Below the pieces are notes generated by a model. It did no database searches, was not told where the DNA came from, and was given only the letters and a program-made list of their open reading frames with translations. From Nitrospiria bacterium (lineage in GTDB: Bacteria > Nitrospirota > Nitrospiria > JACQBZ01), in assembly GCA_035498035.1 (NCBI GenBank), contig DATKAN010000010.1:1-64000 (forward strand): a stretch of 64,000 nt of DNA, given 5' to 3'. Of this stretch, positions 1 through 64,000 are shown in pieces. Within the stretch, counting starts at the first letter, position 1. Every line of letters starts with the position of its first letter. The position numbers and the translations under genes were made by a program.

Positions 1-100
1 GTTGACCAATTTTTTAAAACCCGGTACAATCCCGCATTATAATTCCTATCCAAATCCGGCCGCTTTTCCAGATTTCATACGTCCCGGCCCGGTGGAAAAG
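1..100 (+). repeat. promoter-plus-hairpin leader element, copy 1
   Basis: This is the most divergent of three related elements (others at 2748-2861 and 3591-3708). It carries a consensus promoter followed by a hairpin. The 5' arm CTTTTCCA (63-70) pairs with TGGAAAAG (93-100), and the ACGTCCCGGCCC segment just before the 3' arm matches the other copies. The 3' arm ends four bases before the ATG at 105, so the hairpin would cover the ribosome-binding position of the downstream gene. The element may be truncated at the window edge. Confidence 0.6.
2..30 (+). promoter_or_regulatory. sigma70-type promoter of the BrkB-family gene
   Basis: The -35 box TTGACC (2-7) and the -10 box TACAAT (25-30) are separated by exactly 17 bp. 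Transcription would start near 37 and run through the hairpin leader into the ATG at 105. Confidence 0.65.
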
Positions 101-104
101 ACCG

Positions 105-974
105 ATGATCACCCGATTCGATTTTCGCCTTCCGTGGCGGATTATGAGAGCAACGGTCCGCCAATTCCTGACGGCTCAGGGACCGTTCCTGGCCTCCGGA
201 TTGGCCTTTGATCTGCTCCTTTACTGTGTCCCGCTCCTTTTTCTGATCCTTTCGGTCATGGGTTTTCTCCTCGCCCGGAAGGAGCAGATTGAAGTGGCCA
301 AAAACCTCCTGACCCAGGTGATGCCCGGGGCCCATCAGGTCATCACCGAGAATCTTACGATGATCGTCGCGAGCCGGAACCAGTCCGGACTGATCGGGTT
401 CCTCCTCTTCATCATGTTCAGCATGACCATGTTCGGGTCGGCCCGCACCGCCTTGAATGCCGTCATGGCGGTCACGCGGCCGGGCAATTTTTTCATCGGG
501 AAGGGGGTCGATCTTTTGGTCTCCGTGTTTTTCGCCGGCCTTTTCGGTCTCACCATCGCGGTGCTGTCGCTGCTGTCGGCCCTCCGGGGATTGACGGACC
601 GGATCTTCTTTCTCGGCGCCATCCTCAGACCCGGCTGGATGCTGCTCAGCGAGGTCCTCGGCTTTCTGTTCACGGCGGTGCTCTTCTACGTGCTGTACCG
701 ATTCTGCCCGGCCCGGACCTGCGGGCGCAACGCGCTCTCCATCGCCTCGCTGGCGGGAGCGGGGCTGTTTGAAATATCAAAATGGGTCTTTGCCTGGTAT
801 GTCTCGAGGGCCCGGGACTTCGCCCTTGTGCACGGCACGTTGAACGGCCTGCTATTCTTTCTTCTCTGGGTTTATTATGCCTGCGTGGTTTTTCTCTTCG
901 CCGGCGCCTTGGGATGGGCGGTGGATCGCGAGACGGCGTCCCTTTCCCCGCGCGGACCCTTACCCGGAGACTAA
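105..974 (+). CDS. YihY/BrkB-family inner-membrane protein
   Basis: A 289-residue integral membrane protein of the YihY/virulence-factor BrkB family (the family once mis-annotated as RNase BN). An amphipathic N-terminus is followed by about six hydrophobic segments, from roughly residues 25-60 to 240-275. The family-typical FGSARTALNAVM stretch after the third segment is present, as is the late LLWVYYACVVFLFAGALG helix. Molecular function is unsettled for the family. The ATG at 105 lies just downstream of a consensus promoter and hairpin. The gene is followed after seven bases by the phospholipase GTG, so the two are probably cotranscribed. Confidence 0.85.
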   Translation: MITRFDFRLPWRIMRATVRQFLTAQGPFLASGLAFDLLLYCVPLLFLILSVMGFLLARKEQIEVAKNLLTQVMPGAHQVITENLTMIVASRNQSGLIGFLLFIMFSMTMFGSARTALNAVMAVTRPGNFFIGKGVDLLVSVFFAGLFGLTIAVLSLLSALRGLTDRIFFLGAILRPGWMLLSEVLGFLFTAVLFYVLYRFCPARTCGRNALSIASLAGAGLFEISKWVFAWYVSRARDFALVHGTLNGLLFFLLWVYYACVVFLFAGALGWAVDRETASLSPRGPLPGD

Positions 975-981
975 TCCTCCG

Positions 982-1845
982 GTGCGGCCGCGGACAGACA
1001 GTCGAATAACCCTCTTCTTCCTGACCGCCCTCACCCTGGCCTTCGTATCGGCGTCACCCGCCCGCTCGGAGGAAACCGGGGATTCCAGGCCCGGGTTGTA
1101 CTTTACCCCCCACAAGCTGAATTATTTCATTCTCAACGGGCTGCCGCCCAACGATAACGCGCAGGTCAAATTCCAGATCAGCGCGAAATATCAGGTGGTC
1201 GAATGGTCCGACTATCATTTCTATTTCGCCTATACCCAGAAATCGTTCTGGAATATCGGAAAACCTTCCATGCCCTTCGAGGAAAACAACTACAACCCCG
1301 AAATCTTCATCTCCCGCACCTTCGACCGGCCGATCCGGGGAAATCTTGAGCTCCACGACGTCGCCGTCGGTCCGATCGAACACGAATCGAACGGCTTGGA
1401 CGGTCCCGATTCCCGCAGCTGGAACCGGACCTATGTCGCCTCCTCCCTCGGTCTTGAACCTCGAAAGCCCCTGGCCGAGACTCCCGCGCTGATCCGGTAC
1501 CGCTTTCTTTTCTCGATCAAGCTATGGGTCCCTTACGACACGGGAAGCGAGGACAAATATCTGGAGTCCATCGGCAAGGGGAATGAACGTTTTACAGATT
1601 ACGCCGGATGGGGCGAGGTCAGGATAAATCTCCGGGACCTTCTCTGGCCCAAGAATCAACTCGATATTACGACCAGGATCCTCAATGACTGGAATAAAGG
1701 GGGCTACGAATTCGGGTTTCATCAGAATATCCCCAACACCGATTTCTATTTATACGCCCAGTACTGGTACGGCTACGGCGAGAGCCTGCTGCGGTTTGCG
1801 GAGTCGGATCGAAGGTTCAAGGTGGGGTTCTCGTTCTTTTTTTAA
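982..1845 (+). CDS. pldA: outer-membrane phospholipase A (PldA family)
   Basis: A calcium-dependent outer-membrane phospholipase A that hydrolyses acyl esters of phospholipids reaching the outer leaflet. The family signature HESNG...SRSWNR is present. His134, Ser136 and Asn148 (287-aa numbering) keep the spacing of the E. coli OMPLA catalytic triad. The C-terminus ends in aromatic residues (VGFSFFF), as beta-barrel proteins do. I chose the GTG at 982 because it gives a proper signal peptide (RITLFFLTALTLAF...ARSEE) and has GGAGA at 966-970. A longer in-frame reading from 877 would overlap the BrkB gene by 98 bases. Starts seven bases after the BrkB stop. Confidence 0.88.
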   Translation: MRPRTDSRITLFFLTALTLAFVSASPARSEETGDSRPGLYFTPHKLNYFILNGLPPNDNAQVKFQISAKYQVVEWSDYHFYFAYTQKSFWNIGKPSMPFEENNYNPEIFISRTFDRPIRGNLELHDVAVGPIEHESNGLDGPDSRSWNRTYVASSLGLEPRKPLAETPALIRYRFLFSIKLWVPYDTGSEDKYLESIGKGNERFTDYAGWGEVRINLRDLLWPKNQLDITTRILNDWNKGGYEFGFHQNIPNTDFYLYAQYWYGYGESLLRFAESDRRFKVGFSFFF

Positions 1846-1976
1846 CGGATCGCGGCGTTTATATATATAATGTATGGGCGGCAACGCGCTGCGGCCCGAT
1901 ATGAGAGATCCGGGCAACAACAGCGGGTCGCCCCGACAAATGGGTTGATGGTTTTTATTATTGGAGATCGTCTCCG

Positions 1977-2717
1977 ATGCCTCGTAATCTGAGTCGACGG
2001 GAGGTGCTCGGCCTGCTGGGGGTTGCCACCGCCATGCTGACGGGTTGTGGACCCGGATCGTCAAGTCCGCGATGGTTGACGGGCCTTTTGTCCCGGAAGC
2101 CGGCTGCGGCGGCGCTGCCTCCCTGCATCGTGAGGCCGGACCAGACGGAGGGCCCCTATTTCGTGGACGAGCGGCTCAATCGAAGCGACATCCGTTCGGA
2201 TCCTTCTGACAACTCGGTGAAGGAAGGCCTTCCGCTCCAACTGACGCTTCGCGTTCATGAAATCCGCGACAAGGACTGCACGCCGCTCGCGGGCGTCATG
2301 GTGGATATCTGGCACTGCGACGCGAACGGCGTTTACGGGGACGTTCGGGACCGGTCGTTCGACACGCGGGGGAAGAAATTCCTGCGCGGCTATCAGATCA
2401 CCGACGCCGACGGGAGGGCCCGCTTTCTGACGATCTATCCCGGTTGGTACCCGGGCCGGGCCGTCCACATTCATTTTAAGATCCGCACGAAACCCGAGTC
2501 CCGACGGGGCTATGCCTTCACGTCGCAGATTTATTTCGACGATGCCCTTACGGACCAGATTCATGCCCATCCGCCCTATGCCGCAAAAGGAAAAGGCCGG
2601 GTGAGGAACGAGCAGGACGGCATCTTTCAAGACGGCGGCGATGAATTGATTCTCCCGTTGACCCAACAACCGCCAGGATACGCCGGAACGTTTGATATCG
2701 GGCTCGTGCTGGCGTGA
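1977..2717 (+). CDS. exported intradiol ring-cleavage dioxygenase-like protein
   Basis: A 246-residue protein of the intradiol (protocatechuate 3,4-/catechol 1,2-) dioxygenase fold. The TEGPYF motif lies near residue 57. Probable non-haem Fe(III) ligands are Tyr120 (GVYGDV), Tyr158 (GWYPGR), His164 and His166 (HIHF), with Arg161 in the usual catalytic place. The N-terminus is an export signal with a lipobox-like LTGC ending at Cys24, and the SRREVLG start resembles a twin-arginine signal. Secreted single-subunit members are common in environmental bacteria and their substrates are usually unknown. It stands alone without other aromatic-degradation genes, so a catabolic role is not established. 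Confidence 0.85.
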   Translation: MPRNLSRREVLGLLGVATAMLTGCGPGSSSPRWLTGLLSRKPAAAALPPCIVRPDQTEGPYFVDERLNRSDIRSDPSDNSVKEGLPLQLTLRVHEIRDKDCTPLAGVMVDIWHCDANGVYGDVRDRSFDTRGKKFLRGYQITDADGRARFLTIYPGWYPGRAVHIHFKIRTKPESRRGYAFTSQIYFDDALTDQIHAHPPYAAKGKGRVRNEQDGIFQDGGDELILPLTQQPPGYAGTFDIGLVLA

Positions 2718-2731
2718 ATCACCGATGGTAC

Positions 2732-2751
2732 GGGCGCAGCATGCTGCGCCC
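2732..2751. repeat. perfect 20-bp palindrome
   Basis: GGGCGCAGCATGCTGCGCCC reads the same on both strands and lies just after the dioxygenase stop, directly before promoter-leader copy 2. A related GCGCCCCTAC tail is seen near 10785-10795. It could act as a transcription terminator hairpin or be part of a mobile palindromic repeat. Confidence 0.6.
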
Positions 2752-2861
2752 CTACGAACCATTGACCATTCCTTTAAATCCCGATACAATCCCGTGTCAT
2801 TATACACACCTTCCCCAGCGCGGCCGTTTCCCCACTCGATTAAACGTCCCGGGCCACTGGG
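2748..2861 (+). repeat. promoter-plus-hairpin leader element, copy 2
   Basis: About 114 bp, clearly homologous to copy 3 along its whole length, from GCCCCTAC to CTGGG. A block of about 43 bp starting CCCCAGCGCGGCCG and ending CCCGGGCC is identical in both. It contains a promoter (2762-2790) and a hairpin whose outer arms are CCCAG (2814-2818) and CTGGG (2857-2861). It lies 21 bases before the ATG of the OmpW-like gene. Confidence 0.75.
2762..2790 (+). promoter_or_regulatory. sigma70-type promoter of the OmpW-like gene
   Basis: TTGACC (2762-2767) and TACAAT (2785-2790) with a 17-bp spacer, inside leader element copy 2. The predicted transcript starts near 2797 and carries the hairpin leader. 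Confidence 0.7.
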
Positions 2862-2882
2862 ATAATTTAGGCCGTCCCCAGT

Positions 2883-3575
2883 ATGAAGAGAATCACAATG
2901 CCTGTGCTGGTTCTCGTCGCACTCCTGATATTTATAAACAGCAGTCCTGCATGGGCATCGGCCCCCGTAGAATTGGGAGCCGAGATCCATGCGGGTTGGT
3001 CCGATTTCTCGAATCCGGATTCAGACCCGACATTGGATTCCCACTCCATTCTGGGATTCGGGCTCCAGGCTCGGCAAGGCCGTTTGAGCCTTGAGCTAGG
3101 CGCGGATTGGATCGAAACGGAAGTCTCGCAAAAATTCATCGAGGGATTTGGTATTTTGCCGATTCTGCTCGTTGGGAACGTCCTAACCGTAAAAGGGAAT
3201 TTGACGATCGTTCCGATTCTGCTAACCGGACGACTCCACCTCGGAACAGAAGGGGGAATGATCGACCCCTATATCGGAGGGGGTGGCGGTTATTATTTCT
3301 TATCGTATGATCCCGGTTCGACGGCAACCTCGATCACCGGCGGCAATTTATCGCATGACATCAATTTCCAAAGCACGCCCGGTATTCATGCAAACCTTGG
3401 CCTTGACATCCGGGTCACTCCCGTCATGACCTTCACAATCGATGCGCGGTACGTCTGGGCCAATGCCAAGGTGAGCTATAAAGGGGATCTGGCGGGTTTG
3501 AACTCCGGGGCCAATCCCCTGAGCCTCGATGGTTGGGTGACAACGTTCGGAATTAAGTATTACTTCAAAAACTAA
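2883..3575 (+). CDS. OmpW-like outer-membrane beta-barrel protein
   Basis: A 230-residue protein with a clear signal peptide (MKRITMPVLVLVALLIFINSS, cleavage after WASA) followed by alternating hydrophobic strands. PYIGGGGGYYFLSYD, GLDIRVTPVMTFTIDARYVWA and the terminal GIKYYFKN, ending in an aromatic-rich strand, fit an eight-stranded OmpW/OmpA-like barrel. OmpW proteins form narrow channels for small hydrophobic molecules; the substrate here cannot be inferred. Transcription probably starts in leader element copy 2 directly upstream. The gene stands alone between copies 2 and 3. Confidence 0.75.
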   Translation: MKRITMPVLVLVALLIFINSSPAWASAPVELGAEIHAGWSDFSNPDSDPTLDSHSILGFGLQARQGRLSLELGADWIETEVSQKFIEGFGILPILLVGNVLTVKGNLTIVPILLTGRLHLGTEGGMIDPYIGGGGGYYFLSYDPGSTATSITGGNLSHDINFQSTPGIHANLGLDIRVTPVMTFTIDARYVWANAKVSYKGDLAGLNSGANPLSLDGWVTTFGIKYYFKN

Positions 3576-3590
3576 TTATTGAATCCGGTT

Positions 3591-3708
3591 GCCCCTACCG
3601 ACCATTGACGATTTTCCACAATAGCGTTACAATCCTGCATCATTATATATACCTCCCCCAGCGCGGCCGTTTCCCCACTCGATTAAACGTCCCGGGCCGC
3701 TGGGGGAG
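3591..3708 (+). repeat. promoter-plus-hairpin leader element, copy 3
   Basis: About 118 bp, homologous to copy 2 from GCCCCTAC onward. It contains a promoter at 3605-3633. Here the hairpin has a perfect 10-bp outer stem, CTCCCCCAGC (3653-3662) with GCTGGGGGAG (3699-3708). The next gene starts only at 3852, with GC-rich repeat A in between. Confidence 0.75.
3605..3633 (+). promoter_or_regulatory. sigma70-type promoter upstream of the HExxH/TPR lipoprotein gene
   Basis: TTGACG (3605-3610) and TACAAT (3628-3633) with a 17-bp spacer, inside leader element copy 3. The leader to the TTG at 3852 would be about 210 nt long. Confidence 0.6.
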
Positions 3709-3760
3709 AAGAGCTTTCTCAAAATATACTCTGAACCAATCTATTTCAGACAAGTAGGTA

Positions 3761-3790
3761 CTCCCCTCCTCCGCGCCGGCCGAGGGATCG
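3761..3790 (+). repeat. GC-rich intergenic repeat, copy A
   Basis: Matches the core C-CCCCTCC-CCGCGCC-GCCGAGGGAT shared by five intergenic sites between 3.7 and 10.4 kb. CCCTC and GAGGG arms could form a short hairpin. It lies between leader copy 3 and the start of the HExxH/TPR lipoprotein gene. Confidence 0.55.
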
Positions 3791-3851
3791 GGGGTAGCGG
3801 ATTTCGTAGGGCCACGGCGCGCCGCCCCGCCACTAGAAGGGATCAATTCTT

Positions 3852-5462
3852 TTGACAGAAGGTCGATATAGAAATGGGTTGCTGTTGCTTCTGATAACTT
3901 TATTGACGTTGGGGATCGGTTATGCGGGGTGCGCAACCAAGAAACATTCCACCGTTATTGAGATTCGCTACCTTGTTGTTGTAGACCCTGCCCTCCCTTT
4001 TGTCGAAGACTACCAGATTAATAATTGGCTGGAGAAGGTCGAGGAAATATTCAAAGAGGCTGATGATATATCAATCCATTTCGTCCCCGCAGGAAAAGTT
4101 CACTTAGAGACCTTTTTAAGGGGTGAACAATGGGGACAAAGAGATTGGTTCCAGTCACAGAAGTTCAATGCACAGATCGATTCTCTCATCGAATCACGGC
4201 TGAGACAATATGACTTAAACTATATAAAGGATTATTTTGAGGACATCAAAAGAAAAGGACGCCTGAGCCAAAGTTTTTTTCTGAAAGATGTTCAAAATGC
4301 TCAAAAGCTGGATATCGATTTTTTTATAATGGAGATCAAAAAATATTTAACGGCTAATATTGAAGCATTTAGGGAAAAGGTAAGAATTCATGAGGATCAA
4401 AGCAGTGATCATATAAAATTCTCCCTCATGGCCGGTTGGCAAAATGCGCTGCGAGACTTGAAAGGCGCCGACATGATCCTGACCAACGAGATCGGGGCCG
4501 ATATCTATACTTTGGGGGATGTGTTTAATGAGAACAGTTTTCGAGTTAGCTTTACTCCGGGGTTGGCGGATTTTGAGACGTCTAGAATACTTGTAAGTGC
4601 ATTCCCTTGGCTTTATGCGCGGCCGCAGGATTCGGTCAAAGACTATACCCCGGCCAAGGATTATTTCACTTCCGCCGTGATTAGTCATGAAATTGCACAT
4701 GCCATCTTTCACCTTCAACACGATTTCACAAGGGGTGACTTCATTATGAGTGCCTCAGAAAATACACAAAGTAACTGGTTCAACAGAAAGCCTCGGTTTT
4801 CCGAAGAGAGTAAAAACGAGCTTCATGCCTGGGTCCTTGTTAAAGAAGCGCGCCAATTGGAACACGAGCGACGGCACCAGGAAGCCATCACCCGACTGCA
4901 GGGCGCGATACAAGTAAAAAAGGATTATCTACCCGCCTATCAGATGCTTGCTGGAATTTACGACCAGGACGGCCAAAAAGAATCGGCCGCACGGATAAGA
5001 CAGGCGAGCAAAGAGATTGATGACCGCGCCCATTGGCTTGAGAATTATTCCCGAGTTGCTTTTGCAAGTTATGCGAAGGGCAAAGAATTAGAATTGCTCG
5101 GCCGATCCGACGAGGCTATTGAAGAGTACAAAAAAGTTGTATATGGTGAGAATACAAATAATGCGTTGAATTACGATTTGCTCAATGACCTTATTATAGA
5201 AGCATACAGGAATATGGGCATACTCTATACAAACGAAATGAAACACGATGAGGGCATAAAAGTTTTAAACAAGCTATTGCAGATTCAGCCAAAAGACCCC
5301 AAAGCGCTTTACTTATTGGGAAGGAATTACTATTTTAAGAACGACAAACCGAATGCTGTATGGGCTTTGAAAAGTTTCTTGGCCTTAGAACAAGAAGGCC
5401 TGGATGCAGAGTCAGCGAGATCTCTTTTGAACGAACTCTCACAAGATAACGACGTAAAGTGA
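3852..5462 (+). CDS. lipoprotein with HExxH metalloprotease-like motif and TPR repeats
   Basis: A 536-residue predicted lipoprotein: hydrophobic N-terminus with lipobox YAGC (Cys near residue 27), a charged region to about 250, SHEIAHAIFHLQH near 280 (zinc-binding HExxH), IMSAS about 20 residues later that may act as a Met-turn, then TPR-like helical repeats from about 330 to the end. The third ligand of the metzincin pattern HExxHxxGxxH is not in its usual place, so the family is uncertain. TTG 3852 has AGAAGG at 3835-3840; a second TTG at 3879 is possible. Codon use is clearly AT-richer than in neighbours, suggesting acquisition by transfer. No named function is supportable. Confidence 0.7.
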   Translation: MTEGRYRNGLLLLLITLLTLGIGYAGCATKKHSTVIEIRYLVVVDPALPFVEDYQINNWLEKVEEIFKEADDISIHFVPAGKVHLETFLRGEQWGQRDWFQSQKFNAQIDSLIESRLRQYDLNYIKDYFEDIKRKGRLSQSFFLKDVQNAQKLDIDFFIMEIKKYLTANIEAFREKVRIHEDQSSDHIKFSLMAGWQNALRDLKGADMILTNEIGADIYTLGDVFNENSFRVSFTPGLADFETSRILVSAFPWLYARPQDSVKDYTPAKDYFTSAVISHEIAHAIFHLQHDFTRGDFIMSASENTQSNWFNRKPRFSEESKNELHAWVLVKEARQLEHERRHQEAITRLQGAIQVKKDYLPAYQMLAGIYDQDGQKESAARIRQASKEIDDRAHWLENYSRVAFASYAKGKELELLGRSDEAIEEYKKVVYGENTNNALNYDLLNDLIIEAYRNMGILYTNEMKHDEGIKVLNKLLQIQPKDPKALYLLGRNYYFKNDKPNAVWALKSFLALEQEGLDAESARSLLNELSQDNDVK

Positions 5463-5486
5463 AGGAAATAAATATTGTGGTACTGC

Positions 5487-5521
5487 TCTCCCCTCCCCCG
5501 CGCCTGCCGAGGGATTGGGAT
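5487..5521 (+). repeat. GC-rich intergenic repeat, copy B
   Basis: CTCCCCTCCCCCGCGCCTGC followed by CGAGGGATTGGG, the best-conserved copy together with D. It lies 24 bases after the stop of the HExxH/TPR lipoprotein gene. Confidence 0.65.
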
Positions 5522-5584
5522 ATGAACATCATTTTGGTCTAAATACATTTTCGCTTGATTGTTTGTAATACCCGAGGATTAACC

Positions 5585-6703
5585 GTGAACGAGTTTTTTA
5601 AAGTAACCTTCCATTTGCTGACATTAGCCATCCCAGCCTGCGTAGCCATAGCCGGTTGTGCCTCTGAATCGTCTTTTGCCGGGAAAAATACATTAGGAAG
5701 ATCCTCGACGCTACCTTTCTCCGACAGTATCAGACTATTGTCTCCTCAGGAATCGGCTCAGATGGAATACGGGGGAAAGTCTGGAACCCCTGTGGTGCTA
5801 ACCAAACCAATCAGAGGTGCAAATCTGAAGCAATATAAAAGTTTTGATGCCAATATCGCTATTCTGCGCAACATAGAAGGTAGGGAAAAGGCAAACCAAT
5901 ATAGTCAAGTTATGCGCCAAACATCAGCGGATATTATGAAACAGCGCGGTTTTAAGGTGGTCGATCCCAACGATTCTGACGCCGGTGTCGCCAGCGTCTT
6001 TGCACCATTCCAGGCCCAATCCGGAAGGACGGCCTTTGAACTTGTTGTGATCGTCTTTGATCGCAAAAAAGGCATGGACATCATCAATGAATCTCCCGGA
6101 AAAAAGGGGTTGTCTGCAATTTATCAATCCGCCGCCTGGATATCTGTTGCGCGGCTCTATCCCCAGATCGATCTCGGTCCAGAGCCAAACCCGACCGAGA
6201 AAGAAACGCTTTCCGTCCTAAAGAAGCTCTTTGACGCTGCATTTAACAAATTTATGTCTAAAACAGAATATCCCCAGATCCATTTTGACAATCGAATTTG
6301 GACAGAAGGGCACCGGGCTAACAGAACGGGAGGATTCATTGTAGAGTTTGTCCATCAGGGGGAAACGGTTGAAAATTGGACCGAGTTGGTCACCTGGGAA
6401 TTTTTTCAAACTTTAAAGACCGACACCCTTGAAGGCACGATGGACCGGATGAAACTTTACTTTTCTGAAAAACATCCCAACATTACGTGGAATGTGATAA
6501 GCAAAAGCGATACAGATTTGATTTACGAATGGAAATTACAGAACGATCCAACTAACGAAGATCAACATGAGATTGCGCGAATGATGCGGGGTGAAAATGG
6601 CATTCACCTCATACGCTACACAATCAAAACCCCCAACATACCCTCTCAGAAACGTGAGGAATGGCTAAATTTGTTGAGAGAAATTAAATTTGAGGGTTCA
6701 TAA
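5585..6703 (+). CDS. lipoprotein of unknown function
   Basis: A 372-residue predicted lipoprotein. The GTG at 5585 is preceded by GAGGA (5574-5578) and gives a lipoprotein signal ending IAGC (Cys near residue 24); an in-frame reading from 5555 has no better start. The first half is mixed alpha/beta with FELVVIVFDRKKGMDI. The second half contains FVHQGETVENWTELVTWEFF, a pattern I associate with uncharacterised bacterial lipoproteins. AT-richer than the surrounding genes, like the lipoprotein upstream, so the two probably arrived together. Bracketed by GC-rich repeats B and C. Function unknown. Confidence 0.7.
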   Translation: MNEFFKVTFHLLTLAIPACVAIAGCASESSFAGKNTLGRSSTLPFSDSIRLLSPQESAQMEYGGKSGTPVVLTKPIRGANLKQYKSFDANIAILRNIEGREKANQYSQVMRQTSADIMKQRGFKVVDPNDSDAGVASVFAPFQAQSGRTAFELVVIVFDRKKGMDIINESPGKKGLSAIYQSAAWISVARLYPQIDLGPEPNPTEKETLSVLKKLFDAAFNKFMSKTEYPQIHFDNRIWTEGHRANRTGGFIVEFVHQGETVENWTELVTWEFFQTLKTDTLEGTMDRMKLYFSEKHPNITWNVISKSDTDLIYEWKLQNDPTNEDQHEIARMMRGENGIHLIRYTIKTPNIPSQKREEWLNLLREIKFEGS

Positions 6704-6714
6704 TAGGTATTTCT

Positions 6715-6750
6715 CACCGCCCCCCCTCCCCCACGACTGCCGACGGATGA
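6715..6750 (+). repeat. GC-rich intergenic repeat, copy C
   Basis: A weaker copy: CCCCTCCCCCACGACTGCCG followed by ACGGATGAAGG. It lies 12 bases after the stop of the lipoprotein gene at 5585-6703. Confidence 0.5.
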
Positions 6751-6873
6751 AGGTTAATGTTTCCGTAAGGAGGCCCGAAGGGGCCGACTTTTCGGATCCA
6801 TCGACAGGGTCGGAGTTTGTTTGATTAACCGCGGATGGAACGAGTCTTTTTCTAACAGCAGGAGGAATGAACC

Positions 6874-7338
6874 ATGTTTCAATGGCTGAAATCACTGCTT
6901 AAGACGCCGGAGCCGGCCGGTCCGTCCCGTACGATCCGGACCTTCGGCGCATCGGATCAGCCCATCTCCACAGCCTCGGCCGCGTATCAAGATGGCTGGA
7001 TTTTTGAAACGAACGGAAACCAGACGTTTCGCCTCTTTGAGGTTCCGCTCTCCGGCATCGAGCAGTGCAGGGTGATCTATCGCGCAAAACTGAAGACCGA
7101 GAAGGTACAGGGCCGGGCCTATCTTGAGATGTGGTGCCAGCTGCCGGGACGCGGAGAGTTCTTCTCCAAAGGATTTCACCACGCCGTTAAAGGAACAAAC
7201 GACTGGGCTACGTATGAGACCCCTTTCTACCTAAAGCGCGGCCAGCAACCCGACCTCGTCAAGCTCAATCTCGTCATCGAAGGCGGCGGAAAGGTCCGAA
7301 TCAAAGAGGCCGAGCTGTTTTACATCCCTCTCAAATAG
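6874..7338 (+). CDS. conserved hypothetical protein, beta-sandwich-like
   Basis: A 154-residue protein with no signal peptide or membrane helix. The start ATG is preceded by AGGAGG. After a short basic N-terminus comes a beta-rich region (QTFRLFEVPLSG, RVIYRAKLKTEK, AYLEMWCQLPG, LVKLNLVIEGGGKVRIKEAELFYIPL) that looks like a carbohydrate-binding-type jelly roll as found in small bacterial proteins. No catalytic motif is visible. Codon use returns here to the GC-rich style of the genome. Unknown function; the fold assignment is only an impression. Confidence 0.65.
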   Translation: MFQWLKSLLKTPEPAGPSRTIRTFGASDQPISTASAAYQDGWIFETNGNQTFRLFEVPLSGIEQCRVIYRAKLKTEKVQGRAYLEMWCQLPGRGEFFSKGFHHAVKGTNDWATYETPFYLKRGQQPDLVKLNLVIEGGGKVRIKEAELFYIPLK

Positions 7339-7364
7339 GAATTGGATTCATAAAATCCCTAAAG

Positions 7365-7403
7365 AACCCCTCCCTTCCCCCGCGCCTGCCGAGGGAATCG
7401 GGA
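7365..7403 (+). repeat. GC-rich intergenic repeat, copy D
   Basis: CCCCCGCGCCTGCCGAGGGA followed by ATCGGGATTT, nearly identical to copy B over the core. It lies between the convergent 3' ends of the 6874-7338 and 7418-8353 genes. Confidence 0.65.
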
Positions 7404-7417
7404 TTTCACCCTGAGGT

Positions 7418-8353
7418 TCATTCATCCTCCTCCCAAACCTCGTCTTTGTATTTCCGTTTCCGGACCAAGAACCGGATGAATCCCAGAACGGTGAGGACCG
7501 CCCCGAGGAAGAACAGGATGGCCGGAAGCTGGTTGCTCACGTAGACGATCCAGGTCACCTCCTGTTTGAGGTGGTCCCGCCAGGCGGCCTCAAGCTCCCC
7601 GAAGGAAACCGCCAGCGCCCCCTCGACGGCGTCCTCGATCCGCTTTCCATCCCGCAAGCCGTTCAGGATCCGTAGCAGCCCGGCGCTTCCGTAGCGCTGG
7701 ACGATAAACTCCACAAAGCTCCGGCTCTGCTCGTAGGCCAGGGACAGGGCCGGGTCGTCCGCCGGGAAGGGCCCGGCCAGGGAGTTGAAGGGAACCCATT
7801 GCCCGGAGAGAACGGCCTGTTTGAGCCGGGGGCCGGTTCCCTCCATCAATGCGATCTCGGCCGTTCCGCCGCTGACCCACTGGGCCACCCCTTCGTCCAG
7901 CCACCGGGGAAGTGCGTCCTCCGGAATATGGCGGTGAAGGATGAGATGGGCCAGCTCATGTGTCAGGATCGGCTCAAGGCTGAAGGGATCGATCCGCACC
8001 CGGGCGTTGTCGATGACGATCAAGCCCCGTCGGGGTACGGCAAAGGCGACCGCGTAGCCCCCAGCCCCCATCTCCGCAAAAACCTCCCGATCCTTGACGA
8101 TCATGATCTCCGGCCGGGAACCCAGGGTCCATCCCAATCGGCTCTCAAGATTCCGAAGGATCCCGGGGTAGGACGCCGCCGTCTCCTGTGCCACGCCGCC
8201 CAGGGGCTCATCATAACGGATGACCGCCTCGTCCGTTTCAATGGACCCGATCTCGCGCGCTAACGATGGAAGGTTCGGGAGTACGGCCAGGGTTAGGATG
8301 AGAAGGAAAAGAATCCGTTTCAAGGCTGGGGTCGATTCCTGGGGATCGTCCAC
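7418..8353 (-). CDS. membrane-anchored gluzincin-like metallopeptidase (peptidase MA type)
   Basis: A 311-residue protein with an N-terminal signal or anchor (ILFLLILTLAVLPNLPSLA), a zinc site ILTHELAHLILH near residue 135 followed about 20 residues on by WLDEGVAQW (glutamate ligand), and a C-terminal transmembrane helix (AILFFLGAVLTVLGFIRFLV) ending in a charged tail. HExxH...E with EGxAxW is typical of the peptidase-MA-like group related to M1 enzymes. It probably acts in the periplasm tethered to the inner membrane. The start is a GTG at 8353. The substrate is unknown. It lies downstream of ettA on the same strand. Confidence 0.8.
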   Translation of the reverse strand: MDDPQESTPALKRILFLLILTLAVLPNLPSLAREIGSIETDEAVIRYDEPLGGVAQETAASYPGILRNLESRLGWTLGSRPEIMIVKDREVFAEMGAGGYAVAFAVPRRGLIVIDNARVRIDPFSLEPILTHELAHLILHRHIPEDALPRWLDEGVAQWVSGGTAEIALMEGTGPRLKQAVLSGQWVPFNSLAGPFPADDPALSLAYEQSRSFVEFIVQRYGSAGLLRILNGLRDGKRIEDAVEGALAVSFGELEAAWRDHLKQEVTWIVYVSNQLPAILFFLGAVLTVLGFIRFLVRKRKYKDEVWEEDE

Positions 8354-8399
8354 GGATCGCTCACCGACAGTACAACCCGAAGTGCCAGGGGCACTTCGA

Positions 8400-10079
<1,680 letters not shown>

Positions 10080-10280
10080 GTGAGGTCCTTCCTTTGATTC
10101 AATGGAACATGAAAGCGGGATCGCGATTTTCTATTGTTGTTCACCCATCATAGTGAGACCTCTCCTGGATGTCAAATGGCGCGGACTTGAGCTTCTCCGT
10201 TCCGAGTTTTTTGATTCCGAATTATCTCAGTTATCTTATTTCCGGGACGTAAAGAATAGTCTAAAACCTTTTTTTTGCCG

Positions 10281-10316
10281 GACTCCCCTCCTTCGCGCTT
10301 GCTGATGGATGGAGGA
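10281..10316 (+). repeat. GC-rich intergenic repeat, copy E
   Basis: ACTCCCCTCCTTCGCGCTTG then CTGATGGATGGAGG. A divergent copy in which CCTCC and GGAGG arms can pair. It lies upstream of ettA. Confidence 0.45.
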
Positions 10317-10600
10317 TTATGGGTATTTTAGGGGCGCTTCACTATTAAGGGCAGAATTAGTCACAAGCTTTGCGGACAATGGCAGCCCGAACTTTGCCAA
10401 TTTTGCCGTCCACATCCGCTTTGACGATTGATCCGGTTTTGTATCAAATGGATCCACTACCTCGGGTGGGGGAAGCGGCTGTTCGACCAACCAGGTTCCT
10501 GAGCCCACCTCTCTGATTCTCCTTGGCTCCGGATTCGCCGGGCTTGGGCTGTGGGGGCGGAAAAGATTGAAGGCGAATAGCTGAGTAAACGTTTAGAGCT

Positions 10601-10642
10601 AAAAAAGCGCCCGCCAGTTCTAGGCTGACGGGCGCTTTTTTT
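10601..10642. terminator. strong bidirectional intrinsic terminator
   Basis: A perfect 12-bp stem, AGCGCCCGCCAG (10606-10617) with CTGACGGGCGCT (10624-10635), a 6-nt loop, an A-run before and a T-run after. It would stop transcription on either strand. No intact gene ends immediately upstream on either strand, which suggests an unannotated transcript or a lost gene. Confidence 0.8.
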
Positions 10643-10899
10643 ATGTCCGGGAATGGCTTGGAATTTGACCCATCATTTCACCCAGCCCCCCCCGCAAACA
10701 TCACGGTCTACCCGCCGGAATATTTTATTCAGAAAAAATCTTAACCCTCCCTTTTATTGAAGCGCGCAGGGGCAGGGAACGCCGCGCCCCTACCATCGTA
10801 CGATTTCCTTCCCTTTTCCTTCCTGTCTGTCGTATGGTAATATGTTATCCCGAATTTAGAATCCCCGAAGGTTGAGGTTTTCGTGCAGGGAGGATCGCG

Positions 10900-11628
10900 A
10901 TGAATCGTCGTTCATTATATCTCACGGCACTGGCCATGATTTTCCTTGTAGGCCCGCGGATTACCGCGGCCTTCGGAGAGGACAAAGGGGATTCCCCCGG
11001 AGCTCCGGTGATCCGCACGCAGGGCGATGCGGTGCTGACGGCCGAGCCCGATCTGGCCGAGATCCAGATCGGGGTGCAGACGGAGGACCCGAGCGCGCAG
11101 GTCGCGGCCCAGAAAAACGCGGAACGGGCCGACGCGGTCCTCAAGGCGCTTCGCGAGTTCCTCGGCCGCGACGCGGACATCCGGACCGTCGCCTACTCGC
11201 TCAACCCCGTCTATCCCGTTCCGAGGGACGGAAAAAGCGGCGCCGTCCGCTATACCGCGACGAACATGCTCCGCGTCAAGACGGACCAGCTCAAGCGTGT
11301 GGGGGAGGTCATCGACCGGGCGAACAAGGCGGGGGCCAATATAAGCGGCGGACTCCAATTCAGGATCAAGGACGATGCCGCGATGCGGCTCAAGGCCCTC
11401 GAACAGGCCTCACGGGAGGCGCGGGCGAAAGCCGACGCGATCGCCTCCGCGCTCGGCATCAAGGTCAAACGCATCCTGGAGGTGGAAGAAATCGAACAGG
11501 GACCGAGGCCTTTTCCCCGCAACCGCGCCTTCGCCGGGGTCGCGATGGAGGCCGCGCCGACGCCGATCGAGGCCGGAACGCTCGAGATCCAGGCCGCCGT
11601 CGCACTGACCGCGGAGCTGACCCGATAA
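10900..11628 (+). CDS. SIMPL-domain (DUF541) exported protein
   Basis: A 242-residue protein with a signal peptide (MNRRSLYLTALAMIFLVGPRITAA) and the SIMPL/DUF541 pattern: VIRTQGDAVLTAEPDLAEIQIGV, NAERADAVLKALREF, YSLNPVY, LQFRIKDDAAMRLKALEQASREARAKADAIASALG and a final strand region. SIMPL proteins are periplasmic or outer-membrane associated with poorly defined roles (oxidative stress in E. coli YggE). GGGAGGA lies upstream of the ATG. First of four closely spaced plus-strand genes. Confidence 0.85.
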   Translation: MNRRSLYLTALAMIFLVGPRITAAFGEDKGDSPGAPVIRTQGDAVLTAEPDLAEIQIGVQTEDPSAQVAAQKNAERADAVLKALREFLGRDADIRTVAYSLNPVYPVPRDGKSGAVRYTATNMLRVKTDQLKRVGEVIDRANKAGANISGGLQFRIKDDAAMRLKALEQASREARAKADAIASALGIKVKRILEVEEIEQGPRPFPRNRAFAGVAMEAAPTPIEAGTLEIQAAVALTAELTR

Positions 11629-11678
11629 GGAAGGCCGGCGGCTGCGCCGTCGCCGCTTCGCGGAGCCGATGGACCTTT

Positions 11679-11888
11679 ATGAAACGCATAAAATTGGTTC
11701 TGAATGATGTCCAGTGGTCCCTGGTCCGGGGCATTCTGGAGGAGGCCGGGATCCGATATTCGATTCTCAACGAGCAGTTCTCAAGCCTCTACCCCGGCCC
11801 GGCCCTGGGCGCCTTCGCGAGGGAAATCCTCGTGGCCGACGAGGACGAGGCAAAGGCCCGCGGACGGCTCGAGGAATTTTTCGAATAG
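11679..11888 (+). CDS. DUF2007 domain small protein
   Basis: A 69-residue protein (MKRIKLVLNDVQWSLVRGIL...) matching the DUF2007 pattern: a beta strand, a helix with VRGILEEAGIRYSILNE, then ILVADEDEAKARGRLEEFF. The family is a ferredoxin-like GlnB-type fold often labelled putative signal-transducing. I placed the start at ATG 11679; the frame is open far upstream but there overlaps the SIMPL gene. It ends 9 bases before the DUF4395 gene. Confidence 0.75.
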   Translation: MKRIKLVLNDVQWSLVRGILEEAGIRYSILNEQFSSLYPGPALGAFAREILVADEDEAKARGRLEEFFE

Positions 11889-11897
11889 GAGGTCGTC

Positions 11898-12404
11898 ATG
11901 TCACGCGACGCTCAACTTAACTTCATCCAACAACAAGGGTTCAAGGACGCAAGCGCCGCCGTCTGTGAGACGCAATATCCCGCATTGATGTTCCAGCCGA
12001 GGCTCATCGGAGTGATCGTGGCGCTAGGATTGATCCTGCAGGCCCCGGCCCTGTTCCTGCTTCTCTCGGCCGTCCTGTGGTGGAACGTCCTCCTGCCGGC
12101 CCTCAACCCCTTCGACGCCCTCTACAACGGTCTGATCGCCGTACCGAAGGGGCTCCCGAAACTCAGGCCCGCTCCGGGGCCGAGGCGCTTCGCGCAGGGG
12201 ATGGCGGCGTCCTTCATGCTCGGCATCGGGCTCTCCATTCTTTGGGAACGGCCTGTCGCGGCCGGGGTGCTGGAGGGATTATTGGTCGTGGCGCTCGCGG
12301 CCCTGGTCTTTGGAAAATTCTGCCTGGGGTCCTACATTTTTCACCTCATACGGGGCCAGGCCGCGTTTGCCAACCGTACGCTTCCATGGGCCCGGGGCAA
12401 CTGA
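11898..12404 (+). CDS. DUF4395 membrane protein
   Basis: A 168-residue membrane protein of the DUF4395 type. After a soluble N-terminus (to about residue 30), a pair of hydrophobic segments (IGVIVALGLILQAPALFLLLSAV) is followed by a loop with NPFDALYN, then another pair ending FGKFCLGSYIFHL. The single conserved Cys in FCLGSY is typical. AGGAGG (in TAGGAGGTCGTC) precedes the ATG. Function unknown; the family often sits near thioredoxin-like or rhodanese genes. Confidence 0.72.
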   Translation: MSRDAQLNFIQQQGFKDASAAVCETQYPALMFQPRLIGVIVALGLILQAPALFLLLSAVLWWNVLLPALNPFDALYNGLIAVPKGLPKLRPAPGPRRFAQGMAASFMLGIGLSILWERPVAAGVLEGLLVVALAALVFGKFCLGSYIFHLIRGQAAFANRTLPWARGN

Positions 12405-12446
12405 TTCGGATATGCGCATCGAACCCAAACCGCAAGGAGGAGGGGT

Positions 12447-12953
12447 ATGGACGGCTATCGTTTGATCGTCCTGTCCGGGATCGTGCTGGGTCTCGGTTGG
12501 TTTCCGCATCCGGTGAAGGCGCAGGGACTCCGGACCGAGAAAGTCCTGCCGCTGGCGCTCGCAGCCGAGGCGGCCGAGGCGGCGCTGGCCGCCTGCGAGG
12601 AACAGGGCTATCACGTCAGCGTCGCGATCGTCGACGGCGACGGGGTGGTGCGGGTCCTGATGCGCGGCGACGGCGCCGGTCCCCACACGGCGGACAGCAG
12701 CGGGCGCAAGGCCTACACGGCCGCGAGCCTCGGCCGGCCGACCGGGGATCTCGTCAAGATCGTCGCCGGAAACCCGGCCAATGAAGGGCTTCGAAATATG
12801 AATGAAAAAATTCTGATTCTGGCCGGGGGACTGCCCGTGAAGACGGGCGAGGAGGTGATCGGCGGCATCGGCGTCGGCGGCGCCCCCGGCGGCGAGAAGG
12901 ACGAGACCTGCGCCCAGGCGGGATTGGATAAGATCAAGGACCGGCTGAAGTGA
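12447..12953 (+). CDS. exported haem-binding protein, GlcG/HbpS family
   Basis: A 168-residue protein with a signal peptide (cleavage near KAQG) and the GlcG/HbpS fold: LAAEAAEAALAACEEQGYHVSVAIVD, a DGVVRVLMRGDGAGPHT strand-turn, SSGRKAYTAASLGRPTGDL, then GGLPVKTGEEVIGGIGVGGAPGGEKDETCAQAGLDKI. Family members bind haem or act as extracellular sensors. AAGGAGGAGG upstream of the ATG is a strong ribosome-binding site. Last gene of the SIMPL-DUF2007-DUF4395 run, on the strand convergent with the cupredoxin gene. Confidence 0.82.
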   Translation: MDGYRLIVLSGIVLGLGWFPHPVKAQGLRTEKVLPLALAAEAAEAALAACEEQGYHVSVAIVDGDGVVRVLMRGDGAGPHTADSSGRKAYTAASLGRPTGDLVKIVAGNPANEGLRNMNEKILILAGGLPVKTGEEVIGGIGVGGAPGGEKDETCAQAGLDKIKDRLK

Positions 12954-12956
12954 AGG

Positions 12957-13433
12957 TCAGTCTTTTACCCCCTGCACGGACAGGAGGACCAGCTCACCCT
13001 TCATGTTCGGATGCAGGTCGCAACGGAATTGAAAACTGCCCGGCCGGTTCGGCGTGAAGTGAATCCGGAGTGTTTCCCCGGGGTTGATGTAGACTCCGCT
13101 GATCCCCAGCCCGTAAGCGGTCCCGCCGGCCGTTTCCACCTGAACGTCCTGTTCCCGGAGATAGGGAGAGGTGAAGCCGTGCTGGACCTTGTCCAGATTT
13201 TTTAGGACGATGGTTCCCGGCTGATTCGGCCGGAGCGCCCCGCCTTGAAATTCGAAGGTATAGTTCCGGATGACGATATCGACCTGCGCGGTCTCCGCAG
13301 CGGTCAGGACGAAATCGCCTGCCGAAAGGAAAGACAATACCGCGGTCATCAATATAAACAATATAAACCCGGTCCGCAACCATCGTTTACGAATCCGCAC
13401 GCGAAAAACTCCCGGAGCCCCTTGCGAGATCAT
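12957..13433 (-). CDS. cupredoxin-fold exported protein
   Basis: A 158-residue protein with an N-terminal membrane anchor or signal (TGFILFILMTAVLSFLSAG) and a cupredoxin-like domain: IVIRNYTFEFQGG, GTIVLKNLDKVQHGF, RIHFTPNRPGSFQFRCDLHPNMKGEL. His (VQHGF), Cys (RCDLH), His and Met (HPNMKG) form a plausible type-1 copper site as in plastocyanin-like and CtaC-like domains. The open frame extends to 13547, but that start would overlap the divergent DUF488 gene, so I chose ATG 13433. Probable periplasmic electron-transfer or copper-binding protein. Confidence 0.75.
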   Translation of the reverse strand: MISQGAPGVFRVRIRKRWLRTGFILFILMTAVLSFLSAGDFVLTAAETAQVDIVIRNYTFEFQGGALRPNQPGTIVLKNLDKVQHGFTSPYLREQDVQVETAGGTAYGLGISGVYINPGETLRIHFTPNRPGSFQFRCDLHPNMKGELVLLSVQGVKD

Positions 13434-13533
13434 GACTTGATTTTGACGGCCTGCTTGGGCAAGATAACAGAACCGGGATCGTGTGTCAAAGGAAATTCGG
13501 CCATGGAGCCGAATAGGGATGAGGCGCGCCGCC

Positions 13534-13875
13534 ATGGTACGACTCAAGCGGGTCTATGAAAAACCCTCCAAGGAAGACGGGTTCCGGGTTCTCGTCGAGA
13601 GGCTCTGGCCGCGGGGGCTGACGAAGGAGAGGGCCGGAATCGATCTGTGGCTGAAGGAGATCGCCCCCAGCGACCGGTTGAGAAAATGGTTCGGCCATGA
13701 TCCGGTCCGGTGGGAGGATTTCCGAAAACGCTACGAGGCCGAACTGAGGAAGAAAAAGGAAGCGCTCGATCCCCTCCGGCGCAGGATCGACGAAGGGGAT
13801 GTGACCCTGGTTTACGCGGCGCGGGATGAAGCCCACAACAGCGCCGTGGCGCTGAAACGGTTTCTCGGTTATTAA
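13534..13875 (+). CDS. DUF488 family protein
   Basis: A 113-residue protein with the DUF488/YeaO pattern: RLKRVYEKPSKEDGFRVLVERLWPRG, WLKEIAPSDRLRKWFGHDP, FRKRYEAEL, VTLVYAARDEAHNSAVALKRFL. Members are small cytoplasmic proteins of unknown biochemical function. ATG 13534 gives the usual family N-terminus (MVRLKRVYE); in-frame starts at 13483 and 13519 also exist. Convergent with the NlpC/P60 gene that follows. Confidence 0.82.
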   Translation: MVRLKRVYEKPSKEDGFRVLVERLWPRGLTKERAGIDLWLKEIAPSDRLRKWFGHDPVRWEDFRKRYEAELRKKKEALDPLRRRIDEGDVTLVYAARDEAHNSAVALKRFLGY

Positions 13876-13882
13876 TTCTTGT

Positions 13883-14377
13883 TCAGAGCAGCCGACGCGC
13901 GCCGAGGTAGCGATCCCGCCAGTATTCTTCCCCGAGATTCTGGATATTGACATGCCCGCGGGCGCTGGGGGCATGGATGAATTTTCCGTCGCCGATATAA
14001 ATTCCCACGTGAAGCGGCTTCTGGTGCTCGATCTTGAAATAGACCAGGTCGGCCGGCGCGATCTCGGCGACCGAAACCGGTTTTCCGGAATGGACCAATT
14101 CATGCGTCTCGCGGGGAAGGGCGAGACGGGCCGCCCGCCGATAGACGTAGCCCACGAACCCGCTGCAGTCAAACCCTTCCGGCGTCGTCCCTCCGAAGCG
14201 GTACGGACGGCCCAAAAGAGAACGCGCGGTCTTGATCACCTCGGACTGAGCCGGCGTGAACGATCGTTCGTCATCCTTTGGATGCCGTGGAAAATCCGCG
14301 CGGGGAGGGTTCCCGGCGCAGCCCGCCAGGAACACAAGCGCGAGGATCGTCATCCCGATGACCCGCCGCGGACCCAT
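13883..14377 (-). CDS. NlpC/P60 (C40) cell-wall endopeptidase lipoprotein
   Basis: A 164-residue lipoprotein (lipobox LAGC at about residue 20) with a complete NlpC/P60 domain. Catalytic Cys lies in EGFDCSGFVGYVY near residue 71, His in LHVGIYIGDGKFIHA, with the third polar residue downstream. Such enzymes cut the D-Glu-mDAP bond in peptidoglycan stem peptides. Starts directly after the GGDEF-EAL stop (14378), so the two are probably cotranscribed. Confidence 0.88.
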   Translation of the reverse strand: MGPRRVIGMTILALVFLAGCAGNPPRADFPRHPKDDERSFTPAQSEVIKTARSLLGRPYRFGGTTPEGFDCSGFVGYVYRRAARLALPRETHELVHSGKPVSVAEIAPADLVYFKIEHQKPLHVGIYIGDGKFIHAPSARGHVNIQNLGEEYWRDRYLGARRLL

Positions 14378-16066
14378 TCACGACAACCGGCGGTCTTCGG
14401 CCAAAAGCCCGGACATCTCATCCGCCGGCAAGGGTTGGCTGAAGTAATAACCTTGAATGAGGTCGCAGCGAAGCAGCCGAAGCAGTTTGAGCTGATCGGC
14501 CGTCTCCACCCCCTCCGCAATCGCTTTCAGACGGAGGTTGTGGGCCAGCGTGATGATCGCGGTCACGATGAGGGGATCATCGGGGTCGTCAGTGAGATGA
14601 TGGATAAAGGCCTGATCGATCTTCAGCGTGTTGATCGGGAAACGCTTGAGGTAGCTCAAAGAGGAATAGCCCATTCCGAAATCGTCGATCGATATCTCCA
14701 ATCCCATCGCTTTCAGCCGGCGGAGCGCCTTGACCGACGTCTCGGCATTCTGCATGATGCTTTCGGTCAACTCCAGCTCAACGCAACGGGGCTCGATCCC
14801 GGTTTCCTTCAGGACGCGGCCGACCGTCTCGATCAAATTCTTCTGCCGGAACTGGCGGGGGGACAAATTCACCGAGATCCGAAGGTCTTTGAACCCTCCG
14901 GAACGCCAGACCACGGCCTGGGCGCAAGCGGTCCGAAGAACCCATTCCCCGATCGGGATGATCAGTCCCGTTTCCTCCGCCAGGGGAATGAATTTTCCGG
15001 GGGAAATGAGGCCCTTCTCCGGATGCCTCCAACGGACCAGGGCCTCGACCCCGACGACCCGCCCCGAATCGAGATCGACCTGCGGCTGATAGTGCAGGAG
15101 GAACTCCTGGCGCTCCAAGGCCAGTCGAAGCGCACTCTCCAAGGAAAGCCACTCGCTCCGCTGTTTTTGAAAAACCGGATCATAATATTGAAAGCTGTTT
15201 CCGCCCTCCTCCTTGGCCCGGTACATCGCCATGTCCGCCGTCTTCAGCAGCGTGGAGGTATCCTCCCCGTCTTTGGGAGAGAGACTGACGCCGATGCTGG
15301 TCGTGACGGAGAGATCGCTCCCTTCAACGTTGATCGGCTTGATCAGGGAGTCGAGGATCTTTTGAATGATAAGGGAGACATCCCCTTCCCGGGCCAGGTC
15401 GGTCAGCAGGATCGCAAACTCGTCCCCGCCCAGCCGCGCGACCGTGTCGCCCGGACGAAGACAGAGCTTCAGCCGTTCCGAAAAGGCCACCAGCAGCGCG
15501 TCCCCGACATGATGGCCGAGGTGGTCGTTAAACTGTTTGAAGCGGTCGATGTCGAGAAAAAGGACGGCCATCACCCGCTTGCGCCATCGCAGCCGGCTCA
15601 ATTCCTGCCCGAGACGGTCTTCAAAGAGCCGGCGATTGGGCAGATCGGTCAGGCCGTCGTGGTACGCGAGATACACCACCCGTTCCTCGGCCTGCTTCCG
15701 CTCGGCCATCTCTCTTTCAAGCGCTTCCTTCGTCTTGAGGTGTTCGTTGGATCGCTCTTCGACCTCCCGGAGCAGCCTCTGAACCTCGGTCTTTTCCTGT
15801 TCTTTCTCGACGAGCTCGTCTCTTAAACGGTCCAGGCGGGCGTGGGCCTGAATTACGTAAAGACAGAACAGACAGATCAGGACCGCCAGACCGGACAGGT
15901 AGGTGGACAGTTCGGCCCGGCTCGGCGCCATGGGGATGCCCATCAGATCCGGCGCGTAGATGGTGATGATCGTCAAGGTCAGGGCCACGATCACGGAGAT
16001 CGATATCAACCATAAATGGCGATCGCGAGCCTTGATCTGGCCGATCCGTCCGTTTCCGGCCCCCAT
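14378..16066 (-). CDS. GGDEF-EAL bifunctional c-di-GMP protein
   Basis: A 562-residue inner-membrane protein: two transmembrane helices (about 18-38 and 55-72), a coiled coil to about 125, a GGDEF domain with intact RLGGDEFAIL and an I-site RPGD five residues upstream, and an EAL domain with VEALVRW, NLSPRQF, ELTES, DDFGMGYSS, LKIDQAF and AEGVE. All main EAL metal and catalytic residues are visible. Both synthesis and hydrolysis of c-di-GMP are therefore possible; which dominates cannot be told. No sensory domain beyond the membrane pair. One of several c-di-GMP genes in this window. Confidence 0.92.
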   Translation of the reverse strand: MGAGNGRIGQIKARDRHLWLISISVIVALTLTIITIYAPDLMGIPMAPSRAELSTYLSGLAVLICLFCLYVIQAHARLDRLRDELVEKEQEKTEVQRLLREVEERSNEHLKTKEALEREMAERKQAEERVVYLAYHDGLTDLPNRRLFEDRLGQELSRLRWRKRVMAVLFLDIDRFKQFNDHLGHHVGDALLVAFSERLKLCLRPGDTVARLGGDEFAILLTDLAREGDVSLIIQKILDSLIKPINVEGSDLSVTTSIGVSLSPKDGEDTSTLLKTADMAMYRAKEEGGNSFQYYDPVFQKQRSEWLSLESALRLALERQEFLLHYQPQVDLDSGRVVGVEALVRWRHPEKGLISPGKFIPLAEETGLIIPIGEWVLRTACAQAVVWRSGGFKDLRISVNLSPRQFRQKNLIETVGRVLKETGIEPRCVELELTESIMQNAETSVKALRRLKAMGLEISIDDFGMGYSSLSYLKRFPINTLKIDQAFIHHLTDDPDDPLIVTAIITLAHNLRLKAIAEGVETADQLKLLRLLRCDLIQGYYFSQPLPADEMSGLLAEDRRLS

Positions 16067-16090
16067 CCGCCTTCTCCGATGAACACACTA

Positions 16091-16126
16091 AAAAACCCCA
16101 TCTTCCTGAACAGGAAGAGGGGTTTT
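16091..16126. terminator. bidirectional terminator-like hairpin
   Basis: AAAACCCC (16092-16099) pairs with GGGGTTTT (16119-16126) and TCTTCCTG with CAGGAAGA inside, giving a 16-bp stem with one unpaired base and a 2-nt loop. It lies in the divergent region between the GGDEF-EAL gene and hemL. On the minus strand it would fall in the leader of the GGDEF-EAL gene, so an attenuator role is possible. Confidence 0.65.
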
Positions 16127-16268
16127 CATCCATGAAGCCGACACGCGATTATATATCAAATATATAGTTCATCCGCCGATGCGTCAAGAGGTCAACGAGA
16201 TCAGGGATATCATGCGCTTCCGTCATCCGCCCCCCCCCGGTCTTTCAACGGCGTCCGGGCCGGCCTGC

Positions 16269-16297
16269 TTGACAGCGCGATTCCTACGCCCTACAAT
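16269..16297 (+). promoter_or_regulatory. consensus promoter of hemL (leaderless transcript)
   Basis: TTGACA (16269-16274) and TACAAT (16292-16297) with a 17-bp spacer. Only 12 bases separate the -10 box from the hemL ATG, so the transcript should start about 6 nt before the ATG and carry no Shine-Dalgarno sequence. Confidence 0.75.
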
Positions 16298-16309
16298 ACC
16301 TTTCCACCG

Positions 16310-17593
<1,284 letters not shown>

Positions 17594-17653
17594 TCCAGAT
17601 CCCGACCGCTCCTTCAGCGACGCGCACGGGGTATTTTCAGCCTTCCCGCTTCC

Positions 17654-17682
17654 TTGACAATCCCCGCCCCTGAATCTATAAT
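17654..17682 (+). promoter_or_regulatory. consensus promoter of gmhA (leaderless transcript)
   Basis: TTGACA (17654-17659) and TATAAT (17677-17682) with a 17-bp spacer: both boxes match the consensus fully. Fourteen bases separate the -10 box from ATG 17697, so the 5' leader would be about 7 nt with no Shine-Dalgarno. Confidence 0.8.
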
Positions 17683-17696
17683 GCGCTATCGCCCCC

Positions 17697-18269
17697 ATGA
17701 TGAAATCCAAGATCAAAGAAGAGTTTTTGGAAAGCGCCGAGGTGAAGCGGCTCTTCGTCGAGGAGTCGGCCGACCTGATCGCCCAGACGACCGAGCGGAT
17801 CATCGCCGCACTCAAGCAGGGCCGGAAAATCCTCCTCTTCGGAAACGGAGGCAGCGCGACCGACGCCTCCCATCTCGCGGCCGAGTTGGTCAACCGATAC
17901 ACCCAAAACCGCCGGGCGCTGCCGGCGATCGCGCTGACAACGGATCCGTCCGTGATCACGAGCATCGGCAATGATTCCGATTTCTCAGAGATCTTCGCGC
18001 GGCAGATTGAGGCGCTGGGACAAAAAGGCGACATCGCGATCGCCATCTCAACTTCCGGAAAATCGCCCAACGTTTTAAAAGGCGTCGAGACCGCGCGCAA
18101 GATCGGCATGGCCACGATCGGATTCACCGGCGGCGACGGCGGGTTGTTGGCGAAGCGGGTCGAACATGCCTTCATCGTCCCGTCCCCGGTCACGGCCCGC
18201 ATCCAGGAAACCCATATCACCCTCGGCCACGTGATCTGCCGGCTGGTCGAAGAGGCCTTCAGCGAATAA
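17697..18269 (+). CDS. gmhA: D-sedoheptulose-7-phosphate isomerase
   Basis: A 190-residue SIS-domain isomerase that makes D-glycero-D-manno-heptose 7-phosphate, the first step of ADP-heptose synthesis for LPS inner core. Seen: GRKILLFGNGGSATDASHLAAELVNRY, IALTTDPSVITSIGNDSDF, GDIAIAISTSGKSPNVL and a terminal ETHITLGHVICRLVEE, all typical of GmhA. ATG ATG at 17697-17702 leaves two adjacent starts. hldC lies two genes downstream, supporting the pathway. Starts from its own consensus promoter. Confidence 0.94.
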   Translation: MMKSKIKEEFLESAEVKRLFVEESADLIAQTTERIIAALKQGRKILLFGNGGSATDASHLAAELVNRYTQNRRALPAIALTTDPSVITSIGNDSDFSEIFARQIEALGQKGDIAIAISTSGKSPNVLKGVETARKIGMATIGFTGGDGGLLAKRVEHAFIVPSPVTARIQETHITLGHVICRLVEEAFSE

Positions 18270-18276
18270 ACCTGAA

Positions 18277-18375
18277 CGGGTGGCCGGAGGCGGGGCGCCC
18301 CATCCGCGCGCAGCCGGGGTCCCTACACCGGGCGGGGTGGCGAGCACGGTGGGGCTGCCGAAGGACAGGACCCGC
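18277..18375 (+). repeat. palindromic intergenic repeat R1 (~99 bp)
   Basis: About 95 per cent identical to R2 at 19870-19967 by eye, in direct orientation. Ends are CGGGTGGCC and GGACCCGC (inverted), with inner arms GCCCCAT and GTGGGGC. It sits between gmhA and the deoxyhypusine-synthase-like gene. Confidence 0.8.
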
Positions 18376-18393
18376 GAAGGCAAGGAAACCTCC

Positions 18394-19362
18394 GTGAAAA
18401 AGAAAGAGCGAAGAAAAGACGACCGGATCGATTTTTCCGGCGTTCGGACCTATCCCCTCAAAAACCGAAAGAGCAAGGTCTCGATCCGGGAGTTCGGCCG
18501 CCCATATCGCGGCCAGGACCGGATCGCGCCGTTCATCGATTCCCTGCCGGATATCCTCGCGGCCAAGGATCTCAAGGCCGTGATCGAGGCCGTCGTCCAG
18601 GCCCATCGGAAGAAACGACCGATCATCGTCGGCATGGGCGCCCATCTGACGAAGGTCGGGCTGAACCCCATCCTGATCGACCTGATGGAGCACGGCGTGA
18701 TCTCCGCGATGGCCGTGAACGGGGCCGTGATCATCCACGACTACGAACTGGCCCTGGCCGGGAAAACCTCCGAGGACGTGGAGGAGCAGCTCGGCAGCGG
18801 GGCCTTCGGCATGGCCGAGGAGACGGGACGCGACCTCAACGAGGCGATCATCAAGGGCGTCCAACAGGGGCTCGGAATCGGCGCGGCCGTCGGACAGTGG
18901 CTCAATCATTCCGACGCCCCGAACAAAAAGTTCAGCCTCCTGGCCGCCGCCGACCGTCTGGACATTCCCGTGACGGTGCATGTGGCCGTCGGCACGGACA
19001 TCATCCATATGCACCCGTCCGTCAGCGGGGCCGCGCTGGGCGAGGGATCGCTGCTCGACTTCAAACGTCTCTGCGCCGTCGTCGCGCGGCTGGAGGACGG
19101 CGTCTATCTCAATATCGGCTCCGCCGTGATCCTGCCCGAGGTCTTCCTGAAGGCCCTGACGCTGGTCCGGAATCTCGGCCACACCGTCGACCGTTTCACG
19201 ACCGTGAATCTCGACTTCATTCAGCAGTACCGCCCCCTGACCAACGTCGTCCGCCGCCCGACCCGGAACGGGGGGAAAGGCTACTCGATCACCGGCCATC
19301 ACGAGATCATGGTGCCGCTTCTGGCGGCCGGGATCATCGAGCGGATCCGTCGATCGTCATGA
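18394..19362 (+). CDS. deoxyhypusine-synthase-family protein
   Basis: A 322-residue protein of the deoxyhypusine synthase fold. Motifs seen: RPIIVGMGAHLTKVGLNPILIDLMEHG, AVNGAVIIHDYELALAGKTSEDVEE, HVAVGTDIIHMHP, LNIGSAVILPEVFLKALTLVRNLGH and NVVRRPTRNGGKGYSITGHHEIMVPLLAAG. True deoxyhypusine synthase modifies eIF5A, which bacteria lack, so bacterial members probably use another amine donor-acceptor pair (homospermidine-synthase-like activity is known for some). GTG 18394 is preceded by AAGGAAA; upstream in-frame codons fall in repeat R1. Its stop overlaps the hldC start (ATGA). Confidence 0.8.
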   Translation: MKKKERRKDDRIDFSGVRTYPLKNRKSKVSIREFGRPYRGQDRIAPFIDSLPDILAAKDLKAVIEAVVQAHRKKRPIIVGMGAHLTKVGLNPILIDLMEHGVISAMAVNGAVIIHDYELALAGKTSEDVEEQLGSGAFGMAEETGRDLNEAIIKGVQQGLGIGAAVGQWLNHSDAPNKKFSLLAAADRLDIPVTVHVAVGTDIIHMHPSVSGAALGEGSLLDFKRLCAVVARLEDGVYLNIGSAVILPEVFLKALTLVRNLGHTVDRFTTVNLDFIQQYRPLTNVVRRPTRNGGKGYSITGHHEIMVPLLAAGIIERIRRSS

Positions 19363-19865
19363 CCCGGTCCTCTTTCCGTGTTCGATCTTCACCCCGATCG
19401 AAAGTCAAGACCGTTCGTCAATTGAAAACGATCCTGGGCCGTCTGCGGAAGCGGGGTGAACGGATCGTATTCACAAACGGCTGCTTCGATCTGCTCCATA
19501 TCGGCCACCTCCGATATCTCCAGCGAGCCCGACGGCAGGGCGACCGCTTGGTGGTCGGGATCAACAGCGACCGGTCGGTCAGGGCGATCAAAGGGCCTCC
19601 CCGCCCCCTGCTCCCGCAGGCCGAACGGGCCGAGCTTCTCGCGGCCCTGTCCTGCGTGGACTACGTCACGATCTTCAGCGAGCCGGATCCCCTTGCGGTG
19701 ATCACGGCGTTGCAACCGGATGTCTTGATCAAAGGCAGCGATTGGGGTCACAATAAGATCATCGGCCGGGAGGCGGTCGAACGTCGCGGAGGCCGGGTCC
19801 GGCGGGTCCCGCTGGTCAAGGGCGTATCCACCACGCGGCTGATTGAAAAGATTTTGAAACTCTAA
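19359..19865 (+). CDS. hldC: D-glycero-beta-D-manno-heptose 1-phosphate adenylyltransferase
   Basis: A 168-residue nucleotidyltransferase equal to the C-terminal half of HldE/RfaE. TNGCFDLLHIGHLRYLQRAR carries the HxGH nucleotide-binding motif near residue 47; GINSDRSVRAIKGPPRPLLP, VDYVTIFSEPDPLAVI, DVLIKGSDW and the terminal VKGVSTTRLIEKI are typical. It activates heptose 1-phosphate with ATP to ADP-heptose for LPS core. Stand-alone form, so a separate kinase (HldA-type) should be elsewhere. ATG 19359 overlaps the upstream stop by four bases, indicating translational coupling. Confidence 0.92.
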   Translation: MTRSSFRVRSSPRSKVKTVRQLKTILGRLRKRGERIVFTNGCFDLLHIGHLRYLQRARRQGDRLVVGINSDRSVRAIKGPPRPLLPQAERAELLAALSCVDYVTIFSEPDPLAVITALQPDVLIKGSDWGHNKIIGREAVERRGGRVRRVPLVKGVSTTRLIEKILKL

Positions 19866-19869
19866 CAAG

Positions 19870-19967
19870 CGGGTGGCCGAAGGCGGGGCGCCCCATCGCG
19901 CGCAGCCGGGGTTCCTACACCGGGCGGGGTGACGAGCACGATGGGGCTGCCGAAGGACAGGACCCGC
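19870..19967 (+). repeat. palindromic intergenic repeat R2 (~98 bp)
   Basis: Second copy of R1 with terminal inverted arms GCGGGT and ACCCGC and perfect inner arms GCCCCATCG and CGATGGGGC. It ends 13 bases before the mfd ATG and may lie in its leader. R1 keeps the inner pairing through G-T wobble positions, which favours a structured RNA or DNA hairpin. Confidence 0.8.
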
Positions 19968-19980
19968 TCAATGACGGCGC

Positions 19981-23361
<3,381 letters not shown>

Positions 23362-23395
23362 TATGGTAGGAAACCCATCGGAGGGCGGAGGATGG

Positions 23396-24298
23396 ATGTT
23401 TAGAAGTCCTTTACCAAAATTCGTGTTCATCACCGTAGGGCTTTTGGCCTGCAACAAGTCGGCGCCCCCTTCCCTTTCGAACCCCGATTCCACCCTGGCC
23501 CAGGTCAACGGAATACCGATCACGGTCGATCAATTTAATCGGAAATGGTCGCAACTGTCCGAACCGGCCCGCGCGGTCTATGCCGGCCCAAACGGGAAAA
23601 AAGATTTTCTGGGGGAATTGATCACGCGCGAGCTGCTCCTGCAAAAGGCCCATGAGATGAATCTGGACCGGGATAAAACCGTGGGAGAGCGTGTGGAATC
23701 CTTCCGGGAGCGGTTGTTGCTGGACGCCGCGCTTCATGAACTGATCGAGAAAAAAATCGACGTAACGGAGGAGGATCTGAGGGCCCGGTTCAACGCCCAT
23801 CGAGAGGCTCTTCCCCCGATCGAAGAGGCGCGGGCGAGCCACATCCTGGTCAAGACCGAATCCGAGGCCCGGACCTTGCTGGTACGGCTGCGCCGGGGCG
23901 CCGATTTCGCCGCGCTGGCCAAAGCGCACTCCATCGATCCCGCCACCAAGGACAAGGGCGGGGATCTGGGGCTGCTGCGCAAAGGCCGGGTGCTCCCGGA
24001 GTTCGACAGGGTCGTATTCGAAATGAAGCCGGGTCAGATCAGCGACGTGGTCAGGACATCATACGGCTATCACATAATCCGCGTTCAAAGCCGGCGCACC
24101 CAAAAACCCCTCTCGGTCGATGACGTGCGGGACGAGCTCCGTGAGCAAATCATCCGGGAGAAAGAAACGGCCCTGTTCGACGCCCTCGTTAAAACATTGC
24201 GCGCCGAATCCAACATCGTGATTTCGGAGTCCCGGCTGGCCTCCGTCGGAGAAGATGTCGCAAAGAAACATGACCCCACGTCCGCGGTTCAACCCTAA
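23396..24298 (+). CDS. parvulin-type peptidyl-prolyl isomerase lipoprotein 1
   Basis: A 300-residue predicted periplasmic lipoprotein: signal ending LLACNKS, SurA-N-like chaperone region (NGIPITVDQFNRKWSQL, TRELLLQKAHEM), then one PpiC domain (ARASHILVKTESEARTLL...KDKGGDLGLLRKGRVLPEF...YGYHIIRVQSRR). ATG 23396 is preferred over 23363 because it puts the lipobox at residue 19 and has GGAGGG ten bases upstream. First of three tandem parvulin genes, likely assisting outer-membrane protein folding. Its 3' end overlaps the next gene by 29 bases. Confidence 0.85.
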   Translation: MFRSPLPKFVFITVGLLACNKSAPPSLSNPDSTLAQVNGIPITVDQFNRKWSQLSEPARAVYAGPNGKKDFLGELITRELLLQKAHEMNLDRDKTVGERVESFRERLLLDAALHELIEKKIDVTEEDLRARFNAHREALPPIEEARASHILVKTESEARTLLVRLRRGADFAALAKAHSIDPATKDKGGDLGLLRKGRVLPEFDRVVFEMKPGQISDVVRTSYGYHIIRVQSRRTQKPLSVDDVRDELREQIIREKETALFDALVKTLRAESNIVISESRLASVGEDVAKKHDPTSAVQP

Positions 24299-25256
24299 CC
24301 CGTTCTGTATGTACGCCGTGGTGGCCCTGTGCATCGGCTGCGGGAAGGACGCCGTTCTTCCCTCCTCGCCGATCGTCGCGATGGTCGGTGAGGACGGCAT
24401 CAGTCGCGACGAGTTCAAGGCCGCGTTTTTAGAGGCCAAGATCGAGGGGGCGAACGACGAAAACAGCGAAGCCGTCAAGGAACTCAAACGGAACCTGCTC
24501 AACGAGCTGATTGAGCAACACCTGTTCCTGGCCGAGGCCGGAAGGCTGAAGCTGGAGGTCGGTGCCGATGAGCTCCAGCAAGCCGTCGACCGGGTCAAAG
24601 GGGATTACGCCGCCGGAGAATTTGAGGCCATGCTTCAACAGCAACAGACCACCTTTGAACAATGGAAGGAGCGCCTTCGAAAGGACCTCTTGAGTCAGAA
24701 GGTCATCAATCAGGCCGTGCCTCAAAACATCCAGATTTCCGGCGCGGAAGTTCAAACTTACTACGATCAGCACGCGAAGGATTTCGTGCATCCGGACGAG
24801 GTCCGGGCGCGCCAGATCGTCGTGGCCAAGGAAGAAACGGCTCGTTCGATCCGCCTTCAATTGATTCAGGGGGCCGATTTCGCCTCCATGGCGAAAAGCT
24901 ATTCCCTCAGTCCGGATAAAGAGCAGGGCGGCGACCTCGGTTTTTTCGCCAAGGGCGATATGCCAGAAGAATTTGATATCGTTTTCTCCCTGGGGGTCGG
25001 GAAGATCAGCCCGATCGTCAAAACCGCCTACGGGTATCACATCTTCAAGGTGGAGGAGCGGCATCCCGCGAAACCCATGACCCCGTCGGAAGCCGCGGAG
25101 AGAATTCGAGCCCAGCTCACCCAGGAGCGACGTGAACAGTCCTTCGCCGCCTGGGTCGCCGGTCTGAAGGAGAAGGTTCGGATCACGGTGAACTATCGGA
25201 TCCTTTATCAACCGCTGGGATTACCGGATTCCACCCCGGAGCCGGTCCATGACTAA
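24270..25256 (+). CDS. parvulin-type peptidyl-prolyl isomerase lipoprotein 2
   Basis: A 328-residue lipoprotein with signal FCMYAVVALCIGCGKD, a chaperone domain (ISRDEFKAAFLEAKIEG, LLNELIEQHLFLAEAG) and a PpiC domain (VRARQIVVAKEETARSI...EQGGDLGFFAKGDMPEEF...YGYHIFKVEE). The start overlaps the previous gene by 29 bases; in-frame ATGs at 24255 and 24309 are alternatives. Overlaps the following SurA-like gene by 8 bases. Presumably works with its two paralogues in the periplasm. Confidence 0.85.
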   Translation: MTPRPRFNPNPFCMYAVVALCIGCGKDAVLPSSPIVAMVGEDGISRDEFKAAFLEAKIEGANDENSEAVKELKRNLLNELIEQHLFLAEAGRLKLEVGADELQQAVDRVKGDYAAGEFEAMLQQQQTTFEQWKERLRKDLLSQKVINQAVPQNIQISGAEVQTYYDQHAKDFVHPDEVRARQIVVAKEETARSIRLQLIQGADFASMAKSYSLSPDKEQGGDLGFFAKGDMPEEFDIVFSLGVGKISPIVKTAYGYHIFKVEERHPAKPMTPSEAAERIRAQLTQERREQSFAAWVAGLKEKVRITVNYRILYQPLGLPDSTPEPVHD

Positions 25257-26217
25257 ACGACTCAGACACCTCATCGTCTGCTTCTTCTTTCTTGCGGCCG
25301 GAGTCCAACCGTCGTTCGGCACCACGGCCCCCGTCGACCGGATCGCGGCCATCGTCAACGGCGAGATCATCACCGCCTCCGACCTTCAATCGGCCGCCGC
25401 ACGGGCCCGCCTCGGCTTGCTGGCGCTGACCCCGGACGGAACACCCTCCCGCACGCCCCCTTCCGAGCAGCAGCTCCTTGGACAATTGATCGAACAGAAA
25501 CTTCAGCTGCAGCTGGCCCAGAAGAGGGGCATCACGGTTGAACCGGAGGAAATTCAAAAAGCGGTGGATGATGTAAAACAAAAAAACGGGATGCCGAACG
25601 ACGCGGCCCTTCAAAAAGCGCTGGAGGAGGAGCATTCCAGCCTCGAACAGTATAAAAAAGGGCTGCAGGATCAGATCATGATCCTCAAACTCGTGAACCG
25701 TGAAGTGAAGTCCGGCGTCCTCCTCAGCGACCAGGATATTCGCGCGTACTACGAGGAGCACCCGGGCCTTTTTCGGACGCCGATGGAGTATCACCTCCAC
25801 CAGATTTTCATCCCGGTTTCAAAATTCGATACTTCTTCGACGTTTGATCAGACCGTCCGGAATGTCGCCGACCAACTCAAAAGCGGCGCCGATTTCCAGG
25901 CCCTCGTCCAACAATACTCGGAAGGGCCGGATCGGAACGCGAACGGCGACCTGGGCAACCTCAAGGCGGAACAGATGCTGCCGGAAATGCGCCAGGCGAT
26001 CGAACATTTGAAACCCGGCGAGGTCAGCGAACCGGTCAAAACGGCCACGGGGGCCCACATTTTCCGGCTCGATGAGATCATTCCGCCCCAAACCCGCCCG
26101 ATCGCGGAGGTCAAGCCGGAAATTCAGGAACGCTTATATCAGGAGCGTTCGGCCGAATTATATGAAAAGTGGCTGAACGATCTGCGGGCCAGCGCCCAGG
26201 TTGAGATCAAATATTAG
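25249..26217 (+). CDS. SurA-like periplasmic chaperone/peptidyl-prolyl isomerase
   Basis: A 322-residue secreted protein: signal peptide LIVCFFFLAAGVQPSFG, SurA N-terminal domain (VDRIAAIVNGEIITASDLQSA, LLGQLIEQKLQLQLAQKRGI) and one parvulin domain (YHLHQIFIPVSKFD...NANGDLGNLKAEQMLPEM...GAHIFRLDEI). E. coli SurA has two parvulin domains; this one has one, common outside Proteobacteria. The IAAIVNGEIIT start is the best SurA match of the three tandem genes. Last of the overlapping trio. Confidence 0.88.
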   Translation: MTKRLRHLIVCFFFLAAGVQPSFGTTAPVDRIAAIVNGEIITASDLQSAAARARLGLLALTPDGTPSRTPPSEQQLLGQLIEQKLQLQLAQKRGITVEPEEIQKAVDDVKQKNGMPNDAALQKALEEEHSSLEQYKKGLQDQIMILKLVNREVKSGVLLSDQDIRAYYEEHPGLFRTPMEYHLHQIFIPVSKFDTSSTFDQTVRNVADQLKSGADFQALVQQYSEGPDRNANGDLGNLKAEQMLPEMRQAIEHLKPGEVSEPVKTATGAHIFRLDEIIPPQTRPIAEVKPEIQERLYQERSAELYEKWLNDLRASAQVEIKY

Positions 26218-26258
26218 GGGAAAAAACGAAAGAACCGAATGGCAGGGAGGGTGACAGA

Positions 26259-26600
26259 ATGATTCGAATCGCATGGGCCCTATTGTTGACGACGATGATC
26301 GGGTTATCTCCCGTGTTCGCGGACGAGTTGTTCGACGCGGACGCGGCGAAACAACATTTCAACACCGGTCTGGAGCTTTACTTCAAGCAGGATTATAAAA
26401 ACGCGATCAAGGAGTTCGAGGCGGCGAGTACTATCGATCCCGATAACGCCAACGCATTGTACTTCATGGGCTATTCGTATTATAAACTGAAGGACATGAA
26501 GAGGGCCCGGGAGGTGTTTGACCAGGCCTATGGAGCGGATACCAAGTACAGCCCCATTCGAAAAACTCCGACGGTTGAGACCCCGCCGGGCCAGAAGTAA
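26259..26600 (+). CDS. small exported TPR protein
   Basis: A 113-residue protein with a signal peptide (cleavage after VFA) and about two TPR units (AKQHFNTGLELYFKQDYKNAIKEFEAASTIDPDNANALYFMGYSYYKL...). AGGGAGG upstream of the ATG. Follows the three parvulin genes by 41 bases and may be cotranscribed, perhaps as a scaffold in envelope biogenesis. The hairpin at 26684-26705 can end transcription. Confidence 0.75.
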   Translation: MIRIAWALLLTTMIGLSPVFADELFDADAAKQHFNTGLELYFKQDYKNAIKEFEAASTIDPDNANALYFMGYSYYKLKDMKRAREVFDQAYGADTKYSPIRKTPTVETPPGQK

Positions 26601-26683
26601 ACGGCTTTCCGCTTCGCTCCAGTTCCGGACGGGCCGACATGACAAGCGGTTCCATAATCTTGAAACGGAGATCCATCCCGGGG

Positions 26684-26720
26684 CCGCCCTGAGCGCTCAG
26701 GGCGGAAGGCCCGTTTTGTT
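26684..26720 (+). terminator. palindromic hairpin terminator between convergent genes
   Basis: CCGCCCTGAGC followed by its complement GCTCAGGGCGG (26684-26705) form a perfect 11-bp stem, followed by CCCGTTTTGTTT. It serves the TPR gene; the stop codon of the convergent GGDEF/HD gene (26697) lies within it. Confidence 0.6.
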
Positions 26721-28160
26721 TAAAACCTGCACGAAGGATTGCACCAACTGCGGATCGAACTGTTTTCCGGCGCATTGATGCAGTTCCTCGATGGCCTCAT
26801 CATCGCTCAGCCGTCTGCGATACGGCCGTGTCGAAATCATGGCCTGATAGGCCTCGGCGATGGCCAGAACCCGGGCCAAAAAGGGGATGTCCTCCCCGTG
26901 CAGACCTTTTGGATAGCCGTTCCCATCCCAACGCTCGTGATGGTAAAGGATGGCGGGCAGCACACCGTCCAACCGGGGGGCGTCTTTGAGCAACAACTCG
27001 GCAAGGGTCGGATGCGCCTGGATGATCTTCCGTTCTTCCAAGGTCAAGGGTCCCGGCTTGTTCAAAACATTCTCGGGCGCATTCATCAGCCCGATGTTGT
27101 GGAGCAAACTTGCGATCCGAAGGCTCTCCACCTCCGCCGGGTCGAGTTTCAAGAACTTGGCAAAACTCATGGCCAAACGAACCACCTGGTCGGTGTGGCC
27201 GAACGTAAAGGGCGTTTTGGCATCGATGGCCAATCCGATATTCCGCATCACGCTGAGTTTCGAATCCCGAAGAACGACCTCCAGGCTGCCCTGATCTTCC
27301 GCAAAGTGGGCCTTTAACATTTCCCCGTGAAGACCCACCCGATTCCGGCCGTTCTGTTTGGCAAAATAAAGGGCCTTCTCCGCCATTTCAATCAAGCCGT
27401 CCTTGTCCCGGGCGTCGATGGGAAGATTCGCAACCCCGACGCTGATCGAAATGAAGGCCCGATGACCGCCGGGCAGGTTGAAGAGATGATAGAGAACGCA
27501 GTTGCGTAGACGTTCCGCAACGACCCGGGCTCCCTCCAAGGTTGTTTCCGGAAGAAGGACCGAAAATTCCTCGCCCCCAAAGCGGGCGAGAAGATCGTTG
27601 GTCCGAAGGCCTTGTTTGATGAGCTCACTCAATTCCCGTAAAATGGCATCGCCGACCGGATGACCGTAGGTGTCATTCAGGGTTTTAAAATGATCCAGGT
27701 CGATCATGAGCAGCGAAAGTGGCCGGTTATACCTTCCGGAACGGGCGACTTCCTCCTCCAGCTGTCTCTGGAAGGCCCGGTGGTTATCGATCCCCGTGAC
27801 GGCATCCTTCACCGCGGCCGACTGGGCCGTCTCTATGACCTGGGCCTGCAGCGAGAGGAGTTTCTTGGCCGTCAGACCGAAGGTCCCGCTGATCAACCAT
27901 ACGATGGCGATCAACGGAGTGAGGGTCAATATTTCCCGGCCGACTGCCGCAACCAGATATCCCGGTGTTCCATGGAAAACCAGACCGGCCAAATTCGATA
28001 TCGAACCCAAGGCACCGGCGAGGATGAAAACCAGCGCGCCGAGACGCTCAAAATCGAGCCGTGCTTCACGTTTCAGACAGTACCCGAAGTAAAAAAGGAC
28101 ACCGCCCGACAGCGCGAGCACCCCTTGTTCGATCCAGCGAAGTCCATTCAACATCGTCAT
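26697..28160 (-). CDS. membrane GGDEF protein with degenerate HD-GYP domain
   Basis: A 487-residue protein: three or four N-terminal transmembrane helices (to about residue 115), a GGDEF domain with intact RFGGEEFSVL, DLDHFKTLNDTYGH and an I-site RTND, then an HD-GYP domain. In the HD-GYP part HHERWDGNGYPKGL is intact, but the HD dyad reads LLHNIGL (Asp to Asn, and K to L) and the late Asp ligand is Gln (AEAYQAM), so phosphodiesterase activity is doubtful. The ATG at 28160 overlaps the stop of the small membrane protein upstream (ATGA). Last gene of the MerR-GGDEF operon. Confidence 0.9.
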   Translation of the reverse strand: MTMLNGLRWIEQGVLALSGGVLFYFGYCLKREARLDFERLGALVFILAGALGSISNLAGLVFHGTPGYLVAAVGREILTLTPLIAIVWLISGTFGLTAKKLLSLQAQVIETAQSAAVKDAVTGIDNHRAFQRQLEEEVARSGRYNRPLSLLMIDLDHFKTLNDTYGHPVGDAILRELSELIKQGLRTNDLLARFGGEEFSVLLPETTLEGARVVAERLRNCVLYHLFNLPGGHRAFISISVGVANLPIDARDKDGLIEMAEKALYFAKQNGRNRVGLHGEMLKAHFAEDQGSLEVVLRDSKLSVMRNIGLAIDAKTPFTFGHTDQVVRLAMSFAKFLKLDPAEVESLRIASLLHNIGLMNAPENVLNKPGPLTLEERKIIQAHPTLAELLLKDAPRLDGVLPAILYHHERWDGNGYPKGLHGEDIPFLARVLAIAEAYQAMISTRPYRRRLSDDEAIEELHQCAGKQFDPQLVQSFVQVLNKTGLPP

Positions 28161-28459
28161 CCCGTTTTCCGCGATTCGGCTTTGTGGCGGATATCGCCAT
28201 GGAGTTTCCATGCCATCCATGGAATGAGGATTCCCGCGCCTATCCCCAGCAACGCGCAAACCTCCTGGATCCAGACGGAATCCATAATTTGGAGAACGGC
28301 CCGGACGGCCAATATCAGGCACAGGCCGATCAGCATCATCCAGACCCGCTTGTCACCGACACTGTCCTGTCCAACCGGAAGAATCACAAGGGCCGCCGTC
28401 AACGCGGCGATCGTCAACGCGGTCGCGTTCATCACACCGATGATGTTTTCCAGATCCAT
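28157..28459 (-). CDS. small three-helix membrane protein
   Basis: A 100-residue protein with three hydrophobic segments (about 8-28, 40-60, 66-88) and a basic C-terminus. No family recognised. It is sandwiched between the MerR-GGDEF gene and the GGDEF/HD gene, with 9-base and ATGA-overlap junctions, so it is probably an accessory or sensory membrane component of that c-di-GMP module. Confidence 0.7.
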   Translation of the reverse strand: MDLENIIGVMNATALTIAALTAALVILPVGQDSVGDKRVWMMLIGLCLILAVRAVLQIMDSVWIQEVCALLGIGAGILIPWMAWKLHGDIRHKAESRKTG

Positions 28460-28468
28460 CGATCCCCC

Positions 28469-29212
28469 TCAAACCACGGTGCCCGATGCGTTTCGCGCCC
28501 GCTCCACGAACCCCGTTCCCTCTTCCTCCGACGGTTCCATCGTCGCGAATCCCACGTTAATTCGAATCGAGTAACGGACGTTCCCGATGGTCCATTCCCG
28601 CTCGGGAAACAGAATCGGGATGCGTTGGGCCACAAGCTTCGCACCGTCCTCCGTCGTCTGGCACAACAGCCATAAGAATTCCTGGGAGTCGATCTGAGCT
28701 ATCGTATCGTAGGCGCGTTTGTACGAATTCAACGTATTTAAGATCTTTCGGGTGATTTCACCCACCCCGTCCGCATTGTCGAAAGGAGAAATCTCAACTT
28801 TGACGGCGAGACAGGTCAGCGGATATTGAAAACGACGCGACCGGACCCGTTCCTCCTCAACCCGTTTCTGAAAATCCTCGATCCCTTTCAGGATCTCCGT
28901 GGCCGGATCGCGCAGAGACGAGGACGGTCGGCTGATCAAATTCACCAAGGTGCGGGCCGAAACATCCCCTCCGCCCGCCAAGGCCGCTTTAATCTTTTCA
29001 GCGGCCTTGCTCACAAGGTACCCTTGCTCGGTGAGTTTTTGAACGGCCTGCAACAATTCAAGATCCCGGTCCGTATAGCGGTAGAAAATTCTTGTGCCGT
29101 GCAGTTCCTGTCCGGGCCGCACAATCCCGATCAATTTCCAATATCCCAGTTGTCTGGCCGAGATTTTGGCCTGTCTGCAGATTTCTTTAGGGCTGTATGT
29201 CTTTTTACCCAT
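28469..29212 (-). CDS. MerR-type regulator fused to a degenerate GGDEF domain
   Basis: A 247-residue protein. Residues 1-75 are a MerR winged helix (YSPKEICRQAKISARQLGYWKLIGIVRPG, FYRYTDRDLELLQAVQKLTEQGYLVSKAAEKI). From about 115 to 235 the order matches a GGDEF domain (DPATEILKGIEDFQKRVEEERVRSRRF...), but the signature is DSQEF in place of GGDEF. Five residues before it stands RAYD, the RxxD of the inhibitory c-di-GMP-binding I-site. The likely role is a c-di-GMP-responsive transcription factor controlling its own operon. Start ATG 29212 with GGTGGAAG upstream. Confidence 0.78.
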   Translation of the reverse strand: MGKKTYSPKEICRQAKISARQLGYWKLIGIVRPGQELHGTRIFYRYTDRDLELLQAVQKLTEQGYLVSKAAEKIKAALAGGGDVSARTLVNLISRPSSSLRDPATEILKGIEDFQKRVEEERVRSRRFQYPLTCLAVKVEISPFDNADGVGEITRKILNTLNSYKRAYDTIAQIDSQEFLWLLCQTTEDGAKLVAQRIPILFPEREWTIGNVRYSIRINVGFATMEPSEEEGTGFVERARNASGTVV

Positions 29213-29430
29213 GTTCTTCCACCGGCTATGAAAAATTGTCCATTCCTAATACATACATGAGCAATAAACGTACCAACCGACAGTAAAATAAGGGCTATTT
29301 CTTGTACATGGTTGTTCAATGTAATAAATCAACGGGTTATATTAGTGCCCTTTTTTGGGTTAAAAGAGGAACATTTGAATTAGGAAACTTCTTACCTACT
29401 ACTTTGTCGAAATTTGGCAGGATTAAAGGA

Positions 29431-30039
29431 TCAGTCTTTCAGAAATTGGGCGATTTCTTCCAGAAGGGAATCTCGGCCCTGGCCCGTCTTGGAGGAAAAA
29501 GGCAAGATGACTTGGTGAGCAGGGATACCCGGCAACGAGGTCTTGACCTGGCCAAGGGCGGATGCGAGACGTCCCCGGGGCATCTGATCCGACTTTGTGG
29601 CGACCAGGATATACCGAAGTCGGCAGGAATGAATCCATGTGATCAATTGCTGATCCAATAGACTCGGCGGGAGACGAATGTCCAACAGTACGATCAAGCC
29701 TCGAAGGGCGGGACGGTGCTTGAGATAATCATTCACCAAGTCACCCCAGGCCTGACGTTGCGCCAGGGAAACGTTGGCGTAGCCGTATCCGGGCAGGTCC
29801 ACGAGATAAAAGGCCGCCGGCGATTTGATGCTCACGGTGATCTTGAAAAAGTTTATCAGTCGCGTCTTACCCGGGGTGCCGCTTGTCTTGGCCAGCCCTT
29901 TATGTCGCACCAGAGAGTTCAACAGCGACGACTTCCCCACATTGGAACGTCCCGCGAGAGCGATCTCGGGCAGCCCGTCCGTCGGACAGTCGCGAAGCGA
30001 CGCGCAGCTTTTCACAAACTCCGCCCCATGGATCTTCAT
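29431..30039 (-). CDS. engB: ribosome-biogenesis GTPase EngB/YsxC
   Basis: A 202-residue TRAFAC GTPase with EIALAGRSNVGKSSLLNSLV (G1), TPGKTRLINFF (G2), YLVDLPGYGYA (G3) and LVATKSDQ (G4). It is needed for large-subunit assembly. ATG 30039 gives the usual N-terminus (MKIHGAEFVKS) and lies seven bases after a -10 box, so the mRNA is probably leaderless; an in-frame start at 30075 lies upstream of that promoter. Divergent from the TPR gene at 30138. Confidence 0.93.
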   Translation of the reverse strand: MKIHGAEFVKSCASLRDCPTDGLPEIALAGRSNVGKSSLLNSLVRHKGLAKTSGTPGKTRLINFFKITVSIKSPAAFYLVDLPGYGYANVSLAQRQAWGDLVNDYLKHRPALRGLIVLLDIRLPPSLLDQQLITWIHSCRLRYILVATKSDQMPRGRLASALGQVKTSLPGIPAHQVILPFSSKTGQGRDSLLEEIAQFLKD

Positions 30040-30046
30040 GGCCGTC

Positions 30047-30075
30047 ACTCTACCGAACGGGCCAGGGACAATCAA
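30047..30075 (-). promoter_or_regulatory. promoter of engB (leaderless transcript)
   Basis: On the minus strand TTGATT (30075-30070) and TAGAGT (30052-30047) have a 17-bp spacer. Seven bases separate the -10 box from ATG 30039, so transcription should start at or next to the A of the ATG. Confidence 0.65.
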
Positions 30076-30099
30076 GAAAAAAATCCTGTCGCGGGGCTG

Positions 30100-30128
30100 T
30101 TGACAGCCCGGGCCTTTTCTTTTATAGT
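30100..30128 (+). promoter_or_regulatory. promoter of the TPR gene (leaderless transcript)
   Basis: TTGACA (30100-30105) and TATAGT (30123-30128) with a 17-bp spacer. Nine bases separate the -10 box from ATG 30138, predicting a leader of about three nucleotides. Arranged back-to-back with the engB promoter. Confidence 0.7.
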
Positions 30129-30137
30129 GGATGGGCT

Positions 30138-30848
30138 ATGAACGGGGATCCCGATTTCGAAAAAGTCTATCGTGCCGCCCAGGAATGCTTCGAGGAAAAT
30201 CGTCTGGACGAAGCGGAACGTCTGTTTCTGAAGCTCCTGGAACGAAACTCAAAAGGGTACGCGGACGTTTTCAACCGTCTGGGTTTGATCTACTCCCAGA
30301 AAGGCCTGCTGGAGCGCGCCGCTCAATATTTTGAAAAGGCCTTGGCCATTAATCCCAAATACACGGATGCCGCCCTCAGCCTCGTTGTGACGTATAACGA
30401 ACTTCAGAAGTTCGCCGAGGCCGAACGCGTCTTCAACCGTGCGGCCAAGGTGGTCCGTTCCGAACCCACGTCGCTTGATCCGTTTATTCAAGGCAAGCTG
30501 GCCAACGAGCATGGAAAGCTGGGGAATGCCTATTATAATTTGGGCCGGTACGATGAAGCCCTCGACGAGTACCAGAAGGCCGTCAAGCTCCGGCCGAATT
30601 TTGTGGATATTCTGACCCAGATCGGGATGACTCTGAGGGAGAAGGGCGAACTGGACCGGGCCATCGCGGCCTTCAGCCGGGCCAAAGAGGCCAGCCCCAA
30701 ATATGTGCCGGCCTACATCCACCTTGGAATCGCCTATTACGCCCAAAACCGACGGGACTTGGCCTTGCAAGAGTGGAAAGCCGCGCAGAAGATCGATCCC
30801 GCCAACCGCGCCGTCCAGGTTTACCTGAACTTGGCCAAAAAGCCATAG
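30138..30848 (+). CDS. tetratricopeptide-repeat protein
   Basis: A 236-residue cytoplasmic-looking protein made almost wholly of TPR units (about six: YRAAQECFEENRLDEAERLFLKLLE, GYADVFNRLGLIYSQKGLLERAAQYFEKALAINP, and so on to YIHLGIAYYAQNRRDLALQEWKAAQKIDP). No signal peptide. The start is fixed at ATG 30138 by the promoter immediately upstream. TPR proteins of this kind act as scaffolds; the partner is unknown. Followed 24 bases later by the peptide-transporter ATPase gene. Confidence 0.82.
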   Translation: MNGDPDFEKVYRAAQECFEENRLDEAERLFLKLLERNSKGYADVFNRLGLIYSQKGLLERAAQYFEKALAINPKYTDAALSLVVTYNELQKFAEAERVFNRAAKVVRSEPTSLDPFIQGKLANEHGKLGNAYYNLGRYDEALDEYQKAVKLRPNFVDILTQIGMTLREKGELDRAIAAFSRAKEASPKYVPAYIHLGIAYYAQNRRDLALQEWKAAQKIDPANRAVQVYLNLAKKP

Positions 30849-30872
30849 CCTTTTCCTTCACCCGAGGAACCC

Positions 30873-31862
30873 GTGAACCCGGCCGTTCTGAGGATCAAGA
30901 ATCTCCGGACGCAATTTCATACCGATGAAGGTATCGTTCAAGCCGTGGACGGAATAGATCTGACGGTCCGTCCGGGAAGCGTCCTGGGGCTGGTCGGTGA
31001 ATCCGGTTCCGGAAAGTCGGTCACGGCCCTCTCGGTGATGCGCCTCATTCCACAGCCGCCGGGCCGAATCGTTTCCGGGGAGATATGGTTCAACGGAACC
31101 GACCTCATGACCTTGAAGGAAACCGAGATGCAAGCGATCCGGGGGAAACGGATCGCGATGATTTTCCAGGAACCGATGACCTCGCTCAACCCGGTCTTCA
31201 CCGTTGGAAATCAGATCTCGGAAATGCTCCGTCTTCATCTGAAAATGAGCCGGAAAGACGCCCGCGACCGCACGATCGAACTCCTGGAGCTGGTCGGCAT
31301 CCCCTCGGCCGGTCAACGCGCCAAGGAATATCCGCATCAACTCAGCGGCGGCATGCGACAACGGGTCATGATCGCCATGGCCATCTCGTGCAACCCCGAA
31401 CTCGTTTTCGCGGACGAACCCACCACCGCCCTGGACGTCACGATTCAAGCGCAGATCCTGGTTCTCCTGGAGGAACTCCGAGAGCGGCTCGGCATGTCCC
31501 TCGTGCTGATCTCGCACGACCTCGGCGTGATCGCGGAAGTCGCCCATGAAGTGGCCATCATGTACGCCGGCCGCATCGTCGAAGAGGCCCGTACGGAAGC
31601 GCTGTTCGCGCAGCCCCTCCACCCTTACACGCAGGGACTTCTCGCCTCCCTTCCCCGATTCGATATGACGGGGGGGCGAAGGGAACGGCTCCGGGCGATT
31701 CCCGGAACCGTCCCCAAATGGACCGAGAACCTGCCGGGTTGTAAATTCACTCCCCGTTGCGGCGTGGCCATTCCGCACTGCAGCCGCCAAGAACCCGCGT
31801 TGGAGGAACTTCACCCCGGCCACCGGGTCCGATGCTGGGTCGCCATGGGGGAAAAAACGTGA
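30873..31862 (+). CDS. peptide ABC transporter ATPase (DppD/OppD type)
   Basis: A 329-residue ABC ATPase of the dipeptide/oligopeptide class: [17 protein letters not shown] (Walker A near 43), Q-loop [12 protein letters not shown], signature [14 protein letters not shown], Walker [13 protein letters not shown], and the OppD/DppD C-terminal extension [14 protein letters not shown]. Start GTG 30873 with GAGGAA upstream. Its stop overlaps the next gene. Permease genes (44.6 kb) and binding protein (51.2 kb) are elsewhere in the window, and a single transporter could be assembled from them. Confidence 0.92.
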
Positions 31863-32878
31863 TGGAAGCGGGTCGGCCCACCAGCCCGGACGAACCCGCA
31901 ACCGGATCGTCCCATACCGCCCTGTTATCGGTCCGAAATCTTAGAAAGTATTTCCCGATCCGCGAGGGCTTATTGACCAGGACGGACTTCCAGGTTCATG
32001 CCGTGGACGACATTAGTTTTGATCTGCAACGAGGAGAGATCCTCGGACTGGTCGGCGAGAGCGGTTGCGGGAAGTCGACAACCGGACGGCTGATTCTCCG
32101 GCTGCTGGAACCGACGTCGGGCGAGGTCCTCTTTCAAAGTGAAAATATTTTCAAAGCCGACTCCCGACGGATGCGCGTCCTGCGTCGCGAGATGCAGATC
32201 ATCTTTCAGGACCCTTACGCCTCACTCAACCCCCGCATGACCATCGGGGCCGCACTCGAAGAACCGTTGATCGTCCACCGAATCGGAGACCGGAACGGGC
32301 GACGGACCCGTGTGCGACAGCTGCTCGAAAAGGTCGGATTGGACCCGGACGTCGTGAACCGCTATCCCCATGAATTCAGCGGCGGACAGCGTCAGCGGAT
32401 CGGAGTGGCCCGCGCCCTGGCCCTGAACCCGAAACTCATCGTGGCCGACGAACCGGTCTCCTCTCTCGATGTCTCCATTCAGGCCCAGATCATCAACCTG
32501 CTCGAGGATATCCAGGAAGAGTATGGGCTTTCCATGATCTTCATCGCGCACGATCTTAACATGGTCCGGCATATCAGCGATCGCGTGGCCGTCATGTATC
32601 TGGGCCGGATCGTCGAACTGGGGCCGGCGACGGACCTGTACCGCGAACCGCTTCACCCGTACACCGAGGCCCTCCTGGCCGCCATCCCGATCCCCGACCC
32701 GAAGGTGAAGCGTCACCGGATCCTCCTGGAGGGCGACCTTCCAAGCCCCGTCAACCTCCCAAAGGGATGCCGGTTCTATTCCAGATGCCCGAAACGAATA
32801 CCCGATTGCCTCAAGGAAGATCCTCCGCTGGTCCAGATCCGTTCCGGACACTGGGCGGCCTGCATCCTGGCCCGATAA
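31862..32878 (+). CDS. peptide ABC transporter ATPase (DppF/OppF type)
   Basis: A 338-residue ABC ATPase pairing with the gene upstream: [17 protein letters not shown] (typical OppF start), Walker [19 protein letters not shown]-loop [15 protein letters not shown], signature [15 protein letters not shown], Walker [14 protein letters not shown], and C-terminal [17 protein letters not shown] 31862 overlaps the upstream TGA by one base; an in-frame reading to 31757 overlaps oppD and is unlikely. Cytoplasmic heterodimer with the D subunit. Confidence 0.92.
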
Positions 32879-32894
32879 CGGGCCTCAACCGACT

Positions 32895-33287
32895 TTAGAG
32901 TGAAGAAACGATTTCTTCGGGAATTCGCCGGGGGCGGCCGTTCGAGACGCAGACCAAGACCACGATCGCCTCGGCGATGAGGCGGCCGTTCTGGTCCCGG
33001 ACGGTGTGGGAAAAGGTGAGACTGGCCCTCGAAACTTCCGTTACGGCCGTTTCAATGTCCAGGAGGTCCGAATAGCGCGCCGGGGCCTTGTAGTCGATCT
33101 CCACACGGGTCACGACGAAGTACAGCCCTTTCTCGGCCCAGGCTCCAAGCTCGATCCCTCGCGCGCGAAGGTGTTCGGTCCGGGCCCGCTCCAGGTACCG
33201 CAAATAGTTGGCGTAATAAACCACGCCGCCGCAGTCGGTATCTTCATAATAGATTCGGATCCCCAGGTGACTCTTCGTCGGTTGCAC
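32895..33287 (-). CDS. YbgC-type acyl-CoA thioesterase
   Basis: A 130-residue hotdog-fold protein: RIYYEDTDCGGVVYYANYLRYLERARTEHLRARG is the YbgC/FadM signature with the catalytic Asp (TDCGGVVY), followed by FVVTRVEIDYKAPARYSDLLDIETAV and SHTVRDQNGRLIAEA. YbgC-like enzymes hydrolyse short acyl-CoAs and are often linked to the Tol-Pal system. I chose GTG 33287 because the open frame upstream crosses a terminator hairpin. Convergent with the OppF-type gene. Confidence 0.82.
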   Translation of the reverse strand: MQPTKSHLGIRIYYEDTDCGGVVYYANYLRYLERARTEHLRARGIELGAWAEKGLYFVVTRVEIDYKAPARYSDLLDIETAVTEVSRASLTFSHTVRDQNGRLIAEAIVVLVCVSNGRPRRIPEEIVSSL

Positions 33288-33322
33288 TCTTGCTGGAACC
33301 GCCTTTCTACGCCGTCGGCCTA

Positions 33323-33354
33323 AAATGAAAAGACACCATCCGGCGATGGTGTCC
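33323..33354 (-). terminator. intrinsic terminator
   Basis: On the minus strand GACACCATC and GATGGTGTC form a perfect 9-bp stem (33354-33346 with 33341-33333) with a GCCG loop, followed by TTTTCATTTT. It ends the transcript of the 33422-33988 gene. Confidence 0.75.
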
Positions 33355-33421
33355 TGAAGATATCCCCTTCGTTTTAGAAATGCAAGGAAAAGGCGTAAAG
33401 CCGGCGGAATCCTTCCGCCGT

Positions 33422-33988
33422 TCAGTTCAGAAGAATTTTCTTGGCCTGCTGAAACTCCGCATTCTGAAGATGGTCCAAGGCGGCTTTGATATATCCCAAT
33501 CCGATAACGCACAGTTCAAAATTATCCGAAAGTTTCCGAAACAACGGCGCAAAGGGCTTGTATTTTCCGTAATTGAACTCGGACACGTTCCGATAGGAAC
33601 ATTTCCCGACTTTGACATAGTCGATCAGAAAGTCCGGATGGTGAATCCATTGACGGATCTTGATCCGATTCAGGAATTCCGGAAACAGGCCGACCATGAA
33701 CAAGGTGAAGTCCCCGATATGCCGATGGACTTCCCTTTCCCTTTCGACCGAACCGGCATTGAGCAACAGGTCGGCTTCCAACAACATCCCGGCCACTTCC
33801 TCCAACCGCTTTCCCTTTATATCCCCAATCCGGTATAGATGATCCACGTGGATGAAATCGAGCAGCAGGTTGGAGACATAATGGGCCACCGGTTGATCCG
33901 GCCATCGTAATTGTTGAGAAAAGGTCCGCTCGGTGAGGTCCGTGAAAAGCTGTCTCAGGGGATGATGATCGGGGACCGGCTTTAACAT
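33422..33988 (-). CDS. conserved hypothetical alpha-helical protein
   Basis: A 188-residue protein that I do not recognise. It appears all-helical and soluble: PDHHPLRQLFTDLTERTFSQQL, PVAHYVSNLLLDFIHVDHLYRI, EVAGMLLEADLLLNAGSVEREREVHRHIGDFTLFMVGLFPEFL and AALDHLQNAEFQQAKKIL. Several His and acidic residues (HVDH, VHRHIGD) could bind metal. No signal peptide. It has its own terminator downstream and lies apart from neighbouring operons. Confidence 0.65.
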   Translation of the reverse strand: MLKPVPDHHPLRQLFTDLTERTFSQQLRWPDQPVAHYVSNLLLDFIHVDHLYRIGDIKGKRLEEVAGMLLEADLLLNAGSVEREREVHRHIGDFTLFMVGLFPEFLNRIKIRQWIHHPDFLIDYVKVGKCSYRNVSEFNYGKYKPFAPLFRKLSDNFELCVIGLGYIKAALDHLQNAEFQQAKKILLN

Positions 33989-34157
33989 TTCCGAATCCTC
34001 TAATTTTTTTAATTATAGCACAGATTTTGAAGACCCTCCGCCCAAGAGCGACGGGGATTCTTCGGCCCGACAGGAAACGACCACATTCGTATTCGCTCGT
34101 CGACCCCCCAGTGCGCGGGAGTTGCGCTCAGGATGGGGGTTCAAGATCGTCCGATAC

Positions 34158-34937
34158 TCAGTCGGAGGTCAAATTCAGCAGATGGCGCCCGTGGCCGACG
34201 GACGCGCTGGTCCGGATGGCCTGATGAACAAACCCTTTCGCTTTCCGGACGGCTTGTGGAGCCTTTAATCCGGCCGCCAAACCGGCCGTGACGGCCGCGG
34301 ACAGAACGCACCCGGCGCCATGCAGGCGTCGGCCGCCGACACGGGCCCTCCGAAAACGTTGCGTCCCCGAATCCCCGACCAGCAGATCGAGGGCGGCGTC
34401 GCCTTCAAGATGTCCTCCTTTGACCAAAACGTATCGGGGTCCCATCGCGTGGATTTCCATTCCCGCCCGCTCCATCTCCTTCTCCGTCCGGACCGGCAGT
34501 CCGGTCAGGGCCTCGGCCTCTTTAAGGTTGGGGGTGACCAACAGGGCCAACGGCAGCAATGACTTTTTTAAAAATTCGATATCGTCCTTCTTCAGGATCG
34601 GATAGCCTGTGGAGGAACGAACGATGGGGTCGAGGACATAGTCCTTGAGACGATATTTTTTCAGAAGCTCGCCGACGATCTCGATGCTTTCCCCGTCCAG
34701 AAGCATGCCCGTCTTGACCGCTTGAACCGGCATGTCGTCCAGAAGGGTCGTGATCTGTTTTCGGAGAAGATCGGGGGGAATCTTGACCACCTCCTGAATC
34801 CCCAGAGTGTTCTGGATCGTCAAGGAAGCGACGACGGCGGCTCCGTGAACCTTCAGAGCGGCAAACGTCCTCAGATCGGCCTGAATTCCGGCCCCTCCCG
34901 TTGGATCCGAACCGGCGATCGTCAAGGCCACGTTCAA
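34158..34937 (-). CDS. thiD: hydroxymethylpyrimidine/phosphomethylpyrimidine kinase
   Basis: A 259-residue ribokinase-fold enzyme that phosphorylates HMP and HMP-P for thiamine synthesis. Seen: LTIAGSDPTGGAGIQADLRTF at the start, PVQAVKTGMLLDGESIEIV, DPIVRSSTGYPIL, VTPNLKEAEALTG and HGAGCVLSAAVTAGLAAG (anion hole and catalytic Cys/Asp region; the usual T in GTG-C is AG-C here). Start TTG 34937 with GAGG eight bases upstream. Ten bases after the M23 gene, so it is the last gene of the thi/proteasome run. Confidence 0.93.
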   Translation of the reverse strand: MNVALTIAGSDPTGGAGIQADLRTFAALKVHGAAVVASLTIQNTLGIQEVVKIPPDLLRKQITTLLDDMPVQAVKTGMLLDGESIEIVGELLKKYRLKDYVLDPIVRSSTGYPILKKDDIEFLKKSLLPLALLVTPNLKEAEALTGLPVRTEKEMERAGMEIHAMGPRYVLVKGGHLEGDAALDLLVGDSGTQRFRRARVGGRRLHGAGCVLSAAVTAGLAAGLKAPQAVRKAKGFVHQAIRTSASVGHGRHLLNLTSD

Positions 34938-34947
34938 GGCGGAAACC

Positions 34948-35814
34948 TCATTTAATGTTCAAAACGGAGAGTGGATTGACCCGAGCCCCGTCGATCCTCA
35001 TTCCCCAATGGAGATGCGGTCCCGTGGCACGGCCTGTGGCGCCGACTTTACCCAGAACCGCTCCCTTATGGATCTTCTCGCCTTCTTTAACGTCCACCTC
35101 ATCCAGGTGAAAATACATGGTGTAGAGTCCCAGGCCGTGATCCAGCACAATGCTTTTTCCGCTGAAGAAAAAATCCCCCACCAATGCCACCACGCCCTCG
35201 TTGGGTGCATGGACTGCCGTCCCTTTTGGGGCGTGGATGTCCTCCCCGCTGTGAGGCGATCGGGGTTCGCCGTTGATGATCCGCCTCAGTCCAAATGTCC
35301 CCGCGATTTCACCCTGCACCGGCATGATGAACCGGCCGCCCCAATATTTCTGGGCCGTCACCTTGCCGAGCAACTGCAAAATCTTTTCCTGTTCTTCCGC
35401 GGCCCGTTTGACGCTTTCCTCGTCGAGATCCACGTAGTTTTTTGGAACCGTCAATTTTTGGATCGCAAAATGGACCGGAAGGACTTCCACGGTGTAATGA
35501 CGGTGTTCCACGGTTCCGTCCTCCATCGAAACGTTCACCCGCAAATCCTCCCGGGAGGGAGGGTCGGCCATGTCAACCCCGATCAACGCCCCGAATTCCC
35601 CCGGGGCCTCCGCCTTAAAAAAGGGGATGGTCCGATGATGGAGTTCCCCCTGGACCGATGCGGCGTGGGGGCCGACCGGAACGGAAAAATAAAAGAGGTC
35701 CCCTTGTTTGATACGGAAGACCGAGACCGGATTTGATTTCACGGGCGCTTGGGATACAGTCTCGGCGGGCCAGGAGGGCGTTTCTCCCCCCGACATCACC
35801 AGGAGGAAACTCAC
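34948..35814 (-). CDS. M23 (LytM-type) peptidase
   Basis: At least 288 residues with a C-terminal M23 domain: HSGEDIHAPKGTAVHAPNEG (first His and Asp ligands), FFFSGKSIVLDHGLGLYTMYFHLDEV and GRATGPHLHWGMRIDG (HxH). An N-terminal beta-rich region precedes it. The first canonical start, GTG 35814, leaves a truncated signal. The frame is open upstream to 35871 and reads FRSQIFKVAYLPFLVSFLLVMSGG, an ideal signal peptide, with only ATT or CTG available as start (ATT at 35844 or 35871). The true start is thus probably non-canonical and overlaps pafA. It probably acts on periplasmic peptidoglycan. Confidence 0.85.
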   Translation of the reverse strand: MSFLLVMSGGETPSWPAETVSQAPVKSNPVSVFRIKQGDLFYFSVPVGPHAASVQGELHHRTIPFFKAEAPGEFGALIGVDMADPPSREDLRVNVSMEDGTVEHRHYTVEVLPVHFAIQKLTVPKNYVDLDEESVKRAAEEQEKILQLLGKVTAQKYWGGRFIMPVQGEIAGTFGLRRIINGEPRSPHSGEDIHAPKGTAVHAPNEGVVALVGDFFFSGKSIVLDHGLGLYTMYFHLDEVDVKEGEKIHKGAVLGKVGATGRATGPHLHWGMRIDGARVNPLSVLNIK

Positions 35815-35831
35815 GAGAAAGGGCAGGTAAG

Positions 35832-37208
35832 CTACCTTGAAAATCTGTGACCGGAAGCCGCGGCGATTAATTCCTCAACCCTCCTGTCGGACGAGCTGAA
35901 CGGATCCATGCAGAGAATGGTTTCTTCCCAGTATCCATTCAGCTTGAGATAAGTCCAGTCCACCGTATAAGAACGGTTCTTTTCACGGGCAAAGCGGATG
36001 AAGTCCCCCCGAATCTTGGCCCGCGTGGTTTGAGGCGGCTCGTTCATGGCCATCTGAATTCCGTCCTCTTCCACCACTCTTTCAACCATATCCAAGTTTT
36101 CCAGGACATAGTATAAGCCGCGCGACCGATTGACATCGTGATACTGGAGGTCCATCAGAAGAATTCGGGGATCGTCCCACCCGCAGTCCTTTTTTTCCAT
36201 ATAGGAAATCATGAGCTCTTTTTTCGTCACCCAATCGATCTGACGGGAGAGTTGCATGGGATCCTCTTCCAATTTGTTCAGGATATTCTCCCATTTCTGA
36301 ACGATATCTTTGGTGATGGAATCGACCTCCGTCGATGCGAGGTAATCGTAAGCCCGCTCCAGATAGATCCTCTGGATCTCAATCCCCGTCAGTTCCCGCC
36401 CGTCCTCCAGTTTGACACGCCGCTTGAGCGTCGTGTCTCTGGAAATCTCCCGAATGGCCTTCACGGGGTCTTCCAGCTCGATGTTGGGAACGGTGTAGCC
36501 CTCTTCGATCATGGACAACACCACGGCGGTGACCCCGACCTTCATCAGCGTCGTAAACTCGGACATGTTCGAGTCCCCGACGATGATGTGAAGGCGACGG
36601 TACTTCTCGGCATCCGCGTGGGGCTCGTCCCGTGTATTGATGATGCTGCGCGACGACGTGGTCGAAGACGAGGTTTTTTCGTGGATGTGCTGGGCCCGCT
36701 GGGAAAGAAAATAGTGCGTTTTCCCGGAGAGCTTCAGAAGTTTACCGGCCCCCGCATAGATCTGGCGCGTGACAAAGAAAGGGATCAGCTGTTCCGTGAC
36801 CTTCCAGAAGTCGACATCCCGTCGCATCAGGTAATTCTCGTGGCAGCCGTAGGTATTTCCCATCGAATCGGTGTTGTTCTTGAAAATAAAAATTTCCCCG
36901 TTAAGCCCCTCTTCCTTGAGCCGCTCCTCCGCCAACGGCAGACAGCCCTCGACCAGGCGTTCGCCCGCCTTGTCGTGGGTGACCAGGTCGAAGATGTTAT
37001 CGCACTCGGGCGTGGAATATTCGGGGTGGCATCCGGTATCCTGGTAGAATCGGGCGCCGTTGACCAGGAAGGCGTTTGAAGGCCAACTGTTCGGGATCAA
37101 ACCTTCAAAGATATATCCCAGCACTTTCTCCACGGGCAGATAGACCTTGCCGTTCGGAGAAAAGATCAGCCCGTATTCATTTTCGAGTCCGAATATTCGT
37201 TGTCTCAT
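35832..37208 (-). CDS. pafA: Pup-protein ligase PafA
   Basis: A 458-residue carboxylate-amine ligase that attaches the C-terminal Glu of Pup to substrate lysines using ATP. [14 protein letters not shown] at the N-terminus, [71 protein letters not shown] and [15 protein letters not shown] match the Dop/PafA family, and the absence of the Dop loop after the first strands marks it as PafA. ATG 37208 starts five bases after the prcA stop; the open frame to 37364 overlaps prcA. Shares about the same fold as Dop two genes upstream of prcB. Confidence 0.94.
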   Translation of the reverse strand: [458 protein letters not shown]

Positions 37209-37213
37209 GAGAA

Positions 37214-37915
37214 TTACCTGGCCGAGGGGGGGAGCAACTCCGTGATCTCGTCGGTCGTCAATCGCCTGAATTTCCGGCCCTGACGGTTCCGGTCCAGCAC
37301 CGCCACCTCCAAGCTCTGGACGGCGAGGCGCTGGCCCGTGGTGCTCTCCATGGCTTCGGTGCATAATTTCAGCGAATCCGACAGGGGAACACCCACTTTG
37401 TAGCGGTCCCTTAAAAACAGCATAATGGCTTCCGACCGTCCACCGATCACGGTAAAACCCCGTTCATCCGTGATACTGCCATCGAAGGAAATGCGATAAA
37501 TCTCGCCCGATTGCCCGCCCTCGCCCACGGCGACAACGGCAATCTCAACTTCCAGCGGCTTGACTTCCTGACTGAAGGTCGTGCCAAGTGCCTGGGAGTA
37601 GGCATTCGCAAGGGATTTGGCCGTGACATCCTCCCGGCTGTACATATACCCCTTCAGATCGGCATGCCGGATACCCGCTTTTCGAAGGTTTTCAAATTCA
37701 CTGTATCTTCCCGCCCCCAGAAAGGCGATGCTGTCGTAAATCTCCGATATCTTGTTCAGAGACGTGCTGGGGTTGTCCGCCACGATTAAAATTCCATCTT
37801 GATATTCCATGGCGATGATGGACCGGCCCTTCGCGATGCCCTTTTTGGCATACTCCGCCTTGTCCTGCATCATCTGTTCGGGCGAGACGTAGTACGGAAA
37901 GGCCATCTCAGGCAC
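37214..37915 (-). CDS. prcA: 20S proteasome alpha subunit
   Basis: A 233-residue PrcA: FPYYVSPEQMMQDKAEYAKKGIAKGRSIIAMEYQDGILIVADN at the N-terminus (the gate-forming helix H0), then YDSIAFLGAGRYSEFENLRKAGIRHADLKGY. Alpha subunits build the outer rings and the docking pockets for the ATPase C-termini; it lacks the catalytic N-terminal Thr as expected. ATG 37915 overlaps the prcB end by eight bases. Cytoplasmic. Confidence 0.95.
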   Translation of the reverse strand: MPEMAFPYYVSPEQMMQDKAEYAKKGIAKGRSIIAMEYQDGILIVADNPSTSLNKISEIYDSIAFLGAGRYSEFENLRKAGIRHADLKGYMYSREDVTAKSLANAYSQALGTTFSQEVKPLEVEIAVVAVGEGGQSGEIYRISFDGSITDERGFTVIGGRSEAIMLFLRDRYKVGVPLSDSLKLCTEAMESTTGQRLAVQSLEVAVLDRNRQGRKFRRLTTDEITELLPPSAR

Positions 37916-38723
37916 CTCGCTTCCGGGTTTCGATCAACTGTTCGTAAATCTGTCGGATCTGGCGCTCATCGATATCGATAACGCCTTTGACCGTCACCGT
38001 TTTAACGGTTGGATAAATGCCCCGAACCAAATCCGGCCCCCCGGTTCCTATGTCTTCTTCCGCCGCATCATACAGCGCCACCAAGGCCGTCCGAACCCCG
38101 TCATTCTCGGCCATATCGGATTGATACAATTTCTTCATCGTCGTGCGGGCGTCTTTCCCGCCGGACCCGGTCGAAAAATAGTCGGCCTCTTCGTAACGCC
38201 CGCCGGTGATATCATATTTAAAAATGCGTCCTTCGTTCCGCTTTAAATCGTAACCGACAAAGATCGGGATGATGACCAAACCCTGAAAAGCCATCGGGAG
38301 ATTCCCTTTGACCATCTGGGCCAGCTTATTCGCCTTTCCATCCGTCGTTAACTCCGCGCCTTCCAATTTTTCGTAATGCTCCAGCTCGGTCTGAAAGAGC
38401 CGGGCCAATTCGATACAGGGTCCGGCGGCGCCGGCAATGGCGATCGCGGAATGCTCGTCCACCTTATAAACTTTGTCAATCCGACGGGCCGAAACCTGAT
38501 AGCCTTCCGTCGCCATGCGGTCTCCGGCGATGATCACCCCGTCCCGGTATTTCAGGGCGAGGACGGTCGTCCCGTGCCACACCAACGCGGACAAAGGCCG
38601 GTCGCTTCCGCCTTCCTCCGAATCTTTACGGACTCCCGGCAGCGCGTCCGGACGTTGGGACGAAAGCCAGTCATAAAAACTGGGTCCTGGATCTTGAAAC
38701 GGCGCATTGGACTTGAAGTCCAC
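37908..38723 (-). CDS. prcB: 20S proteasome beta subunit precursor
   Basis: A 271-residue PrcB with a 51-residue propeptide ending HG before TTVLALKYRDGVIIAGDRMAT. Cleavage exposes Thr52 as the nucleophile; Asp17 and Lys33 of the mature chain fall exactly in place (AGDRM and RRIDK). GAAGPCIELARLFQTELEHYEK follows as in actinobacterial PrcB. Start GTG 38723 comes two bases after the pup stop. It forms the inner catalytic rings of the core particle. Confidence 0.96.
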   Translation of the reverse strand: MDFKSNAPFQDPGPSFYDWLSSQRPDALPGVRKDSEEGGSDRPLSALVWHGTTVLALKYRDGVIIAGDRMATEGYQVSARRIDKVYKVDEHSAIAIAGAAGPCIELARLFQTELEHYEKLEGAELTTDGKANKLAQMVKGNLPMAFQGLVIIPIFVGYDLKRNEGRIFKYDITGGRYEEADYFSTGSGGKDARTTMKKLYQSDMAENDGVRTALVALYDAAEEDIGTGGPDLVRGIYPTVKTVTVKGVIDIDERQIRQIYEQLIETRKRGA

Positions 38724-38725
38724 CC

Positions 38726-38926
38726 TTATTCTCCACCTTTCTGGACGTAGTTTTTGACAAATTCCTCCGCGTTTTCCTCCAGCACGTCGTCGATTTTATC
38801 CATGAGCTTGTCAAGATCTTCCTTGATCTTTTTGCCCTTCTCGGCGCCTTTCGTGCCGGTCCCCGTCTCTTCTTCCTTCTTGCCGGATTCTTTTTTCCGG
38901 TCTGTTTTGTGTTCTTGCTTGGACAA
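38726..38926 (-). CDS. pup: prokaryotic ubiquitin-like protein Pup (Glu-ending)
   Basis: A 66-residue, highly charged protein with an N-terminal disordered part and a C-terminal helix (KKIKEDLDKLMDKIDDVLEENAEEFVKNYVQKGGE), all Pup features. It ends in GGE, not GGQ, so it is ready for ligation and does not need deamidation by Dop. Start TTG 38926 has AAGGGGGTGAG upstream. Sits between dop and prcB, the classical order. Confidence 0.95.
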   Translation of the reverse strand: MSKQEHKTDRKKESGKKEEETGTGTKGAEKGKKIKEDLDKLMDKIDDVLEENAEEFVKNYVQKGGE

Positions 38927-38944
38927 GGTTTCTCACCCCCTTAC

Positions 38945-40423
38945 TTACATGCTCAGGCGGCCCAAGACCTCTTCGATGGACTGGGCCGATTCCAACAACG
39001 AGCGGGTCAGGCTTTCCGTTCCGCGCAATGGTTCCATCAAGGGGACTTTCTTGATGGTGGTGTTTCCGACATCAAAAAGAATCGAGCTCCAGCTGGCCGC
39101 GTAGACTTCTTTTGGAAACTTCTTCAGGCAGCTTCCACGAAAGTAGGCCCGCGTGTCGGTCGGCGGATTCTGCTCGGCCTGCTCGATCTCCCGGTCCGTA
39201 GTGATGCGGTCCACGAATTGGTCCTTCTCCAAAGCGGCGTACAGCCCCTTTTCAGGGCGAATATCGTGATATTGAAGATCCATCATCGCCAGACGAGAAT
39301 CTCCCCATCCGCATTTTTTTCGTTCCATATACGACTGGATCAGTTTCAGTTTGATCACCCAATCGATCTGCCGGGAAAGTTGCATGGGATCTTCCTCGAG
39401 GCGATCCAGGACCTCCTCCCACTTCTGCAGGACATCCCGCGTCGTCGGGTCCAGCTCGTGCTTTTCAAAGTAGCGACGGGCCGCTTCGACATAGAGCCGT
39501 TGAATCTCAATCGCCGTGAATTTCCGACCATCCGACAATCGAATCGGCGCCTTTAAATGGATATCCCGCGACACCTCCTTGATGGAACGAACCGGGTCCT
39601 CCAGCTCGAGTTCCGGCAACGGCCAGTTCTCTTCGACCAGGGTCAGGATCACGGCCGTCGCACCGAGTTTGATGTAGGTGGAGTATTCCGCCATGTTCGC
39701 GTCTCCGACGATGACGTGCAGGCGGCGGTATTTAACGGCATCGCAATGGGGTTCATCCCGCGTATTGATGATCGGCCGTTTCACCATGGTGTTGAGATCC
39801 ACAACGGTTTCGAAGAAATCCGCCCGTTGGGAAATCTGGTACGGCACCGGAGGCATTCGATTCTCGGCGCCGACCTTTCCGGATCCGGCGTAAATCTGCC
39901 GTGTCACAAAAAAAGGAATCAGATGCTTCATGAGGGACTCAAAAGGCACCGCCCGGTCGACCAGGTAGTTTTCATGATAGCCGTAGCTGTTGCCTTTTCC
40001 ATCGGTGTTGTTGCGATAGAGCACAATCTTATCCTGCTCCTTAACCCGGCTGGCGTGCTCACAGCACTGACTGAGGATTCGATCGCCGGCCTTCTCGTAA
40101 ATCAACACGTCACGAGGATTGGTACATTCCGGAGTCGAATATTCGGGATGAGCCCCGTCCACGTACAGGCGGCCTCCGTTGGCCAACACCTTGTTGAGAA
40201 GGCGGTTGTAATCCGGACCGGGCCGTTCCCGTTCCCCCTCGATCTCAAATCCCCGGGCGTCCAACAAGGGGTTCTCGTGTTCATAATCCCACAGGACACG
40301 CGTCGAAGGAAGATTAGGATAGTTGTTGATCAACAACAGGGAGGTGGAGACAGGGTCGAGTGCTTCCGGATTATGGGTTACAATCCCGAATTCGGTTTCT
40401 GTCCCAAGGATGCGTTTGATCAT
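38945..40423 (-). CDS. dop: Dop, depupylase
   Basis: A 492-residue Dop/PafA-fold enzyme. ILGTETEFGIVTHNPEALDP, LWDYEHENPLLDARGFEIEGERERPGP (the Dop-loop region absent from PafA), LYVDGAHPEYSTPECTNP, YRNNTDGKGNSYGYHENYL, IINTRDEPHCDAVKYRRLHVIVGDANMAEYSTY and PTDTRAYFRGSCLKKF match mycobacterial Dop along its length. Because Pup here ends in Glu, the essential task is likely removal of Pup from substrates (depupylation), with deamidation dispensable. Twenty-one bases after arc and 18 before pup. Confidence 0.94.
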   Translation of the reverse strand: MIKRILGTETEFGIVTHNPEALDPVSTSLLLINNYPNLPSTRVLWDYEHENPLLDARGFEIEGERERPGPDYNRLLNKVLANGGRLYVDGAHPEYSTPECTNPRDVLIYEKAGDRILSQCCEHASRVKEQDKIVLYRNNTDGKGNSYGYHENYLVDRAVPFESLMKHLIPFFVTRQIYAGSGKVGAENRMPPVPYQISQRADFFETVVDLNTMVKRPIINTRDEPHCDAVKYRRLHVIVGDANMAEYSTYIKLGATAVILTLVEENWPLPELELEDPVRSIKEVSRDIHLKAPIRLSDGRKFTAIEIQRLYVEAARRYFEKHELDPTTRDVLQKWEEVLDRLEEDPMQLSRQIDWVIKLKLIQSYMERKKCGWGDSRLAMMDLQYHDIRPEKGLYAALEKDQFVDRITTDREIEQAEQNPPTDTRAYFRGSCLKKFPKEVYAASWSSILFDVGNTTIKKVPLMEPLRGTESLTRSLLESAQSIEEVLGRLSM

Positions 40424-40444
40424 ACACGGCGCCGGTCGAACCGA

Positions 40445-42214
40445 TCAGAGGTAGTGACCCGTTGAGATCGTCTCGATCTGCCTCGGTTCGTTCTTCTTGG
40501 CTCCCATGGTTCGAACGTGGACGATCTTCTCACCTTTCTTCCCGGCAATCTTGGCCCAATCATCCGGCTGCGTGGTATTGGGCAGGTCTTCATGCTCTTT
40601 AAATTCATCCCGCATCGCTTGGAGAAGATCCTCGCCTCGAATCCCGACCCGCCCCGTCGCGATGGTACGCTTGATGGCATATTTCTTCGCGCGGGAAACG
40701 ACACCCTCGATCAGCGCTCCGCTGACGAAGTCTTTAAAATAGAGCATCTCCTTTTCGCCATTGGCATAGGTGACTTCCAGGAACTTGTTCTCCTCGCTCT
40801 GGCTGTACATCTGATCCACGGTTTCATGGATCAGCCTGTCGATCGCGGCCGTCGTGTTACCGCCGTCTTTGGCCACTTCATCCGCGTCATAGGGCAATTC
40901 AAGCAACAGGTATTTCGAGAAAACCGCCTTCGCGGCCCGTTTGTCGGGGCGATCGATTCGGATCTTCACGTCCAGCCGACCCGGCCGGAGAATCGCGGGG
41001 TCGATCAAGTCCTGCCGATTGCTGGCACCGATGACGATCACATTCCGGAGACGTTCGACGCCGTCAATCTCGGAAAGGAACTGCGGCACGATCGTGGATT
41101 CGATGTCGGAGGAAATGCCGGTTCCCCGTGTCCGGAAGAGGGCGTCCATTTCATCGAAGAATACGATCACCGGCATTCCTTCTTCCGCCTTTTCCTTGGC
41201 CTTCTTAAATACCTCGCGGATCTGCCGTTCGCTTTCTCCCACATACTTGTTCAGGAGTTCCGGTCCCTTGACATGCAGGAAGAAGCTGCGCACGTCTTTG
41301 CCCGTCATGTGGGCCAGCTTCTTGGCGATCGAGTTGGCCACGGCCTTCGCGATCAAAGTTTTCCCGCAGCCGGGAGGGCCGTAAAGGAGAATGCCTTTTG
41401 GAGGAAGCAGCTTATGCCGGGCGAAGAGATCGGGGTGCAAGAACGGCAGCTCAACGGCATCCTTGATCGTTTCAATCTGCTCTTCCAGTCCGCCGATATT
41501 TTCGTAGCTGACGTCGGGCACTTCCTCCAGCACCAATTCCCCCACTTCCGACTTGGGAAGTTTCTCGAGCAGGTAGCCGGACCGGGCGTCCAAGAGAAGA
41601 TCATCCCCGACGCTGAGTTTCTCGTGGTGAAGCGGCTCGGCCAATTCGGCCACCCGTTCCTCATCGGCATGAAGCGTCACGATCGCGCGCTTCCCGCCCA
41701 GGAGATCTTTCAAGCGCACGACCTCGCCCTGACCGTCGAATCCTTTCACCTCGACCACATTCAGGGCCTCGTTGAGGACCAGCTCCTGACCCTTCCGGAG
41801 ATCCTTGCTTTTAATCGAGGGATGAAGGTTGACCTTCATCTTGCGTCCGGAGACATAGACGTTGACGGTTCCGTCTTCATTTCCTCCGGAAAAAATGCCG
41901 TAGCTGGAGGGCGGCGCGGTCAACTTTTCCACCTCCACACGCAAGGCCTCGATCTGGGATTTGGCCTCGTGCAGTGTGGCCGCTAATTTTTCATTCTGTT
42001 TGTGGGCTTGTTCGAGCTGCGATCGGGAAAGGCGCAGTTGACGCAGCTCCTCCTCCATCGACCGTACCTGGACGTGAAGTTTATCTAATTCTCGCTCGTA
42101 TTCTTCGATATGCTTATTCATGGCAGGCTCATTCTCCGACAACCGATCCGTGAGTCGCTTCACGGTATTACGCAAGGAGTGAAACCTTCCAGAGCCTTTT
42201 TTGGTTTCCCCCAT
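40445..42214 (-). CDS. arc: proteasome-associated AAA+ ATPase ARC/Mpa
   Basis: A 589-residue hexameric unfoldase that takes Pup-tagged proteins to the 20S core. Order: N-terminal coiled coil (about 35-98) that binds Pup, tandem OB domains (about 100-230), AAA+ domain with Walker A GPPGCGKT (279-286) and Walker [10 protein letters not shown] (349-357), Arg-finger region [19 protein letters not shown], and the C-terminal GHYL, equivalent to the GQYL motif that docks into the alpha ring. Seventy bases after thiE; a promoter at 42278-42306 can start transcription inside the thiE end. Confidence 0.95.
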
Positions 42215-42277
42215 TGTCGCTTCTCAAGTAAATAAGGAGCGCGGTTGCATCGTCATCCAATGGGCTCGTTAATTTTC

Positions 42278-42306
42278 ATTCTATCACCGAACCCAACTAC
42301 GGTCAA
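42278..42306 (-). promoter_or_regulatory. internal promoter for the Pup-proteasome genes
   Basis: On the minus strand TTGACC (42306-42301) and TAGAAT (42283-42278) with a 17-bp spacer, within the last codons of thiE. It gives the arc-dop-pup-prcB-prcA-pafA genes a start independent of the TPP riboswitch, with a leader of about 57 nt. Confidence 0.65.
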
Positions 42307-42997
42307 TAGCCCTCTCCCGAACTCCATCAGGCGACGGGACCATCGTGGCGGATCGCAGCGATTTTAATTCGCGCAGCATCGCCGAGGCCGCTTCCCGCGG
42401 GTTCGGAGCCTGAAGAAGCGCGGAGATCACCGCCGCGCCTCGACCCCCATGACGGATTACTTCTGAAATTTGTTCGAGGCGTATTCCCCCGATCGCGAAC
42501 ACCGGTATGGAAACCCGGGAAGCCGCGGATCGGATCGCCGACGGTCCCAACGGCCGCCCCATCGACCGCTTGGAGGGGGTATCGTAAATCGGCCCCAGCA
42601 CGACAAAGTCGGCCCCCGCCTCCTGCGCCTCGATCACCTCCGAGATCCCATGGGTGGACTGCCCGATAAGCCGATCCGGCCCCAAAATCTTGCGCGCCGC
42701 CGAAACGGGGAGGCTGTCGGCGCGGAGATGAACCCCATCGGCTCCCACCGCCAGACAGACGTCCAGACGATCATTGATCAGCAGGCGTGCGCCGAACCGG
42801 GTCGTCAGCGACCTCAATTTCTCTGCCCGCCGCAGAAATTCCCGTGCCGGAAGATCCTTTTCCCGGAGCTGCACGGCCCGGACACCCCCCGCCAGGGCTT
42901 CCTCCACAACTTCGTCCAACGACCGGTCGGTTAGGTGCCGGTCCGTGACTAGATAAAGGTCAAAATCGATCCGGCGACCCAAATCCGCCCTCTCCAT
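42284..42997 (-). CDS. thiE: thiamine-phosphate synthase
   Basis: A 237-residue TIM-barrel enzyme that joins HMP-PP and thiazole phosphate to thiamine monophosphate. DLYLVTDRHLTDRSLDEVVEEALAGGVRAVQLREKDLPAREFL, LLINDRLDVCLAVGADGVHLRADSLP, IGQSTHGISEVIEAQEAGADFVVLGPIYDTPSKR and PVFAIGGIRLEQISEVIRHGGRGAAVISALL are all typical. The C-terminal tail (about 25 residues) is longer than usual. Downstream of thiG by 49 bases. Confidence 0.94.
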   Translation of the reverse strand: MERADLGRRIDFDLYLVTDRHLTDRSLDEVVEEALAGGVRAVQLREKDLPAREFLRRAEKLRSLTTRFGARLLINDRLDVCLAVGADGVHLRADSLPVSAARKILGPDRLIGQSTHGISEVIEAQEAGADFVVLGPIYDTPSKRSMGRPLGPSAIRSAASRVSIPVFAIGGIRLEQISEVIRHGGRGAAVISALLQAPNPREAASAMLRELKSLRSATMVPSPDGVRERAIDRSWVR

Positions 42998-43046
42998 TAT
43001 ATATATAGGTGTAGAGGGGTTTCCGTCGTTCCCTCTACCGACACGT

Positions 43047-43823
43047 TTATTCGATCATCCCTGCCGCAGGGCTGCTGGCGTTGGCATAGAGTTTTTTTGG
43101 AATCCGGCCCGCGCGATACGCCAGGCGGCCGGCCCAGACCGCAAACTTCATCGCCTCGGCCATCGCGATGGGGTCCTGCGCCCCCGCGATCCCGGTGTTC
43201 ATCAAGACGCCGTCACAGCCCATTTCCATCGCGACGGCCGCATCGGACGCCGTCCCCACCCCGGCGTCGACGATGACTGGAACCCTCACGGTCTCCCGGA
43301 TAATCTGGATATTGTACGGGTTTCGAATCCCCAAACCCGATCCGATCGGTGCCGCCAGCGGCATGACGCAGGCGCAGCCGACGTCCTCCAATTTCTTGGC
43401 CACGATGGGGTCATCGTTCGTATAGGGAAGGACCACAAACCCTTCCCGGACCAGAATCTTCGCCGCCTCGATCAGGCCGGCCGTATCCGGAAATAATGTC
43501 TTTTGATCCCCGATCACTTCCAACTTGACCAGGTTGGTAATGCCCGCGGCCCGGGCCAGCCGCGCGGTGCGGACGGCTTCCTCCGCCGTGTAACAACCGG
43601 CCGTGTTGGGCAGGATCCTGTACTTTTGAGGATCCACATAGTCGAGAAGGTTTTCCTTATCCCGGTCGATGATATTCACCCGGCGGACCGCCACCGTGAC
43701 CATATCGGCGCCGGACGCCTCGATCGCCCGTCGGGTCTGTTCAAAATCCTTGTACTTGCCTGTGCCAACAATCAGGCGGGATTTCAGCTGAACCCCCCCA
43801 ATCGTCAATACATCATCCTTCAT
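43047..43823 (-). CDS. thiG: thiazole synthase ThiG
   Basis: A 258-residue TIM-barrel enzyme that forms the thiazole moiety from DXP, dehydroglycine and ThiS thiocarboxylate. [39 protein letters not shown] (Schiff-base region), [56 protein letters not shown] and [34 protein letters not shown] are full matches. Seventeen bases after thiS. Confidence 0.95.
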
Positions 43824-43840
43824 GAACTTCCAGCCCCTCC

Positions 43841-44059
43841 TTAAACCCCCCCGCCGACGAAATTGATGATCTCCAATCGATCCCCGTCATTTAAAACCGT
43901 TAGGGGGAAATCCTGTTTATCCAAGATCCGAAGATTAAGCTCAACCGCCACCCGTTCCGGCGGGCTGCCCAGCTGCTCCAGCAGGCGCGCCACCGTCGTG
44001 TCCTTTTCAAACTCCCGGCGTTCTCCGTTCACAAGCACTTGAATCACCGGCGGCATCAA
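43841..44059 (-). CDS. thiS: sulfur-carrier protein ThiS
   Basis: A 72-residue beta-grasp protein: [62 protein letters not shown]. ThiS carries sulfur as a C-terminal thiocarboxylate on Gly-Gly. Here an extra Val follows the glycines (GGC GGG GGG GTT TAA), so adenylation by ThiF would need either removal of Val or a different reading through the G-run. ATG at 44059 or 44056. First gene after the riboswitch terminator. Confidence 0.88.
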
Positions 44060-44111
44060 CCACCCCGAGCCTTGTGGGGCTAAACCCCGGTCCGGCTTTT
44101 GGACTCCTAAT

Positions 44112-44141
44112 AAAAAAACCGTACTCGGTCAGGAAGTACGG
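44112..44141 (-). terminator. intrinsic terminator of the TPP riboswitch
   Basis: On the minus strand CCGTACT (44141-44135) and AGTACGG (44125-44119) form a perfect 7-bp stem followed by seven T residues. Placed between the riboswitch aptamer and thiS, it is the probable expression platform that stops transcription when TPP is bound. Confidence 0.85.
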
Positions 44142-44234
44142 CGCGCCTCGTGTGGTCTTATGATGCCGAAACTTTCATCGAAGAGGACCGGGACCTCCAT
44201 ATCGCAGATCCTTCACGTCCGCCTCAAACCGGCA

Positions 44235-44419
44235 TGCTGCCGCTTCCCTCCGCCCGTATTATCGGGATCAGGTTCTCAGGGTTGCCCGTCGATTTCTGTT
44301 CAGTGAAAAGTGCTAAGTGGTCTGTCTCAATACTCAACTGAACACTTCACACCAAACAGACATTTCCAGGCTCTCAGCCCGACCTTCACCCTTGCGCATC
44401 CGGTCGAGCACCCCCAGCA
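44235..44419 (-). ncRNA. TPP riboswitch with expanded P3a helix
   Basis: Read on the minus strand: P1 arms TGCTG (44419-44415) and CAGCA (44239-44235); GGGGGTGC for P2; P3 arms GCTCGACC and GGTCGGGC; the conserved CTGAGA (about 44377-44372); P2 3' strand ACCC; TGAGAACCTGATC; P4 CCCG with CGGG around ATAATA; then GGAGGGAAG. Between CTGAGA and ACCC lie about 87 nt, most of them one 17-bp helix (44359-44343 with 44312-44296, one U-U mismatch) with a 30-nt loop. This is the place of the optional P3a stem, here very large. It controls thiS-thiG-thiE and perhaps the genes beyond. Confidence 0.92.
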
Positions 44420-44425
44420 ATTTTC

Positions 44426-44455
44426 ATCATACATGACCCTCAAAGACATTGTCAA
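44426..44455 (-). promoter_or_regulatory. promoter of the thi operon
   Basis: On the minus strand TTGACA (44455-44450) and TATGAT (44431-44426) with an 18-bp spacer. Transcription would start at about 44419, exactly at the 5' strand of riboswitch helix P1. Confidence 0.8.
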
Positions 44456-44490
44456 TACCACTTTCGGGTCGACTCGGCTCCTCATGAAGT

Positions 44491-44520
44491 TTGACTTCCC
44501 GACGGGCCTTTTGCTACCAT
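44491..44520 (+). promoter_or_regulatory. putative promoter of the peptide permease genes
   Basis: TTGACT (44491-44496) and TACCAT (44515-44520) with an 18-bp spacer. The leader to TTG 44557 would be about 30 nt and includes AGGAG at 44546-44550. It is divergent from the thi promoter. The match of the -10 box is moderate. Confidence 0.45.
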
Positions 44521-44556
44521 CCCCCTCGAAATCATCGCCAAGATTAGGAGTCCCGC

Positions 44557-45537
44557 TTGCTGTCTTTCCTCGGATATCGACTGTTCCGATTCTTCATTTC
44601 ACTGGTCGGCGTCACCATTCTCACCTTTGGAATGATGCATCTGGCGCCCGGAGAGCCGACCGATCTTCAGACCACCTTGAATCCCCGTGTCTCGGCAGAG
44701 GCCAAAGAGAATCTGCGTAAACTCTACGGCCTGGACCAACCGCTTCATGTTCAGTACACCCGGTGGGTCAAACGGGTCGTGTCGTTGGACTTCGGCACTT
44801 CCTTTGTGGACGGGCAGAAGGTCGCCACCAAGATAAAGGAACGGATGCCGATCACCATCGTCATCAACCTCCTCTCGTTGATCTTGATTTTCATGATCGC
44901 CTTGCCGATCGGAGTTTTTTCCGCCACGCATCCCTATACTTCATTCGACAAAGCCACCACGGTCTTCGTATTCGTCGGGTTTGCGATTCCGACTTTCTGG
45001 CTGGCCCTTTTGATGATGATCCTCTTCGGCATCGTATTGGGATGGCTTCCGATCTCCGGTTACCAATCCCTCGATGTCAGCGGGATGGCGTTTTCCGAAC
45101 GGCTGTGGGACTGGACCAAGCATCTTCTCCTCCCCGTCTTCGTCTCGGCCTTCGGAGGCCTGGCCGGAATCTCCCGATACGCACGGGCCGAGATGGTGGA
45201 GGTGATTCGGCAGGAATACATCCGGACGGCCCGGGCGAAGGGTCTGAGCGAAGGGGCCGTGGTCTACAAGCACGCCCTCCGAAACGCCCTGATCCCGATC
45301 ATTACCATCCTGGGACTTTCGGTGCCCGGACTGATCGGGGGAAGCGTGATCTTCGAATCCATTTATGCCATTCAAGGGATGGGACTTCTGTTCTATCAAT
45401 CCGTGATGTCGCGCGACTATCCGACGATCATGGGCATTATTATGATCGGAACGGTTTTAACCCTGCTCGGAAATTTTATGGCGGACGTTTTCTACGCCGT
45501 CGCGAATCCGACGGTCCGGCTCCGTCGAACGCAATAA
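44557..45537 (+). CDS. peptide ABC transporter permease (DppB/OppB type)
   Basis: A 326-residue inner-membrane permease: MLSFLGYRLFRFFISLVGVTILTFGMMHLAPG is the usual DppB start, followed by six transmembrane segments and the EAA loop YARAEMVEVIRQEYIRTARAKGLSEGAVVYKHALRNALIPIITILG that contacts the ATPase. Start TTG 44557 with AGGAG six bases upstream. Fifteen bases before the DppC-type gene. With OppD/F at 30.9-32.9 kb and the binding protein at 51.2 kb it could form one complete peptide importer. Confidence 0.93.
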   Translation: MLSFLGYRLFRFFISLVGVTILTFGMMHLAPGEPTDLQTTLNPRVSAEAKENLRKLYGLDQPLHVQYTRWVKRVVSLDFGTSFVDGQKVATKIKERMPITIVINLLSLILIFMIALPIGVFSATHPYTSFDKATTVFVFVGFAIPTFWLALLMMILFGIVLGWLPISGYQSLDVSGMAFSERLWDWTKHLLLPVFVSAFGGLAGISRYARAEMVEVIRQEYIRTARAKGLSEGAVVYKHALRNALIPIITILGLSVPGLIGGSVIFESIYAIQGMGLLFYQSVMSRDYPTIMGIIMIGTVLTLLGNFMADVFYAVANPTVRLRRTQ

Positions 45538-45552
45538 AGGGTTCGAACGACA

Positions 45553-46401
45553 ATGCAACAGCGGTCCACCCTGGAGCAATTCTGGAGACGATTCAGGAAA
45601 AATCGATCGGGGCTGGCGGGCGGCCTGATCGTTCTGTCCGTCTTCCTGGTGGCCGTCCTGGCCCCCGTCCTGTCTCCTTATGATCCCGCCCATATCGATG
45701 TGGACAGGATTTTAGTCGGACCGACGCAGGCCCATCCCCTGGGAACGGATGACCTCGGACGGGACGTCCTAAGCCGGATGATCTGGGGTTCGAGGATCTC
45801 TCTCATGGTGGGATTTGTTGCCGTCGGGATCTTGATCGGGATCGGCACAGTGATCGGCGCGGTGTCGGGTTACTACGGAGGCTGGCCCGATGATATCCTG
45901 ATGCAATTTGTGGACATCATGCTCTCCGTACCGACCTTTTTTCTGATCCTGGCGGTGATCGCATTCGTCGGGCCGAACATTTGGAACGTCATGATCATCA
46001 TCGGCGCCACGAGCTGGATGGGCGTGGCCCGTTTCGTGCGCGGGCAATTTCTGGCCTTGAAAGAGGCGGACTATGTCACGGCGGCGCGGGCTTTGGGCGC
46101 CAAGGACCGAAGGATCATATTTCTCCATATCCTTCCAAACGCGATGTCGCCGGTCTACGTTTCCGCCGTGTTGGGCGTCGCCGGCGCCATCCTCGTCGAA
46201 TCTTCTTTGAGCTTCCTGGGCCTGGGCGTCCAGCCCCCGATGCCCAGCTGGGGAAACATCATCACGTCCGGAAAAGACATGATCGATATCGCCTGGTGGC
46301 TTACCCTCTTTCCCGGCCTCGCCATCCTGATCACGGTCCTGGGGTACAACCTGCTCGGCGAGGGCTTGCAGGACGCATTAAATCCCCGCCTCAAAGAGTA
46401 A
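45553..46401 (+). CDS. peptide ABC transporter permease (DppC/OppC type)
   Basis: A 282-residue permease: FWRRFRKNRSGLAGGLIVLSVFLVAVLAPVLSPYDP, then HPLGTDDLGRDVLSRMIWGSRISLMVGFVAVGI (the DppC signature), EAA loop ARFVRGQFLALKEADYVTAARALGAKDRRIIFLHILPNAMSPV, and a conserved end with SFLGLGVQPPMPSWGNII and GYNLLGEGLQDALNPRLKE. Six transmembrane segments. Forms the heterodimeric pore with the gene upstream. Confidence 0.93.
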   Translation: MQQRSTLEQFWRRFRKNRSGLAGGLIVLSVFLVAVLAPVLSPYDPAHIDVDRILVGPTQAHPLGTDDLGRDVLSRMIWGSRISLMVGFVAVGILIGIGTVIGAVSGYYGGWPDDILMQFVDIMLSVPTFFLILAVIAFVGPNIWNVMIIIGATSWMGVARFVRGQFLALKEADYVTAARALGAKDRRIIFLHILPNAMSPVYVSAVLGVAGAILVESSLSFLGLGVQPPMPSWGNIITSGKDMIDIAWWLTLFPGLAILITVLGYNLLGEGLQDALNPRLKE

Positions 46402-46482
46402 CGGGGTCTTCGGGAATCAAGTCGGAGATGGGGCGGGGAATTACGATTGACTTTGATCCCCGGATCGGGACTAAAATGATAC

Positions 46483-46508
46483 CGCCGCCGTTTTTATTGA
46501 CGGCGGCG
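46483..46508 (+). other. GC-rich hairpin between the permease and DUF1499 genes
   Basis: CGCCGCCGT (46483-46491) pairs perfectly with ACGGCGGCG (46500-46508) around an AT-rich 8-nt loop. No T-run follows, so it is at best a weak or rho-assisted terminator; it might instead act on mRNA stability. Confidence 0.4.
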
Positions 46509-46531
46509 CAACCGTTAACATCCAACGTTCC

Positions 46532-47287
46532 ATGAACAATCCCGAAACCCTAAAACGCACCGCTTCAGCCATCGCGCCCGTCGGATTCGGTCTGGCCGTT
46601 CTGACAGCGTCCTCGGTCATGCTGGCCGGGCTCGGCAGCCGCTGGGGCTGGTGGACATTTCGCACCGGCTTCACCCTGTTGCAATGGGGATTCTATGTCG
46701 GCCTGGCCGCCGCGGCGTTTTCCATAATCGGATTGGCTGCGGCGTGGTCCTCCCCTACGCGTCGGGTCCTGTTTCCGGCGCTTTCGGGCCTGATCATCGC
46801 CGTGGTCGTGGTTGGAACCCTGTGGTCATGGAAGCTGACCGCGCAGCGTGTGCCGCCGATCCACGACATCACGACGGACACGGAAAATCCGCCATCGTTT
46901 GTCGCGATCCTTCCGCTTCGCGCAAACGCCCCCAACCCGGCCGCGTACGGCGGACCCGAGATCGCCGCACAGCAGCGCGCGGGGTATCCGAATCTTCGCC
47001 CCTTGATCCTCCCCGTCCCGCCCGCCCAGGGGTTTAAGCGGGCCCTCGCGGTCGCGCGCAACATGGGCTGGCAGATCATCGATTCGAACCCCTCCGAAGG
47101 ACGCATCGAGGCGACGGATACAACCTTCTGGTTCGGTTTCAAAGACGACATCGTCGTGCGAGTCCGGCCGGCTCAAAAGGGAAGCCGCATCGATGTCCGC
47201 TCGGTTTCGCGTGTCGGCCGGAGCGATGTCGGCACAAACGCCAAGCGGATTCAAAATTTCCTTCAGGGAATGACCTTACGGAAATAG
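46532..47287 (+). CDS. membrane protein with DUF1499 domain
   Basis: A 251-residue protein: three N-terminal transmembrane helices (about 12-35, 45-70, 80-102) and a periplasmic DUF1499 domain (IHDITTDTENPPSFVAILPLRANAPN, KRALAVARNMGWQIIDSNPSEGRIEATDTTFWFGFKDDIVVRVRP, GSRIDVRSVSRVGRSDVGTNAKRIQNFL). The family is widespread and uncharacterised. No clear ribosome-binding site precedes the ATG. Followed 36 bases later by the M1 peptidase gene. Confidence 0.83.
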   Translation: MNNPETLKRTASAIAPVGFGLAVLTASSVMLAGLGSRWGWWTFRTGFTLLQWGFYVGLAAAAFSIIGLAAAWSSPTRRVLFPALSGLIIAVVVVGTLWSWKLTAQRVPPIHDITTDTENPPSFVAILPLRANAPNPAAYGGPEIAAQQRAGYPNLRPLILPVPPAQGFKRALAVARNMGWQIIDSNPSEGRIEATDTTFWFGFKDDIVVRVRPAQKGSRIDVRSVSRVGRSDVGTNAKRIQNFLQGMTLRK

Positions 47288-47323
47288 GGAAGGTCCGTAG
47301 ACGGACTGGAACGAATCAAGCCA

Positions 47324-49588
47324 ATGGAAACGAGAAACGATCCTTTCAGGCGCCATTGGGGCACGGCGGTCTTTCTGTTCGTCGCGGCCTTCCCGGCGGT
47401 CCTGCACGCTCAAACCCCGATTCGTCACGAGTTAAAGGTGATCCTCCAGCCGGAAAACAATTCCTTGGAAGTCGAGGATACGATCAGCCTCCCCGAATCC
47501 CTCCTCTCCGCTTCAAAGGGGAAATTGCAATTTAGGCTTCACGATGGGTTTCAACCGGAATCAGCGACGGCCGGGGTCAAGTTGATGCGGGAAACGAGAC
47601 CGAAACGCTTGGAGAAGGATTCCGCCCCGGATTATGCAGAGGCTCCGTCGGATCGGTTTACCCTCGGTCTTCCGCCTCATCAACGGGTCTTCGTCATCCG
47701 ATATAAGGGTCGGGTCGACCCTCCGGTAAAATCGGCCCAACCAACCGACGATCCCGGTTTCGATGCCGGGGTCGTCTCCCCGGAGGGGACCTTTCTGTCC
47801 GGTTCGACCCGATGGTATCCATGGGTCAACGACGACCCGGTCACCTTCTCGCTGGACGTGGACCTTCCGGAACCGTGGGAGGCGGTCAGCCAGGGGGTAC
47901 GGACGCGGCATGAACGGGAACATGGGCGGATCGAGACACGATGGGAATCTTTTCAGCCGCAGGAGGAAATTATTTTGATCGGCGGTCCGTTTACCGAATA
48001 CGACCGCTCGGCCGGGGCGATCCAGGTCATGGCCTTTCTGCGAACCCCGGATGCAGAACTGGCCGACCGCTACCTGGAGGCCGGAGCCACCGATCTGGAG
48101 ATGTACGAGAAGCTGCTCGGCCCCTACCCCTACAGGAAATTTGCGGTGGTCGAGAATTTTTGGGAGACGGGCTACGGACTGCCGTCCCTGACGCTGCTGG
48201 GATCGGCCGTCCTTCGCCTGCCCTTTATATTGGACTCCTCCTACCCTCACGAAATTCTGCATAACTGGTGGGGCAACGGGGTCTTTGTCGACGAAGCAAA
48301 AGGGAACTGGAGCGAAGGGCTGACGACGTACATGGCCGATTATCTCATCCAGGAGCAGCGGGGAGCCGCATCGGCCTACCGACGCACGGCGCTCCAGAAA
48401 TACACTGATTATGTCACCGAGCACAAGGATTTTCCGCTGACCGAATTCCGCGCGCGGCACAGTCCGGCCACGGAAGCGGTCGGCTACGGTAAGGCGATGA
48501 TGTTCTTTCACATGCTGCGAGAACGGCTCGGGGGCGACGCGTTTGTGAACGCCTTGAGGAATTTCTTTCGTGAAAACCAATTCCGGCCGGCGACCTTCGA
48601 CGATCTGCGTGCCGCGTTCGCCGCGGTTGCGGGAGAAGACCTCAAAAACGAATTCGCCCAATGGATCGGCCGAAAGGGTGCGCCCGCGTTGAGCCTGAGC
48701 AGCGCCCAGACTCAAGTCCGGGGAACCGGATATCTTGTCACGGCCGTTCTAGAGCAAACGCAACCCGGCCCGGCGTATCGCCTGCGCGTTCCCATCGCCG
48801 TGACGATTGAAGGCCGGGAGATGGCCTATCGGTTCTCGGCCAAAATGGATGAAAAACGCTCCGGGCTTGCGGTGATTGTCCCGGGTCGCCCCCTGCGCCT
48901 GGATGTCGATCCGGAATTTGATCTGTTTCGTCGCCTGAGTCGCGACGAAATTCCGCCCGCCCTTTCGCAGTCCTTGGGCGCCGATAAGGCCCTGTTTATT
49001 CTTCCATCCGACGCGGACGAAGACCTTCGCCGGGCCTACCGAAGCTTCGCCGAATCGCTGTCGGCCTTTTTGCAGCCGTCGTCATCCGTTTCAATAGAAA
49101 TCAAACCCGATCGCGTGGTCTCCGCGCTTCCGACCGACCGCGCGGTTTGGATCCTGGGATGGGAAAATCGCTTCGCGCCGGACCTCCCGAAGGCCGTGGC
49201 GGGACGCGAGCTGTCCGTTTCGCCGAACGGGCTTCAGATCGGGGCCACGAGGGTGGAACGGAAGGGCCATGCGATCGTCCTCGCGGCGCGTCAGCCTCGA
49301 AACGCGAATGCGGCCCTCACATGGGTCGCGGCCGATTCCCTGACGGCCCTATCCGGCCTGGGTCGCAAGCTGCCCCATTACGGCTCCTACAGCTACCTCG
49401 TCTTTGAAGGGGGAGAGCCGAAGAATGTCCTCAAAGGCCAGTGGGACGTCCCGAGCTCTCCCCTGTCGATCTTCGTGAAGCAACCCGAGGGCGGCGTAAT
49501 CCCGACCCCGCGGGCGAAGCTCGAAACCCGCCGCCCGCTGGCCGAACGGCCGGAGACGCCGGCCGCAGCCTCCGGCCAGCATCCGTGA
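47324..49588 (+). CDS. exported M1-family metallopeptidase
   Basis: A 754-residue protein with a signal peptide (cleavage near LHAQ), an N-terminal beta domain (RHELKVILQPENNSLEVEDTISLP, FVIRYKGRVDPP) and an M1 gluzincin core: SYPHEILHNWWGN (HExxH near residue 309) and WSEGLTTYMADYL, whose Glu is the third zinc ligand 18 residues on. The GAMEN exopeptidase motif is not obvious. A further C-terminal region (about 560-754) looks like an additional beta or Rossmann-like domain. Probably trims peptides in the periplasm; it sits between peptide-importer genes. Confidence 0.87.
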   Translation: METRNDPFRRHWGTAVFLFVAAFPAVLHAQTPIRHELKVILQPENNSLEVEDTISLPESLLSASKGKLQFRLHDGFQPESATAGVKLMRETRPKRLEKDSAPDYAEAPSDRFTLGLPPHQRVFVIRYKGRVDPPVKSAQPTDDPGFDAGVVSPEGTFLSGSTRWYPWVNDDPVTFSLDVDLPEPWEAVSQGVRTRHEREHGRIETRWESFQPQEEIILIGGPFTEYDRSAGAIQVMAFLRTPDAELADRYLEAGATDLEMYEKLLGPYPYRKFAVVENFWETGYGLPSLTLLGSAVLRLPFILDSSYPHEILHNWWGNGVFVDEAKGNWSEGLTTYMADYLIQEQRGAASAYRRTALQKYTDYVTEHKDFPLTEFRARHSPATEAVGYGKAMMFFHMLRERLGGDAFVNALRNFFRENQFRPATFDDLRAAFAAVAGEDLKNEFAQWIGRKGAPALSLSSAQTQVRGTGYLVTAVLEQTQPGPAYRLRVPIAVTIEGREMAYRFSAKMDEKRSGLAVIVPGRPLRLDVDPEFDLFRRLSRDEIPPALSQSLGADKALFILPSDADEDLRRAYRSFAESLSAFLQPSSSVSIEIKPDRVVSALPTDRAVWILGWENRFAPDLPKAVAGRELSVSPNGLQIGATRVERKGHAIVLAARQPRNANAALTWVAADSLTALSGLGRKLPHYGSYSYLVFEGGEPKNVLKGQWDVPSSPLSIFVKQPEGGVIPTPRAKLETRRPLAERPETPAAASGQHP

Positions 49589-49601
49589 CCGTTACCGCCC
49601 T

Positions 49602-51200
49602 CTATTGATACCACTCGGCCTTGTTCTTGGGCACGTACCAGTCGGTGGGAAAGTTATACCAGATGCCGATGGGCGAGGGAGAAATTCCCTTGAACCGCTT
49701 GTGCACCACCGGAAGGGTATCGGGATAGTACAGAAAGGTGTAGGGCTGATCCTCCGCGATGAGCGCATGGATCTTGTTGTAGATTTCCTTTCGACGGTCC
49801 TGATCGCAGGTCTTCCGGCCTTCCAGCAGAAGCCGGTCGACCTCCGGATTTTTGTACGAAACGAAGTTAAACTCCCCTTCCTTGGTCTTGCTGGAATGCC
49901 AGATGTCGTAGGAATCCGGATCGCGTCCCAACGACCATCCCAGAATAATCGCCTCGAACTTTTTCTTGTCGATAAACTGGTGGAGAAAGGCCTGCCACTC
50001 CAGGACGCGGACCTCGACCTGGATCCCGATCTTCCTTAGATTCTGTTGAATGATCTCGGCCGTCTTCCGCCGTTCGTCGTTTCCTTGATTCGTCAGAATG
50101 GTAAATTGAAACGGCTGGCCGTCCTTGTCCAGAATGCCGTCGTTGTTCGTGTCCTTCCAACCCGCCTCCTCCAAAAGTTGTTTGGCCTTTTCCGGGTTGT
50201 ATTCAAACTTCGGCACGTCCGGATTGTAGGCCCAGGATTCCGGGGGCACCGGTTGGGTCGCGGGCCTTCCGAGACCGAACAAAACTCCGTCGATCACCGA
50301 TCGTCGGTTGATCGCATACGCGATGGCCTGACGGACCCGTTTGTCCTTAAACCGGGAGTCCAACAGATTGTAACCCAAATAGGTATAAGCAAACGCGGGG
50401 TAGCGGTATTTGTTAAAATACCGCTTGAAATACGCGGTATCGGTCTGACGTTGATACTGGATCGGGGTCAGCCCCATAAAATCCAGCCCGCCGGCTTTTA
50501 ATTCCAGGAACATCGTCGCGTTGTCCGGAATGATCCGATAGATATACTCCTCCACGCGCGGTTTGCCTTCGAAATAGGCATCGTTCGCGCTCAGGACGAT
50601 CTTCTGTCCGGTGACCCATTCCTTCATTCGATAGGGACCGGTGCCGACCGGATTTCGATTGAATGGGCTCGTGTTGAGATCGGTGTTCTCCAGAAGATGC
50701 TTCGGGATGATCCCCATGCCCCAGCTCGCCAGCCCCGGGGCGAAGGGCTCCTTATAGGTAACCTGAACGGTATACGGATCCGCCGCCGTGATCTTTCCCA
50801 CTCGTTCAAAGTCGCCGCTGTAGGGCGTCGCCACCTTTGGGTCGATGGCTTTTTGATAGGTGAAGAGAACGTCGGCCGCCGTGAATTCCTGACCGTCCTG
50901 CCATTTCACCCCCTTGCGAAGCCTGAAGGTGACCTTTCGACAATCCGGCGAGGCGGTGAAGGACTCGGCCAAGTCCCCCACCAGATTAATGTTCTTGTCG
51001 TACTTCACCAAACCATTGAAGATCCAACCGCTGATATCCCCGGAGGCCGAGTCCGAGGCCAGCATCGGGATCAAACGCTGGGCATCGCCGATCGATCCCA
51101 GGGTGATCGCGTCCGGTTTTTCCGGTTCTCCCGCAGGGACGGCGACGGCCTCAAGACACAAGGCCGCGGCCGCGATGACGATGGCAAGCGACCGAATCAT
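49602..51200 (-). CDS. peptide-binding protein of ABC transporter (SBP family 5)
   Basis: A 532-residue periplasmic binding protein with signal peptide MIRSLAIVIAAAALCLEAVA and the family-5 layout: SGDISGWIFNGLVKYDKNINLVGDLAESFTASPDCRKVTFRLRKGVKWQDGQEFTAADVLFTYQKAIDP, then GTGPYRMKEW and VRQAIAYAINRRSVIDGVLFGLG. It lacks a lipobox, so it is probably soluble. Ten bases after secG, so it may be the last gene of the gap-pgk-tpiA-secG transcript, on the strand opposite to the permeases. Confidence 0.92.
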   Translation of the reverse strand: MIRSLAIVIAAAALCLEAVAVPAGEPEKPDAITLGSIGDAQRLIPMLASDSASGDISGWIFNGLVKYDKNINLVGDLAESFTASPDCRKVTFRLRKGVKWQDGQEFTAADVLFTYQKAIDPKVATPYSGDFERVGKITAADPYTVQVTYKEPFAPGLASWGMGIIPKHLLENTDLNTSPFNRNPVGTGPYRMKEWVTGQKIVLSANDAYFEGKPRVEEYIYRIIPDNATMFLELKAGGLDFMGLTPIQYQRQTDTAYFKRYFNKYRYPAFAYTYLGYNLLDSRFKDKRVRQAIAYAINRRSVIDGVLFGLGRPATQPVPPESWAYNPDVPKFEYNPEKAKQLLEEAGWKDTNNDGILDKDGQPFQFTILTNQGNDERRKTAEIIQQNLRKIGIQVEVRVLEWQAFLHQFIDKKKFEAIILGWSLGRDPDSYDIWHSSKTKEGEFNFVSYKNPEVDRLLLEGRKTCDQDRRKEIYNKIHALIAEDQPYTFLYYPDTLPVVHKRFKGISPSPIGIWYNFPTDWYVPKNKAEWYQ

Positions 51201-51210
51201 CGCCGCACGG

Positions 51211-51645
51211 TCATGGAGCCGTTTTGGGTGGGGTTTCCTGAGCCGGCGCCGGCGCGGCCGGGGCTGGGGTCGTTGGGGTCGGCGTGGCCGGGGCGCTTGA
51301 CGGCCCTTCGGCCGGTTTCGCCGGCGCCGTCGCCGACGGGGCGGCCGCCTCCCCCGTAGCGGGCGGCGCCGCGGGGGCTTCCTGCTTCTTCAGATCCAAA
51401 ACGCTCGTGGAAAGGAAGCGTCCCTTGGACAGCACGGACAGACTCAGGGAAGTGACCATAAAGATAACGGCGGCCCACACGGTCAGCTTGCTTAAAAACG
51501 TACCCGGACCGCGGCTGCCGAATACGGTCTGACTGGATCCTCCGAACGAGGCGCCGATCTCGGCCCCTTTCCCGGCTTGAAGCAGGATCACGCCGACCAT
51601 GATAAAGCTGACGATCACATGCAGGATGATCAACATTATATACAT
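51211..51645 (-). CDS. secG: preprotein translocase subunit SecG
   Basis: A 144-residue SecG: MYIMLIILHVIVSFIMVGVILLQAGKGAEIGASFGGSSQTVFGSRGPGTFLSKLTVWAAVIFMVTSLSLSVL has the two transmembrane helices and the conserved LLQ-GKGA---FGG--Q--FG loop. It continues in a Pro/Ala-rich tail of about 60 residues, longer than in E. coli. ATG 51645 has AGGAGG upstream; the open frame to 51723 is part of a structured repeat. Downstream of tpiA, a linkage seen in many bacteria. Confidence 0.92.
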   Translation of the reverse strand: MYIMLIILHVIVSFIMVGVILLQAGKGAEIGASFGGSSQTVFGSRGPGTFLSKLTVWAAVIFMVTSLSLSVLSKGRFLSTSVLDLKKQEAPAAPPATGEAAAPSATAPAKPAEGPSSAPATPTPTTPAPAAPAPAQETPPKTAP

Positions 51646-51665
51646 CTTCTTCCTCCTAATTATCA

Positions 51666-51715
51666 GCGGGGGCCCGAGCGTCCGCAAAGGATCCTGGATC
51701 TCACGATGCCCCCGC
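51666..51715. repeat. stem-loop repeat of the GNGGGGGC family, copy 1
   Basis: GCGGGGGC (51666-51673) pairs with GCCCCCGC (51708-51715). The interior contains CCCGAGCG and GAT next to the 3' arm, as in the copies at 63870-63917 and 63194-63232. It lies between tpiA and secG. Confidence 0.55.
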
Positions 51716-51753
51716 GCTCGCACCGGCCAAGCCGATTGGGCGCTTTCCTTATC

Positions 51754-52665
51754 TCACCTCTTCATTTTTTCCAATGTTTTAACGATGGCCGCAAATCCGT
51801 CGGCTTTAAGCGAGGCCCCGCCGACCAGGACACCGTCCAGCTCCTTGATCACCGCCAGCTCCGCGATATTCTCGGTCGTCACGCTCCCGCCGTAGACCAC
51901 CCGGACCGCCTCGGCCCCTTCCGGACCCAGGATCTTTTCCAGCCGTTGACGGATCAACTCATGAACCTCTGAAATCTGGCCGGCCGTCGCCACCTGGCCG
52001 GTTCCGATCGCCCAGACCGGCTCATAGGCGACCACCAGCCGATCAAAGGGCCCGGGGGCCGCCTCCGCGAGCGCCGCTTCGAGCTGCGCCGTCACGACGT
52101 CCGTCGTCCTGTGCGTCCGGCGCTGCTCCGGCGTTTCTCCCACACAGAGGACGGCGCTTAACCCGCGCTTTAATACGCCGGTCAATTTCCGCCCCACCAC
52201 TTCGTCCGTTTCGCCAAATATCGATCGCCGTTCGGAATGGCCTACCAGGACGAACCGGCAACCGGCATCTTTGAGTTGGATCGCCGAAACTTCGCCGGTG
52301 TAGGCCCCTTGGTCGTCCCAATGGGCGTTCTGCGCCGCCAACAGAATGCCGGTCCCTTTCAGGACCTCGGCGACGGCTGGCAGTGCGGTGTAACTGGGCG
52401 CGATCACGATCTCGACCCGCCGCGTGTCTCCCAAGAGCCGGGTCAGCTGCCGGGCGACCGCCGTCGATTCGGCGAGGGTCATGTGCATCTTCCAGTTCCC
52501 GATCGCGATCGGCCGTCTTACAGGCTGCTGAAAAAGCCCATCTGCTTTGTTCTCGGTCCGTCGGAGATCCTCACGTACGTTCTTAGTACGCTGCGGTCTC
52601 CTCGGTCCCTGCGGCCTCGCATCTGGAGCTTTTTGAGCAGCCTGAAAAGACCGAGAGTTTTTCAT
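51754..52665 (-). CDS. tpiA: triosephosphate isomerase with repeat-derived N-terminal extension
   Basis: The TIM core begins at RRPIAIGNWKMHMT (about residue 50) with catalytic Lys in NWK, His in VGHSERR and Glu in AYEPVWAIGTG, then LYGGSVT and GASL. Interconverts DHAP and glyceraldehyde 3-phosphate. The codon where TIM normally starts is GTA, preceded by a 124-bp palindromic element (52521-52644). The only in-frame canonical start that includes the core is ATG 52665, giving 303 residues, about 50 more than usual, with the extra part encoded by the element. Between pgk (38 bases) and secG. Confidence 0.9.
   Translation of the reverse strand: MKNSRSFQAAQKAPDARPQGPRRPQRTKNVREDLRRTENKADGLFQQPVRRPIAIGNWKMHMTLAESTAVARQLTRLLGDTRRVEIVIAPSYTALPAVAEVLKGTGILLAAQNAHWDDQGAYTGEVSAIQLKDAGCRFVLVGHSERRSIFGETDEVVGRKLTGVLKRGLSAVLCVGETPEQRRTHRTTDVVTAQLEAALAEAAPGPFDRLVVAYEPVWAIGTGQVATAGQISEVHELIRQRLEKILGPEGAEAVRVVYGGSVTTENIAELAVIKELDGVLVGGASLKADGFAAIVKTLEKMKR
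52521..52644. repeat. 124-bp palindromic (MITE/REP-like) element over the tpiA 5' end
   Basis: Terminal inverted repeats CAGGCTGCTGAAAAAGC and GCTTTTTGAGCAGCCTG differ at one position. Inner arms (GGAGATCC and GGTCTCC) and an apex CGTAC-GTTCTTA-GTACG complete a long hairpin. It has no coding capacity for a transposase. It is open in the tpiA frame over its whole length. I see no second copy in this window. Confidence 0.75.
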
Positions 52666-52703
52666 TCACCCGCTTCTTCGAAAGGGAGAATTCCGCTTCG
52701 CGA

Positions 52704-53918
52704 TCACACCCGCTGAGGCTCCTCGGCGCGGCTGGGCAACACGGCCAGACCGGGGAGTTCATTTCCCTCCAACAGCTGCAGGGCCGCGCCGCCTCCGGTT
52801 GAGATGAACGAAATGTTTTCGGACTCCCCGGCCCGGTAAACGGCCAGGGCCGTATCCGCCCCGCCCACGATCGTCAAGGCGTAGGCATTCGCGACCGCAT
52901 GGGCCACGGCAAACGTTCCACGGGAGTAGGCGTCCATCTCAAAGAGCCCCATCGGCCCGTTCCAAAGAATCGTTTTGGCGTTGGCCAGCGCCTCCGTGAA
53001 CAATTTAACCGAGGCCGGACCGATGTCCAGCGCCATCCAGTCCTTCGGAATTTCCTGCATCGGGACAATCTTCGTCTCGGCGCTGGGATCCCGGCTCTGC
53101 GCCACGACGCAATCGACCGGAAGGTAGAACTTCACGCCACGAGCCCGGGCGTGATTCCGGATATCCATCGCCATCTGGAGCATTCCGTCTTCGACCAGCG
53201 ATCCACCCACTTCATAGCCCAGCGCCTTGTAAAAGGTAAAGGCCATTCCTCCGCCGATAATCACCTTGTCCACTTTCTTTCCCAGATTTTCGACGACTCC
53301 CAGCTTTCCCGAAACCTTCGCCCCGCCCAGGATCGCCACGAAGGGCCGGGCCGGATTGGCCATTGCCCCTTCCAGATAATCGATCTCCTTTTTCATCAGA
53401 AATCCGGCCGCGCACTGCGGAACGAACTTCGTGATGCCGGTCACGGAGGCGTGGTTGCGGTGGGCGGTCCCGAAGGCATCGTTCACGTACACATCGGCCA
53501 GACGGGCCAGGGCCTTGGAAAAGGCTTCGTCGTTTTTCTGTTCCCCGGGATGGAAGCGGAGGTTCTCCAAAAGGAGGACGTCGCCCGATTTCATTTGGCC
53601 CACCATCTTCTCCACCTGGGGGCCGATACAATCCGGGGCAAAGGCCACTTCTTTGCCCAGCAACCGTTGGAGGCGCTTCACCACCGGCGCAAGGCTCAGA
53701 CGGGGATCGATCTTTCCATTGGGCCTTCCCAAATGGGAGCAGAGGATGACCTTCGCCCCCTCGTCGATGGCATAATTAATGGTGGGCAGCGCCGAACGGA
53801 TGCGGGTGTCGTCCGTAATGTTGAGGTGCTCGTCCAGCGGCACGTTGAAATCCACACGGATGATCACGCGTTTTTTCTTGATCTTCAGATCTTCGATGGT
53901 CACTTTGTGCATATTCAT
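52704..53918 (-). CDS. pgk: phosphoglycerate kinase
   Basis: A 404-residue glycolytic kinase: [119 protein letters not shown] and [13 protein letters not shown] are complete. ATG at 53918 or 53912. Downstream of gap, upstream of tpiA, the usual order. Confidence 0.96.
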
Positions 53919-54006
53919 GGGATGCCCCGTCTACGATGATCGGTTTTGATTCAGGACGGGTGCACGGTCAACGCGACAGGACCGGGCCGCCGTTGTCGCA
54001 GGCCCA

Positions 54007-55020
<1,014 letters not shown>

Positions 55021-55120
55021 TTATCATCGGTTTGGGAATCCATATCCCTGCTAAAAAGGGATTTTTATAGTAGGTGAAATCGCCCTCAAAAGTCAACTGG
55101 TCCGGTACAGCCCATCCGGA

Positions 55121-57532
55121 TCAACCGCCCGCATCGATTCGGAAAAACTCGGCCGGCTTGGGCTGGGGATGGGACACCTTCGTGGGTTCGGTACCCTTCA
55201 CAAAGATCTCGATCACGGCGTCATCCGCCCCTTCCGGCGCGAGGAGGCCGGTCTGCGGGTCGATCTTGGCGAACACCACGTTCTCCGGAATCGGAAAGGT
55301 CATTTCGGGCACCACGTCGAACGCCGCCCGCATGAAGCTGATCCAGATCGGCAGCGCGGCCGATGCGCCAGCCTCCCGATCGCCCAGCGATCGGACATCG
55401 TCGAAACCCACCCAGACGCCGGCGACAAGATTCGGAGCAAATCCGACGAACCAGGCATCCGTGAAATCGTTGGTCGTCCCGGTCTTCCCGGCCAAGGGAC
55501 GACCCAGCACTTTGGCCCGCCATCCCGTCCCCTTCTGAATCACGTCCTCCATCATGTTGGTGATCACGTAAGCGGTTTCCTTCGCGATCACCTCGTTGGC
55601 TACCGGCTCGTGCTCTTCCAGCACCCGACCGGACGAATCCGCAACCGACAGGACCGAGATCGGCTCCACGCGAATCCCTTCGTTGGCGAAAACGCCGAAG
55701 ACCGAGGCGAGCTCGATCAGGCTCACGCTCGAGGAACCGAGCGCCATGGAAAGATCCGGTGTCAGCGGGCTGGTGATGCCCACGCGTTTGGCGAATTCCA
55801 CGACATTCTTGATCCCCACCCGATCCAGCAGTTTCACCGTCGCCAAATTGCGCGAATGGGCCAGGGCCTCGCGCAGGCTGATGGGGCCGAAAAATTTGGA
55901 TTCGTAATTCTCCGGCCGCCAGACCTTCTTCTGCTCCTGGTCCACGAACACGATCGGGGAGTCCACCATGATCGTGGCCGGGGTAAACCCGCGCTCGATG
56001 GCGGTGGCGTAGATGATCGGCTTGAAGGCCGAGCCCGGTTGGCGGCGGGCCGAGAGGGCCCGGTTGAATTCGCTCCGCTTAAAATCGTAGCCCCCGACCA
56101 TGGCCTTGATCGCCCCGGTCCTCGGATCCAACGCGATCAAGGCGCCCTCCACGACCGGTTCCTGATCCAGGCTGAGGACGGCTGTCTTGCCGCGGGGATC
56201 CAGCCTCCGAATCTTCACGCGGATCACATCGCCGACATGGAGGATGTCCGACGGCTTGGCATTGGGGTTAAGTTCGACGTCTTTGAGAAGGTCCGGTCCC
56301 TTCAGCCGTTTTTTGGCCCAGGCCATGCCCTCGGGTGAAATCCGTCCGGTCCGGCCGGCCGCCACGACGGTCGCTCCCTGTTCGTCCACGGCCGTGACCA
56401 GGCCGTCGATCACGTCCCCTTCCTTGACCGCGGCCATCCCCATGGTCCCGGTGCCGGTCTCCTGATCCTGGGCCATTTCTTTGGGGCTTTTGTGCGCGAT
56501 CGGTCCGCGATAGCCCTGACGTTTATCCACCTCGCGGAGGCCCTCCTGTAAGGCCTGGTTGGCCGCCTTCTGCAGGGCGAGATTCAACGTGGTATAAACG
56601 CTGAGCCCGCCTTTGTACACCATGTCCTCGCTGTAGGCCGCGCTCAGATACTGCCGGAGGTATTCCATGAAGTACGGCGCGACCTCTTCTTCTTTCTCGA
56701 GTTTTTGAAAATAGAGGTCCTGTCCGTAGACGCGGCGGAATTGATCCTCGGTAATGAATCCCTCCTCCACCATACGGCGAAGGACGACGCCCTGGCGTTG
56801 CTTCGCGCGTTCGGGGTTTATGTAGGGGGAATACTCCGTCGGAGCCCGGGGCACGCCGGCCAGGTAGGCCACCTCGGCCAGATTGAGCTGATCCACGTTC
56901 TTGCCGAAATAGGTCCGGGCGGCGGACTGGACGCCGTAGGCTCCGTGCCCGAAATAGATTTGATTTAGATACAACTCCAGGATTTCGTCCTTGGTCAAAA
57001 CCTTCTCGATTTGCCAGGCCAGCAGCGCCTCCTTGATCTTTCGCTTGAGGCTCTTTTCGGAGGATAGGAACAAGGAGCGGGCCAGCTGCTGGGTGATCGT
57101 ACTCGCGCCCTGCCGGATACGGAGGGTCTCGATGTTGGTCAAAAAGGCCCGGAGAATTCCCAGCGGGTCGATTCCTTTGTGTTCATAAAAACGGGAATCC
57201 TCCACCGCGATAATCGCGTGGATCAGGTCCGGCGGCATCTGGCTGAACGGAACAACGACGCGCCGCTCGATGTAAAACTGGCCGATCAGTTGCCGATTTT
57301 CACCGTAAACCTTCGTCACGAGACTGGGCTGGTATTCTCGAAGGCTTTCGATGGAGGGAAGATCTCTTGAGAAATACCAGAGGGTCCCGCCCAGCCCTCC
57401 CGCCCCGAGGATTAAGAGGACGGCGGCGAGGAGCAACAGTTTGATCTTCCAGGACCACTTCGGCTTCGAAGGTTCGTCAAACTCGATTCCCTGAAAGATC
57501 CTGTCCTTATCATGCTTTCCTTCATATGGCAC
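55121..57532 (-). CDS. mrcA: penicillin-binding protein 1A (bifunctional)
   Basis: An 803-residue class-A PBP: cytoplasmic tail, transmembrane helix (about 29-52), GT51 domain with EDSRFYEHKGIDPLGILRAFLTN and QGASTITQQLARSLFLS, KRKIKEALLAWQIEKVLTKDEILELYLNQIYFG; an inserted OB-like domain (about 365-455, VKEGDVIDGLVTAVDEQGATVVAAG); and a transpeptidase domain with active Ser in GSAFKPIIYA, SRN and AGKTGTTND. It polymerises and crosslinks peptidoglycan at the inner membrane. Start GTG 57532. Confidence 0.94.
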   Translation of the reverse strand: MPYEGKHDKDRIFQGIEFDEPSKPKWSWKIKLLLLAAVLLILGAGGLGGTLWYFSRDLPSIESLREYQPSLVTKVYGENRQLIGQFYIERRVVVPFSQMPPDLIHAIIAVEDSRFYEHKGIDPLGILRAFLTNIETLRIRQGASTITQQLARSLFLSSEKSLKRKIKEALLAWQIEKVLTKDEILELYLNQIYFGHGAYGVQSAARTYFGKNVDQLNLAEVAYLAGVPRAPTEYSPYINPERAKQRQGVVLRRMVEEGFITEDQFRRVYGQDLYFQKLEKEEEVAPYFMEYLRQYLSAAYSEDMVYKGGLSVYTTLNLALQKAANQALQEGLREVDKRQGYRGPIAHKSPKEMAQDQETGTGTMGMAAVKEGDVIDGLVTAVDEQGATVVAAGRTGRISPEGMAWAKKRLKGPDLLKDVELNPNAKPSDILHVGDVIRVKIRRLDPRGKTAVLSLDQEPVVEGALIALDPRTGAIKAMVGGYDFKRSEFNRALSARRQPGSAFKPIIYATAIERGFTPATIMVDSPIVFVDQEQKKVWRPENYESKFFGPISLREALAHSRNLATVKLLDRVGIKNVVEFAKRVGITSPLTPDLSMALGSSSVSLIELASVFGVFANEGIRVEPISVLSVADSSGRVLEEHEPVANEVIAKETAYVITNMMEDVIQKGTGWRAKVLGRPLAGKTGTTNDFTDAWFVGFAPNLVAGVWVGFDDVRSLGDREAGASAALPIWISFMRAAFDVVPEMTFPIPENVVFAKIDPQTGLLAPEGADDAVIEIFVKGTEPTKVSHPQPKPAEFFRIDAGG

Positions 57533-57644
57533 GTTTCACCCCAAATCGACGGCGATGGAGCCGCTTCCGTACTATTTATTACGGTTAATAAATTATTATA
57601 CTTTGAAACGGTTTCGGCCCACAAGAAACCCGGCGGCCCTTCCT

Positions 57645-58025
57645 CTACAATTGCAAATTCTCCATGATCCTGAGATGCTTCAGGAGCTGACCGTAACGCT
57701 GGTCCGACATCGGCTCGAACTGAAGCCCGACCATGAAAAGCCGACCAGCAGCCTTGGCCCATCGGACCCGAGCCGCGACCTTCAATTCCGGGTCGGGTTG
57801 ATCCTCTCCGAGGAGTTTGAGGGTCATGACAACGAGCTGTTTGGCCTTGACCGGTCGACACAGATAGACGCCGAACCCTCCGCGACCGATGCTGGCGAGG
57901 TAGGCCTCCTGGGGTTTATCTCCTCGCGCCGTCAGCGTCACCATGCCCATCGTGGTCAGACGAAGGTGTTCGCGCCGCTCGGAAATTGTGACCTCGTTCG
58001 TTTTTATTCTCGAGAGGTTGTTCAC
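57645..58025 (-). CDS. PilZ-domain protein with altered second motif
   Basis: A 126-residue PilZ protein. The first c-di-GMP motif RxxxR is present (RREHLR near residue 18), but the second motif, normally NxSxxG, reads SIGRGG here, whereas its neighbour has NISRGG. The remaining barrel (GVYLCRPVKAKQLVVMTLKLLGE, VAARVRWAKAAGRLFMVGLQFEPM) is intact. Start GTG 58025. Binding of c-di-GMP may be weak or lost. Closely followed by PBP1A on the same strand, preceded by the second PilZ gene. Confidence 0.82.
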   Translation of the reverse strand: MNNLSRIKTNEVTISERREHLRLTTMGMVTLTARGDKPQEAYLASIGRGGFGVYLCRPVKAKQLVVMTLKLLGEDQPDPELKVAARVRWAKAAGRLFMVGLQFEPMSDQRYGQLLKHLRIMENLQL

Positions 58026-58083
58026 GGTTTCTTACGGTCGTTTCCGGGGAACCAACACCCCGAGACCCCCATATTCGACCCTG

Positions 58084-58404
58084 TCATGGAAAAAGACTGG
58101 TCAGTACGGCGTGATATTTATCTTCGGTCATTTTCTCAAACTGAACACCCACCATGTAAAGCGCTCCGGCCCGGGAGGTCCAGGCCACCTTGGCCTCGAA
58201 TTCTTCTTCCTGGCCCTCCTGACCTTTCAATAAAACCGCGATGCGGAGTTTTTGGCCCGTCCGGGTCTTCTTACCCAGATAGATCCCGATGCCGCCCCGG
58301 CTGATATTGGCCAGATACCCTTCCACAAAATTTGGTTCGCCCGGCAACCAGACCCGGACCATCCCCATGATGGTCATCCGAAGATTCCGTCGTCGTTCTT
58401 TCAT
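58084..58404 (-). CDS. PilZ-domain c-di-GMP-binding protein
   Basis: A 106-residue PilZ protein with both c-di-GMP motifs: RRRNLR near residue 5 and NISRGGIGIYL near 38. The barrel continues TGQKLRIAVLLKGQEGQEEEFEAKVAWTSRAGALYMVGVQFEKM. ATG 58404 has AGGAGG upstream; the frame extends to 58512 and overlaps the comM 3' end. It probably regulates a partner protein in response to c-di-GMP made by the GGDEF proteins. Confidence 0.87.
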   Translation of the reverse strand: MKERRRNLRMTIMGMVRVWLPGEPNFVEGYLANISRGGIGIYLGKKTRTGQKLRIAVLLKGQEGQEEEFEAKVAWTSRAGALYMVGVQFEKMTEDKYHAVLTSLFP

Positions 58405-58432
58405 GCCCCTCCTTTCGCGCCGCACGCCCTCG

Positions 58433-59965
58433 TCATACCAGGCCCCGCCGATCGAGGGTGCGGTACTGGATCGCCTCGGAGACATGCGACGGCTCAATCC
58501 GTTCCTTGGCATCCAGATCGGCGATCGTCCGGGCGACCTTCAAGATCCGATTGTAGGCCCGGGCCGACAGGCCCAGCTTGTTCATCGCCAGCTCGATCAG
58601 TTTCCGTCCGTCGTCATCGAGGCCGCAATGCTTTTTGAGTTGCCGCGGCCGCAGCTGCGCGTTGCAGTAAATCCCGTCATTTTGATACCGCTCCTGCTGG
58701 CCCCGCCGCGCGTGGCTGACCCGTTTGCGGAGGGTGGTCGAATCCTCCCGCACCCGCTCCGCGGACAGATCCCGAAACGGAACCGCCGGCACCTCCACAT
58801 GGATATCGATTCGGTCGAGCAAGGGGCCGGAGACCCTGGCGCGGTAGCGTTGGATCTGCAACGGCGTGCAGACACAGGCATGAGCGGGATCCGTGAAGAA
58901 ACCGCACGGGCAGGGATTCATCGCCGCCACCAGCATGAACTGGGCGGGATACGACAAGGAGGCGGTCGCGCGAGAGATCGTCACCCGTCCATCCTCCAGC
59001 GGCTGCCGGAGCACCTCCAGAACGTTTCTCCGGAATTCCGGCAGTTCATCCAAGAACAGCACGCCGTTGTGGGCCAGGCTGACCTCTCCGGGTTTGGGCA
59101 CGTGGCCGCCGCCGATGAGACCGGCGTCAGAAATCGTATGGTGCGGGGAGCGGAACGGACGGGTCGCGAGCAGGGGCTGCCGTTCGGGCAGCAGGCCGGC
59201 GACGGAATGGACCTGGGTCGTCTCGATGGCCTCGTCGAAATTCATGGCGGGCAAAATCGACGGCAAGCGCTTCGCGAGCATCGTCTTCCCCGAACCGGGC
59301 GGGCCGATCATCAAAAGATTATGGCCGCCGGCGGCCGCCACCTCGAGGGCCCGCTTGGCGTGCTCCTGGCCCTTCACGTCCATGAAGTCATCGCCGTAGA
59401 CGGCCTTCTCCGAAAAAATTTCCTGAAGATTCACCGTGACGGGGACCAGGGACTGATTCCGGTTCAAAAACTCCACGACCTGGGGCAGCGTATCCGCGCC
59501 GTAGACCTGGATGCCCTCCACCACGGCCGCCTCGTTCGCATTTTCATTCGGAAGAATCAGGCCCCGCAGTCCGGCCTCCTTCACGGCGACCGCGATCGAC
59601 AGGGCTCCACGGATGGACTTGACGCGGCCGTCGAGGGACAGCTCCCCCACGACGAGATAATCCCGCACCGACTCCGGTCCCAGGACCTCTTCGGCCACCA
59701 GAACCCCGAGGGCCATCGGCAGGTCAAAGGCCGATCCTTCTTTCTTGACATCGGCCGGGGCCAGGTTCACCGTGATTTTCTTCACCGGAAAATTAAAGCC
59801 GGTGTTCTTGAGCGCGGCCCGGACGCGATCCTTGCTTTCCTTGATCGCGGTGTCCGGCAGGCCCACGATCGTGAACATCGGGAGACCCAAGGCCACGTCC
59901 AGTTCCACATCCACAAGAATGGCGTCGAGGCCTAAAATGGCGCTGCTCCGTATTTTGGCGATCAT
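58433..59965 (-). CDS. comM: YifB/ComM-type Mg-chelatase-like AAA+ ATPase
   Basis: A 510-residue protein: N-terminal Lon-protease-like domain ([49 protein letters not shown]), AAA+ with Walker [22 protein letters not shown] and Walker [12 protein letters not shown], zinc-finger-like [15 protein letters not shown], and [18 protein letters not shown] near the C-terminus. ComM helps branch migration in natural transformation in some species. ATG 59965 has GGGAGGGAA upstream; the longer frame to 60007 lacks a better site. Confidence 0.92.
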
Positions 59966-60031
59966 GCTTCCCTCCCCAAGCGGACGTCCCGCAGGGCTCT
60001 CTATCAAGCGCCTGCTTCTGTAACGTCCGGT

Positions 60032-61579
60032 TTATGGTTTCGTCCGCACGACAACGGTCCGACCGGCCAGGTCGCCCAGACGTTGCCAACGGTCGGTGAC
60101 GGCGAGGCTGATCAGCCCCACCCAGTAGAATAAGATCCCGTCCGCCAGGCGCAGGAGATTGCGGATTACGGACTGCCACATCGTGCAGGGTTTTAGATCC
60201 TGTCCCATCACCGCGATCCCGCAGAGCCGTTTGCCGACGGTCTGCCCCCAGAACCCTTCGGCCAGGCCATGATAGACAAGAAGCATGAACCCGGCGATCA
60301 ATAAACCCGTCCCGGTTTCATTCAAAAAATGCGCGATGGGATTGGAGGATAGCAGGCTTTCCGGATCGAGCCGGGATCGAATGACGATCCATGCCGGGAC
60401 GAGAATCAGCGCGGCATCGAACGCCTCGGCCAGAAACCGCTGCCCGATCGACGCAAAGCGGATACCCGGAGTCTTCGGCATGGGTTTCCAGTACGTCAGC
60501 GCGAACATCAAACCCACCGTGGCCAGCGTAACCATCACGAAAAAAAGCCACAACACCCGGTCCAGATAGCCGAGCATGGTCTGTCCCAGATCGCCTCCCA
60601 TCAAAAGAACGGATCGTTCCGGGGCGCCGTCCTCCCAGGAGACATCCTCCATCTTGATACCGGCATTGATCATAAGATGCGGTTTGCCCTGCAGGAGGAA
60701 TGCCGATAACTCCAGAAGACCGTCCGGAGCGGGCCGCACGATATCCTTCTCCCCATGCCACCCGCTTCCATCCCAAACCTTTAAACCGATCGGATGGGAT
60801 TTCGGGGAACCGTTGGCCGGTGCCGGTCCCGTGACCGGAACATTCCAAATGTAGATTCGATCGGAGAACGACAGGGCATCGAAGCCTTCGAGCTGTCCAA
60901 ACACCCCTCCCAACGATTCGACGCGACCCGGGTGTTCCCCATCCAATACCCAACGATAAAGAGTGTGGTCTTTTAGCCAGAAATAATTGACCTTGTCATC
61001 AAGGATCAGCAGGCGGGACGGACATTGTTCCGAGCAAAAGAGGTTCTGATCGTTCGGATCGGTCGCAATCGGCATGGGCCGTTCCCAGACGTCACGGGTG
61101 TAAGACGTCAGAGAGAAATCCTTCCCGAGGCGGCTGAGGACAAAGAGCTGCTCCGGTACCGTCCCGACAACCGGGTCGTCACCGATCCAGGGGGCGTCAA
61201 ACCGCAGCCATTCCTTGCCGTCGAAGACGCGGTACGTCCCCTCACTGAAGAACCAGAGCTTGTCCGAGAAGGCGACCACGGATTGAAAGGGCTTGATTTC
61301 CGATTCCCCCTGCATCCGATCCTCCTCCACCGTATTCATCCACCGGCTCTCTTTGGACGGATCGGCCGATGAATCGCGCCGGATCAGGAAAAGATAAATC
61401 CGATTTCCCAGACCGGCGGCCTGAAGGTTATAGACCGGAGCCGGGAGTTGCGGGACAGGAATGCGGTGAAATAAATCCAGATAGACTCCGGCCGTCAGCA
61501 GTCCGATGAGCACGGCCGATCCAAGCGGGATGGACAGGCGGCGGCTCCAGAAGCGAACTTGATCCCGGTGATCCGTCAT
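60032..61579 (-). CDS. RDD-family membrane protein with large extracytoplasmic domain
   Basis: A 515-residue protein: one N-terminal helix (LGSAVLIGLLTAGVYLDLF), a long extracytoplasmic region to about residue 330 made of repeated strand motifs with Trp (IYLFLIRRD, LWFFSEGTYRVFDGKEWLRFD, DRIYIWNVPVTG), suggestive of a beta-propeller, then helices and an RDD domain (IRFASIGQRFLAEAFDAALILVPAWIVI, GQTVGKRLCGIAVMGQDLKP). Expressed from a promoter TTGCAA-17-TATAAT at 61612-61640. Transported substrate or ligand unknown. Confidence 0.8.
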   Translation of the reverse strand: MTDHRDQVRFWSRRLSIPLGSAVLIGLLTAGVYLDLFHRIPVPQLPAPVYNLQAAGLGNRIYLFLIRRDSSADPSKESRWMNTVEEDRMQGESEIKPFQSVVAFSDKLWFFSEGTYRVFDGKEWLRFDAPWIGDDPVVGTVPEQLFVLSRLGKDFSLTSYTRDVWERPMPIATDPNDQNLFCSEQCPSRLLILDDKVNYFWLKDHTLYRWVLDGEHPGRVESLGGVFGQLEGFDALSFSDRIYIWNVPVTGPAPANGSPKSHPIGLKVWDGSGWHGEKDIVRPAPDGLLELSAFLLQGKPHLMINAGIKMEDVSWEDGAPERSVLLMGGDLGQTMLGYLDRVLWLFFVMVTLATVGLMFALTYWKPMPKTPGIRFASIGQRFLAEAFDAALILVPAWIVIRSRLDPESLLSSNPIAHFLNETGTGLLIAGFMLLVYHGLAEGFWGQTVGKRLCGIAVMGQDLKPCTMWQSVIRNLLRLADGILFYWVGLISLAVTDRWQRLGDLAGRTVVVRTKP

Positions 61580-61611
61580 AATATTATAATAGCCCCTCCG
61601 AAGGAATTCTC

Positions 61612-61640
61612 ATTATAAGAAGTTCCAATCCGGTTTGCAA
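61612..61640 (-). promoter_or_regulatory. promoter of the RDD gene
   Basis: On the minus strand TTGCAA (61640-61635) and TATAAT (61617-61612) with a 17-bp spacer; the predicted leader is about 25-30 nt and contains GGAGGGG. Confidence 0.65.
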
Positions 61641-61698
61641 TCTTGACCCCGGCCGGAAAGGGGCTCATCGGCGGATTCGAATATGCACTCCGGCGGGG

Positions 61699-62394
61699 TC
61701 ACCGGTAAAAAATCCAGAGGGCGGAATAAACCAGAATGACTTCGACGGCATGGGCCGCCATGGTGGAGAACAGGCTCCGGGTCCGGAGAATAAGCCCGCC
61801 CCATATCAAACCGTCCGTCAGCGCCAGCCAGTGATACCCCCGAAAGACCGTCATCATAAACGGGTCCCGGGAAAAGGCCACGGCCGATACGATCACGGCG
61901 AGAACAGGTCCGTACGCTTTGTCCCCCCCCATCGCGGCCAGTCGTCCCAGAAGGAACCCTCGGAAGTTCACCTCGACCAACACGGCGATCAGGACTATGC
62001 CCCATGGGACCATCAACGCAAACGGCATGCGCGCATGCGGCGTGTCACGCAGAAAATCAAAACTGTATCCCAGCCATGGAGTCAGTTTAACAATGACCCA
62101 CAAATTGACAAGTCCGGTGAGACAGCCCACAAGTGAACCCACCCGCAGGCTTCCCGCCAGGTGACGCGTGACGATGAAAAGACCATCCAGACGACGGGTG
62201 TTGACGGCCGACCACACCGCGAGGCAGGCATAGGCGACGCCTTGAGGAACCAGCGTCGACCATAACGACGCGGGGAGCGCGGAGGACCAAATCGAGTAGG
62301 TAACGGTGAAGACGATTGGAATGACGGCCAGGCCGCTCCACCGTTCATTCCCGGGCCGGATAACCGTGGCTTTCGAAGATGAATCGAGCCGCAA
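61699..62394 (-). CDS. CPBP-like intramembrane protein, degenerate motif 1
   Basis: A 231-residue membrane protein with about six helices. VLVEVNFRGFLLGRL corresponds to CPBP (Abi/Rce1-like) motif 1 EExxxR, but the first Glu is Val. VSAVAFSRDPF and the late STMAAHAVEVILVYS correspond to motifs 2 and 3, where the His of motif 3 is kept and the motif-2 Phe-x-x-His is not clear. Protease activity is therefore doubtful. The frame begins with TTG 62394. It follows the zinc-ribbon gene by 47 bases. Confidence 0.7.
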   Translation of the reverse strand: MRLDSSSKATVIRPGNERWSGLAVIPIVFTVTYSIWSSALPASLWSTLVPQGVAYACLAVWSAVNTRRLDGLFIVTRHLAGSLRVGSLVGCLTGLVNLWVIVKLTPWLGYSFDFLRDTPHARMPFALMVPWGIVLIAVLVEVNFRGFLLGRLAAMGGDKAYGPVLAVIVSAVAFSRDPFMMTVFRGYHWLALTDGLIWGGLILRTRSLFSTMAAHAVEVILVYSALWIFYR

Positions 62395-62441
62395 ATCCGA
62401 CGTCGTATCGGCTTCGGATTTTGATCGAGCGTCGGCGATGT

Positions 62442-62603
62442 CTACTCCCCGCCGGCGATATCGGCCTTACAGTCGGCGCAGATCGTCATGATATCCGTCC
62501 CGGAGTAGACCGGGAAGAATTTCTCGGCCTCCTGCCCGCAGACGTCGCAAGTCCGGGGAGGAAGAACGGAGGGACTGAATCGCTGGGACGGATCCTGGTT
62601 CAT
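62442..62603 (-). CDS. 53-residue zinc-ribbon protein
   Basis: A small protein starting MNQDPSQRFSPSVLPPRTCD with Cys19-x2-Cys22 and Cys42-x2-Cys45, a four-Cys zinc ribbon, ending IAGGE. Its ATG overlaps the stop of the DsrE gene upstream (ATGA at 62603-62600), which marks translational coupling and supports that the gene is real. It may bind or scaffold sulfur-relay proteins, or use its thiols itself. Confidence 0.75.
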   Translation of the reverse strand: MNQDPSQRFSPSVLPPRTCDVCGQEAEKFFPVYSGTDIMTICADCKADIAGGE

Positions 62604-63031
62604 ATATATAGAACGGTCTCGGCGCCCTTCACCATCGTCAGCACCTGGGGCAGCCCCCAGACATCGTCGATCAGGGAATCTTTTCGGGCATCCTGGGCTG
62701 TTTTGTCGATATCCATGTACTCCAAACCGGCGCTGCAGACGATTACTTTCGCCCCGATTCCACGGGCCTCCCGGAACATTTCGCTGATGGGGGGTACTTT
62801 TTTCTCCTTCATGAGCTGAGTGATTTTATGGCTCCAGGACTGGTACTCGACCGGAAAATCGGAATGGTCCAACTGGCCCGAGTAGAATTTCTTCAAGGCC
62901 CAGAAAAACAGGATGATATAAACTTCGCTTCCCATCGCGGCCGCTGTCAGGGCGATCGTGGCCGTCTGGTACAGTTTATCATAGGTGCCGCTGTGGGCAA
63001 AGATGACGAATTTTCCCTTTTCTTGTTTCAT
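62600..63031 (-). CDS. DsrE-family sulfur-relay protein
   Basis: A 143-residue protein with the DsrE/F fold: GKFVIFAHSGTYDKLYQTATIALTAAAMGSEVYIILFFWAL at the N-terminus and AKVIVCSAGLEYMDID with the conserved Cys near residue 98. DsrE-like proteins accept and pass persulfide sulfur. ATG 63031 is chosen; the upstream frame runs through an intergenic structured repeat. Overlaps the zinc-ribbon gene downstream. Confidence 0.83.
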   Translation of the reverse strand: MKQEKGKFVIFAHSGTYDKLYQTATIALTAAAMGSEVYIILFFWALKKFYSGQLDHSDFPVEYQSWSHKITQLMKEKKVPPISEMFREARGIGAKVIVCSAGLEYMDIDKTAQDARKDSLIDDVWGLPQVLTMVKGAETVLYI

Positions 63032-63054
63032 GCCAGGCAGGATAACAGACCCCC

Positions 63055-63180
63055 ACGGGCAAGTCAATTCGCCGGAGTGTGGGAATTTCACCAGCGAGCA
63101 CGGCGAGCGAGAGGGGGAGGACTTCGGCGAGCTCAGTCGAGCGGCTTTCCCGGTGAAAGCGAGGATCGGGCCTTGCCCGT
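63055..63180. repeat. nested inverted repeat between the two DsrE genes
   Basis: ACGGGCAAG (63055-63063) pairs with CTTGCCCGT (63172-63180), and TTTCACC (63086-63092) with GGTGAAA (63152-63158), forming a long imperfect palindrome. Directly followed by the stem-loop repeat at 63194-63232. It lies in the transcribed region between DsrE2 and DsrE. Confidence 0.6.
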
Positions 63181-63193
63181 CCGAGCGCGGGGT

Positions 63194-63232
63194 GTGGGGG
63201 CATCGGAGGAGCGAAGCCCGCACGGGCCCCAC
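63194..63232. repeat. stem-loop repeat of the GNGGGGGC family, copy 2 (inverted)
   Basis: GTGGGGGC (63194-63201) pairs with GCCCCAC (63226-63232). Its reverse complement matches the copy at 63870-63917, including CCCGTGCGG, CTCCGATGCCCCCAC and the following ACCCCGCG. The two copies therefore flank the DsrE2 gene in inverted orientation. Confidence 0.65.
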
Positions 63233-63263
63233 AGATAATGACGGTGACGTGAGCCCCTAAAAA

Positions 63264-63851
63264 TCAGATAAACAATGTGATATCGGCCTCGCCGGCATAC
63301 TCGAGAAAAGTTGCCGCCCCGACCGGATCCGGGAGTCCGTCGATCAGATCCTCTTTCTTCAAGTTGAACATTTCCATTGCCATCTGGCAGGGCCACAGTT
63401 TGACTCCCGTCTCGAGCGCGATCTGCATGAGCTCCGGGACCGTGGCAATCTTTTTCTTCTTGATCTCCCGCTTCATCATGAAGGTCGCAAGGGATGTCAT
63501 TCCCGGAAGGACGCTCACGATGTTGGGCATGGCCACCGGCATGGCCGGGTTTCCCAACGGCACAACCTTAAGCGAATCCTGATTGCCCTTTTTAAGGATG
63601 TTCAGGCCGAAAAATGAAAAATAAACGCCGGCTTCCATGTCCAGCGCGGCCGCGGTCGTGGCCAGGATCAGGGCCGCATAGGCGGTTTCGATCGTTCCCT
63701 TCGAGACCACCGCGATCGCCAGGCGCTTCCGTCGGCTTTCCTTTTCCTTTTTAAGTTTTTCCGCCACCAGCGCCTCGACGCGCCGATCGAGGATCTCCTT
63801 GACTTTTGCCTCGATCAGGTCGTTCAGGCTCTTATCGAGAGTGGTTGACAT
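63264..63851 (-). CDS. DsrE2-type (DsrE/F/H-like) sulfur-relay protein
   Basis: A 195-residue protein: an N-terminal coiled coil (about 8-42, LIEAKVKEILDRRVEALVAEKLKKEKESRRK) followed by a DsrE-like domain (LAIAVVSKGTIETAYAALILATTAAALDMEAGVYFSFFGLNIL, VLPGMTSLATFMMKREIKKKKIATVPELMQIALETGVKLWPCQMAMEMF). The Cys in WPCQMAM is the usual persulfide site. DsrE2 is commonly next to TusA, and the gene upstream (window edge) ends like TusA. ATG 63851 with AAGGAG upstream. Confidence 0.88.
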   Translation of the reverse strand: MSTTLDKSLNDLIEAKVKEILDRRVEALVAEKLKKEKESRRKRLAIAVVSKGTIETAYAALILATTAAALDMEAGVYFSFFGLNILKKGNQDSLKVVPLGNPAMPVAMPNIVSVLPGMTSLATFMMKREIKKKKIATVPELMQIALETGVKLWPCQMAMEMFNLKKEDLIDGLPDPVGAATFLEYAGEADITLFI

Positions 63852-63869
63852 CTTAAATCTCCTTTATAG

Positions 63870-63917
63870 GTGGGGGCCCGTGCGGATGAGACTTACAACG
63901 TCCTCCGATGCCCCCAC
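63870..63917. repeat. stem-loop repeat of the GNGGGGGC family, copy 3
   Basis: GTGGGGGC (63870-63877) pairs perfectly with GCCCCCAC (63910-63917). Compared with copy 1 the second stem pair changes from C-G to T-A on both arms, so pairing is kept. It lies between the TusA-like fragment and DsrE2. A second hairpin (CGCGGC with GCCGCG near 63930-63945) follows. Confidence 0.65.
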
Positions 63918-63954
63918 ACCCCGCGCCTCTCGCGGCACAGCCGCGAACCGGCTC

Positions 63955-64000
63955 TTACTTGGCCTTTCGGATATAAAATTGAAACAAGCCGTCGGCCTGC
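63955..64000 (-). CDS. C-terminal fragment, probably TusA-family
   Basis: Only the last 15 codons are in the window: QADGLFQFYIRKAK then TAA (63957-63955). The FYIRKAK ending resembles the last strand of TusA-like sulfurtransferases, and TusA commonly precedes DsrE2, but the evidence is short. The gene continues past the window edge. Confidence 0.45.
   Translation of the reverse strand, partial: QADGLFQFYIRKAK

Follow-up and report, generated by a model that had tools for sequence, protein, structure and literature searches.

A MerR regulator fused to a degenerate GGDEF domain with a complete, conserved I-site: a candidate c-di-GMP-responsive transcription factor in groundwater Nitrospirota

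Here, we report a protein of 247 amino acids in which a MerR DNA-binding head is joined to a GGDEF-type domain, encoded in the window (the whole 64,000-nucleotide stretch analysed, from contig DATKAN010000010.1 of a Nitrospiria bacterium). Its C-terminal half has the GGDEF fold, with a complete and conserved inhibitory site (I-site) and a dead active site (A-site), and its gene opens an operon behind a conserved promoter and dyad; we regard these parts as established. On this basis, we propose that the fusion is probably an autoregulated c-di-GMP-sensing transcription factor, in which a domain pair clamped by c-di-GMP at the complete I-site would set the MerR heads and feed back on its own operon. 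A c-di-GMP-responsive transcription factor with feedback was what the first-pass annotation had put forward, and as a candidate it is supported by the conserved I-site, the GGDEF fold, and the conserved operon.

Domain make-up and distribution of the fusion

28469..29212, minus strand: MerR–pseudo-GGDEF fusion gene, 247 aa, ATG start (ORF reading, Pfam, AlphaFold)
28988..29197, minus strand: MerR winged helix-turn-helix, residues 6–75 (Pfam PF13411 MerR_1, E = 1e-10)
28484..28900, minus strand: degenerate GGDEF domain plus the stalk helix at its N-terminus, residues 105–243 (Pfam, profile search, AlphaFold/Foldseek)

The N-terminal head is matched by MerR_1 (PF13411) in all 11 fusion orthologues, and in the AlphaFold2 model of the fusion it folds as helices 8–15 and 19–27, two strands, and helices 48–62 and 67–79. 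Residues 155–242 match Pfam GGDEF at E = 7.9e-5 and 22.9 bits when the protein is scored alone, just short of the Pfam cut-off of 23.8 bits, and the score is 23.8 bits when the protein is scanned with its genomic neighbours in the genome scan. A profile built from the 11 orthologues found GGDEF structures in the PDB (SiaD, 7e6g, E = 2.3e-9; DgcR, 8e-7; WspR, 3e-5), and a GGDEF model built from the host genome's own cyclases matched 11/11 of the orthologue C-terminal domains. Two AlphaFold models were made; the AlphaFold2 model of the fusion has a pLDDT of 81, its best PDB folds by Foldseek are WspR, SiaD, DosC, and PleD, and the MerR-family proteins BrlR and BmrR are among the lower-ranked matches. 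In the AlphaFold2 monomer model, a helix (residues 103–128) precedes the GGDEF core, and the linker before it (92–102) is of low confidence. A GyrI-like C-terminal domain of the BrlR type was not found in the fusion, the C-terminal fold being that of GGDEF, and the GGDEF_2 family (the GGDEF-like domain of other regulators) was set aside, with weak matches in only two of the 11 orthologues (0.07). Judged from the profile searches and the predicted structures, the MerR–GGDEF fusion and the GGDEF fold of its C-terminal half are real. The earlier reading of a MerR regulator fused to a GGDEF-type domain is thereby borne out by Pfam, profile searches, and two AlphaFold models, and a non-GGDEF fold of the C-terminal half, which would have counted against it, was looked for by HMM and structure and not seen.

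The fusion occurs in 6/7 genomes of family f1 (groundwater Nitrospirota; 55–100% identity), the sole family of its order in our genome set, G011 being the member that lacks it. A search of all 270 genomes of the class added only five carriers, each of genus g16 in family f9 and ~30% identical over full length; the remaining matches were ordinary GGDEF proteins or MerR proteins standing alone. Among named records, groundwater Nitrospirae MAGs come closest, no plasmid homologues were found, and a short-peptide scan of GTDB species genomes returned Nitrospirae matches only; apart from that one scan, the search effectively covered Nitrospirota genomes and plasmids. The architecture, which the first-pass annotation did not know to be described, has further carriers in the class, the five g16 genomes, but these have lost the RxxD.

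Stand-alone MerR relatives of the fusion's helix-turn-helix (~50% identity) are commoner across the class than the fusion itself. Genes for such proteins, of ~90–120 aa, neighbour cheA, cheW, and chemoreceptor genes at L044 (G000:C45, 5396–6673), L045, L046, L047, and L051; in two genomes, G000 and G016, a GGDEF gene adjoins the stand-alone MerR. Through these proteins, MerR regulation may have a link to chemosensory clusters that is conserved and has so far gone undescribed.

The I-site and the A-site

28706..28717, minus strand: RAYD, primary I-site RxxD (R166, D169), residues 166–169 (invariant in 6/6 f1 orthologues)
28622..28624, minus strand: R197, at the position of SgmT R794, 31 residues after R166 (invariant in 6/6; spacing identical to SgmT)
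28832..28834, minus strand: R127, at the position of WspR R198, the I-site Arg from a neighbouring domain (invariant in 6/6; profile alignment, residue count)
28676..28690, minus strand: DSQEF, degenerate GGDEF motif, residues 175–179 (differs among orthologues)

RAYD and DSQEF are separated by TIAQI (residues 170–174), exactly five residues, so that the count confirms what had been read off initially, namely DSQEF at the GGDEF position with RAYD five residues before it. R166 and D169 align with R242 and D245 of WspR and with R763 and D766 of SgmT. In WspR, the R198/R242 pair bridges two GGDEF domains, R198 being given to the c-di-GMP site by the neighbouring domain (PMC2270323); SgmT, a receptor with a degenerate GGDEF domain, needs its I-site to bind c-di-GMP, and its R794, 31 residues after R763, has been described as part of the secondary site (PMC3509222). 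R127, R166, A167, Y168, D169, and R197 are invariant in the six f1 orthologues, with codons that vary synonymously.

The A-site presents another picture. At residues 175–179 the six f1 orthologues read DSQEF, DPQEF, NPQEV, GRQEF, GRQEF, and DRLEF, with positions 175, 176, 177, and 179 variable; the metal-binding catalytic Asp is replaced by Lys or Arg at residue 138, and the segment from the first strand to the next helix is shortened. Neither the GG(D/E)EF motif nor the metal-binding Asp of active diguanylate cyclases is present in the fusion or its f1 orthologues. By these residues the domain is catalytically dead with its I-site complete and conserved, and the initial view that cyclase activity is very unlikely gains from the drift of the motif and the loss of the Asp.

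RxxD is found in 15/21 examined GGDEF domains of the host genome, and for that reason we discarded it as weak evidence by itself; the weight of the I-site argument comes from its retention after catalysis was lost, in six related genomes, rather than from mere presence. Invariant positions make up 34/143 of the C-terminal part among the six f1 orthologues, and against this background the probability that all four given I-site positions are invariant is ~0.003, a rough guide only, as the calculation treats positions as exchangeable. In these alignments, the evidence beyond chance is that the four I-site residues are invariant in 6/6 while the A-site drifts.

The five g16 orthologues keep the fold and the helix-turn-helix, and all four I-site contacts are changed in them: position 127 holds Gln or neighbouring residues, 166 is mostly Lys, and both 169 and 197 are Glu. 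Since the four residues are whole in the f1 lineage and lost whole in the g16 lineage, they seem to act as one functional unit. The RxxD that the first-pass annotation had pointed to is therefore kept in 6/6 close orthologues as part of a site more complete than was noted, with R127 and R197 also kept, but it does not extend to the distant ones.

Operon and control region

28157..28459, minus strand: small membrane protein, 100 aa, ~3 TM helices, start 9 nt after the fusion stop (homologues in G020, G005, G016)
26697..28160, minus strand: membrane GGDEF (GGEEF, I-site RTND) and degenerate HD-GYP protein, 487 aa (Pfam GGDEF 6.5e-44, HD_5 8.7e-44)
29260..29276, minus strand: sigma54-type -24/-12 promoter TTGGTACGTTTATTGCT (11/12 consensus positions; 10/11 orthologues)
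29305..29323, minus strand: candidate operator dyad TACAT-N9-ATGTA (exact match once per genome; conserved alignment block)
29380..29401, minus strand: second, imperfect dyad of the TTAGGAA...TTTCCTAA type (full arms in other orthologues)

The fusion opens a translationally coupled operon, in which it is followed by the 3-TM protein and the GGDEF/HD protein, the stop of the former being joined to the start of the latter by an ATGA overlap. This three-gene set is conserved in four genomes (G000, G020, G005, and G016). The first-pass annotation had placed the fusion in an operon with a GGDEF enzyme, and a GGDEF protein with an active motif is indeed there in all four; however, the 3-TM gene intervenes and the partner also carries a degenerate HD-GYP domain. 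Nor is the enzyme a constant context, as G023 and G026 have no cyclase at the fusion locus and yet keep the fusion and all four I-site residues. A 394-aa ORF follows the fusion in G026; Pfam gave no match for it, and we did not count it as a partner.

Other observations concern the partner and its surroundings. In four orthologues, HN replaces HD in its HD-GYP domain and AE replaces the later AD, with the GYP stretch kept; by these substitutions it is probably catalytically impaired. In relatives (L034, L035, L037, and L038) a TonB-dependent receptor and a PF04392 (ABC_sub_bind) substrate-binding protein follow the fusion/cyclase genes, and both are missing from the fusion locus in the window's genome; this neighbourhood hints at the outer membrane or periplasm as a source of input for the cyclase.

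For the region 29213–29430, where the first-pass annotation had looked for DNA binding by the fusion, the best promoter is of the sigma54 type and not the classical MerR promoter: a convincing sigma70 promoter with the long spacer (19–20 bp) typical of MerR was not seen by eye. The sigma54-type element is present in 5/6 f1 orthologues, G023 being without it, and in 5/5 g16 orthologues with a different sequence (TGGCATTTCACTTGCAA type). At the score used, the motif has two matches in the 128 kb of strand of the window, TTGGTACGTTTATTGCT being the sole one at 11/12; in the host genome, which encodes RpoN, the motif class is ~five-fold above the reversed control (24 vs 5).

The dyad, TACATTGAACAA(N)CATGT(A), lies upstream of this promoter, ~65 bp ahead of the predicted start. 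The exact TACATNGAACANNCATGT occurs once per genome in 6/6 f1 carriers, in each case in front of the fusion gene, and is absent from G011, the f1 member without the fusion gene. This pattern suits the operator of a local self-regulating factor, which we infer the fusion to be, although the dyad could instead serve a sigma54 activator. No second exact site was found, so no regulon is proposed from the dyad motif. In G023 the operator site is extended to a 37-bp perfect palindrome with 16-bp arms (L037, ~4915–4951), and TGCTATAAT comes after it, where the sigma54-type promoter would otherwise stand. The second dyad, 29380–29401, is conserved just after the upstream GTPase gene, and is a candidate terminator, activator site, or operator.

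Proposed mechanism, alternatives and known systems

In our proposal, the retired GGDEF domain would bind c-di-GMP at the I-site through R166, D169, and R197 together with R127 from a second copy, and two GGDEF domains would be held together by an intercalated c-di-GMP dimer as in WspR and PleD. This pairing would determine how the MerR heads are spaced, arranged, or oligomerised, and the heads would bind the single dyad 29305–29323 above the sigma54-type promoter. The output would be control of its own operon, and a c-di-GMP feedback loop would arise in the four genomes where that operon includes the membrane diguanylate cyclase. By analogy with known receptors, the fusion probably works by c-di-GMP-bridged oligomerisation. 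Please note that ligand binding and dyad binding by the fusion are what we infer from sequence, and that the effect of high c-di-GMP may be either repression or activation.

A different role for the dead domain would be docking: its partner would be the GGDEF domain of the membrane cyclase from the same operon, and the cyclase would hold or release the regulator, the I-site serving this contact and not the sensing of free ligand. The translationally coupled operon in four genomes fits such a role, direct MerR–GGDEF contact is known for MlrA–DgcM of E. coli (PMC5052742), and the I-site of GcbC also mediates contact with LapD, as quoted in PMC12421958. However, a purely docking role is disfavoured by G023 and G026, where the I-site persists in the absence of a cyclase gene, and we consider it unlikely. 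The C-terminal domain might also be a mere fold-derived oligomerisation domain, with the RxxD an inherited remnant that has no ligand role. The f9 orthologues, which have lost every I-site residue but not the fold, and the commonness of RxxD in the host genome agree with this; indeed, that these orthologues persist without the site speaks against sensing, in that a fusion can apparently be useful without c-di-GMP, and with six orthologues, all of one family, the sample is small and the I-site could be inherited. Against the remnant stands the invariance in f1 of four dispersed I-site residues, while the A-site residues of the same ancestry have drifted, and we find it quite unlikely. That another nucleotide, cyclic or otherwise, for example cGAMP or ppGpp, is bound at a modified site and regulates the protein is very improbable: the fold is nucleotide-binding and the A-site remodelled, but at the I-site the residues are exactly those of c-di-GMP receptors, and with 25 GGDEF matches in the genome c-di-GMP is very likely made. 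Sensing of c-di-GMP at the I-site is the reading that we carry forward.

The fusion can be described, by analogy, as a receptor domain of the PopA/SgmT type in a PdeL-like layout, with BrlR and MlrA–DgcM as MerR precedents. PopA (Caulobacter) and SgmT (Myxococcus) likewise combine a dead A-site with an intact I-site, and SgmT, with the same geometry of RxxD and +31 Arg, has been shown to bind c-di-GMP (PMC3509222); unlike the fusion, they have no DNA-binding domain, SgmT being a histidine kinase and PopA a response regulator, and their output is localisation or proteolysis. PdeL (E. coli) has a LuxR-type helix-turn-helix and a c-di-GMP turnover domain in one chain; its binding site is an imperfect palindrome lying well upstream of the pdeL gene, and it is autoregulated under c-di-GMP control (PMC5052742), but the turnover domain is a still active EAL phosphodiesterase rather than a GGDEF and the head is not MerR. 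BrlR (Pseudomonas aeruginosa) is a MerR-family regulator controlled by c-di-GMP, and in its crystal the subunits share an intercalated c-di-GMP dimer (PMC6028453); its c-di-GMP sites, however, are in the DNA-binding domain, and its GyrI-like C-terminal domain binds pyocyanin. In the MlrA–DgcM–PdeR system of E. coli, a MerR-like factor and a GGDEF protein are functionally linked (PMC5052742), though as separate chains with an active cyclase as co-activator, whereas in the fusion a single chain holds both parts and the cyclase domain is dead. BldD (Streptomyces) resembles the proposed mechanism in that c-di-GMP brings DNA-binding subunits together (PMC4151990), but there a tetrameric c-di-GMP sits on an unrelated C-terminal domain.

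A 2025 table of c-di-GMP-binding transcription factors has REC, PilZ, GyrI-like, CRP, and other receptor modules, and no GGDEF I-site member appears in the part of that source available to us (PMC12564702); searches of the open-access literature, including broader ones, found no report of HTH–GGDEF or MerR–GGDEF fusions. With about equal weight for and against, the fusion would represent a new class of one-component transcription factor that reads c-di-GMP at the product-inhibition site of a cyclase now retired; domains paired by c-di-GMP would determine the state of the protein on DNA, under autoregulation at a sigma54 promoter, while a sister lineage kept the architecture and lost the sensor site. 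The f1 lineage with the site and the g16 lineage without it make the idea directly testable. If it is true, a cyclase's feedback-inhibition site has been turned into a gene switch by gaining a DNA-binding head and losing catalysis, and groundwater Nitrospirota, a group for which we found none in the literature, would have a transcriptional output of c-di-GMP.
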